A stretch of DNA of 37,532 nt from an uncultured Ruminococcus sp. GTDB lineage: Bacteria; Bacillota; Clostridia; Oscillospirales; Acutalibacteraceae. The position numbers and the translations under genes are program-made. How positions within the stretch are numbered: position 1 is the first letter of the stretch; each line of letters begins with the position of its first letter. A model generated the notes under the pieces. That model saw nothing but the letters and a program-made list of their open reading frames with translations. It was not told the origin of the DNA and searched no databases. Where the stretch lies: assembly GCA_902764235.1 (NCBI GenBank), contig CACWVH010000026.1, positions 1-37,532 on the forward strand. Direction: 5' to 3'. This document shows, one piece after another, positions 1 through 37,532 of the stretch.

Positions 1-320
1 GTCTGAAAAAGATTTCCCGGGCACCGCCAGACTTATTCAGCCTGAACTGCAACAGAATAAAATTCAAATACCTGTTGCCAACTATAATTTTACACTTACC
101 CGGAGTCGCGATTCACGGCTTAGTCAACCTGATAAAGTTTTCCCGGGCACCGCCATGCTTTTTGAGCCTGAACTTCTGACGTCATTTCTGGTTTAAAAGT
201 CCCAGAACTATTTTACACGATCCAGCGCAAGCGTGACACCGGACCCTTGATTCACAGCTTAGTCAGTCTGAAAAATTTTTTCTCGGGTATCGCCGGACTT
301 TTTCAGACTGAACTGCATCA
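1..320 (+). repeat. Tandem dispersed-repeat array, three degenerate copies
   Basis: Three related units of about 126-140 bp follow each other. Their cores start near 1 (cut by the window edge), 111 and 250. Each core reads roughly TTCACGGCTTAGTCA, CTGATAAAG, CCCGGGCACCGCC, TTCAGCCTGAACT. Between cores lies a less conserved stretch that keeps TTTTACAC (near 90, 211 and 355). In the third copy the core is a perfect inverted repeat: CAGTCTGAAAAA near 265 pairs with TTTTTCAGACTG near 300. A fourth copy lies on the opposite strand at 4895-5009. No coding sequence is visible here. The array sits downstream of the minus-strand LD-carboxypeptidase-like gene. The repetition is directly visible; whether it is mobile or transcribed is unknown. 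Confidence 0.8.
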
Positions 321-366
321 GAATTATTATCCAATGCTGATTACCAATTATAGTTTTACACATATC

Positions 367-398
367 CGGCGGAGTGCCTCCTCTGTCAAAATTGCGGC
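367..398 (+). repeat. 32-bp dispersed repeat module, copy A
   Basis: The stretch contains CGGCGGAGTGCCTCCTCTG followed by TCAAAATTGCGGC. A near-identical module lies on the opposite strand at 33534-33565, matching at about 28 of 32 positions. The GGAG..CTCC part can form a small hairpin. It sits just beyond the tandem array and before the end of the carboxypeptidase gene. Confidence 0.65.
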
Positions 399-420
399 GT
401 GAGCCGGGAGCAAGTCATGC

Positions 421-1266
421 TTATGTCAGTTTCAGCGTTTTTCCGATCAATGCTGCACGGCTGTCGCTTGCGTGACCTATCTCCTTTGTTACAGCGACCG
501 GCTTTCTGCCGTTTGTCTCTGACATTATAAGTCCTGTCACTTCATCGTAAAGACCCTCACTGCACAGCCTTGTGAATGTACCGAGAAGTATACCTGTGCA
601 TTTTTCAAGAAAGCCAAGCTGTAAAAGCTGATTTACATAGGTAATGACCTGCGGAAGTGTTGAACCAAGTGCTTCAAGAAGTAATATCTTACCGGTCGGG
701 TCCGGCATATATTCAGTTCCGGCAAGCTTTAAAAGACACCGGATATTTCCTCCGATAAGAACACCGCTCATTTCTTCGCCGTTTACAAAATCATATCCGA
801 AGCTCAGAAGCTCCCTGTTCTGCCCTGAAAGATATTCAGAAAGCAGCTTTTTCTGTAATGCAGCGTTATCGCCTGCAATGTTTTTCACCTGATACAGAAC
901 AGAGCTTTTTCCGGTTTTGGCATAAATTGCATTTATCACAGTTGTAAGATCACTGTATCCGTAAAAGCAGGCTTTACTTTCAGATATTGCCTTATAATCG
1001 AGATATGGAAGTATTCCGTTTGCAAGATCACCGCCGGATATATCAAAAATATCGGTTATCTCATTGTCAGAAAAATAACGCATCAGCTCTGCGGCTCGTG
1101 CCTTATTTCCGATAGCTTCGCAGGATGGACTGTCCGAAAAAATATGCTCTGACACACATACATTGATATCCATGTCCTCAAGATATCTTACAGTAAGCTC
1201 AAGCTTTTCTTTTTCCGTATTTTTCCTTCCGTCAGAGCAGCAGACAACGGCTGCCTTTCTTTTCAT
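421..1266 (-). CDS. LD-carboxypeptidase-like protein (peptidase family S66)
   Basis: This 281-residue protein fits peptidase family S66, cytoplasmic serine carboxypeptidases. The family includes LdcA, which trims the terminal D-Ala of muropeptide tetrapeptides during cell-wall recycling, and MccF-like enzymes, which cleave microcin C-type compounds. The family pattern is clear: FDISGGD and PYLDY near residues 74-90, the nucleophile Ser105 in GYSDLT, Glu198 in ILLLEALG after a conserved IGGN segment, and His265 in EIGHASDS near the C-terminus. These match the Ser-Glu-His triad. Length is close to the usual 300. There is no signal peptide. The start has GGTGAGGGA just upstream. It lies 23 bp downstream of rsmA on the same strand, so the two are probably co-transcribed. 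Which S66 subfamily it belongs to cannot be decided from motifs alone. Confidence 0.85.
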   Translation of the reverse strand: MKRKAAVVCCSDGRKNTEKEKLELTVRYLEDMDINVCVSEHIFSDSPSCEAIGNKARAAELMRYFSDNEITDIFDISGGDLANGILPYLDYKAISESKACFYGYSDLTTVINAIYAKTGKSSVLYQVKNIAGDNAALQKKLLSEYLSGQNRELLSFGYDFVNGEEMSGVLIGGNIRCLLKLAGTEYMPDPTGKILLLEALGSTLPQVITYVNQLLQLGFLEKCTGILLGTFTRLCSEGLYDEVTGLIMSETNGRKPVAVTKEIGHASDSRAALIGKTLKLT

Positions 1267-1289
1267 CTTCCCTCACCGCCTTTAAGGAA

Positions 1290-2150
1290 TCACTCACTTT
1301 CGCTTATACATCCGGTTATTGCTGCAAAATCCTGCATTGTCATTTCCTCAGCCCTTGCATTCTGCCTGATACCTGCTTTTTCTAAAATTTCAGTTATCTG
1401 CTGTTTCGGCAGCTTCATACCCGAGCTGAGTGAATTAGACAAGGTTTTTCTTCTTTGTGAAAATGCAGCCTTTACGACTCTGAAAAACAGTCTTTCATCC
1501 TTCACCTTTACCGGAGGCTCTCTCAGGATATCAAGCTTTATGACAGCAGAATCCACCTTCGGCGCAGGCATAAAGCTCCCGGCTGATACCTTGAAAAGAA
1601 GCTCCGGCTCACTGTAATAATGCACTGCTGCACTTATAGCACCGGACTGTCTTGTCCCCGGCTGTGCACATATCCTGTCAGCAGCTTCCTTCTGCACCAT
1701 TACTGTAAGCGATCTTATCGGCAGCTTTTCCTCAAGTATACGCATTATCACCGGTGAGGTTATGTAATAAGGCAGATTTGCGCAGATCACAACTTCGCTG
1801 TCACCGAATTCATCATGGATCAGCTTATGCAGATCAAGCTTCATTGCGTCACCGTTTATTACCTTTACATTCTTATGTCCGCTCAGAGTTTCATCAAGAA
1901 CAGGCAGCAGTCTTTTGTCAAGCTCGATCGCAACCACCTTATATGCCTGCTTTGCAAGCTCATTTGTCAGAACTCCTGCCCCCGGACCTATCTCAATCAC
2001 TCCGACCCTGTCTGAACAGCCGCAAAGCTCTGCCATTTTAGGACACACCGAGGGATTAATCAGAAAATTCTGTCCGAGTGCCTTTGAAAAAGTAAAGCCG
2101 TGCCTTGACAGAACACTCTTCACATATGTTATATCTGTAAGTTTATTCAT
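1290..2150 (-). CDS. rsmA: 16S rRNA (adenine1518-N6/adenine1519-N6)-dimethyltransferase
   Basis: RsmA (KsgA) uses S-adenosylmethionine to dimethylate two adjacent adenines in helix 45 of 16S rRNA, a late checkpoint in 30S assembly. The 286-residue protein shows LGQNFLIN near the N-terminus, the SAM-binding motif VIEIGPGAGVLTNELA, the acidic VAIELDKRL strand, and the catalytic NLPYYITSPVI motif, followed by the usual C-terminal helical domain. The reading frame is open seven codons further upstream. The start is placed at 2150 because AGGAGAAACA directly precedes that ATG. It heads a two-gene unit with the S66 peptidase and has a good promoter at 2211-2239. Confidence 0.95.
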   Translation of the reverse strand: MNKLTDITYVKSVLSRHGFTFSKALGQNFLINPSVCPKMAELCGCSDRVGVIEIGPGAGVLTNELAKQAYKVVAIELDKRLLPVLDETLSGHKNVKVINGDAMKLDLHKLIHDEFGDSEVVICANLPYYITSPVIMRILEEKLPIRSLTVMVQKEAADRICAQPGTRQSGAISAAVHYYSEPELLFKVSAGSFMPAPKVDSAVIKLDILREPPVKVKDERLFFRVVKAAFSQRRKTLSNSLSSGMKLPKQQITEILEKAGIRQNARAEEMTMQDFAAITGCISESE

Positions 2151-2210
2151 TGTTTCTCCTGTACACTGCATTTTTAGCAGTTTTTACCCTGCCGCAGGTG
2201 TATACTCTCT

Positions 2211-2239
2211 ATTATACATTTTTCATCAGCTGATTTCAA
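2211..2239 (-). promoter_or_regulatory. Sigma-A-type promoter of rsmA
   Basis: On the minus strand TTGAAA (2239-2234) and TATAAT (2216-2211) are separated by 17 bp. The start codon of rsmA is about 60 bp downstream. The leader contains a small CCTGC/GCAGG hairpin. Confidence 0.7.
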
Positions 2240-2550
2240 TAATTCACCAATAAAAAATGCGACGAGCCGCCGGTGTCATTTTTTCGGCAGATCGCTTCAC
2301 TTACTTTACACTCTTATCAGCTGGTCTATAATGTCGAAGCTGTGGTTCGGGCTTTCTTATGACCAATTCTTTCTTGTCGGCTGATTATTGGTTTTCATAC
2401 TATTCTTTGATAGAAAGCAGACTACTTTATATCAAAGAAAATAATCAATTCTTGCTTCAAAGCTTATCTATGCGTCTGAAATAATAAAAATGCAAAGTCT
2501 ATTATTTAATGAAGATTAGTATCAGACCCACGAATTTTTTCACAAGCTTC
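2240..2550. other. Spacer without recognisable features
   Basis: This is the gap between the rsmA promoter and the terminator of the upstream minus-strand gene. It has no convincing reading frame on either strand. It is AT-rich and I see no repeat shared with the rest of the window. Confidence 0.6.
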
Positions 2551-2590
2551 AAAAAAACATCTGACTGCTCATTATGCGGTCAGACGTTTT
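2551..2590 (-). terminator. Intrinsic terminator of the GH13 gene
   Basis: Read on the minus strand, ACGTCTGAC pairs with GTCAGATGT around a loop of about 13 nt and is followed by a run of seven T. It starts a few bases after the stop codon of the glycosidase gene. Confidence 0.8.
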
Positions 2591-2594
2591 CTTA

Positions 2595-4592
2595 TTATTC
2601 TTTCTCAGCTTCATTACCGCTATTTACTGATCCGGTATCAGTCTGCGGATTTTCCTCAGAATTTTTCTCTGCTTCAGTTTTTTCTTCATCTTCCTGCTGA
2701 GTTTCCTCTTTTTCTATCGGCTCTTCTGGTGTTTCTGCCCATACAAAGGCACAGCCGTCACGGGGGATCACAAGCTCATCGCCCTCGATCACTGTACCCA
2801 TGTATGCTTTTCCGCCGATGAATTCCTTCGGCATTCTGAAGCGTATCTCATAATCTGCCGCATTGAATACGCAAAGAAGCATATCCTTTTCGTCACGGCG
2901 GATATATCCCATTGTTCTGCCGCCTGAACCGAATTCGATAAGATCTCCGTCAGTAAGACATGAGCATTTACCCCTCATTGCGCCGAGATCACGGTACCAC
3001 TGCAGAAGCTCCTTATCTTCTTTACCCCACGGATATGTGGCACGGTTGAAGGGATCCTTATAGCCCTCAACGCCTACCTCATCACCGTAGTATATACAAG
3101 GCACACCGGGAAGTGTATAAAGAATTCCACTGGCTATTCTCATTCGTCTTAGTCCGTATTCACGCTGCTCAGGGCTGAGCTTTGTTACAGCCTGCCATTC
3201 TCTTCCCCTGCCGTTCTGACGCTCTCCTGCAAGAAGAGTGATTACTCTCTCGGTATCATGTGTACCCAGAAGGTTCATAAGCGAACGGATAACTGGTCTC
3301 GGATAGTTTTCAAGCACATTCAGAACTATCTCTATCATATGTCTGCCATCGCCGCAGTCCAGGAAGCCAAGGATTGCATCTCTGAAAGGATAGTTCATTA
3401 CACTGTCAAGCTCTTTGCCGTAAAGAAACTCACGTCTTGAGCCGTAGCTTTCCTTATTTGAAGCATCCTCCCATACCTCTCCTAAAAGAAGTGCGTCGCT
3501 GTCTGCTGATTTGACAGCCTCTCTTATATTTCTTATAAACTCATCGGGAAGCTCATCGGCAACATCAAGTCTCCATCCGCTGTTGCCGGCATTTATCCAC
3601 TTTCTGATAATTCCCTGTTCACCGTTGATATATTCATTGAAGGAATAAGAAAGCTCCTCCACCTCGGGAAGTGTATTGAAGCCCCACCATGAATTGTAGA
3701 TATTCGGCCATTCGATGAATCTGTACCATGTATAATATGGTGACGAGGTTGAATTATATGCTCCGTTTCCGGGATATCTTCCCTCACGGTTGAAATACTT
3801 GCTGTCGCTTCCGGTATGACTGAAAACACCGTCGTTGATAATGCGTATTCCAAGCTTTTTTGCCTCGGCACACATTTCACGGAAATCCTCCTCATTGCCG
3901 AGGATCGGATCTATCGTTTCATAATCTCCGGTATCATATCTGTGATTTGAATATGCCTCAAAAATAGGATTAAGATAAATACAGGTAACTCCCAGTGACT
4001 TGAGATAGGGGAGCTTCTCTGTAATACCTTTAAGATCGCCGCCAAAGAAATCCGAGTTAGTGATGATTCCGTGTTCATCCGGCTTCCAGTCAGGAATGAC
4101 ATCCCAATCCTTCTGGAGCTTTTTATCCGGATAGACTCCTGTCTTTTCCTTGCCTGAATTATAGAATCTGTCAGGGAATATCTGATACATTATTCCGCCG
4201 GGAAGCCATGAGGGCGTTTCAAAATCCTTTTCATAGCAAAGAAGCTGGAATCTCGGGTCATGGTCGCTCATGGAAAGATATCCTTCTCCGCCGAAGCCCT
4301 TCATAATGAATCTTCTGCCATATCTTGTATCAAGAGCAAAATGATACCAGTACAGACCGATTTGCTCACATTGCACATCACATTCCCATGCCTCATGGTC
4401 ATCTCCGACCATGCCGCACCAGAACATACTGTAAACATCTGTATCTCCGAATTTATCATCCTTTAAAGCAACAACTGCTGATGAACAGGCAAGATCTCTC
4501 GGAAGTATGATCTTGAAATGTATGTTTGTCCCGAAGGGGACAGCCCCTGTCGGACTACGGTATTCCTTATTGCGGGAATTGAATAGCTGCAT
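2595..4592 (-). CDS. GH13 alpha-glucan hydrolase (neopullulanase / cyclomaltodextrinase-like)
   Basis: A 665-residue glycoside hydrolase of family GH13, probably cleaving alpha-glucosidic bonds in maltooligosaccharides or related glucans inside the cell. An N-terminal beta domain (about 1-125) precedes the (beta/alpha)8 barrel. Barrel motifs include GVTCIYLNPIF, the nucleophile Asp at about 342 in GWRLDVADE, the acid/base Glu at about 371 in LLGEVWED, and the transition-state Asp at about 445 in LLGTHDTERV. NHRYDTGDY follows strand 2, as in the neopullulanase group. No signal peptide is seen. The last 45 or so residues are a Glu-rich low-complexity tail that lies outside the usual fold. The start is supported by AAGGAG 8 bp upstream. 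It stands alone, with its own promoter and terminator. Exact substrate is not readable from motifs. Confidence 0.88.
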   Translation of the reverse strand: MQLFNSRNKEYRSPTGAVPFGTNIHFKIILPRDLACSSAVVALKDDKFGDTDVYSMFWCGMVGDDHEAWECDVQCEQIGLYWYHFALDTRYGRRFIMKGFGGEGYLSMSDHDPRFQLLCYEKDFETPSWLPGGIMYQIFPDRFYNSGKEKTGVYPDKKLQKDWDVIPDWKPDEHGIITNSDFFGGDLKGITEKLPYLKSLGVTCIYLNPIFEAYSNHRYDTGDYETIDPILGNEEDFREMCAEAKKLGIRIINDGVFSHTGSDSKYFNREGRYPGNGAYNSTSSPYYTWYRFIEWPNIYNSWWGFNTLPEVEELSYSFNEYINGEQGIIRKWINAGNSGWRLDVADELPDEFIRNIREAVKSADSDALLLGEVWEDASNKESYGSRREFLYGKELDSVMNYPFRDAILGFLDCGDGRHMIEIVLNVLENYPRPVIRSLMNLLGTHDTERVITLLAGERQNGRGREWQAVTKLSPEQREYGLRRMRIASGILYTLPGVPCIYYGDEVGVEGYKDPFNRATYPWGKEDKELLQWYRDLGAMRGKCSCLTDGDLIEFGSGGRTMGYIRRDEKDMLLCVFNAADYEIRFRMPKEFIGGKAYMGTVIEGDELVIPRDGCAFVWAETPEEPIEKEETQQEDEEKTEAEKNSEENPQTDTGSVNSGNEAEKE

Positions 4593-4632
4593 ACAACAAA
4601 CTCCTTATAATAAAACTCAAATAACCAAAGTT

Positions 4633-4661
4633 ATTATAATACCGGAAAATACAATAGTCAA
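4633..4661 (-). promoter_or_regulatory. Sigma-A-type promoter of the GH13 gene
   Basis: On the minus strand TTGACT (4661-4656) and a perfect TATAAT (4638-4633) are spaced by 17 bp. The start codon lies about 40 bp downstream. The mobile element at 4732-4855 sits about 70 bp upstream of this promoter. Confidence 0.75.
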
Positions 4662-4731
4662 GTCATTTTAATTTTATAAATGTCCTTATAATGACAAATT
4701 AACAGTAATTGGTATTTTATATTACAATATA

Positions 4732-4855
4732 CCTGAATCCGTGAAATTGAATTAAATCGTTTTTTTAAACCTTCCGGGTTTTCATTTTAGTTAGGCGGCA
4801 GGCGTGCTGCGCACGCCTGCCGCCGACAATCAATAATGAGTTTCACGGATTCAGG
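4732..4855 (+). mobile_element. MITE-like element, copy 1 (124 bp, short form)
   Basis: The element is bounded by 15-bp terminal inverted repeats, CCTGAATCCGTGAAA on the left and its complement on the right. It is flanked on both sides by AATATA (4726-4731 and 4856-4861), a likely target-site duplication. Its centre is a perfect 14-bp GC-rich stem (GGCGGCAGGCGTGC) with the 3-nt loop TGC. It encodes nothing. It matches copy 2 at 15427 over the left 60 bp, the hairpin and the right 30 bp, but lacks an internal segment of about 75 bp. Confidence 0.85.
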
Positions 4856-4894
4856 AATATATTATAATACATATATTATTCATTAAGCGAAGTG

Positions 4895-5009
4895 CCTAGT
4901 TAGTGTAAAATAATTCCGGTACATTTAAAACAGAAAGAATATCAGCAGTTCAGGCTGAATAAGTCTGGCGGTGCCCGGGAAATCTTTATCAGGCTGACTA
5001 AGCCGTGAA
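4895..5009 (-). repeat. Fourth copy of the 1-320 repeat, inverted orientation
   Basis: The reverse complement of 4946-5009 closely matches the core seen at 111-175, including CCCGGGCACCGCC and TTCAGCCTGAACTG. The neighbouring TTTTACAC segment (about 4903-4910) is also kept. A GC-rich hairpin and a promoter-like sequence follow at once on the plus strand. Confidence 0.8.
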
Positions 5010-5017
5010 CCGCGCCA

Positions 5018-5068
5018 CCGGCGCGGCACGCCGGCGGGGTTGACAGAAAGTAAAAAAAACATTATACT
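5018..5068 (+). promoter_or_regulatory. GC hairpin plus outward-facing promoter-like sequence
   Basis: CCGGCG (5018-5023) pairs with CGCCGG (5029-5034). Six bases further, TTGACA (5040-5045) and TATACT (5063-5068) are spaced by exactly 17 bp. The next plus-strand gene starts 337 bp downstream, so this may drive it through a long leader or may be part of the repeat itself. The same arrangement recurs upstream of rpsF. Confidence 0.5.
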
Positions 5069-5404
5069 TTATTTAATGGGTAATTGCTGAGTATTTCAGT
5101 AAATTCAGTATTGGCAAAACTGAAAACATCTGATCCGGTATCTGATATATACCATACAATAATTATTATAATTCAGCGTTTCCTCTGATATATGCTTAAG
5201 GAAGCACTGATTAAATCCAGTGCCTGTATTGCGTCAGCAATTTTTTCGTCAGATTGTGCAAAAAGACCGCAGGCAACCTGACGGTTGTCAAGGGCTTAAG
5301 TTCAGGCTTCCTTTTATTTTTGCTTGTCCGGAAATAATTGAAGCTGTGCAAGGTCGGGCTTTTTTATAGACGCTCAGACCGTGATAGTCTGAAAGGGTGA
5401 CAAT
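5069..5404. other. Leader or spacer before the membrane-protein gene
   Basis: About 335 bp with no credible coding sequence. Near 5200 there is AAGGAAGCACTGATTAAAT, which loosely resembles AAGGAATCACTGAATAAAT near 37371 and may be another dispersed repeat. I could not build a convincing riboswitch fold. Confidence 0.4.
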
Positions 5405-5974
5405 ATGAAAAAAAAATATAAGCCATTGAAAATCATACTTATTGCAAGTTTTTTTCTGACATTTATTTCTGCCGGGATAATTCTTTTTTCTCCTGATGCT
5501 TATCCCATGATAAAAGCCTCTATAGGAGAGTTCGGGTTGTTCGATTTCAGATTTTCCTATACTGCTGACAATGTGATGACTGTTCTGTCACATTATAAAG
5601 GTGACAGAGATCCGGAGCTGACACGATTCTATACACTTGATTTTGTTTTCGCTTTCTTCTGCGGTATTTTCACATTCTGTCTGCCGCTTCTGATTTATCT
5701 TAATGACAGCAAGCATTATCTTATGTTCAGAACATCTGCTTTCTCTTCAGTTATGGTATTTGTTTTTAATGTTATAGAAAATATCCTTTTGCTCAGGATT
5801 ATTAATATCACACCGTTTTTTACTGAGGGCGAGGCTGATATTGCTTCCGGTGTTACTTCACTTAAATGGGTATTTGCTGCGCTCTGGCTTGCATCAACAC
5901 TGTTGTTGATCCCGGCGACCCTGTTTTTCGGAACTAAAACAAAAAAGAAAAAATCCGCTAAAAGAGCAAGGTGA
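5405..5974 (+). CDS. Four-helix membrane protein of unknown function
   Basis: A 189-residue protein I do not recognise. It begins with a basic stretch and has four hydrophobic segments: about 8-28, 75-97, 112-135 and 153-178. A soluble loop of about 45 residues lies between the first and second. The C-terminus is strongly basic (KTKKKKSAKR). This predicts an integral membrane protein with both ends in the cytoplasm. No enzymatic or transporter motif is visible. The start is preceded by GAAAGGGTG 6 bp upstream. It is followed 79 bp later by yunB on the same strand, but a strong hairpin separates them, so co-transcription would be partial at best. Confidence 0.75.
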   Translation: MKKKYKPLKIILIASFFLTFISAGIILFSPDAYPMIKASIGEFGLFDFRFSYTADNVMTVLSHYKGDRDPELTRFYTLDFVFAFFCGIFTFCLPLLIYLNDSKHYLMFRTSAFSSVMVFVFNVIENILLLRIINITPFFTEGEADIASGVTSLKWVFAALWLASTLLLIPATLFFGTKTKKKKSAKRAR

Positions 5975-6017
5975 ATAAGCTCCGGGTTTATTCATCAACA
6001 AACGTAACAAATGTTTT

Positions 6018-6045
6018 CCCTCCCGTATATGATATTACGGGAGGG
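6018..6045 (+). promoter_or_regulatory. Hairpin that contains the yunB ribosome site
   Basis: CCCTCCCGTA (6018-6027) pairs perfectly with TACGGGAGGG (6036-6045) around an 8-nt loop and is followed by ATTTTTAT. It can act as a terminator for the upstream gene. The 3' arm also holds the GGGAGGG ribosome site of yunB, whose ATG is at 6054, so the folded form would hide it. Confidence 0.65.
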
Positions 6046-6053
6046 ATTTTTAT

Positions 6054-6692
6054 ATGAAGCGATATGTAAAAAAGCGATCACATACCGTACTCATAAAGCT
6101 GTTTTTGATAATCTGTATTCTGACTGCTGTTTTTATTGCTTTCGTGCACTGGAGAGTCAGACCTGTTATCTCATCCGTTGCCGCTGTTCAGGCAAAAAGC
6201 TTCGCAGTCAGTGCTGTAAATAAGGCTGCTGCCGACGTCCTTTCGGAATGTGATATTCCTGAGCTTGAGGAAGTCAGCTCTGACAGCAGCGGTTCACTGC
6301 GCTCTGTCACCACCAATACCGCAGCTGCAAATGAACTGAAGCACAGGATAACCCTTCGTGCACAGCAGGAAATAGGAAGGCTGAACCATCAAAGAGTCGA
6401 TATTCCGGCAGGTCTTATTCTTGGCGGTGAGCTTTTCGGCGGAGTCGGTCCGGATATACCTGTTTACATTTCTCTTTCGGGTAACGCCGACAGCGATTTT
6501 GAAGAAAGCTTTGAAAGCGGCGGTATCAATCAGACCGTACATAAGCTTTCTCTCAGGATAAATGTCCAGCTTAGTGTACTGACTCCATCTGGAAGTATCA
6601 ATGAAAATACAACAACATCTGTTCTCATAGGTGAAACTGTTATCATCGGTAATACACCGCAGGGGGTGTTCGGCACAGATATTACAGACTGA
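6054..6692 (+). CDS. yunB: Sporulation protein YunB
   Basis: YunB is made in the mother cell under sigma-E in Bacillus and is needed for normal spore formation; its biochemical role is unknown. The 212-residue protein shows the family layout. A basic N-terminus is followed by one membrane segment (about 14-35) and then the VRPVISSVAAVQAK motif. A region with IPAGLILGGELFGGVGPDIP comes next, and then the strongly conserved GINQTVHKLSLRINV and a C-terminal VLIGETVIIGNTPQ. The bulk is predicted outside the membrane. The start is fixed by GGGAGGG 8 bp upstream. It converges on addA, with 39 bp between stop codons. Its presence suggests an endospore-forming lineage. Confidence 0.88.
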   Translation: MKRYVKKRSHTVLIKLFLIICILTAVFIAFVHWRVRPVISSVAAVQAKSFAVSAVNKAAADVLSECDIPELEEVSSDSSGSLRSVTTNTAAANELKHRITLRAQQEIGRLNHQRVDIPAGLILGGELFGGVGPDIPVYISLSGNADSDFEESFESGGINQTVHKLSLRINVQLSVLTPSGSINENTTTSVLIGETVIIGNTPQGVFGTDITD

Positions 6693-6731
6693 CCACAGCT
6701 GACGCTTTTTCACGGAAACGTACACCCCCTG
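6660..6731. terminator. Inverted repeat bracketing the yunB and addA ends
   Basis: CAGGGGGTGT (6660-6669), inside the last codons of yunB, pairs perfectly with ACACCCCCTG (6722-6731), immediately next to the addA stop codon. The loop is about 52 nt. The symmetry could serve both converging transcripts. There is no strong T run, so the terminator call is tentative. Confidence 0.45.
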
Positions 6732-9700
6732 TTAAACCTCAATAATCTCAGAAGAATACAGTGAATATATATAACACTGCTTTACCGGCTTGTCAAACAG
6801 CTTGTCGGCAGCCTCTTTATATAAACGCAGCTGAAGGCTGTATCTGCCGGCAAGCTCTGAAATATCCTTTACCCTGTCCGTTTTATAATCTACTATCACC
6901 ATTCCGTCCTCTTCTTCAAATATACAGTCGATTGCACCCTGCATAACTGTGGTTTCTTCTGCTATATCCTCATCTGAACGCAGCTGCATGAAGCTTTCAC
7001 CCTGAACAGCAAGCTTTGCAGGAATATTTACAGTAAAGCGGTATTCACGGTAAAGCCTCTCTGAATTTATCATTCTCTCAAACAGCTGTGACTGTACAAA
7101 GCCGATGATATTTTTTTCTATTATAAGCTCCGTCTGCTGAGCTGTCATCTTCCCAAGATCTATTATTCTCTGCCTTTCCTTTTCAAAGGCTCCTGTTTCA
7201 AGTATTTCCTCACGGAGTGCAGCAAAATCAGTAAAATGCAGAAATTCATGGGTCGCCGTTCCCCTCTCTGTCGGGGAGATCCTTTCTGATCTTGCAAATG
7301 CAGGTCTTGTCACTGCAATGAATTCAGGTGCGCTTTCTCTGTGCGCAAGCATTGAAGCGGATACCTTGGACGGAATAAGTGTGCTTACATCAATCAGTTT
7401 TCCGGCTTCAAATTTTTCGCTGAGCTTTTCGGCAAGCTCGCCTGAGGAAGGTACAGCTTCCTGTTCAGGCAGTACCTGTTCAGCATGACCATATGCATTG
7501 ATGTACACGTATTTTATTACAGGTGAATCAGGAAGCTCCGGTATCTCAACCGGTGACACCTCCTCCGCCAGCTCTCGCAGCTCAGGCATTTTATCGCTGA
7601 CAAGCAGACACATTGTGAGCCAGTCAGAATAGTTTCTGCATGACATTACCTCGTAAGGAAGAAATTTTCCGTTTTCACCAAAGCTGCAAAGCTTTGAAAT
7701 CTCGCCGAGGTATTTTCTGAATTTATTGCTGATTTCATTTTCCATTCCATCACTGCCTGTATAAAAGCTTGAAAGAACGACAAGCTTTTCCTTTGCTCTT
7801 GTCATTGCAACATAAAGCACACGCATCTGCTCGCTTTTTTCCTCGTTTGCATTTGCTGCTGCTATTGCCTTATACTGAAGCGTATTGTAACAAAGGAAGG
7901 AATTATCATCCATTGCACGCATTCCTATTCCATATACCGGATGATAGTTTATCCTTTCCGATAATGCAGATCTGTTTGTTTTTGTTCCTGCAAGGATACA
8001 GATCGGGAATTCAAGTCCCTTTGAATGATGTATGGTCATTATCCTGACCGCATTCACGGGGGATGTATCGCTGACCCTGATCCCGCTGTCTGTTTCCTCA
8101 AGATATCTGATATGACGGACAAAGCCTGTGAGTCCTCCGGATGTACTGTTTTCATAATCAGCTGCAAAGCTGATAAAGCGCCTGAGATTCTGAACACGCT
8201 GATCCGAATCACGCATTGCCCTTACAGCACACATATAACCTGTCTTTTCAAATATCTCAGCGATCAGCTTATCACATGGCATTGTCACTGCAAGGGTGCG
8301 GAAATAACGCAGAAGCTCAAGAAAAGCTGCGCATTTTTTTCCAAGCTCATCACTATCCTCTGCTTTTCTGAGAAGCTTTTTATAATACCGTCTCCCCTTT
8401 TCCGATTTAAGCACAGCAAGCTCGTCAGGCGTAAAGCCTGTCACCGGACAGAGCATGGCAGACGCCATATCAACATCAGAAAGCGGATTGTTCAGTATCT
8501 TCAGATAGGATATCGCAGCTCTTATCTCGTATTTTTCCAGCAGATCATAGTCTGTATCAGTACAGGCAGGTATTCCTGCATTTTCAAGCTCCTCTGAATA
8601 TATATGCGCCTTGTTTTTGACAGCACGCAGAAGAATACAGAAATCACCGTATTCTGCCTTTCTCATTACTCCGCTGTCACTTACCTTTACACCGTCAGCA
8701 AGCATTTTTCTTATCATATCAGCGCAATATATTGCCTCTGCCCTGTTGCAGTTTTCAACCGATATATCGTCTTCACCGTCTCCTGACTTATCAACGCTTA
8801 TAAAATGCACCTCGGTATCAGGTTCTCCGTCGTCTCTTTCAGGATACTCCGCACCTGCTGTAAGTCTTTGCGTGTCGTCATATTCTATTTCACCTGCTTG
8901 TGCGGACATTATCAGTCCGAATACATGGTTTACTGAATCTATTATTCCGCTGCGGCTTCTGAAATTCTTATCAAGGACGATCAGCGCTGGAAACTCAGGT
9001 GAGCTTTCATCATACAGCCTGCTGTTTTCGCATCGCTTTTTGAATATCTCAGGCTGGGCATCCCTGAATCTGTAAATGCTCTGCTTGACATCTCCGACAA
9101 CGAACAGATTGTTTTCATTATCCGATATTGCCTTGAAAATGCTTTCCTGAATATCGTTTGTATCCTGATATTCATCTATCATTATTTCATAATAGCGCTG
9201 AGAAAGCTCCTTTGCAAAATCGGAGCGCTCATATTCGCCGCTTTCACTGTTCTTTTCATACAGCAGCCTGAGCATAAGCCTTTCAAGATCGTGAAAATCA
9301 AGAATCCCCTTTTCACTCTTTGCGGTGAAAAAACGGTCGTCAAACTCCTCAAGCACATTTTTCAGACATTCTATTACCGGAAGTGTCTTTTTATTTCCCT
9401 GTGAATAAAGCTCCTGTGTAAAAACACCGTATTCAAGAAGATCATTTTCCACTATCGAAGCAAATTCACCGAGTCTTGCTGCCGAATATTTCAGCTGCTG
9501 ATCCTTAGACGCACCAACCGATATCCTCACCTTTGAAAAGCCGCTTATAATACCGGCTGCTGCTGAAACATCAAGCTCATCGTCGCTGTAAAGCTCTTCA
9601 AGCTCTGTCAGAAAGAATTCATAGCTGTCAAATGCGTCAAGAGCGGCTGAGTAGCTTTTCTTCTTTGTAAGCGTATACTGCATAGAGATATCTTCCCTGT

Positions 9701-10439
9701 TTATGCAGGCTTCATCAAAAACCCGTCTGAGCTTTTTTACCCGTAAGGAAAGACGCTCCATCATATATTTTGCTGAAATACAGTCATTGATATCCGCATC
9801 CGGGTCATACTGTCTGATACACATATCCATCCATTTTTCAGGGAATGCATGGGAACTGTATTTGTCGTATGCTTCAAGAAGACGGCTTTCAAGATCTGTG
9901 TCAAGTCTGGTGTCTGTCAGAAGCATACTCAGTGTGTTGAAGGAAGCTTCCTCCGATGAGGCGTCCTGCTGTGATCTGCGGTAAAAGCTTTCGATCAGAT
10001 CTGACATTATCCTTCGTCTGAGCTCGTGAAGCTCTGTTTCAGTTCCGATACGGTAATCACGGCTGATGCCGAGTCTGAAAAAGTTTTCTCTGACAATACG
10101 GCTGCAGAAGCTGTCAATCGTACATATATCTGCTGAACCGAGCAAAAGCTGCTGACGGCGGTAGAAATCATTGGAAGGCTCCTCTGAGATAAGCTTATCT
10201 ATCGCTCTGGATATCCTTGATTTCATTTCCGCAGCTGCTGTATTGGTGAAGGTTAGTATAAGAAGTCTGTCGGCAGGGATCTGGTTTTCTGTCAGAAGCC
10301 TTATCACCCTCTGAACAAGCACCCTTGTTTTTCCCGAGCCTGCCGCAGCGGATACGGTTATCTGTCCGCCCTGTGCACTTATCGCATTCTTCTGTGCCCT
10401 TGTTGGTTCAAAGGCGGCTTTAGCTGCTGACATTTTCAT
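6732..10439 (-). CDS. addA: ATP-dependent helicase/nuclease subunit A
   Basis: AddA is the UvrD-like helicase and nuclease half of AddAB, the Firmicute counterpart of RecBCD. It resects double-strand breaks up to a Chi-like site and loads RecA. Visible motifs are the Q-motif region FEPTRAQ, Walker A AAGSGKTRVL at 32-41, Walker B IMIDEYQDTN near 420, helicase motif VI VLYVAMTRAKEK near 880, and the C-terminal nuclease motif IVDYKTDR near 1183. Length (about 1235) is typical. It overlaps the end of addB by about 20 nt. Three starts are possible within 12 nt (GTG 10442, ATG 10439, ATG 10433). ATG 10439 is chosen because GGAG lies 6 nt upstream. It is translationally coupled to addB. Confidence 0.95.
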   Translation of the reverse strand: MKMSAAKAAFEPTRAQKNAISAQGGQITVSAAAGSGKTRVLVQRVIRLLTENQIPADRLLILTFTNTAAAEMKSRISRAIDKLISEEPSNDFYRRQQLLLGSADICTIDSFCSRIVRENFFRLGISRDYRIGTETELHELRRRIMSDLIESFYRRSQQDASSEEASFNTLSMLLTDTRLDTDLESRLLEAYDKYSSHAFPEKWMDMCIRQYDPDADINDCISAKYMMERLSLRVKKLRRVFDEACINREDISMQYTLTKKKSYSAALDAFDSYEFFLTELEELYSDDELDVSAAAGIISGFSKVRISVGASKDQQLKYSAARLGEFASIVENDLLEYGVFTQELYSQGNKKTLPVIECLKNVLEEFDDRFFTAKSEKGILDFHDLERLMLRLLYEKNSESGEYERSDFAKELSQRYYEIMIDEYQDTNDIQESIFKAISDNENNLFVVGDVKQSIYRFRDAQPEIFKKRCENSRLYDESSPEFPALIVLDKNFRSRSGIIDSVNHVFGLIMSAQAGEIEYDDTQRLTAGAEYPERDDGEPDTEVHFISVDKSGDGEDDISVENCNRAEAIYCADMIRKMLADGVKVSDSGVMRKAEYGDFCILLRAVKNKAHIYSEELENAGIPACTDTDYDLLEKYEIRAAISYLKILNNPLSDVDMASAMLCPVTGFTPDELAVLKSEKGRRYYKKLLRKAEDSDELGKKCAAFLELLRYFRTLAVTMPCDKLIAEIFEKTGYMCAVRAMRDSDQRVQNLRRFISFAADYENSTSGGLTGFVRHIRYLEETDSGIRVSDTSPVNAVRIMTIHHSKGLEFPICILAGTKTNRSALSERINYHPVYGIGMRAMDDNSFLCYNTLQYKAIAAANANEEKSEQMRVLYVAMTRAKEKLVVLSSFYTGSDGMENEISNKFRKYLGEISKLCSFGENGKFLPYEVMSCRNYSDWLTMCLLVSDKMPELRELAEEVSPVEIPELPDSPVIKYVYINAYGHAEQVLPEQEAVPSSGELAEKLSEKFEAGKLIDVSTLIPSKVSASMLAHRESAPEFIAVTRPAFARSERISPTERGTATHEFLHFTDFAALREEILETGAFEKERQRIIDLGKMTAQQTELIIEKNIIGFVQSQLFERMINSERLYREYRFTVNIPAKLAVQGESFMQLRSDEDIAEETTVMQGAIDCIFEEEDGMVIVDYKTDRVKDISELAGRYSLQLRLYKEAADKLFDKPVKQCYIYSLYSSEIIEV

Positions 10440-13400
10440 CACCCTCTCCGTTTACGTCCTTTCTGATGCGCTCCATTGCTTCTTCATTGCTGAGGTCCGG
10501 CAGCTCACGATATTTATCACCGTTTTCAAAGCGGCATATGCTTTTATATTCACAGTAATCGCAGGCACGCTTTTCCGGATATGCTTCAATATTTCCGGAA
10601 TAAAGCTCCGTTCCCATGCTTTTAAGACAATCGTCTATATAGCGGAATATCAGGTCAAATTCCTCAGCAGTGACCACACTGCTCCTTTGCGAAAGGTCAT
10701 AAGGAGGCTTTTTATTTGCATTTGCAGGTATGAATTCTCCCTCAAGTCCGCTCTCCATAAGCTCAAGTATTTCCTTTTCGGCAAGAAGCAGTCCTTTCAT
10801 CCGGAAATTCTTATTCTCTTCCTTCTGCGAGGCAGCCAATGCCCCCTCCATGCCTGAAGTTGCCGTGCCTGATCTTGCAGTTGACGGCACATACAGAACA
10901 CCGGCAGGCAGCAGACATTCTCCGTCAGAATATTTTTTCGTACCGTTTTTCAGAATAACGGAAAGATACAAAAGCATCTGAAGCTTTACTCCGTTTGCAA
11001 TATTTCCGAGGCGGAAGATATCGTTTCCTGTTTTGTAATCTATTATCCTGATATATTTCTGATCCCCTGATAAAACAGTATCTACCCTGTCTACAAAGCC
11101 GCTGATGATAAGCTTATCCCCTGTGGGAAGCTCAAGCTCGTATGCCGGGATACTGTTTTCGTCTTCTCCGCCGATTCTCAGCTCAAAATCAACGGGTCTG
11201 AAGCTGTCCTTCATAAACTGCGCCCTCATTCTCCTGAGAGTCTTGAAAGCATTGCGGCGTATCCTTGCACATATAGCTGAAAAACGGCTTGTCATTTCGG
11301 TCTCATCACCGATAGCGGCAAGGTATTCATTCAGGCAGAGTCTGATCTTCTCCTTTAGTATTTCGTCAGTAAACAGTATGAATTCCTCAATACTGTTTTC
11401 ACTGAGGATCTTCTCAAAGATAAAATGCATAGCTGTGCCGTAAAGCCCTCCATCCATACTTGCTTTCCTGATGGGCAGGACTTCAATTCCGAAACGGCAG
11501 AAAAATGCAAATTTGCATGAAGCAAACAGGTCAAGCTTCGTGCTTGAAAGTCTGAGCGGTGAGCCGAAAAGCTTTCTGACCACTGCCTGATCTCTGAGAG
11601 CAAAAGGCTCCCTTTGGGAGAATCTTCCGATAGCACTGGCACGGGCACCGTAATTTTCGCTTCCGAGAAAATAAGTTTTCAGCGTACTGCTCAGCTCTGT
11701 ATTTTCATTCCACATCTCTGCACAGACATCAAATGCCTGTCTTTCGGTATAGAATGCCGGCTTTTCATTCGATGTATCGCAAATGACCGTATCCGGAATT
11801 ATGGACATCAGCTCGCTTACAATAACAGACGGCTCGCATGAAGCGCCTGAAAGGCTCAGGGTGCGATAGCTTACGAAAAGCTTTTCAGACGGCGCTGAAA
11901 GAGCTGCATATACGTTGTATTTTTCCTTGAGTGTATTTCCGAATATGCTGTCATAAAGCGGCAGTCTCTGCGGCTCGGGGCTTTCCTCCCGAAGCAGTCT
12001 TCTTTCGCTGTCCGTAAAAATTCCCACAGCAGTTGGCTGCGGCGGAAATTCCCCTTCATTGCAGCCGGGAACAAATACGGCTCTCGGGGCTGCACTTCTC
12101 AGACTTCCTGCTATACCGATTGTCACACTGTTTATCGTCCTGGGGATATCCGCAAGGGGAGTTTTTCTGATATATACACGCAAAAGCTCAAAATAGCTTT
12201 TACTGTCTGTTCTCCTGCCTGAAAGCAGAGCATAGAGCTTATCAAGTATCTGCATGAGCTTATCCCATACGGAAGCTTCTCTTTCAGCCTTTGCCTGTCC
12301 TTCCTTTATCCTGACCTGTGAAATGAATTCCCTGAATTTTTTCCGGCATCCGACAGCTTCTATATAGCGATACAAAGCATATGTGATCTCCGCTCCGTTG
12401 TGTGCTTTTTTCAGCTCCTCATCAAAGTCCGTCAGCGGCCCGATAAGCTTTTTTCTGGTCTTTTCCAGCGTATCGATCCGCTGGTCAGGCTCATCGCTTT
12501 CATATCTTCCCTGACGCATACCGTCCGGCGACATTGTGAAAGGCTCCTTCCAGCGGTTTCCCCTGATGCTCCAGATATATACATAATCCTCAAGCTCAAA
12601 TATATCTTCATCTGAAAGCTCTGTAAAGCCGCATTTTGCAAGCCTGAGAATTGCCTCTGTATCAAAGCCTCCGTGAATGACATCGAACGCTGAAAGCACC
12701 ATTCTTATCAGTGCCTTACTCTCAAGGGATTCGCTGTCAGACATGAAATAGGGTATGCCGTATTTAGGAAATTCCGAATGTATCACACTTTTGTATTCAT
12801 CAAGGCTTCTTGCAATCACCTCGATCTCATTGAATCTGTAGCCCTCATCATGTACAAGGGTGAAGATCCTTTTTGCTATATATGATATCTCGTCATATAC
12901 ATCCCTTGTTCTGCAGATCTCAAGGGAACCGTCGTTTTCACATTTCTCTGCGTCTGTACCGGTGCGGAAATGCGAAAACAGCCCCTCCTCTACCGCTGCA
13001 AGAGTTTTACTTTTATATCTGAGACCGTTTTCAGAGCAGTCAGTCAGTATACATTCGTGTGCCGTTTTAGCTGCTGATTTCAGAAGTGTCCGGTATGTAT
13101 TTTCCGACTCAGCAAATACAGATATATCCCCTCCGTAAATGCTGCGGTCCATACACAGCGAAATATAGATATCCTTAGCCTGGGAAAATATCCGCTCACA
13201 GATCTTTATCTCCTGTGCGGAAAAGCCGGTGAAGGAATCCATAAAGACCGTCATTCCTCTGAAATAATCGTATTCTCCCAAAAGCTCGTAAAGCTTTATA
13301 AGATCATCGTCCGGATCATCATATGTGTTTTCTAAAAGCGCATTATAGGCTGCGTATATTCTTGCGCTGTCACGGAGCTTTGACGCAAGCACCCTGCTTT

Positions 13401-13851
13401 CAACAGTTTCAGATACTTCAAAAAGCTGTTCCGGCGTGATAAGGCACATTTTATATTCGTTTATTGCTGTAAGCATCGGCTCCACAAGATCCATTGTTTT
13501 CTTGAGTCCGGCTTTTCCTTTTTTGGCATAAAGCTCAAGCTCTCCGCCCTCAGCAGGAGCGTTTTCTATCGCTAAATCCATCAGCACAGCCTTTATTCCG
13601 TCATTGATCCTCTGACCGACAGCACCTCTGTACTCTTCGAGAATATTGCTGCACAGTCTGCGAAAGCTCAGGACCTCTGTATTTGCAGCCCTCCTGTCAC
13701 CGAGTCTTTCAAGGAGCTGCTTTTCATTATAAAAAGAGCTTTGCTCAGGTACTATCAGAACTGCTCTGTCCTCACTGTCAAGCCGGGAAATGAATTCATA
13801 GATCCGTTCTGTCTTTCCGCTTCCGCTTCTTCCGGTTATAAAATTTATCAT
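10420..13851 (-). CDS. addB: ATP-dependent helicase/nuclease subunit B
   Basis: AddB is the Chi-recognition and second nuclease subunit of AddAB. The 1143-residue protein opens with a Walker A motif, GRSGSGKT at residues 7-14. Its helicase-like core is degenerate, as in the family. A RecB-type nuclease motif, IIDYKTGND, lies near 938. Iron-sulfur ligands fit the known C...CxxCxxxxxC pattern: one Cys in the SCKFAFFC segment near 779 and three in CDYCEYKSIC near 1097-1106. This cluster staples the nuclease domain in characterised AddB proteins. The ATG is preceded by AAGGGGGT. It is first in the addB-addA operon, the usual gene order. Confidence 0.94.
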   Translation of the reverse strand: MINFITGRSGSGKTERIYEFISRLDSEDRAVLIVPEQSSFYNEKQLLERLGDRRAANTEVLSFRRLCSNILEEYRGAVGQRINDGIKAVLMDLAIENAPAEGGELELYAKKGKAGLKKTMDLVEPMLTAINEYKMCLITPEQLFEVSETVESRVLASKLRDSARIYAAYNALLENTYDDPDDDLIKLYELLGEYDYFRGMTVFMDSFTGFSAQEIKICERIFSQAKDIYISLCMDRSIYGGDISVFAESENTYRTLLKSAAKTAHECILTDCSENGLRYKSKTLAAVEEGLFSHFRTGTDAEKCENDGSLEICRTRDVYDEISYIAKRIFTLVHDEGYRFNEIEVIARSLDEYKSVIHSEFPKYGIPYFMSDSESLESKALIRMVLSAFDVIHGGFDTEAILRLAKCGFTELSDEDIFELEDYVYIWSIRGNRWKEPFTMSPDGMRQGRYESDEPDQRIDTLEKTRKKLIGPLTDFDEELKKAHNGAEITYALYRYIEAVGCRKKFREFISQVRIKEGQAKAEREASVWDKLMQILDKLYALLSGRRTDSKSYFELLRVYIRKTPLADIPRTINSVTIGIAGSLRSAAPRAVFVPGCNEGEFPPQPTAVGIFTDSERRLLREESPEPQRLPLYDSIFGNTLKEKYNVYAALSAPSEKLFVSYRTLSLSGASCEPSVIVSELMSIIPDTVICDTSNEKPAFYTERQAFDVCAEMWNENTELSSTLKTYFLGSENYGARASAIGRFSQREPFALRDQAVVRKLFGSPLRLSSTKLDLFASCKFAFFCRFGIEVLPIRKASMDGGLYGTAMHFIFEKILSENSIEEFILFTDEILKEKIRLCLNEYLAAIGDETEMTSRFSAICARIRRNAFKTLRRMRAQFMKDSFRPVDFELRIGGEDENSIPAYELELPTGDKLIISGFVDRVDTVLSGDQKYIRIIDYKTGNDIFRLGNIANGVKLQMLLYLSVILKNGTKKYSDGECLLPAGVLYVPSTARSGTATSGMEGALAASQKEENKNFRMKGLLLAEKEILELMESGLEGEFIPANANKKPPYDLSQRSSVVTAEEFDLIFRYIDDCLKSMGTELYSGNIEAYPEKRACDYCEYKSICRFENGDKYRELPDLSNEEAMERIRKDVNGEGDENVSS

Positions 13852-13950
13852 TTTTTACCCCCTTTTCATAAAAAGCTATAGTTGATTGTAAAAACAGTTA
13901 TGTTTTTAAGAGTTTTTCTTGTCTGTTTTGCGATCGGCTGATTATGATTT

Positions 13951-13979
13951 AAGCCGCCACGCATACAGCGGGCGGCTTT
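13951..13979. terminator. Hairpin between prfB and addB
   Basis: AAGCCGCC (13951-13958) pairs with GGCGGCTT (13971-13978). It lies about 55 bp after the prfB stop on the minus strand. The T tract is poor in that direction, so it may be a weak terminator or an attenuating hairpin. Confidence 0.4.
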
Positions 13980-14031
13980 GAATGATTTTTAATGTTCAAC
14001 TCCGGACTCCCGGCCTTGTGAAATGTAACGA

Positions 14032-15168
14032 TCAGACTTCCTCAGAAAAATCGTCGCTGAGCTGATCGAGACTTGCTGCCTTGAGATATGCATTTATGAA
14101 ACCGTCAAGATCGCCGTCCATTACTGCATTGACATTTCCTGTTTCAAAGCTTGTTCTGTGATCCTTGACCATTGTATAGGGCATGAATACATATGAGCGT
14201 ATCTGAGCGCCCCATGCGATCTCCTTCTGGACGCCCTTGATATCCTCGATCTTGTCAAGATGCTCTCTCTCCTTGATCTCTATGAGCTTTGATTTGAGCA
14301 TTGTCATTGCAACATCCCTGTTCTGATACTGGCTTCGCTCGACCTGACTGGCTACCACTATACCTGTGGGGATATGTGTAAGACGTACCGCTGAAGAGGT
14401 CTTGTTGACCTTCTGTCCGCCTGCGCCGCTTGCACGGTATACATCCATCTTTATATCCTCAGGTCTGATATCGACCTCTATTGTATTATCTATCTCCGGC
14501 ATTACCTCAAGAGATGCAAAGGATGTATGACGTCTTCCTGACGAATCGAAGGGAGATACTCTTACAAGACGATGAACGCCTGATTCACTCTTCAGATATC
14601 CGTATGCATTTTCACCCTCAATAAGAAGCACAGCGCTTTTGAGTCCTGCTTCCTCGCCGTCAAGATAGTCTACCTCCTTGACCTTGAAATCATGTCTTTC
14701 TGCCCATCTTGTGTACATTCTGTAAAGCATGAGCGCCCAGTCCTGAGCCTCTGTTCCGCCCGCACCGGCATGGAAGGTCAGGATCGCATTCTTGCTGTCA
14801 TACTCACCTGTGAGAAGTGTCTGGAGACGCTGTGCCTCAAGGCTTGTCTTTACCTTTTCGACCTCAGTCTGAGCCTCCTCTAAAAGAGACAGATCCTCCT
14901 CCTCATTTGCAAGCTCGATGAGCGCAAGTGTATCCTCATACGCATCTGTAAGAGCATCATACTGAGAAATCTTATTTTTCAGTGCACCGGTTTTCTGAAG
15001 TATCTTCTGTGAATTCTCCACGTCATCCCAGAAGCCCGGCTGTGAAGCCCTCTGCTCCAGCTGCTCTATTTCCATTTTCAGCTTATCAAGACCAAGTGCA
15101 TTGGCAAGGTCAAGAATATCGGGATGAAGTCCCTCAAGCTCCAATCTTAATTCCTCGAACTGTATCAT
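14032..15168 (-). CDS. prfB: Peptide chain release factor 2
   Basis: RF2 recognises UGA and UAA in the ribosomal A site and triggers peptide release. The 378-residue protein has the N-terminal helical domain, the RF2-specific anticodon-like tripeptide in RVSPFDSSGRR, and the GGQ loop in RASGAGGQKVNKTSSAVR that reaches the peptidyl-transferase centre. The N-terminus reads continuously through the region where many bacteria have an internal UGA and a +1 programmed frameshift, so that autoregulation is absent here. The start is supported by GGAGAG 6 nt upstream. It is a single-gene unit with a promoter at 15237-15265. Confidence 0.95.
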   Translation of the reverse strand: MIQFEELRLELEGLHPDILDLANALGLDKLKMEIEQLEQRASQPGFWDDVENSQKILQKTGALKNKISQYDALTDAYEDTLALIELANEEEDLSLLEEAQTEVEKVKTSLEAQRLQTLLTGEYDSKNAILTFHAGAGGTEAQDWALMLYRMYTRWAERHDFKVKEVDYLDGEEAGLKSAVLLIEGENAYGYLKSESGVHRLVRVSPFDSSGRRHTSFASLEVMPEIDNTIEVDIRPEDIKMDVYRASGAGGQKVNKTSSAVRLTHIPTGIVVASQVERSQYQNRDVAMTMLKSKLIEIKEREHLDKIEDIKGVQKEIAWGAQIRSYVFMPYTMVKDHRTSFETGNVNAVMDGDLDGFINAYLKAASLDQLSDDFSEEV

Positions 15169-15236
15169 AAATTCTCTCCGTTTCCTGCGGCACAGCCGCT
15201 TTTAATCATATTTTCTGTTTTCAGCTTGCTTTCACT

Positions 15237-15265
15237 ATTATAAAATAATTTTCTTCTCTTGTAAA
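15237..15265 (-). promoter_or_regulatory. Sigma-A-type promoter of prfB
   Basis: On the minus strand TTTACA (15265-15260) and TATAAT (15242-15237) are separated by 17 bp. The gene starts about 70 bp downstream. Confidence 0.7.
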
Positions 15266-15426
15266 GGGGAAAAAACATATTTTATCCTCGGGCAGTGCAT
15301 GAGCTGATATGTCTGATATACATTTTATTGTAGGTAATATTATTATCTGTATATTGATAATAAAGTCCGGTTATGATATAATTCAGATATAAAACACTTT
15401 TCTGATATGCTTGTCCTTCACGATAA

Positions 15427-15627
15427 CCTGAATCCGTGAAATTGAATTAAATCTTTTTTAAACCTTCCGGGTTTTCATTTCAGCCAGGCGTCAGGCGTGC
15501 GCAGCACGCCTGACGCCGTCCCCTGAAGTCTCCCCCTTCCCTTTGGGAAGGGAACCTGAAATGCATAAAACAACGCATTATCTCTGGGTTTTTCAGAACA
15601 ATCAATAATGAGTTTCACGGATTCAGG
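15427..15627 (+). mobile_element. MITE-like element, copy 2 (201 bp, long form)
   Basis: It has the same 15-bp terminal inverted repeats as copy 1 (CCTGAATCCGTGAAA). It is flanked by GATAA on both sides (15422-15426 and 15628-15632), a likely 5-bp target duplication. The centre is a 14-bp stem, GGCGTCAGGCGTGC, with loop GCA. It carries an extra segment absent from copy 1 that includes CCCTTTGGGAAGGG and AAAACAACGCATTATCTCTG. No reading frame is present. It lies between the divergent prfB and sigma-factor genes. Confidence 0.88.
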
Positions 15628-15707
15628 GATAAACTAAAGAGCTTGAGCTTCCCACAGCAGATATTCGGACTACCTCAGCGTTGTTCCTGCCTGAAAGCAT
15701 TTTATTA

Positions 15708-15746
15708 TTGTATTTTCCGCCCGCCTGCGGCGGGCGGAAAATACAA
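15708..15746. repeat. Perfect 18-bp GC-rich hairpin
   Basis: TTGTATTTTCCGCCCGCC is followed by loop TGC and its exact complement. It lies 80 bp from the right end of MITE copy 2 and about 120 bp upstream of the sigma-factor start. It has no flanking T run beyond the stem, so it looks like a repeat or structured leader rather than a normal terminator. The 3-nt TGC loop recalls the MITE hairpin. Confidence 0.65.
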
Positions 15747-15868
15747 AACTACATAAATAGCCGGGGAAATACACGCAATTTATCCAAGCAGGAAGTTTTT
15801 ATAAGAATTTGTGTTTTGCAGAAGTTTATACAACAGGAGCTACGGATTTAAAAAGGTGCTGCAGAATA

Positions 15869-18229
15869 ATGAAAGATATAAATAATATTACTCCAGAAAT
15901 CATCTCATCAGCAATTAACGGAAACAGGGACGCACAGGAAAAGCTTCTCATCCTTTGTGAAGATGAAGTTTATTCTATCGCCCTGATAATGACCCATAAT
16001 CAGCAGGATGCCGAGGACATTACTCAGGATGTCCTTATCAAAATATCGTCAAAGCTTTGTACTCTTAAACAGCCGGATCAGTTCAAGTCATGGCTGAGAA
16101 TTGTCATTGTGAACACCTGCAAGGATCATTTCCGTAAGCAGTCAGTGCGATTTGCTGATTCCTATGATGACGAAAACAGTGGGATAGATTACTCAACAAA
16201 TCAGGGCGACTATTCTGACCTTGTTCCTGAGGAAGAATACGAAAAAAAGGAAAAGGACCTGATAATACTGAAGATAATCTCTGATCTGCCTGCAATTTAC
16301 AGAAATATCATAATAATGCGATTTTACAGTGATTTTTCATACCAGCAGATCGCAAATATTCTCGGAATAAACATCGGGACTGTAAAAAGTCGTATCAATA
16401 CTGCAAAGAAAAAACTCAAAAGCAAAATAAAGGCATATGAATCAGGTCACGGAATAGTGCTTCATTCTCATGCGGTTTTTTCACAGCTGCCTGTCATAAT
16501 GAGCAGTGCCTCACAGTTTTTCACAGCTCCGGAAGGTATATCTGTAAATGAAGCGGTCAGTTCATTTGTCACTCAGACTGCATCCGAAACAGCAGGAGCC
16601 ATTTCCTCATTGTCCGCTCTTACATCTTCAGCAGTTTCCGCACCTGTTACAGCAACCATTTCAAATTCTCTTGCAACAAAAATTTCAGCAGCCACCGCAG
16701 CAGTTTCTGTCGCAGCTTGTATCGGGATCGTATCACTGGACTTTTCCACAAACAGTATTATTGATCCCGAAGATTCCCTGAGTGACAGCAGCCCCGCTGC
16801 CTTTGAAAAAAGCTTTGATGAAAGTCATACCCCGGCTGATCCCTTCAGTGAATATGAGAGCATTGATACAGAGGAATCTGTTGACGAGCTTCACGAAGCC
16901 TTCGATAACTATATCCATGATACAAGCATAATCTATCGTACAAACAATTATTATCATACAAATACAATTCACGACGCAAGTGTGATACATGAAACAAGCG
17001 TCATCCATCAAACGAGTACAGTACATGATACAAGCGTTATTCACGATACAAGCATTATATACGATACAAGCGTCATACATGAAACGAGTACCGTTTATGT
17101 TTATCCCGACCCTGAAATCAGTTTGCCTACAAATTATAATACATTTGTAAATGTGAGATCCGAAGATGAAAACTATCAGTTCAGAATCTTTACAGAAAGC
17201 AATGAAGCTATGATAATGAAATATGACGGAAGTGAAACCGAAATAGTAATGCCTTCCTATGTCAATTATTCCGGCAAGGAATATCCTGTCACAAGGATAA
17301 ATGCCGATCTCTTTTCTATAAGAGGATATATGTTCGGTACAGTTGTTGATGCCGAAGGCAATGAAAGCTTTATGCCTGAAAACGGAATTTATCTTACATC
17401 CATTACCCTGCCTGAGCATTTAAAGGAAATACCTGATTTTCTGTGCAATAATATTGTCTCCCTTAACGAAATAAAAGGCGGAAGGGATGTAAGCAGACTT
17501 GGCAGATATGCATTTTCAGAGACCGGCTTTACCGAGATGGATCTTTCGGAATTATTTCCGAATTTGCTTCAGATCGATCAGGCTGTATTCAGAGACTGTG
17601 ATAAGCTGCAAAGTATCACTATGCCAAGAAGCTATATCAATTGTGATGAAATGGATGACTATAGTTCTTTGAATGATGTCACAGTATATTATGATTATGA
17701 TCTCACTGAAAAGCTTTATCCCACCGGCTTCGGAAAATATCGTGTCATCCTTCCGGGTGAAGATGCGGTCATGCCCGACCATCCGATCATCAGGACTCAG
17801 GGCAATCCCATGTACAGCGAGCTTCATATAGAGCTTGAAAATAAAAATGCAGTCATCGGCTGCAAGCTCGGAAATCTGTTCCTTAATAACGCAATAGATA
17901 ATCTGTATCTTCCCGAAGGAATGACCGTTCTTCATGACAGTGAATTTTCCGGAGACAGCGAGCTTCATGAAATCCAGCCTGAAGAAACCTACATAAACAA
18001 TCTTTATATCCCGGCTTCTGTTAACCATATTTCCGAAAAAGCATTTGATAATGCCCTTGTGAGAAATATTATCCTAAAAAAGAACGAGTTTGATACGGAT
18101 ACTTATAATTCTGTCAGTAAAAGTATTACAGCCTCAGGAAGATATATACTGAGCCGTGAGGATTCCGGCTTTTCATATTTCACTGATCCTGAGCTTGTAC
18201 TCCCGGAAGAATTTGAAGATCTTGAATGA
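15869..18229 (+). CDS. ECF-type sigma factor fused to membrane segment, hexapeptide repeats and LRR domain
   Basis: A 786-residue mosaic. Residues about 10-85 are sigma region 2 (DAEDITQDVLIKI, QFKSWLRIVIVNTCKDHFR). Residues about 135-190 are region 4, with helix-turn-helix YQQIANILGINIGTVKSRI. A Ser/Ala/Thr-rich linker leads to a hydrophobic stretch at about 270-291 with Lys before it and acidic residues after it, suggesting one membrane pass with the sigma part inside. Residues 349-408 are exactly ten hexapeptides of the type IHDTSV. From about 427 the rest is a BspA-type LRR_5 region (ITLPEHLKEIPD, LGRYAFSETG, KLQSITMP). The frame is open 20 codons upstream, but ATG 15869 gives the better sigma start; its ribosome site AAGGTG is weak. 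No anti-sigma gene is adjacent. Membrane topology is inferred. Confidence 0.85.
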   Translation: MKDINNITPEIISSAINGNRDAQEKLLILCEDEVYSIALIMTHNQQDAEDITQDVLIKISSKLCTLKQPDQFKSWLRIVIVNTCKDHFRKQSVRFADSYDDENSGIDYSTNQGDYSDLVPEEEYEKKEKDLIILKIISDLPAIYRNIIIMRFYSDFSYQQIANILGINIGTVKSRINTAKKKLKSKIKAYESGHGIVLHSHAVFSQLPVIMSSASQFFTAPEGISVNEAVSSFVTQTASETAGAISSLSALTSSAVSAPVTATISNSLATKISAATAAVSVAACIGIVSLDFSTNSIIDPEDSLSDSSPAAFEKSFDESHTPADPFSEYESIDTEESVDELHEAFDNYIHDTSIIYRTNNYYHTNTIHDASVIHETSVIHQTSTVHDTSVIHDTSIIYDTSVIHETSTVYVYPDPEISLPTNYNTFVNVRSEDENYQFRIFTESNEAMIMKYDGSETEIVMPSYVNYSGKEYPVTRINADLFSIRGYMFGTVVDAEGNESFMPENGIYLTSITLPEHLKEIPDFLCNNIVSLNEIKGGRDVSRLGRYAFSETGFTEMDLSELFPNLLQIDQAVFRDCDKLQSITMPRSYINCDEMDDYSSLNDVTVYYDYDLTEKLYPTGFGKYRVILPGEDAVMPDHPIIRTQGNPMYSELHIELENKNAVIGCKLGNLFLNNAIDNLYLPEGMTVLHDSEFSGDSELHEIQPEETYINNLYIPASVNHISEKAFDNALVRNIILKKNEFDTDTYNSVSKSITASGRYILSREDSGFSYFTDPELVLPEEFEDLE
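16913..17092 (+). repeat. Ten in-frame 18-bp repeats in the sigma-LRR gene
   Basis: The repeat encodes I/V-H/Y-D/E/Q-T/A-S-V/I/T hexapeptides with no gap. Typical units are ATACATGAAACAAGCGTC and ATTCACGATACAAGCATT. Ten units fill 180 bp. The first three are the most diverged. Length change by whole units would keep the frame. Confidence 0.9.
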
Positions 18230-18408
18230 CAAAGCTTTTCTTCAGACTATCTGATCTGAGTTATCTTTCTTTAGTAAGTATAAAATTATAGTTGGCAGCA
18301 GTACATATAATCTATGGTAAACGAAAAAATATGATATCAAGGTTCCGGCAGCTCGCCGGTTACTGTATTATTTTTCAGGATAATCTTGCTAATTATAAAA
18401 TTATATAG
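18230..18408. other. Spacer after the sigma-LRR gene
   Basis: AT-rich, without a convincing coding sequence. A short CCGGCAGCTCGCCGG hairpin lies near 18346-18360 with no T run, so no clear terminator is seen. Confidence 0.4.
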
Positions 18409-18414
18409 TATAAT
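18386..18414 (+). promoter_or_regulatory. Promoter of the RING/zinc-ribbon gene
   Basis: TTGCTA (18386-18391) and TATAAT (18409-18414) are spaced by 17 bp. The start codon is about 110 bp downstream, leaving an untranslated leader that contains ATGCGATTGTG and nearby short repeats. Confidence 0.6.
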
Positions 18415-18524
18415 AGAAAAAATAATGATGCTAATAATATATTAAGGAAAACAATCTTTTCTGCATATGCTATGCGATTGTGTTCGCAGGAGCATAACAG
18501 ACTTACTTTTGGAGTAATTTAGAA

Positions 18525-19592
18525 ATGGAATTTATAGGAAAAAAATGTCCGGTTTGCTCTGCTGAGTTCAAACAAGATGATGATGTTGTTGTTTGCCCTA
18601 AATGCGGCGCACCATATCACAGGGACTGCTACAAGATAAAAGGTAAATGTATTTTCCCGGCTCTTCACAAGGAAGGCAAAAGCTGGAAATCTGTGTATTG
18701 CAATGATACAGAAGCTCAGGAAAATGATGCTTCAGATGATTCTGACAACACTGTATGCAGATTCTGCGGTCATAAAAATTCAAAGGATTCAATAGTTTGC
18801 GAAAACTGCGGAGAATTTCTTACCGGTCAGTCTGCATTTACACATCACAGTGAACCTCAGAACGATGACAGCAGCGAAGAGCTTGAAAAAATCCGTGAGC
18901 AGATCAAAAATGTCACTCCGGTTATGGGAAGCGCTGACTTCTACGCTAACGGAAATACACCCTTTAATTTCGGGTATGATCTGAATGAGGATCATGGCGG
19001 GGTTACTGCAGATGAGCTTTCGGATTATGTAGGTTCAAATGTGTTATATTATATTCCCGTGTTCTCAAGGATCAAAAACTTCAATTCCAGCAGATTCAAT
19101 TTTGCAGCCTTTTTATTCAATGGTGCTTGGTATATTTACAGAAAACAGTACATTAAAGGAATACTGATATCATTATTGATGCTTGCAATAAGTGCTTTTC
19201 AGGGGTTTGCCATGAAGTTCTGGTCAGGAGAGCTCTGGGAAAAAGCTAATAATGCACTCGGAGTACCCGGATATGCACCAACCTATCAGGAGTATTTCAA
19301 ATGGATATCCGAAAACTGTACTAACCAGGAAATGCTTATTATGGCTCTGCCCTATGTACTCAGTCTGGTATCTTTTATTGTTATGATATTCTGTGGTATC
19401 ATGGCAAACAAGGGTTATTACAAAAAAGCAATTAAAACAGTCAAAAATATCAAAACCAATTCTGTTGATGAACAACCGGAAGATATCAAACGCAGTATCA
19501 TCAGAAAAGGCGGCGTTCATCCCGGCGCTGCGTTTACCCTGTTGACCTGTGAATCTATTATAAGTGTAGCTATTATGTATTTCTTTTCGTAG
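18525..19592 (+). CDS. Membrane protein with prokaryotic RING finger and zinc ribbon
   Basis: A 355-residue protein. The N-terminus is a cross-brace zinc site of the prokaryotic RING type: CPVC at 8-11, CPKC at 24-27, then H and C in YHRDCY and a further Cys. A second zinc ribbon follows at about 69-90 (CRFCGHKN..CENCG). An acidic linker leads to a DUF2628-like membrane part. It has a reentrant or half-hydrophobic FAAFLFNGAWYIYRKQY segment, then membrane segments near 215-235, 272-295 and 337-355. Residues before the first segment should be cytoplasmic. Function is unknown; related RING/ribbon proteins often mediate protein contacts. GGAG lies 10 nt before the ATG. galU follows after 46 bp without a terminator, so the two may be co-transcribed. 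Confidence 0.75.
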   Translation: MEFIGKKCPVCSAEFKQDDDVVVCPKCGAPYHRDCYKIKGKCIFPALHKEGKSWKSVYCNDTEAQENDASDDSDNTVCRFCGHKNSKDSIVCENCGEFLTGQSAFTHHSEPQNDDSSEELEKIREQIKNVTPVMGSADFYANGNTPFNFGYDLNEDHGGVTADELSDYVGSNVLYYIPVFSRIKNFNSSRFNFAAFLFNGAWYIYRKQYIKGILISLLMLAISAFQGFAMKFWSGELWEKANNALGVPGYAPTYQEYFKWISENCTNQEMLIMALPYVLSLVSFIVMIFCGIMANKGYYKKAIKTVKNIKTNSVDEQPEDIKRSIIRKGGVHPGAAFTLLTCESIISVAIMYFFS

Positions 19593-19638
19593 TAACAGTT
19601 ATTTTAAAAATATTATGTAATGATCAGGAGGAAAAATT

Positions 19639-20511
19639 ATGAAAGTCACAAAAGCTGTCATCCCTGCTGCCGGTCTCGGTACAAGAGTTCTGCCAGCAAC
19701 AAAGGCAATGCCAAAGGAAATGCTTACGATCGTTGACAAGCCTGCCATTCAGTATATCGTTGAAGAAGCTGTCAACTCAGGAATAACTGATATTCTTATC
19801 ATTACCAACCGCGGCAAGGGTATCATTGAAGATCATTTTGACCGTGCTCCGGAGCTTGAGGACAGACTTATCGCTTCAGGCAAAAATGATGTCTATGATG
19901 AAATAGTTTCTATTTCTAAGCTGGCTAATATTTATTTTGTCCGTCAGAAGGAAACCAAGGGTCTCGGTCATGCAGTAAACTGCGCCCGCTCTTTCGTCGG
20001 AGATGAGCCTTTTGCTGTTCTTTACGGCGATGATGTTATTATTGGTGACGATCCTGCCTGCGGTCAGCTTATCCGTGCTTATGAAAAATACGGCAAGGCT
20101 GCTGTCGGCATCAAGGCTGTCCCGGAGGATCAGATCTTCAAATACAGCTCACTAAAGGTGGATCATCTTGAGGATAATCTTTACAGCTGTACTGACATGA
20201 TCGAAAAGCCGAAAACAAAGGAAGCAGTGCTTTCTCTTTATTCCATCCTCGGAAGATGCGTTCTTACACCGGATATATTTGATATACTCGATAATACACC
20301 TCCCGGAGCCGGCGGCGAGATACAGCTTACAGATGCAATGCGTACACTTGCGCAGAATGTTGGTATCATCGGCGTTGACTATACAGGCAAGCGTTATGAT
20401 ATGGGTGACAAGCTGGGTACTCTTCAGGCAACAGTCGAGATAGCTCTCCGCAACCCGAAGCTCGGAGGTCCGTTCAGAGAATATCTTAAAACTATCGCTG
20501 CTGAGCTTTGA
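19639..20511 (+). CDS. galU: UTP--glucose-1-phosphate uridylyltransferase
   Basis: GalU makes UDP-glucose from UTP and glucose-1-phosphate, feeding cell-wall glycan, glycolipid and polysaccharide synthesis. The 290-residue protein starts with the nucleotidyltransferase signature VIPAAGLGTRVLPATKAMPKEML. It continues with IVDKPAIQYIVEEA, the sugar-phosphate motif FAVLYGDDVI, the VKA-like VGIKAVPE segment, and PGAGGEIQLTDAM. Length is typical. AGGAGG lies 8 nt upstream of the ATG. A strong terminator follows directly. Confidence 0.95.
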   Translation: MKVTKAVIPAAGLGTRVLPATKAMPKEMLTIVDKPAIQYIVEEAVNSGITDILIITNRGKGIIEDHFDRAPELEDRLIASGKNDVYDEIVSISKLANIYFVRQKETKGLGHAVNCARSFVGDEPFAVLYGDDVIIGDDPACGQLIRAYEKYGKAAVGIKAVPEDQIFKYSSLKVDHLEDNLYSCTDMIEKPKTKEAVLSLYSILGRCVLTPDIFDILDNTPPGAGGEIQLTDAMRTLAQNVGIIGVDYTGKRYDMGDKLGTLQATVEIALRNPKLGGPFREYLKTIAAEL

Positions 20512-20521
20512 TAAGTATTTT

Positions 20522-20557
20522 AAAACCGCTGCAAATCCTTTTGGCAGCGGTTTTTTC
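20522..20557 (+). terminator. Intrinsic terminator of galU
   Basis: AAACCGCTGC pairs with GCAGCGGTTT around a loop of about 10 nt and is followed by TTTTTT. Confidence 0.88.
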
Positions 20558-20644
20558 TTATTATTGTATATTATTAAAGAACGATATCGAGAACGGACAT
20601 GGTGTAAAATATTTCTGGGAGTTTTGAGGGAGCTGTAAACAACT

Positions 20645-20758
20645 GACATAAAAGTATTGGTCAGAATAAATCAGAACCGCGGGAATAAAACAGAAGTTCT
20701 GAACACAGAGCGAAACGTAGTGAAGCGATAGCACGTCGCGACACCGGCGGCACGCCGG
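20645..20758 (+). repeat. Composite dispersed repeat upstream of rpsF
   Basis: The left part (ATAAAAGTATTGGTCAGAA near 20650) recurs near 33505 as ATAAAAGTATTTGTCAGAA. The right part is a GC hairpin, CCGGCG (20744-20749), loop GCA, CGCCGG (20753-20758). It is part of a stretch that also occurs at 5011-5039 (shared CACCGGCG...GGCACGCCGGCGGG). No coding sequence is credible here. Confidence 0.6.
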
Positions 20759-20769
20759 CGGGAAAAAGC

Positions 20770-20798
20770 TTGACTTTTGTCAAAGCAGGTGTTATAAT
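20770..20798 (+). promoter_or_regulatory. Sigma-A promoter of the rpsF-ssb-rpsR operon
   Basis: TTGACT (20770-20775) and TATAAT (20793-20798) have a 17-bp spacer. Transcription would begin near 20805, giving a leader of about 70 nt before rpsF. Confidence 0.85.
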
Positions 20799-20827
20799 AC
20801 TTTTTGTTATGTGTACATAACATCCTT

Positions 20828-20848
20828 GCTGCTGTCAGGAACAGCAGC
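20828..20848 (+). promoter_or_regulatory. Leader hairpin before rpsF
   Basis: GCTGCTGT (20828-20835) pairs perfectly with ACAGCAGC (20841-20848) around loop CAGGA. It lies between the promoter and the ribosome site. rpsF leaders in many bacteria bind the S6:S18 complex; I do not see the CCG motif of that class here, so autoregulation is only a possibility. Confidence 0.5.
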
Positions 20849-20874
20849 CATAAGTCCAGAAGGAGGTGCAAAAG

Positions 20875-21168
20875 ATGGCAGTTATCAATTCTTATGAAGC
20901 CGTTTACGTTGTTTCTTTGAAGCAGGGTGAAGAGGCTGTGGCAGAAACTGTTAATAAGTTCAAGGGTCTTATCGAAAAGAATGGTACTCTCGAAAGCGTT
21001 GACGAGTGGGGCAAGAGAAAGCTCGCTTATCCTATCAACAAGGAAACTGACGCTTACTATGTACTCTTCAACTTCAAGGCTGAAGCTGAATTACCCGCTG
21101 AGCTTGACAGAGTTGCAAAGATCACTGACGGTGTTCTCCGTTCAATGATCGTTAAAAAGGAAGCTTGA
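20875..21168 (+). CDS. rpsF: 30S ribosomal protein bS6
   Basis: bS6 sits in the platform of the 30S subunit as a heterodimer with bS18. The 97-residue protein shows the family pattern YEAVYVVSLKQGEE, ESVDEWGKRKLAYPI and YYVLFNFKAEAELPAELDR. The frame is open three codons earlier through a GTG that is part of the ribosome site. The true start is ATG 20875, with AAGGAGGTG 6 nt upstream. It heads the classic rpsF-ssb-rpsR operon. Confidence 0.96.
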   Translation: MAVINSYEAVYVVSLKQGEEAVAETVNKFKGLIEKNGTLESVDEWGKRKLAYPINKETDAYYVLFNFKAEAELPAELDRVAKITDGVLRSMIVKKEA

Positions 21169-21184
21169 TTAAGGAGGCAGTTTT

Positions 21185-21667
21185 ATGAATAATGTATCTT
21201 TAATTGGCAGACTGACCGCTGATCCTGAACTCAGACATACTCAATCCGGAACTGCTACTACCCGGTTTTCAATTGCTGTTGATCGTCGAGTAAGAGCCGG
21301 AGAGGAAAGACAGGCTGATTTTATTAATATTGTTGCCTGGAGTCAAAGAGCTGAGATGATATGTAAGTATTTTTCAAAAGGTCAGCGAATTGGTATTACA
21401 GGATCGATCCGTACCGGCTCATATACAGCTCAGGACGGAACAAAACGCTATACATTTGAAGTATGGGCAGATAATGTTGATTTCTGTGATTCAAAGAACA
21501 GTTCTTCATCATCATACAATGGCAACAGCTATGATGGTGGCAACAGCTACAGCAATACCTACAACAACAGGCAGTCTTATCGTCAGGAATCCGCTACGTC
21601 CTATTCCAACGGTTCAAATGATGATTTTGCGGATGAGATGCCTACCGATGAAGATCTGCCCTTCTGA
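21185..21667 (+). CDS. ssb: Single-stranded DNA-binding protein
   Basis: SSB coats single-stranded DNA in replication, recombination and repair. The 160-residue protein has an N-terminal OB fold (about 1-105; MNNVSLIGRLTADPELRHT, FINIVAWSQRAEMICKYF, GSIRTGSY). A Ser/Asn/Tyr/Gly-rich flexible linker follows. The acidic tip DEDLPF ends the protein and is the docking site for partner proteins. AAGGAGG precedes the ATG. It lies 16 bp after rpsF. Confidence 0.97.
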   Translation: MNNVSLIGRLTADPELRHTQSGTATTRFSIAVDRRVRAGEERQADFINIVAWSQRAEMICKYFSKGQRIGITGSIRTGSYTAQDGTKRYTFEVWADNVDFCDSKNSSSSSYNGNSYDGGNSYSNTYNNRQSYRQESATSYSNGSNDDFADEMPTDEDLPF

Positions 21668-21693
21668 TTATAATGTAAAGGAGGAAACTTCCG

Positions 21694-21945
21694 ATGGCTG
21701 AAAGAATCGAAAGAGATAACCGCAGAGGCGGCCGCAAGGGTCGTAAAAAGGTTTGTGCATTTTGTGTAGACAAGGTTGAAGTAATCGACTACAAGGATAT
21801 TTCAAGACTTCGTCGTTTTATTTCTGAGAGAGCTAAGATTCTTCCCCGCAGAGTAACAGGTACTTGCGCTCGTCATCAGCGTGAGCTTACAGTTGCTATC
21901 AAGCGTGCAAGATATCTTTCACTTCTCCCCTATACAAGTGACTGA
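21694..21945 (+). CDS. rpsR: 30S ribosomal protein bS18
   Basis: bS18 is the partner of bS6 in the 30S platform. The 83-residue protein has the hallmark [34 protein letters not shown] and [11 protein letters not shown]. It carries the zinc-binding type of N-terminus (CAFC, with Cys and His in CARH). AAAGGAGG precedes the ATG. It is third in the operon. Confidence 0.97.
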
Positions 21946-22021
21946 TAAATTTTCTGACCGGTGCTGCTGCATCGGTCATTTTATTTCCCGTGACAATATA
22001 AAGTGATTCGGAGTGAATAGA

Positions 22022-22273
22022 ATGAAAACTCTTTATAAGACAAAAAGAGTCTGTTCCAGATCTATCGAAATCGAAACAGACGAAAACAATATTATTACAA
22101 ATGTCAGATTCAACGGAGGCTGCAACGGCAATACTCAGGGTATCGCCAGCCTTGTCAAAGGAATGAAGGCAGAGGATGTTATCAGCAAATGCAAGGGTAT
22201 CGACTGCAACGGCAGAGGTACATCCTGCCCGGATCAGCTTGCTCTTGCTCTTGAGGAGCTTCTGAATAAATAA
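22022..22273 (+). CDS. TSCPD domain protein (TIGR03905-like)
   Basis: A small, cysteine-rich, 83-residue protein. It matches the TSCPD family by its C-terminal GRGTSCPDQLALALEELL and by NGGCNGNTQGIASLVKGM in the middle. Related sequences occur as C-terminal domains of class II ribonucleotide reductases; the stand-alone form has no assigned function. ATG 22022 is chosen over an in-frame GTG three codons upstream because GGAG lies 9 nt before it. It sits 76 bp after rpsR and could be the last gene of the operon. Confidence 0.82.
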   Translation: MKTLYKTKRVCSRSIEIETDENNIITNVRFNGGCNGNTQGIASLVKGMKAEDVISKCKGIDCNGRGTSCPDQLALALEELLNK

Positions 22274-22290
22274 AATATTTTTAAATGACA

Positions 22291-22320
22291 TTCCCCGACA
22301 GCCTGCAAGCCGCCGGGGAA
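22291..22320. terminator. Hairpin between the TSCPD gene and the large RNA region
   Basis: TTCCCCG (22291-22297) pairs with CGGGGAA (22314-22320). It closes the rpsF operon on the plus strand and is also at the expected 3' end of the minus-strand RNA. T runs on either side are weak. Confidence 0.5.
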
Positions 22321-23144
22321 TTTGATTATAGGAGAAGTCTTATGACAACAAGTCAATCGAATTAATTCGGCATTGGAATCATTCCTATAAGTTATTTGAA
22401 AGGGTTTTTATAAGAAAGTACTGAAAACCTAAGTATTACATTGGAAACATTCCTGTCTGTATAGATTATATAATAAGCAAAAACTGCAATAATCCAATTT
22501 ACTCTCAGAATACATTAGGTGCACTGACCATTGCGCCACACCATCGGAGGCAAATTGCCTGCCTTAATGCTTTATTCAGACGGCCGAACCTGTATCCGGC
22601 CCACACATTGATACTATAAACTTTGTAATGTGAGGAACTTCCGAGAAATAAACGGTTCAAATATACTGTTCAGCCTATGACAATTTCTTCTTTATAGAAG
22701 CCATCCCCGCTGTCAGCGGTTAAAGAATTCCGTGAAAACTACAAAAGAATTTAAGAAAATCACGGAAGATATTCAATTGTAAATTCTTAGCCGAAGCTGC
22801 CCTGCCGCCGCCCACTTCGTAAAACCATCGGGCTGCTGCTGACCGTCATCGTCAGGCATCTTCCCACAGTTCAAAGACTATAAAGAACTTACAAGCACAT
22901 TGCTTTTAATTCGAAGCTGCTCTGCGGAAGTTGCCGTACACTATAGCTGCTGTACGGATCGACCGGAGCAAGGCTCATAAAACAAGTTCTTATCTGATCT
23001 TTTCTCCGTAGAAGACCTCGCACCAAGAGGTATTGAGATCTGAAATAACCGGTTCTGATTCGCCCATTGGAGCTTGCCTCCCTTCTTGAATTAGATCAAA
23101 CTAAAACCCAATCGCAGTCATCAGATTTGGTCTTTGTTTATCTT
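22321..23144 (-). ncRNA. Candidate large structured non-coding RNA (about 820 nt)
   Basis: There is no sizeable reading frame on either strand, yet a consensus promoter (23151-23178) fires into this stretch on the minus strand. The sequence is rich in local hairpins. By plus coordinates these include 22728-22735 with 22760-22767 (8 bp), 22934-22939 with 22952-22957 (6 bp), 22582-22586 with 22597-22601, 22839-22843 with 22851-22855, and 23015-23019 with 23027-23031 nested inside a second 5-bp helix. Internal repeats are visible: CGAAGCTGC at 22792-22800 and 22912-22920, and CATTGGAA(A/T)CATTCCT near 22372 and 22439. It does not show the conserved cores of RNase P RNA, tmRNA or SRP RNA. Size and style recall the giant ornate RNAs (ROOL, GOLLD, OLE), but no class can be assigned by eye. 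Confidence 0.65.
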
Positions 23145-23150
23145 GAATAT

Positions 23151-23178
23151 ATTATACCACATATTTGTATAATGTCAA
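23151..23178 (-). promoter_or_regulatory. Consensus promoter of the large RNA
   Basis: On the minus strand TTGACA (23178-23173) and TATAAT (23156-23151) match consensus perfectly, with a 16-bp spacer. The expected start is near 23144. It diverges from the DUF1292 promoter 57 bp away. Confidence 0.85.
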
Positions 23179-23234
23179 TAGTTTTTTTGAACTTTTTTAA
23201 AAAATATTATTTTAAAATTTAGTTGCAAATACAC

Positions 23235-23263
23235 TTGACTTATCTTCAAAATAAGTTTAAAAT
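23235..23263 (+). promoter_or_regulatory. Promoter of the DUF1292 gene
   Basis: TTGACT (23235-23240) and TAAAAT (23258-23263) have a 17-bp spacer. The gene starts about 59 bp downstream. Confidence 0.7.
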
Positions 23264-23321
23264 AGATTTTATGATGTTGTTTTTTCAATATCTTTATTAT
23301 CTGAATAAGGAGATGTTTATT

Positions 23322-23642
23322 ATGAGCGATAAGGAAAAAGAGCTGCAGGATGAGGAATTCCCCGAAACAGACCTCGTTAGTCTTGTGGATGAAGACGGCA
23401 CAGAATATGAATTTGAGGTTATCGATGAAATAGATCATAAGGACGGACATTACTATGCTCTTGCTCCACAGTTTGATCTTCCTGACCAGGATATCGAAGC
23501 AGGAAGCACATATATGATCTTTGAAGCTGTTGAGGATGAAAACGGTGAGCCGCAGCTTGCTGAGATCGAGGATGAGGATCTTCTCGATGAGCTTGCTGAG
23601 ATCTTTGAACAGAATTTCGATTCATCACTTGAGGAAGAATAA
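23322..23642 (+). CDS. DUF1292 domain protein
   Basis: A very acidic 106-residue protein of the DUF1292 (YrzB-like) family, common in Firmicutes and of unknown function. Family traits are VSLVDEDGTEYEFEVIDEI, YYALAPQF and MIFEAVEDENGEPQLAEIEDEDLLDELAEIF. The frame is open 33 codons upstream through AT-rich promoter DNA. ATG 23322 is chosen because AAGGAGATG lies 7 nt before it. It has its own promoter and sits between two candidate RNA genes. Confidence 0.88.
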   Translation: MSDKEKELQDEEFPETDLVSLVDEDGTEYEFEVIDEIDHKDGHYYALAPQFDLPDQDIEAGSTYMIFEAVEDENGEPQLAEIEDEDLLDELAEIFEQNFDSSLEEE

Positions 23643-23668
23643 TAATTTAAAAAATATTGCTTTACCCC

Positions 23669-23697
23669 TTGATTTTTTGTTATAACCGTTGTATAAT
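23669..23697 (+). promoter_or_regulatory. Promoter of the 6S-like RNA
   Basis: TTGATT (23669-23674) and TATAAT (23692-23697) are spaced by 17 bp. No reading frame with a ribosome site follows. Confidence 0.75.
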
Positions 23698-23704
23698 AAA
23701 TATA

Positions 23705-23925
23705 CACTCAAGTGAACAAATTTAGTTAAATTGTCTGCCCGATGCGTATTGATCGTGTAAAATAACCCTACAACCTTTAAATCGGGAATCCGGCTTCTGC
23801 AGTGGACTTCAGACCTCCCGCTCCTGCGGACGAAGGGAGTATGAAATTGTGGAGAGGATACCCACCTGCTTCTCTCGTAGGCAGGTTATTATCTACGGTG
23901 TACGGTTGGGCGGACTTTTATTTTT
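23705..23925 (+). ncRNA. ssrS: 6S RNA candidate
   Basis: A roughly 200-nt transcript with its own promoter and terminator. GTCTGCCC (23733-23740) pairs perfectly with GGGCGGAC (23908-23915), closing a long rod. Further in, AATAACC and CTAC (about 23761-23771) pair with GTAG and GGTTATT (about 23877-23890). The apical part folds as CTCCC with GGGAG around a TCC/GGA inner stem (23815-23840). A closing stem, large internal loops and an apical hairpin in about 185 nt is the plan of bacterial 6S RNA, which binds the housekeeping RNA polymerase. A class-specific search has not been done, so another small RNA remains possible. Confidence 0.55.
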
Positions 23926-23927
23926 AT

Positions 23928-23951
23928 CGGTACTTTATGTGCCGTTTTTTT
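23928..23951 (+). terminator. Intrinsic terminator of the 6S-like RNA
   Basis: CGGTAC (23928-23933) pairs with GTGCCG (23939-23944), one G-U pair, followed by seven T. Confidence 0.85.
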
Positions 23952-24005
23952 CTTTTTGAAATTATACATTCTGTATTATCTGTCAATTATATTACAATAT
24001 TGTAG

Positions 24006-24034
24006 TTGAAAAAAATGCTGTAAAATTGTATAAT
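24006..24034 (+). promoter_or_regulatory. Promoter of the DUF4358 gene
   Basis: TTGAAA (24006-24011) and TATAAT (24029-24034) with a 17-bp spacer. The gene starts about 50 bp downstream. Confidence 0.75.
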
Positions 24035-24085
24035 ATTAACGTACTTTAAATTTATTATTTTATCGGTGTTGCGGAGGTGAAATGC

Positions 24086-24643
24086 TTGAAGGATAATAAC
24101 GAATCAGAAAAAACTAATAACATACGTCTTACTATCGTTGTTGTAACTGCTATCGCAGCAACCGCCGCGATAATATCATTGATTATTCTTCTCATCTTCA
24201 GAGCCTCAGGAACCGAAGGAACGTTCAATTATACAGCACATGATATTACAAAGCAGGTCATAAGCAAAATGAATTATGAAAACCTGTCTGAGATCACCGG
24301 TGATAATATAATCAAATATTACGAGATACCTTCAGGAGTTGTTTCTGATTCAGCTGTATATATCTCGTCCAGAACTGATAATTTTACAGAGCTTGCCTGC
24401 TTTAAGCTGAATAACGAAGATCAGCAGCAAAAGCTTCTTGATGTTATAGAGGATTATCTGAGCGAAAAGGAATCAACGTATCAGAACATTAATGAAAAAG
24501 CCTACAATGCCATTCAGGAAAGCAAGGTTTTCACCCATTATCCCTATGTACTTGTTTCGGTTTCCTCAGACAATAATTCTGTTAAGTCTACATTTGAAGC
24601 CATGTTTGAAGAAAAAAGCATTACTGATTCTTCAGATGACTAA
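24086..24643 (+). CDS. DUF4358-type membrane-anchored protein
   Basis: A protein of about 185 residues with a charged N-terminus and one membrane segment at about 14-37. Its extracytoplasmic domain resembles DUF4358, found in Clostridia and of unknown role. Family-like features are YYEIPSGVVSDSAVYIS, ELACFKLNNEDQQQKLLDVIEDYL and the late YPYVLVSVSSDNNSVKSTFEAMF. The start is probably TTG 24086: GGAGG lies 8 nt upstream, whereas the only other in-frame candidate, a GTG at 24077, is inside that ribosome site. It has its own promoter and terminator, so it is a single-gene unit. Confidence 0.75.
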   Translation: MKDNNESEKTNNIRLTIVVVTAIAATAAIISLIILLIFRASGTEGTFNYTAHDITKQVISKMNYENLSEITGDNIIKYYEIPSGVVSDSAVYISSRTDNFTELACFKLNNEDQQQKLLDVIEDYLSEKESTYQNINEKAYNAIQESKVFTHYPYVLVSVSSDNNSVKSTFEAMFEEKSITDSSDD

Positions 24644-24644
24644 A

Positions 24645-24674
24645 GCCGCCGTTTCCGGCGGTCTTTTCTTTTTT
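24645..24674 (+). terminator. Intrinsic terminator of the DUF4358 gene
   Basis: GCCGCC pairs with GGCGGT around GTTTCC, followed by CTTTTCTTTTTT. Confidence 0.85.
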
Positions 24675-24686
24675 GTGGCGCAAACA

Positions 24687-24723
24687 AAACACCGGCAGGA
24701 TCATCAAAGAGATCGCCGGTGTT
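24687..24723 (-). terminator. Intrinsic terminator of gpmI
   Basis: On the minus strand AACACCGGC pairs with GCCGGTGTTT around a loop of about 18 nt, followed by a T-rich stretch. It lies 30 bp after the gpmI stop. Confidence 0.75.
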
Positions 24724-24752
24724 CTTTATTTCATATTTTTCAGAAATACGGT

Positions 24753-26264
24753 TTATTTAATTATGCTTACGCCGTCCATCTCCTCAGGCTGAGGAAGTCC
24801 GAGAAGCTTTAGCATTGTGGGTGCAATATCGGCAAGTCTGCCGCCGTCACGAAGCTCACAGGGATGATTTACTACAATAAAGGGTACAAGATTGGTCGTA
24901 TGAGCTGTGAAAGGCTCGCCGTCCTCGTCAAGCATCTTATCCGCATTGCCGTGATCCGCTGTGATAAGAGCAACGCCATCCATCTTTTTAATTGCCTTGA
25001 TAACCTGTCCTACACAATCATCAACAGCTTCAACAGCCTTTACAGCAGCCTCGAATACTCCTGTATGTCCTACCATATCGCAGTTTGCAAAATTAAGGAC
25101 TATTACATCATATTTGCCGCTTTCAATTCTTTCAACGACATTCTTTGTTACCTCGTATGCGCTCATTTCAGGCTGGAGATCGTATGTTGCAACCTTCGGG
25201 GACGGGATAAGGCATCTGTCCTCTCCCTCACTGACAGCCTCTACACCGCCGTTAAAGAAGAAGGTTACATGTGCATACTTTTCTGTTTCTGCAATTCTGA
25301 GCTGAGTCAGACCCTTGCGGGAGATATACTCACCGAACATATTTGAAAGCTTCTGGGGCTTGAATGCGATCTCAACATTTGGCATTGTCGCATCATATTG
25401 AGTCATGCATACGTATGTAAGCGGGAAAAAGCCGTTTCTTCTTTCAAAGCCGCTGAACTCAGGGTCAACAAAGGTTCTTGTGATCTCTCTTGCTCTGTCA
25501 GGGCGGAAGTTGAAGAATACAACAGAATCTCCGCTGTTAATTGTTGCGCCTTCAACGCATACTGTCGGGATAACAAATTCATCTGTTACTCCGTCATCAT
25601 ATGACTTTGTGATTGCTTCAACAGCATTGGCTGCCTTATTGCCTTCTCCATATACAAGCGCACTGTACGCCTTCTCAACACGATCCCAGTTATTATCTCT
25701 GTCCATTGCATAATAACGTCCGGAAATAGTCGCAATGCGTCCAAGACCGATTTCATCGAGCTTTGCCTTACACTGAACAATATAATCCTTTGCACTTGAA
25801 GGCGGTACATCACGTCCGTCAAGAAACGCATGGATATTTACATTCTTGACACCCATTGTCTTTGCCATTTCAACAAGTCCGTAGAGGTGTGTATTATGGC
25901 TGTGTACACCGCCGGGTGAAAGGAGTCCCATGAAATGCAGTGCTTTTCCCTCTTCAGCAGCATTCTTCATTGCATTTACAAGAGCTTCATTTTTCAGAAC
26001 GCTTCCGTCTTTTATAGCCTTTGTTATTCTTGTGAGCTCCTGATATACTACACGGCCTGCACCGATATTTGTATGACCTACCTCACTATTGCCCATCTGT
26101 CCATCAGGCAGTCCTACATCCATGCCGGATGCAGCAATCAGTCCCCACGGATTTGTGGAAAGTATATGCTCAAGGTTTGGCTTGTTTGCACTGCGGATTG
26201 CATTTCCGTAGTTTGTTCCGATACCGAAGCCATCCAGTATCATTAGTATTAATGGTTTTTTCAT
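24753..26264 (-). CDS. gpmI: 2,3-bisphosphoglycerate-independent phosphoglycerate mutase
   Basis: GpmI interconverts 3- and 2-phosphoglycerate using two manganese ions and a phosphoserine intermediate. The 503-residue protein starts with LILMILDGFGIG, whose Asp11 is a metal ligand. The catalytic Ser60 lies in GQMGNSEVGHTNIGAGR. Further family segments are HAFLDGRDVPP, FFNFRPDRARE, NFANCDMVGHTG and ALITADHGNADKM. Length is typical. GGAG lies 8 nt before the ATG. It follows the propeller lipoprotein gene by 33 bp without a terminator. It belongs to the glycolytic group pgk-tpiA-gpmI. Confidence 0.97.
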   Translation of the reverse strand: MKKPLILMILDGFGIGTNYGNAIRSANKPNLEHILSTNPWGLIAASGMDVGLPDGQMGNSEVGHTNIGAGRVVYQELTRITKAIKDGSVLKNEALVNAMKNAAEEGKALHFMGLLSPGGVHSHNTHLYGLVEMAKTMGVKNVNIHAFLDGRDVPPSSAKDYIVQCKAKLDEIGLGRIATISGRYYAMDRDNNWDRVEKAYSALVYGEGNKAANAVEAITKSYDDGVTDEFVIPTVCVEGATINSGDSVVFFNFRPDRAREITRTFVDPEFSGFERRNGFFPLTYVCMTQYDATMPNVEIAFKPQKLSNMFGEYISRKGLTQLRIAETEKYAHVTFFFNGGVEAVSEGEDRCLIPSPKVATYDLQPEMSAYEVTKNVVERIESGKYDVIVLNFANCDMVGHTGVFEAAVKAVEAVDDCVGQVIKAIKKMDGVALITADHGNADKMLDEDGEPFTAHTTNLVPFIVVNHPCELRDGGRLADIAPTMLKLLGLPQPEEMDGVSIIK

Positions 26265-26297
26265 AGTTTTTCTCCATTCATATGTTTATATGTGAAA

Positions 26298-27704
26298 TCA
26301 CTCAGCTTTATTGTCTTCCTTGATCCACTTTATTTCAATATCGTCAACAGATTTCAATTCACCTTTTGCTGTACATGACAGTTTTTCCATTTCTTTTGTT
26401 TTAAGATTGAAACGCTGTCCTGAACGATAGGATGAGGCATCTGCTTCTTCAACATAATTTACAAATCTGTTGTAATTTGACAGATAAAGATAATCGCCGT
26501 CAACATCTGCCCAGAATCCGTATGTAGGTACTTCCAGTTTATTAAAGAGCTCTGTTTCATCTCCGCCGTCCAGCGGCATAGAATATACTGAACATCCTTC
26601 AGGTGATGATTTTTTCATTGTACCCTTCTGGAAATATATTGTCTTATTTTCCTCATCTACATAATAATCTGCACAAGGACTTTTCGTCAGCTTTACGGGA
26701 TCTCCGCCTTCAAGAGGCATCCTATACAAATAGGTTTCTCCTTTTTCATCTGCCGCAAGATAATACAGGTTTTCTCCGGATATTTCAAGCCTTCCGCCAG
26801 TATGGCTGGCTGCCTGAACAGGATCGTCCTTGTAATTATCTTTCTGAGAATATACTAAAGCAAGCTTTTTCTTTTCGCTTCCGTCAGGCTTTATCCTATA
26901 AATGCCTACTCTGTCGGAATCAATTCCGCCTGTTTTCTTATCCTTCATCTTGAATCCGTTATCAAGATAATACAGATATCCGCCACTGGCAGCTATGGAG
27001 CCTGCTCTTATATCATCTAGAAATTCCATTCCGCTGCCATCCTTTGCAAATCTGCCTACTGAAAATGACAGACCAAGCTGAGCTGACAAGTGCTCTATTG
27101 CAGGGAAATAGATGAAATAAATATAACCGTCTCCAGCATCAGTATAGCTTTGAGAATTAACCATCATTTCATCTGATATAATTTCAGGATCATCTGTAAC
27201 AGATGGGTATTCTTTGATTTTTTCCTTTATTGTCTGTGTCCATAAAGAATGATCGTACAGGATAGTTTTTTTGACATCATTATTCTCTTCTATTTTCCAT
27301 TTGAAAATATATGGTTCATCAAAATTGTTTCCTATCACCTCATTGCCATTTCTGAGCATTTTATACATATTCATATTGAACAGATGAGGTGTTCCTGTTT
27401 TTTCTACTCCATCATCAAGTGTCTGCGGATCACTTATCCGGAGATACTTCGGTGAATCTGCATCTGTTATATCAAATACCGCTGCTCCGGAAATATAATA
27501 CTTCCTTTCGCCCAGGTTAAAAACCGTGTCCTTTTCAGATTCACTGATACTTTCAGACTGCTTTTCTGATGATACTTCTGAACTGTCAGATACACTCTGG
27601 TCGGCTGAATTATTCTGTTCTTGTTTATCATTATTACATCCTGATAAACAAGACACTGCCATTGTCAACGCCATAGCAAGAACAATATATCTGTTGTTTT
27701 TCAT
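26298..27704 (-). CDS. Lipoprotein with a DUF5050-like beta-propeller
   Basis: A 468-residue predicted lipoprotein. The first 23 residues are a lipoprotein signal with lipobox LSGC and Cys23. A Ser/Glu/Gln-rich linker (24-60) follows. The rest carries repeated propeller-type blades: GIYRIKPDGSEKKKL, TYLYRMPLEGGDPVKLT and SVYSMPLDGGDETELFN, each preceded by YLYYLD- or LYYLA-like strands. This resembles DUF5050 surface proteins of Clostridia, which have no proven function. AAGGAG lies 8 nt before the ATG. It sits between tpiA and gpmI on the same strand. A terminator lies upstream, so it probably shares a transcript with gpmI only. Confidence 0.8.
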   Translation of the reverse strand: MKNNRYIVLAMALTMAVSCLSGCNNDKQEQNNSADQSVSDSSEVSSEKQSESISESEKDTVFNLGERKYYISGAAVFDITDADSPKYLRISDPQTLDDGVEKTGTPHLFNMNMYKMLRNGNEVIGNNFDEPYIFKWKIEENNDVKKTILYDHSLWTQTIKEKIKEYPSVTDDPEIISDEMMVNSQSYTDAGDGYIYFIYFPAIEHLSAQLGLSFSVGRFAKDGSGMEFLDDIRAGSIAASGGYLYYLDNGFKMKDKKTGGIDSDRVGIYRIKPDGSEKKKLALVYSQKDNYKDDPVQAASHTGGRLEISGENLYYLAADEKGETYLYRMPLEGGDPVKLTKSPCADYYVDEENKTIYFQKGTMKKSSPEGCSVYSMPLDGGDETELFNKLEVPTYGFWADVDGDYLYLSNYNRFVNYVEEADASSYRSGQRFNLKTKEMEKLSCTAKGELKSVDDIEIKWIKEDNKAE

Positions 27705-27787
27705 AATAAAGACTCCTTATTTGTTACTTAAAGAGATAACTTTAACATTAAAGATTTTCACTGATTCTTACAATCTTATATTTCAGC

Positions 27788-27823
27788 AAAAGTACCGGGT
27801 GAATTACTCGCCCGATACTTTTT
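27788..27823 (-). terminator. Intrinsic terminator of tpiA
   Basis: On the minus strand AAAGTATCGGGCG pairs with the facing CCCGGTACTTT arm, with small mismatches, and is followed by T residues. It lies about 20 bp after the tpiA stop. Confidence 0.75.
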
Positions 27824-27842
27824 GTTTCTGATCAAGATAATA

Positions 27843-28610
27843 TTATTTGCTTGCTTCGTCAAGAAGTACGCCGAAATCTGCTGCCTTAAGTGATGCACCG
27901 CCGATGAGTCCGCCGTCAACATCCTCCTGTGCAAGAAGCTCGGCAGCATTCTTCGGGTTCATTGATCCGCCGTACTGGATGGTAACAGCATCTGCTGTTT
28001 CCTTGTCGTAAAGCTTTGCAAGTACATCACGGATGAGCTTGCATACTTCCTCAGCCTGTTCTGCTGTTGCGACCTTGCCTGTGCCGATTGCCCATACCGG
28101 CTCGTATGCGATGATGGTTTTCTTTACATCCTCAGCAGATACATCGAAGAGATCAAGCTTGATCTGTCTTGCTACTACTTCCTCTGTGATATTGCACTCA
28201 CGCTCCCAAAGAAGCTCGCCTACGCATACGATAGGCTTGAGTCCTGCTGCAAGAGCTGCCTTTGTTCTCTTGTTTACAGTTTCGTCTGTTTCACCGAAAT
28301 ACTGTCTTCTTTCGCTGTGACCGATGATAACATATTCTACGCCGATCTCTGTGAGCATATCAGCTGAGATCTCGCCTGTGAAAGCACCGCTCTTCTCAAA
28401 ATGTACATTCTCTGCGCCGACCTTGATGTTTGTTCCCTTTGTAAGCTCAACAGCTGTTTCAAGGTTTGTGAAGGGCACGCAAATTACTACGCCGCAGCTT
28501 GCTTTTTCTGCGATAGGCTTGAGTTCCTCGATAAGAGCCTTTGCCTCCGGTCTTGTCTTGTTCATTTTCCAGTTACCTGCGATAACCGCCTGTCTGAGTT
28601 CCTTGTTCAT
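27843..28610 (-). CDS. tpiA: Triosephosphate isomerase
   Basis: TpiA interconverts dihydroxyacetone phosphate and glyceraldehyde-3-phosphate. The 255-residue barrel shows the catalytic Lys15 in GNWKMNKT, the His in YVIIGHSERRQYF, the Glu in IAYEPVWAIGTGKVAT (loop 6 follows), and IQYGGSMNPKN. The frame stays open 31 codons upstream, but that extension falls in a repeat-rich spacer. ATG 28610 has GAGGAG 8 nt upstream and starts the family's normal N-terminus. It lies downstream of pgk. Confidence 0.97.
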   Translation of the reverse strand: MNKELRQAVIAGNWKMNKTRPEAKALIEELKPIAEKASCGVVICVPFTNLETAVELTKGTNIKVGAENVHFEKSGAFTGEISADMLTEIGVEYVIIGHSERRQYFGETDETVNKRTKAALAAGLKPIVCVGELLWERECNITEEVVARQIKLDLFDVSAEDVKKTIIAYEPVWAIGTGKVATAEQAEEVCKLIRDVLAKLYDKETADAVTIQYGGSMNPKNAAELLAQEDVDGGLIGGASLKAADFGVLLDEASK

Positions 28611-28658
28611 TGTAATTACTCCTCTCTTTCTTTTATCGGGCTTTGCCACCCGACCCAG

Positions 28659-28802
28659 CCAAAGGCTTTGCCTTTGGTATATGCCAGAGCTTCTGCCCTG
28701 CACTATGCGTTTTTACACTAAAAATAAATCATCGGAATCTGATCCCGTCAGATCTGCTTACATATTAATTATGGGGCAGAGCGATTGCCCTACCCCGTAA
28801 TT
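28659..28802. repeat. Two hairpins in the pgk-tpiA spacer
   Basis: CCAAAGGC (28659-28666) pairs with GCCTTTGG (28670-28677) around TTT. AATTATGGGG (28767-28776) pairs with CCCCGTAATT (28793-28802), one wobble, enclosing an inner GCA..TGC-rich part. Between the second hairpin and pgk is a run of near-repeats around ATGCAT / ATAATGCA (about 28825-28857). These may be intergenic repeats of the genome or transcript-processing signals between pgk and tpiA. Confidence 0.55.
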
Positions 28803-28857
28803 TAAATACCTGAATAAAGCATTTCATTATGCATACTGCATTATGAATCATGCATTA

Positions 28858-30051
28858 TTATTTTTCGTTGAGGCAAGCAATACCCGGAAGAACCTTGCCC
28901 TCGAGGAATTCGAGAGATGCGCCGCCGCCTGTTGAAATATGAGTCATTCTGTCAGCATAGCCGAGCTTCTCAACTGCTGCAGCTGAATCGCCGCCGCCGA
29001 TGATGGAGATAGCGCCGCTCTCAGCAACTGCCTTTGCAACTGAAATTGTACCTGCTGCAAAATTCTCCCACTCTGAAACGCCCATAGGACCGTTCCATAC
29101 AACTGTACCTGCGCCAACAAGAGCGTTTGCAAACTTTTCTCTTGTCTTAGGTCCGATATCAAGACCCATCCAGTCAGCCTCGATCTTATCGGAGTCAACG
29201 GTCTTGAATTCTGTATCCGGCTTATACTCTGTGCCGACAACTGTATCCTCAGGAATGAGGAAGTTTACGTTCTTAGCCTTAGCCTTAGCCATGATATCCT
29301 TTGCAAGCTCTACCTTATCAAGCTCACAGATAGATGTACCTGTGCTGTAGCCAAGAGCCTTCATGAAGGTGTATGCCATACCGCCGCCGATGATAAGTGT
29401 ATCTACCTTATCAAGGAGGTTAGTGATAACACCGATCTTATCTGATACCTTTGCACCGCCGAGAATTGCAACGAAGGGTCTCTTGGGATCCTCAAGTGCG
29501 CCGCCCATTACGGTGATCTCCTTCTGGATGAGATAGCCGCATACTGCCGGGAGGTAATCTGCAACGCCTGCTGTTGAAGCATGAGCTCTGTGTGCAGTAC
29601 CGAATGCATCATTTACATAGATCTCTGCAAGAGAAGCAAGCTCCTTTGCAAATTCAGGATCGTTCTTTTCCTCTTCCTTATGGAAACGAACATTCTCGAT
29701 AAGCTCTACCTCGCCCTCTCCGAGTGAAGCAGCAATGCTCTTTGCGCTTTCGCCGACAACGTCCTTTGCCATCTTTACTTCAAAGCCGAGAGCCTTTGAA
29801 AGATAAGCAGCAACAGGAGCGAGTGAATACTTCATATTGAATTCGCCCTTCGGACGGCCGAGATGTGAGCAAAGGATAACCTTTGCCTTATTGTCGATAA
29901 GATATTTGATAGTTTTGAGAGCCTCGTTGATTCTCTTCGGGTCAGAGATATTGCCCTCACCGTCAAACGGTACGTTGAAGTCGCAGCGAACAAGAACCTT
30001 CTTGCCTGCTACATCGATATCTTCAACAGTTTTCTTGTTAAGATAGTTCAT
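28858..30051 (-). CDS. pgk: Phosphoglycerate kinase
   Basis: Pgk transfers the acyl phosphate of 1,3-bisphosphoglycerate to ADP. The 397-residue protein has the family signature [13 protein letters not shown] at about 17-29, then [36 protein letters not shown] and [16 protein letters not shown]. The nucleotide-binding [16 protein letters not shown] and [15 protein letters not shown] complete it. Length is typical. AAAGGATG precedes the ATG. It is the first gene of the glycolytic group and has its own promoter at 30198-30226. Confidence 0.97.
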
Positions 30052-30197
30052 TTTACTTACATCCTTTCCCCGGCATATGCCGGTTAACGATTTTGCAGAA
30101 AGCGGCTCAGTTCCGGCTGCTTCTGCGGTCTCCGCTGAGCGGAGCTTGCCTGTGCTGCGGATAAAAGCAATAACCGTACACAGTGCTTACAAAGTAT

Positions 30198-30226
30198 ATT
30201 CTATACTATTTTGTTCCATTTTTCAA
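30198..30226 (-). promoter_or_regulatory. Promoter of pgk
   Basis: On the minus strand TTGAAA (30226-30221) and TAGAAT (30203-30198) with a 17-bp spacer. The leader of about 140 nt contains a GCTCAG/CTGAGC hairpin and further GC-rich stems, so structure-based control is possible. Confidence 0.6.
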
Positions 30227-30419
30227 TAGTAAAAATAAAATTTATTGATACATTCCTGTTTTTTTATTCATTTTTTATGCTATATAACGGATTTCCCGTT
30301 TTTTGGGTTTTCTTACTTATTTTTCTGCTTTGTTACATAAATTTTATACTTTTACAATTTAATAAATTCATATATTTTCTCATATTTTTGTTATCCCTTT
30401 ATTATCTATCAATTACATC
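30227..30419. other. T-rich spacer between divergent promoters
   Basis: Extremely T-rich on the plus strand. AACGG pairs with CCGTT near 30287-30301 and is followed by six T, which looks like a terminator without an upstream gene. A 78-codon hydrophobic frame here is rejected as a base-composition artefact. Confidence 0.5.
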
Positions 30420-30448
30420 TTTACAAATTCTCTTTTCTGATATATAAT
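30420..30448 (+). promoter_or_regulatory. Promoter of the YARHG lipoprotein gene
   Basis: TTTACA (30420-30425) and TATAAT (30443-30448) with a 17-bp spacer, about 64 bp before the start codon. Confidence 0.7.
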
Positions 30449-30511
30449 TTATTTGAATAAACTAATAATCTGGCACTTCCTTAATAAAAAGTGCTCACAC
30501 AGGGAGGAAAA

Positions 30512-31372
30512 ATGAATATCAGGAATAGAATTCTAATATTTGCCGTTATATCAGGCATGATTATCTTTTCAGGCTGCTCAGACAAGTCCGGAGGAGAAAA
30601 GGACGCTGAAAACAGAGTTAGTGAAGCAGCATCAGCCGTTTCACAGGAGGCTTCACAGGTACAAGAATCATCTTTAAAAGAGCCTTCATTCTTCGAGCTG
30701 TCATCACATGAATCATCCGAGACTGATGAAAGCTTTACAGTTATCCCCAACAGCTGTACCATAAAAATCGGAGAGGTGCGTTCCTTTACCGTACAGTCCT
30801 CTTCCGGGAATTTGAAAACCTCTGATTATACATGGGTATCAAACAACAACAGCGTTGCTGTCGTTGACTCAAACGGTTCGCTGACTGGTGTAGCTGAGGG
30901 AAATGCTGTAATCACTGCCAGTAAGAACGGAAAAACTGCGAATGTCAGTGTTATAGTGGAGAAACCCGAGGAAAGCTCTGAGCCTGAGCCGTCACCCGAA
31001 CCATCACCTGAACCATCACCTGAACCGTCACCTGAACCGTCATACGAAAACATACAGAAAAATCATTTCAGTTATACCGACCCGGATGATGCATATATTA
31101 CCTATCAGATGCTGGGCAATAAGCTTTCAGCCTCTGATCTATCAGATTATACAAAAGATGATCTGCAGCTTCTCATCAATACTTTATATGCTAAAAATGG
31201 ATACATATTCCCCACTGATTACAGTCATATACAAAATTTCTATGAAACACAGTATTGGTACAATTCACTGGATAATAAAACCAAAAGTAAGGATACCGTT
31301 GCAGCTCGTATCAAAAAAATCAAAATGGAAAATGATAATCTGAAGCTTCTCGTCACGGAGCGCAACAAATGA
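30512..31372 (+). CDS. Lipoprotein with Ig-like (BIG2) and YARHG domains
   Basis: A 286-residue predicted surface lipoprotein. The lipobox FSGC gives Cys at about 20. A Ser/Glu-rich linker leads to a bacterial Ig-like domain at about 75-155 (NSCTIKIGEVRSFTV, YTWVSNNNSVAVVDSNGSL, GVAEGNAVITAS). A Pro-rich spacer of about five PSPE repeats follows. The C-terminal part (about 195-275) is a YARHG domain: LLINTLYAKNGYIF and a late TQYWYNSL. YARHG domains are common in secreted Firmicute proteins and have no settled function. ATG 30512 is chosen because GGGAGG lies 5 nt before it. It is a single gene, ending at a bidirectional terminator. Confidence 0.82.
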   Translation: MNIRNRILIFAVISGMIIFSGCSDKSGGEKDAENRVSEAASAVSQEASQVQESSLKEPSFFELSSHESSETDESFTVIPNSCTIKIGEVRSFTVQSSSGNLKTSDYTWVSNNNSVAVVDSNGSLTGVAEGNAVITASKNGKTANVSVIVEKPEESSEPEPSPEPSPEPSPEPSPEPSYENIQKNHFSYTDPDDAYITYQMLGNKLSASDLSDYTKDDLQLLINTLYAKNGYIFPTDYSHIQNFYETQYWYNSLDNKTKSKDTVAARIKKIKMENDNLKLLVTERNK

Positions 31373-31380
31373 TAATAAAA

Positions 31381-31426
31381 AGCGTGTATCGCCAAATGGA
31401 CACTCCCGGGTGATACACGCTGTTTT
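31381..31426. terminator. Bidirectional terminator
   Basis: AGCGTGTATC (31381-31390) pairs perfectly with GATACACGCT (31412-31421). T-rich runs follow on both strands (GTTTTTATT on plus, TTTTTATT on minus). It serves the converging YARHG lipoprotein and ABC ATPase genes. Confidence 0.88.
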
Positions 31427-31428
31427 TA

Positions 31429-32199
31429 TTATTTCCCGAATTCAGGATATTTGTTAAGAGTTTCTTCCATTCCGCCGTCAAAAATGACCTTTCCCTTCTG
31501 AAGGAATATGCAGCGCTTGCATACCTCACGGATATCTCTTCCGTGGCTTACATAAAGGACGGTGATATCACGGCTGATAAGCTCACGTATCTTTGCCTTA
31601 CACTTTTTCTTGAAGGCTGCGTCACCTACACTGAGTGCCTCATCTATAACAAGAATATCGGGATTCATATTGATATTGATCGCAAAGCCCAGACGCATTT
31701 TCATACCTGATGAATATGTACGTACAGGCTGGTCGATATAATCACCGAGGTCGGCAAAATCAATGACCTTCTGCTCGATTTCCTTGATCTCATCCTCACT
31801 CAGTCCAAGGACATAGCATTTGAAGCTGATATTTTCCCTGCCGGTCATATCCGGAACAAAGCCTGCTGTAAGCTCAAGAAGTGCGGCAACTCTTCCCTTT
31901 ACTTTTACCTCTCCGGTAGTCGGAAATGCAACGCCGGTAATCATTTTAAGCACAGTAGACTTACCTGCACCGTTCTTTCCGATTATTGCCACAGACTCGC
32001 CCTTATATATCTTGAAATCCACTCCGTCAAGAGCCTTTGAACGCTTATATTTTCTTGATTTGATAAAAAGCGCCTTGAACTGCTCACGGCTGTTTTTATA
32101 AAGTGTATAGATCTTTGTTACATTATTGAATTCAATGATAGGCTCGCCCTTTCCTGTGACATCAGGTCTGCCCTCGCTTATTTCAAACATATTATTCAT
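31429..32199 (-). CDS. ABC transporter ATPase, teichoic acid/polysaccharide export type
   Basis: A 256-residue ATP-binding subunit similar to TagH/Wzt, which power export of lipid-linked cell-surface polymers. Visible are IEFNNVTKIYTLY, the Walker A GKNGAGKST, the export-family GRVAALLELTAGFVPDMTGREN, the signature YSSGMKMRLGFA, Walker B ILVIDEALSVGD and the switch His in VLYVSHG. The C-terminal extension that Wzt uses to bind its glycan is missing; the protein ends soon after the core domain. AAAGGA lies about 14 nt before the ATG, a rather long spacing. No permease gene is adjacent within the window. It has a promoter at 32236-32264. Confidence 0.88.
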   Translation of the reverse strand: MNNMFEISEGRPDVTGKGEPIIEFNNVTKIYTLYKNSREQFKALFIKSRKYKRSKALDGVDFKIYKGESVAIIGKNGAGKSTVLKMITGVAFPTTGEVKVKGRVAALLELTAGFVPDMTGRENISFKCYVLGLSEDEIKEIEQKVIDFADLGDYIDQPVRTYSSGMKMRLGFAININMNPDILVIDEALSVGDAAFKKKCKAKIRELISRDITVLYVSHGRDIREVCKRCIFLQKGKVIFDGGMEETLNKYPEFGK

Positions 32200-32235
32200 G
32201 TCCGAAATACCGTCCTTTCAATTTTTCTGTTTCAT

Positions 32236-32264
32236 ATTTTATACTTTTAAATAACTTTTGTCAA
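32236..32264 (-). promoter_or_regulatory. Promoter of the ABC ATPase gene
   Basis: On the minus strand TTGACA (32264-32259) and TAAAAT (32241-32236) with a 17-bp spacer, about 37 bp before the start codon. Confidence 0.7.
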
Positions 32265-32340
32265 CAAATTAAGTCCGGTAAAGCGTTAAATCAGACCATT
32301 ATCATTATTATACAGATAAACATAGCACAAACTTCAAATT

Positions 32341-32877
32341 TTATGTTGAATTTTCTGTCAGTCTCCCCCCAAGCATAAGTACAGCGCATGAAGCAAGCAA
32401 AGGATAAATATTATTATTTTCCTTTCTTTTCACTCTGAATTCACAGGGTTCAATATGGCAGCAGCTTGTATCTATACTTCTTCTCAGTGTGATTATGGCT
32501 GTACCGTCCTCACCGAAAGAAGATACCGTAAGGCTGTCATGTCCCGACATTGAGCATCCTATGACATCCGCTTTCACAGCTGCCGCAAAACGTATACTAT
32601 CACTGTTTTCTCCGTCGATTATACAGATATTTCCGGAAAGGTCGATATCATCTCTTATCTGAAGCAAGGCTTTTCCGAGCACTACGATACAGTCAGGTAT
32701 ATACAGATCGGACAACGTGCATACACTGAAAATGAGAAAATACGGCTCCTCACAGGTAGAATATATTCTGTCACCGTCACAGACAAGCGCTCCGCCGTTT
32801 TCTGAGCATGCTCTGACTATCTCCGAGGTCAGCTCCTTTTCTCCGCAGTCACCGCAAATCACAACTGTCCTTTTCAT
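32341..32877 (-). CDS. Unrecognised cytoplasmic protein
   Basis: A 178-residue protein I do not recognise. It starts MKRTVVICGDCGEKELTSEI, reads as an alternating alpha/beta protein (LSDLYIPDCIVVLGKALL, GNICIIDGENSDSIRFAAAVKADVIGC) and is rich in cysteine (about 11). The later part (DSLTVSSFGEDGTAIITL, then NIYPLLASCAVLMLGG) faintly recalls Mur-ligase C-terminal regions, but that is only an impression. No membrane segment or signal peptide is seen. The frame is open 31 codons upstream; ATG 32877 is chosen for the GGAGG 6 nt before it. It lies upstream of the ABC ATPase on the same strand, with a separate promoter between them. Confidence 0.65.
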   Translation of the reverse strand: MKRTVVICGDCGEKELTSEIVRACSENGGALVCDGDRIYSTCEEPYFLIFSVCTLSDLYIPDCIVVLGKALLQIRDDIDLSGNICIIDGENSDSIRFAAAVKADVIGCSMSGHDSLTVSSFGEDGTAIITLRRSIDTSCCHIEPCEFRVKRKENNNIYPLLASCAVLMLGGRLTENST

Positions 32878-33016
32878 AATCATCCTCCGTTCAGCATCAC
32901 AGTACGTAAAGTCAGGGAGATTGACATATGATTCATTCAAGCTCAGATGATCTTGAAATTTAATCGTCATTCCACATTACATTCCGCATCAATCACATCA
33001 TGTTATTATTATTATC

Positions 33017-33045
33017 AGTATAGAAATATAAAATACATATTTCAA
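33017..33045 (-). promoter_or_regulatory. Promoter of the unrecognised gene at 32341-32877
   Basis: On the minus strand TTGAAA (33045-33040) and TATACT (33022-33017) with a 17-bp spacer, about 140 bp before the start codon. Confidence 0.55.
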
Positions 33046-33190
33046 AAAGGTAATTTTGTTTTTACATAACTTTTCTGAGTTTAGTCCGATAAATAAATTT
33101 ATATGCAGAGGTTAATTTTTATTTCTATGTTGTGTGTGAAACTGACTTCGTTTCTTTTAAGTTCATGCTGACTGCTGCTGTCGAAGGGAT

Positions 33191-33275
33191 GGCGTCCGCA
33201 GAATGCGGACGCAGCCAAAGAGAAGAACCATAAGAGAAGGGGCGCTGCCCCTCCTCTTAAGTTTCCTCTCTTTGG
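33191..33275. repeat. Pair of strong hairpins in a gene-free region
   Basis: GCGTCCGCA pairs perfectly with TGCGGACGC around GAA (33192-33212). Directly after, a 29-nt arm starting CCAAAGAGAAGAA (33215) pairs with an arm ending TTTCCTCTCTTTGG (33275), with a few mismatches, around a GC-rich tip (GGGGC...GCCCC). The stretch is far more GC-rich than its flanks. Frames of 80-90 codons on both strands here lack family features and are judged artefacts. Confidence 0.65.
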
Positions 33276-33318
33276 AAATCTCACCTCCTTATCTCCACCC
33301 GCCCACCGCCTGCGGTGT

Positions 33319-33379
33319 GCGTGCTCGCTTACTGCACTCACTTTCCCACGCTGCGCTGCCTGCGGCGTGCTCGCTTACT
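33319..33379 (+). repeat. Direct repeat GCGTGCTCGCTTACT
   Basis: The 15-mer occurs at 33319-33333 and again at 33365-33379, each preceded by CTGCGG. It is embedded in GC-rich, hairpin-prone DNA with no coding potential, just after the hairpins at 33191-33275. Confidence 0.6.
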
Positions 33380-33533
33380 ATAATAGTGGCAGCAGATTTC
33401 GTGTCAGGGTGGCAGCTTCGTTTCGTTGATCCAAAGACTTTAAGTACCCCTGATTTTGTTCGTATTATTTTATAGAGGATATGTAGAAACTATATACAAG
33501 CGATATAAAAGTATTTGTCAGAAGAAAACCTGA

Positions 33534-33565
33534 GCCGCAATTTTGACAGCGGAGGAACTCCGCCG
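33534..33565 (-). repeat. 32-bp dispersed repeat module, copy B
   Basis: Reverse complement of the module at 367-398, about 28 of 32 positions identical. It is preceded by ATAAAAGTATTTGTCAGAA, which also occurs upstream of rpsF. GCGGAG/CTCCGC can form a hairpin. Confidence 0.65.
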
Positions 33566-33629
33566 CACATGGAAATCATTTTTTAAAATATTCTCATATA
33601 TATTTTTTGTTTTTTTGATACCGAAGGGG

Positions 33630-33656
33630 TGCGGGGGCGACCGGAAAGCCCCCGCA
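33630..33656. terminator. Strong GC hairpin upstream of proB
   Basis: TGCGGGGGC (33630-33638) pairs perfectly with GCCCCCGCA (33648-33656). It has only a short T tract (ATTTCGC). No gene ends just before it, so it may belong to the repeat-rich spacer rather than act as a normal terminator. Confidence 0.45.
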
Positions 33657-33749
33657 TTTCGCTTCAAATACAAGTAAAATGTAAGAAAAAAGGTTAAATA
33701 ATATTTCTTTTTAAGAAAGTTGATTTCCGTGTCCGTTGCAGCGCTGTTA

Positions 33750-33778
33750 TTGACTTGAGGGAGGAAAAGTAGTATTAT
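33750..33778 (+). promoter_or_regulatory. Promoter of proB-proA
   Basis: TTGACT (33750-33755) and TATTAT (33773-33778) with a 17-bp spacer, about 57 bp before proB. A GAGGGAGG inside the spacer is not a ribosome site, since no start codon follows at the right distance. Confidence 0.65.
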
Positions 33779-33834
33779 TACAATGTATTAATATGAAAAC
33801 AGGTTATTTCAGAAATATAAAGGAGACAGGAATA

Positions 33835-34638
33835 ATGAATACTTTTCAGTCAAGAAGAGTTGTGGTTAAGGTGGGTACTTCAACACTTACCTATGAAAAC
33901 GGAAATGTGAATCTCAGAAATCTCGAAAAGCTCTGCAAGGTTCTCAGCGATCTTCATAACAGCGGCAAACAGATTATTCTCGTAAGCTCAGGCGCAATAG
34001 GCGTAGGCGTAGGTAAGCTCAGTATCAAAAAGCGCCCGACCGAAACCAAGGAAAAACAGGCTCTCGCAGCTGTCGGTCAGTGTGAGCTGATGTTCCTCTA
34101 TGATAAGTTTTTCGGCGAATACAATAATAATGTAGCACAGATACTTCTTACAAAGGATATCGTACTTAACGAGCTATCCAAGCAAAATGTTGTCAACACC
34201 TTTCAGACACTCCTTGAAATGGGTATCATCCCCATTGTCAATGAAAACGATACAGTTGCTACCGATGAGCTTATCGGTGCTAATTTCGGGGATAATGATA
34301 ATCTTTCGGCTATCGTTGCCGATCTTGTGGGCGCTGATCTTCTTATTATTCTGACAGATATTGACGGTCTTTACGAGAAGGACCCGAGAAAGGATCCTGA
34401 TGCGAAAAAAATAAAGGTCGTCAATTACATAGACGACCATATCCGTGAAATAGCCGGCGGCTCCGGAAGCAACAGAGGTACAGGCGGTATGTCAACCAAA
34501 ATAACCGCCGCCGCTGCCGCAACAAGTGCAGGCATCAATACCTGTGTAATGAGCGGCGCTGACCCTTCAAAGATCTATAAGCTTCTTGAGGGCGAACAGA
34601 TAGGTACTCTTTTTACAGCCGAGGAAGGCAAAATATAA
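33835..34638 (+). CDS. proB: Glutamate 5-kinase (no PUA domain)
   Basis: ProB phosphorylates glutamate to glutamyl-5-phosphate, the first and feedback-controlled step of proline synthesis. The 267-residue amino-acid-kinase fold shows VVVKVGTSTLT, LVSSGAIGVGVG, IPIVNENDTVATDEL, FGDNDNLSAIVADL and the GTGGMSTKITAA loop. The C-terminal PUA domain found in many ProB proteins is missing, so it is the short form. The frame is open 14 codons earlier; ATG 33835 has AAGGAG 9 nt upstream. It is co-transcribed with proA, 31 bp downstream. Confidence 0.96.
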   Translation: MNTFQSRRVVVKVGTSTLTYENGNVNLRNLEKLCKVLSDLHNSGKQIILVSSGAIGVGVGKLSIKKRPTETKEKQALAAVGQCELMFLYDKFFGEYNNNVAQILLTKDIVLNELSKQNVVNTFQTLLEMGIIPIVNENDTVATDELIGANFGDNDNLSAIVADLVGADLLIILTDIDGLYEKDPRKDPDAKKIKVVNYIDDHIREIAGGSGSNRGTGGMSTKITAAAAATSAGINTCVMSGADPSKIYKLLEGEQIGTLFTAEEGKI

Positions 34639-34669
34639 ACATAACCAATTTTCCGGGAGGTAATTAAAA

Positions 34670-35917
34670 ATGACAGTGATCGAACAAATGGGCGCTGCTG
34701 CAAAAATCGCAGCAAGAACGCTCGCAACAGCAGGTGAAAAGAAAAATGATGCTCTGAAAGCAATTGCCAAAGCTCTTACTGACAACAAGGATGCTATTAT
34801 CAGAGCTAACAGTATCGATCTTGAAAACGGCAAAAACAACGGTCTTTCAGCTTCACTTCTTGACAGGCTCATGCTTGATGAAAAAAGAATTGACGGCATC
34901 GCTCAGGGTGTGCTTGAGGTTGCAGCTCTGCCGGATCCTATCGGTGACGTGATCTCAGGCGGCGTGCGCCCGAACGGTCTTAAAATAACCAAGGTAAGAG
35001 TTCCGCTGGGCGTTATCGGAATTATCTTTGAGGCTCGTCCGAATGTTACAGCAGACGCTGCTGTTCTTTGCCTTAAAAGCGGAAATGCCGTTATCCTCAG
35101 AGGCGGCAAGGAGGCTATCAATTCAAACAAATGTATAGCCGATATAATGCGTGACGCAGTAGAAAGCGCCGGACTTGACAGAAATTCAATTCAGCTCATC
35201 ACCGATACCTCCCGTGCATCATCAACAGAGCTTATGGCTCTTACAGATTATCTTGACGTACTTATCCCGAGAGGCGGCAAGGGGCTTATCCGTGCAGTTG
35301 TGGAGAACGCAAAGGTTCCTGTAATTGAAACAGGTGCAGGAAACTGTCATGTATATGTAAACGAAAAGGCTGATATAGATATGGCAGCTGATATCATTTT
35401 CAATGCAAAGACCTCACGTCCGTCTGTATGCAATGCCATCGAGACAATTCTCATTGATGAAAGCATAGCTGAAAAAGCCCTGCCGGCTATCAAGGCAAGG
35501 CTCGATGAGAAAAATGTAGAGCTGAGAGGCTGCGAGAAAACCGTTTCAATACTCGGCAGCAGCGTTGTTCCGGCGGATGAAAGCGACTGGGAAACAGAAT
35601 ACGGCGATTATATCCTTGCCGTAAAGGTTGTTTCCTCCTTCGATGAGGCTGTTTCACATATCGCAAAATATTCAAGCGGTCACAGCGAATGTATCATAAC
35701 TGAGGACTATAAGGCTGCAAAGCGTTTCACTGAGGTTGTTGACGCAGCTGCTGTATATGTAAACGCTTCGACCCGCTTCACTGACGGCGGAATGTTCGGT
35801 CTTGGCGCAGAGATAGGTATTTCTACACAGAAGCTCCATGCAAGAGGTCCGATGGGACTTAATGAGCTTACTTCCATGAAATTCATTATCGAGGGTGAAG
35901 GTCAGATCAGAGTCTGA
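34670..35917 (+). CDS. proA: Gamma-glutamyl phosphate reductase
   Basis: ProA reduces glutamyl-5-phosphate to glutamate-5-semialdehyde with NADPH, the second step of proline synthesis. The 415-residue aldehyde-dehydrogenase-like protein shows KVRVPLGVIGIIFEARPNVT, LKSGNAVILRGGKEA and IPRGGKGLI. The catalytic Cys is in SRPSVCNAIET, and STRFTDGGMFGLGAEIGIS lies near the end. GGGAGG lies upstream of the ATG. ProC is not in the window. Confidence 0.97.
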   Translation: MTVIEQMGAAAKIAARTLATAGEKKNDALKAIAKALTDNKDAIIRANSIDLENGKNNGLSASLLDRLMLDEKRIDGIAQGVLEVAALPDPIGDVISGGVRPNGLKITKVRVPLGVIGIIFEARPNVTADAAVLCLKSGNAVILRGGKEAINSNKCIADIMRDAVESAGLDRNSIQLITDTSRASSTELMALTDYLDVLIPRGGKGLIRAVVENAKVPVIETGAGNCHVYVNEKADIDMAADIIFNAKTSRPSVCNAIETILIDESIAEKALPAIKARLDEKNVELRGCEKTVSILGSSVVPADESDWETEYGDYILAVKVVSSFDEAVSHIAKYSSGHSECIITEDYKAAKRFTEVVDAAAVYVNASTRFTDGGMFGLGAEIGISTQKLHARGPMGLNELTSMKFIIEGEGQIRV

Positions 35918-35939
35918 TACAGCATCCAGACCCTGATCT
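35904..35939. terminator. Inverted repeat across the proA stop codon
   Basis: The arm AGATCAGAGTCTG (35904-35916) pairs with CAGACCCTGATCT (35927-35939), one mismatch. It covers the proA stop and reaches the stop of the converging small gene. There is no clear T run, so termination is likely but not certain. Confidence 0.5.
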
Positions 35940-36183
35940 ACATCAGCAAATACAATAAAGCAAGCATCAGGCTGTGATCCCCGCCCTCATCCATAAGAAG
36001 CAGTATCAGCGCCAGAATTATAGTCCTGTCCTTATCCCCGAGAAAATAGGACAACAGACCGTTTTCTTCCGCTTTTTCATGCTGACTGATTACTTCCTTC
36101 TTATCATTTTCAGCAGCGGACGGAGGATCCGGCTGTGACCTTGACTTGTATTCATCGACAATCTTCTGAGCATCCTTTTTCAT
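35938..36183 (-). CDS. Small membrane protein, 5' end uncertain (possible 1-nt indel)
   Basis: An 81-residue protein I do not recognise. The first half is charged and helical; the C-terminus is very hydrophobic (TIILALILLLM, then LMLALLYLLM), so it may anchor in the membrane. ATG 36183 has no ribosome site. A well-placed GGAG lies 7 nt before another ATG at 36203, but that ATG is in a different frame and meets a stop that overlaps ATG 36183. Adding one A to the AAAAA run (36196-36200) would join them into a start MKKEFERMKKDAQKIV. It is therefore either an indel or a translationally coupled 7-codon leader. It is last of three small genes on this strand. Confidence 0.6.
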   Translation of the reverse strand: MKKDAQKIVDEYKSRSQPDPPSAAENDKKEVISQHEKAEENGLLSYFLGDKDRTIILALILLLMDEGGDHSLMLALLYLLM

Positions 36184-36239
36184 ACGCTCAAATTCTTTTT
36201 CATCCAGGATCTCCGCCCCCCGGTCAGATCAGTTTTCTG

Positions 36240-36593
36240 TCAGAATACACCTTTAAGCATCGGCAATATACGCATAAGGCTCATAAGCCTTATGGTGCTG
36301 TCAATCCTTCCCCTTCTTTTTTCGCTCAGAAAGGGTCTGAGTGCATTGAGAAGCCTTGTGCTGTCGTTTTCCTCATTCACAGATGACAGAAGCGGAGCAA
36401 GCTTCATCATCATACCCAGCATATCAGGAGAAATACCTCCGGATACCGGTGACGGCGGTGCAGCCGGTGCAGGTGTGACCTGATTTGACGGCGGCTGTCC
36501 GCCCATTCCGAGCATACCTCCGAGGGACCTTATCTGCTCCATCATAGACGGATCTGACAGCAGCTCACCGATTTTTTGTGAAATATCATCCAT
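36240..36593 (-). CDS. Small Met- and Pro-rich protein of unknown function
   Basis: A 117-residue protein. The N-terminus is helical and Met/Gly-rich (SLGGMLGMGGQ). A Pro/Ala spacer (37-52) follows. The C-terminal helical part is MLGMMMKLAPLLSS, then LLNALRPFLSEKRRGRIDSTIRLM and MRILPMLKGVF. No signal peptide or full membrane segment is obvious, although helices are amphipathic. I recall similar small proteins in Clostridia without assigned roles. GGAG lies 9 nt before the ATG. It overlaps the end of the preceding small gene by a few bases, so translation is probably coupled. Confidence 0.65.
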   Translation of the reverse strand: MDDISQKIGELLSDPSMMEQIRSLGGMLGMGGQPPSNQVTPAPAAPPSPVSGGISPDMLGMMMKLAPLLSSVNEENDSTRLLNALRPFLSEKRRGRIDSTIRLMSLMRILPMLKGVF

Positions 36594-36750
36594 TTTTATT
36601 ATCTCCGGTCAGTTTTTTCAAAAGCGCCTGAGCCTGAGGAGTATTCAGTATTTCCTGCGTTTTGTTTTTATCCGCAAGGATACTTTTCACCGTATTTTGC
36701 TGCTCCTCAGACAAACCTGCAAAAAGCTTCTGTGCTTTGCTCTGATCCAT
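36586..36750 (-). CDS. 54-residue protein of unknown function
   Basis: A short helical protein: KAQKLFAGLSEEQQNTVKSI, then EILNTPQAQALLKKLTGD. It has no hydrophobic segment. The frame is open seven codons upstream, but ATG 36750 has a strong AGGGGAGGG site 6 nt before it. It is first of the three-gene minus-strand cluster and overlaps the next gene. The cluster diverges from the phosphoesterase gene, 108 bp away. Confidence 0.65.
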   Translation of the reverse strand: MDQSKAQKLFAGLSEEQQNTVKSILADKNKTQEILNTPQAQALLKKLTGDNKNG

Positions 36751-36858
36751 TTCCGTCCCTCCCCTTTGCAAGCTTCAAACTATTTACAGCTGTAAAGACT
36801 TTCAGCTGCTATTACATACTATGCTGAATATCTCAGATTATGAACAGAGGTCATCACT

Positions 36859-37371
36859 ATGAAAATTCTTGTTTTTTCCGACAGCCACGGAGACTGCGAA
36901 ACAATGAAAAGCATAATAAAAAAACACCGCCGGGCAGAAGTGATAATTTTCTGCGGCGACGGCGGACGGGATTTCAATGAAATGAGGGTGCTTTTCCCTG
37001 ACAAGGCATTTTTCGGTGTAAGCGGAAACTGCGACTGGTGCAGCGATCTTCCTGCTTATCAGGATTTTGAGCTTTGCGGAAAGCGTTTTTTCATAACCCA
37101 CGGACATATGTTCGGCGTAAAGCAGGGGCTTTCAAGACTCACAGAGCTGGGTCGTTCAAACCGCTTTGATATCGTTATTTTCGGTCATACCCATCAGCAG
37201 CTCACCTCTGCGGAGGGAGCTATGATCCTTATGAATCCCGGATCAGTCGGATACAATGAGGAGTATTCGATCCTTGATATAAACGAAAAAACCGGTGTGG
37301 TAACTGCTACGGAATATCCCCACTCTGATTTCCCGCCGCTTAAAATGAATACTGTCAGTGATATGGTTTAA
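36859..37371 (+). CDS. YfcE/MJ0936-type metallophosphoesterase
   Basis: A 170-residue calcineurin-like phosphoesterase with the five metal-ligand motifs in order: FSDSHGD (7-13), FCGDGG (near 31-36), SGNCDW (near 55-60), FITHGHMFG (near 77-85) and IFGHTHQQ (near 106-113). The family hydrolyses phosphodiesters with two divalent metals; physiological substrates are unknown. The third motif has Cys-Asp where many relatives have His-Glu or His-Asp, a variant known in this subfamily. It lacks a signal peptide. AGAGGTC precedes the ATG. Confidence 0.88.
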   Translation: MKILVFSDSHGDCETMKSIIKKHRRAEVIIFCGDGGRDFNEMRVLFPDKAFFGVSGNCDWCSDLPAYQDFELCGKRFFITHGHMFGVKQGLSRLTELGRSNRFDIVIFGHTHQQLTSAEGAMILMNPGSVGYNEEYSILDINEKTGVVTATEYPHSDFPPLKMNTVSDMV

Positions 37372-37436
37372 GGAATCACTGAATAAATTGCGACTTACGG
37401 TTCAGCACCTGTCTTGCTTGCCCTTTTTCAGTCATA

Positions 37437-37532
37437 CCTGAATCCGTGAAACTCATTATTGATTGTTCTGAAAAACCCAGAGATAATGCGTTGTTTTATG
37501 CATTTCAGGTTTTTAAGTTGTTCACCCATAAG
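37437..37532 (-). mobile_element. MITE-like element, copy 3 (cut by window end)
   Basis: Starts with the terminal inverted repeat CCTGAATCCGTGAAA and continues for about 75 bp as an almost exact reverse complement of the right half of copy 2 (including CAGAGATAATGCGTTGTTTT). After about 37512 the two diverge. The other end is outside the window. It lies just downstream of the phosphoesterase gene. Confidence 0.8.

Follow-up and report, generated by a model that had tools for sequence, protein, structure and literature searches.

A predicted giant structured RNA encoded beside 6S RNA in Ruminococcus, with conserved putative ribosome start sites that open onto very short frames

We found that the 37,532-nucleotide stretch of DNA analysed here (the window), from an uncultured Ruminococcus, encodes on its minus strand what comparison with homologues strongly supports as a giant structured RNA, a neighbour of the divergently read 6S RNA. 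The homologues share the RNA itself, a predicted fold, putative ribosome-binding sites, in-frame stops, a coding signature in the first codons of a short frame and a link to 6S RNA. The conserved start sites appear to lead only to tiny frames, as if they served the engagement of ribosomes and not the making of a protein. That this RNA of about 850 nt engages ribosomes as a sensor or decoy, and is thus a translational counterpart of 6S RNA, is a reading to which we give even chances. The features are, by window position:

22290-23144, minus: giant structured RNA of about 855 nt, called from genus-wide matches and covariation
23151-23178, minus: promoter, TTGACA at 23178-23173, a 16-nt spacer and an extended -10 TATAAT at 23156-23151; 12/12 matches
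23069-23081, minus: hairpin GGAG-GCAAG-CUCC (helix 3), holding part of the Shine-Dalgarno sequence AAGGGAGG (23084-23077)
22990-23067, minus: conserved short ORF MGESEPVISDLNTSWCEVFYGEKIR with stop UAA, 25 amino acids (about 26 codons), called from its translation and coding-type substitutions
22443-22454, minus: putative ribosome-binding hairpin of the middle mini-ORF, AGGAAUGUUUCC (helix 29), invariant in 49/49 homologues
22436-22441, minus: start-stop mini-ORF AUG-UAA; AUG-UAA in 45/49 homologues
22375-22386, minus: putative ribosome-binding hairpin of the 3' mini-ORF, AGGAAUGAUUCC (helix 30), 96.6% of cells paired, no two-sided changes
22362-22373, minus: mini-ORF AUG CCG AAU UAA (MPN); a nearby in-frame stop is kept in like copies
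22290-22321, minus: closing hairpin and probable terminator (helix 31), two-sided changes at 14 of 15 pairs
23322-23642, plus: DUF1292 protein gene between the giant RNA and 6S RNA (PF06949, E 2.5e-15)
23729-23920, plus: 6S RNA, divergent neighbour (RF00013, 58.7 bits)

The 5' end of the RNA, near 23144, was inferred from the promoter, and the 3' end was set at the closing hairpin. On one flank, convergent with the RNA, lie rpsF, ssb, rpsR and a TSCPD gene; on the other, divergent from it, lie the DUF1292 gene and then 6S RNA, the sole Rfam match above its gathering score in the window. Farther off, positions 18525-19589 encode a protein that has a RING-finger domain of the prokaryotic type (PF14446) and also matches zinc ribbons weakly. 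The RNA stretch has a G+C content of 41.4% vs 19-24% in three nearby spacers, in agreement with the preliminary description, which had called it richer in GC than the flanking spacers. Three other elements of that description were recovered as well: an internal repeat occurring twice (CGAAGCTGC, at 22792 and 22912), a TTGACA-16-TATAAT promoter on the minus strand, with TG before the -10 in the window copy, and a hairpin at the far end, which has 14 pairs in the window copy.

A total of 84 homologous loci was located in two overlapping collections, and the promoter pattern stands upstream at 83 of them (duplicates between the collections included). The unique set, in which loci with identical first 700 nt were merged, kept 49 of 80; loci with less than 800 nt after the promoter and locus L069, which has no promoter match, were left out. 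Alignment A3 held 48 of the 49 homologues, L071 being short there. In the unique homologues the promoter spacer is 16 nt (43) or 17 nt (6), and TG precedes the -10 in 49/49. By its motifs, this is a strong promoter of the housekeeping, sigma-70 type. At the other end, 34 of the 49 have a strong hairpin beginning 812-946 nt after the -35, and 31 of these carry at least 5 T in the tail. The hairpin of the window copy was not accepted as a terminator by the consensus scan because its T run is missing. The closing hairpin probably acts as a terminator, and the convergent TSCPD operon possibly uses it too. The first bases of the predicted transcript, CAAGAUAA (23145-23138, minus), are nearly invariant across the 49 homologues and are also found in another genus (g116, locus L133); no partner for them was found. 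Nearly invariant too is the motif ACAAUUGAAUA (22780-22770, minus), mostly unpaired in the consensus fold; a similar motif is present in other genera (L127, L130-L134).

Homologues in Ruminococcus genomes had been called for in the preliminary description, which held that a lack of conservation would count against the RNA; matches are present in 56 of the 64 genomes of the genus (own included) and in 25 of the 26 of good quality. A DNA search of 40 genomes found the RNA in 23, own included, all of them within the genus (23/25 genus genomes vs 0/15 from elsewhere in the order). The search of named genome contigs gave 85 loci, and those with promoter and short ORF are labelled, for example, as uncultured Ruminococcus, Ruminococcaceae, Clostridiales or Clostridia; the rest look like chance matches, many of them in long coding frames. 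Profiles reached further. Profile R1, of the 5' element, matched 13 of 300 genomes of the family, nine of these in six other genera. Profile R2, made from 28 chosen sequences (eight from other genera found by R1, and 20 of the 49), matched 30 of 398 family genomes in 13 of 135 genera, most of the family genomes searched thus giving no match; 24 of the matching genomes lie outside the genus, in 12 other genera. Among these 24 loci, the promoter pattern occurs in 19, and a Shine-Dalgarno sequence with AUG and a peptide of 15-30 codons in 18, for example MGELEPVHFMSLVDETGSDLRG and MGELTPENFMSFVDETGSDSQG; several of them have mini-ORFs MI, MII, MH or ME. L159, L162 and L163, which have neither promoter nor 6S RNA, may be chance matches. 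Two loci of genus g40 (L131 and L147) carry mini-ORFs AUG-UAA and MRSLF upstream of the 5' short ORF, with a GAGGU-type Shine-Dalgarno sequence. Beyond the family, five weak matches in 394 genomes of the order (E 1.1e-4 or worse) were not counted; none of the five has a 6S RNA and four have no promoter match. One of these loci, L167, from another family of the order, has two short ORF sites (MGDYR and MAS) of the form SD-CC-N-AUG; its promoter match lies only downstream of these sites, and no 6S RNA was found there.

The preliminary description had proposed a structured RNA, and here the homologues carry the case. Folded alone, the window sequence was only modestly better than its shuffles (z -2.26, with 1 of 20 shuffles as good), and therefore the structure claim rests on the comparison of homologues. 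The RNAalifold consensus of the 49 unique homologues (alignment A1) contains 156 pairs in 31 helices, with pairing kept in 88.6% of pair cells vs 34-45% for control structures slid by 1 to 3 columns. Two-sided changes occur at 105 of the 156 pairs and in 882 cells, vs 303.5 in shuffles, and none of 500 shuffles reached any of the five fold measures, statistics that favour the tested structure because it came from the same alignment. The 3' module alone shows compensatory change at 22 of its 26 predicted pairs. A tree-based, structure-free covariation test of all column pairs, of low power, returned four pairs at E<=1, all of them 90% complementary or more; among these, 706/717 crosses 712/720 within 15 nt, which means that one of the two at the least reflects the clade and not pairing, and that not all four can be helices. 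Of the ribosome-site hairpins, helices 29 and 30 have no covariation (helix 29 is invariant and so offers none for or against) and helix 3 varies only by G-U. In helix 17, UUACA (alignment columns 555-559) pairs with the AUG-UAA site in 86% of cells, with almost no covariation.

The stretch had also been described as ORF-free, with no useful frame. There is indeed no long ORF inside the RNA, in which the longest stop-free stretch is 68 codons; the description missed a conserved 25-residue frame with a strong ribosome-binding site and two mini-ORFs. All 49 homologues have A[AG]GGAGG followed, after 9 nt (47 copies) or 10 nt (2 copies), by AUG, and helix 3 is paired in 100% of cells, three of its four pairs being invariant. 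Peptides resembling MGESEPVISDLNTSWCEVFYGEKIR follow in other homologues, with the N-terminus MG[DE]xEP. Over the first eight codons, substitutions in frame 0 are much more conservative than expectation (z about 5.9), and z is negative in the other frames; 39-nt windows over the start of the ORF reach z of 7.2 in frame 0, and nearly gap-free windows away from it, the only ones used elsewhere, do not exceed about 3 whatever the frame (codons bearing two or more changes were skipped). A coding signal is lacking in the second half (z about 1), whose bases also build helix 5 and the 5' strand of each of helices 6 and 7; in 7 of the 49 homologues the frame is shifted or broken after the conserved start. 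The peptide is therefore not strictly kept: the start is under protein-type selection and the remainder mainly under selection on the RNA. Pure chance is ruled out as the origin of the 26-codon frame by its frame-0 signature, and so is an ordinary conserved protein, given the seven broken frames and the second half that is not coding-like. Runs of acidic residues in nascent chains destabilise ribosomes early, according to the accessible part of PMC9718836. By analogy, the N-terminal MG[DE]xEP might do the same.

The two GGAAT/ATTCC hairpins seen earlier in the sequence were found at 22375-22386 and 22443-22454 and correspond to the putative ribosome-binding hairpins of the mini-ORFs. The 3' part of the RNA repeats the hairpin-AUG element, GGR-N-UG-NN-UYC-N-AUG: beyond 300 nt from the -35, where alone sites were counted, the 49 genomes have 99 copies, with two copies in 39 genomes, one in five, three in four and four in one. 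AUG-UAA makes up 46 of the 99 copies and is present in 45 of the 49 genomes (not in L021, L023, L070 and L074; L023 has AUG-UGA instead). In the remaining 53 copies the frame always ends within 10 codons of the AUG, with a median of two codons between start and stop, and the residues encoded vary (MPN, MP, MVV, MRI, MIS, MGRH and others). Among the 47 copies with distinct downstream 12-mers, which are still related by descent, a stop lies within 10 codons in 47/47 in frame vs 22 and 18 off-frame, and within 6 codons in 37 in frame vs 14 and 9 off-frame, the maximum in 20,000 random-frame draws being 32. The search pattern says nothing about stops, so this test is not circular. What the mini-ORFs keep, judged from these alignments, is the start and a nearby stop, not the peptide. 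Extra copies are present in the 3' part of L067, L014, L020 and L023, up to the four of L067 (AUG-UAA, MRI, MRI, MRM), and therefore the mini-ORF unit seems to duplicate within the RNA.

We then considered the neighbouring gene. 6S RNA binds and occupies RNA polymerase. It adjoins the giant RNA in the window and in 17 of the 19 genus loci searched, and the two loci without a 6S match, L015 and L020, are both close to contig ends. In other genera it is adjacent in 19 of the 24 profile-match loci, namely 7 of 8 and then 12 of 16 further family loci (the 16 drawn from 20, of which two others repeat earlier genomes and two lie outside the family); G226 has a sub-threshold 6S match beside the RNA, and in G178 6S RNA is on another contig. 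The association was also examined from the 6S side, in the 23 of 30 family loci with full flanks, the seven with cut flanks being left out. The site sought around 6S RNA combined a Shine-Dalgarno sequence and CC-N-AUG with an ORF no longer than 35 codons. There were 14 such sites, in 9 of the 23 loci, upstream of 6S RNA and antisense to it, vs 0, 0 and 1 in equal lengths of the other three side-and-strand combinations and a mean of 0.48 (maximum 3) in first-order Markov shuffles; the other 14 loci have no such site. Only L189 of the nine site-bearing loci belongs to a genome among the R2 matches, so the profiles probably miss part of the class. Seven loci (L179, L180, L183, L188, L192, L196 and L199) have short ORFs (MVSEDKCF.., MYSEEQPG.., MDSEQFHS..) or mini-ORFs on the expected strand. 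Absent from the profile matches, they possibly form a more divergent branch of the class.

How these parts could work together can be put as follows. Transcribed from its predicted strong housekeeping-type promoter, the RNA would offer, across the genus, two to five hairpin-set Shine-Dalgarno sites, each with an AUG directly after. Of the frames that these would open, the one close to the 5' end has about 26 codons, another is in most cases AUG-UAA, and the rest end within 10 codons. Ribosomes would initiate at the sites and mostly stop almost at once, which argues that initiation and release may be selected, rather than a product. The 26-codon frame passes through helices 4 and 5 as well as the 5' strand of each of helices 6 and 7. 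Its translation would therefore hold the 5' domain open, and with an idle ribosome the domain would be free to close. In this way the RNA would sense or absorb free initiation capacity, while its counterpart 6S RNA occupies RNA polymerase. Ribosome engagement, as sensor, decoy or both, would be the simplest function that uses all the parts. A more specific form, which we put forward only tentatively, is that the start-stop mini-ORF array captures and releases initiating ribosomes (or 30S subunits with initiator tRNA) and is paired with the polymerase-binding 6S RNA, one site setting both capacities in these Clostridia.

The chief rival, a minor but serious possibility, is that the RNA is structural, a scaffold or a homo-oligomer as with GOLLD, ROOL and OLE, and that its ribosome sites give merely nuclease protection. 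A bound ribosome or 30S subunit can shield Gram-positive transcripts from nucleases, and the size, elaborate fold and strong promoter, together with sites placed near the 5' end and in the 3' tail, would suit such a role. GOLLD, moreover, is bound by ribosomes in pull-downs, as given in the accessible part of PMC12286853. Protection, however, needs a Shine-Dalgarno sequence; neither the conservation of an AUG and of an in-frame stop close by nor the protein-type substitutions in the first codons would be required for it. Next, and unlikely in our judgement, stands a classical dual-function RNA of the RNAIII or SR1 kind, in which the peptide of the 26-codon frame is a real product and the rest pairs with mRNAs. 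The strong Shine-Dalgarno sequence and start codon in 49/49 homologues, the N-terminal coding signature MG[DE]xEP and the peptides of similar length in 18 of the 24 profile matches from other genera speak for it; the C-terminal half that is not coding-like and the 7 of 49 broken frames speak against it, and AUG-UAA and the other very short frames would go unexplained.

The preliminary description had looked to a divergent member of ROOL, GOLLD or OLE, or else to a new class. The first is very improbable: size and style are all that favours it, and searches with Rfam 15, whose RF03087, RF01998 and RF01071 we take to be ROOL, GOLLD and OLE, returned no match to these or to any other large RNA in the window or in 19 homologous loci. 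In the window, the region of the RNA searched to E 10 gave nothing near its family's gathering score; in the 19 loci searched to E 5, 6S RNA was the only family above gathering. At the loose threshold, matches inside the RNA were far below gathering, with no family recurrent across homologues, and Rfam placed no 6S match inside the giant RNA. The locus also argues against such a kinship, since it is chromosomal, between rpsF-ssb-rpsR-TSCPD on one side and DUF1292-6S on the other, the window holds no tRNA and viral contigs, searched for exact copies of the 5' motif, gave none. As to the second proposal, Rfam 15 bears it out as far as it goes, and a literature search that covered few subscription papers gave, among the matches listed, no description of the RNA or of a 6S-linked mini-ORF array. 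Within Rfam 15 and the literature searched, we read this giant structured RNA as a new class. A CsrA sponge, binding CsrA through the repeated GGA in hairpins, is more improbable still: GGA does recur in hairpins, but it sits in the stem, the in-frame stops would be unexplained, and no PF02599 match turned up in any of the 64 genus genomes, vs 3 of 14 control genomes with one, by which this candidate was rejected for the genus, short of a CsrA-like protein from some other family. A decayed gene or functionless untranslated region fits the lack of a long ORF but not the conservation, covariation, promoter and mini-ORFs, and we take it as refuted.

The RNA adds a class to the short list of giant RNAs, in homologous records that come largely from Ruminococcus and other rumen or gut assemblies. 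Its conserved ribosome start sites leading nowhere are a built-in functional clue, which sets it apart from ROOL, GOLLD and OLE and opens a giant RNA's function to direct testing. The recurrent link to 6S RNA points to control of growth or dormancy.

Compared with known systems, the RNA resembles ROOL and GOLLD in being very large and elaborately folded, and GOLLD in particular if ribosomes bind the new RNA too. In the accessible part of PMC12286853, the genes for ROOL and GOLLD lie in phages or prophages, frequently close to tRNA islands, the functions of both and of OLE are called poorly understood, and a link of OLE to the ribosomal protein RpsU is proposed. The new RNA differs from ROOL and GOLLD in being chromosomal, beside 6S RNA, without a model match and equipped with mini-ORFs. 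With OLE, it shares the elaborate fold of a large bacterial RNA, but it matches no OLE model and adjoins DUF1292 and 6S RNA. Among dual-function RNAs, RNAIII is one, and SR1 and VcdRP are others in the accessible parts of their descriptions, which give VcdRP a short ORF of 29 codons. Like these, the RNA is structured and also carries a short ORF; it is much larger, and its additional mini-ORFs keep start and stop but not the sequence between. Its mini-ORFs resemble minigenes and other start-stop elements in having an AUG after a ribosome-binding site and a stop within a few codons. The bar minigenes of phage lambda are an example, whereas the present ones are conserved within a structured RNA, and some species carry additional copies. 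With 6S RNA, finally, it shares the locus and the character of a conserved housekeeping-type RNA, but it is a separate gene, divergently read.
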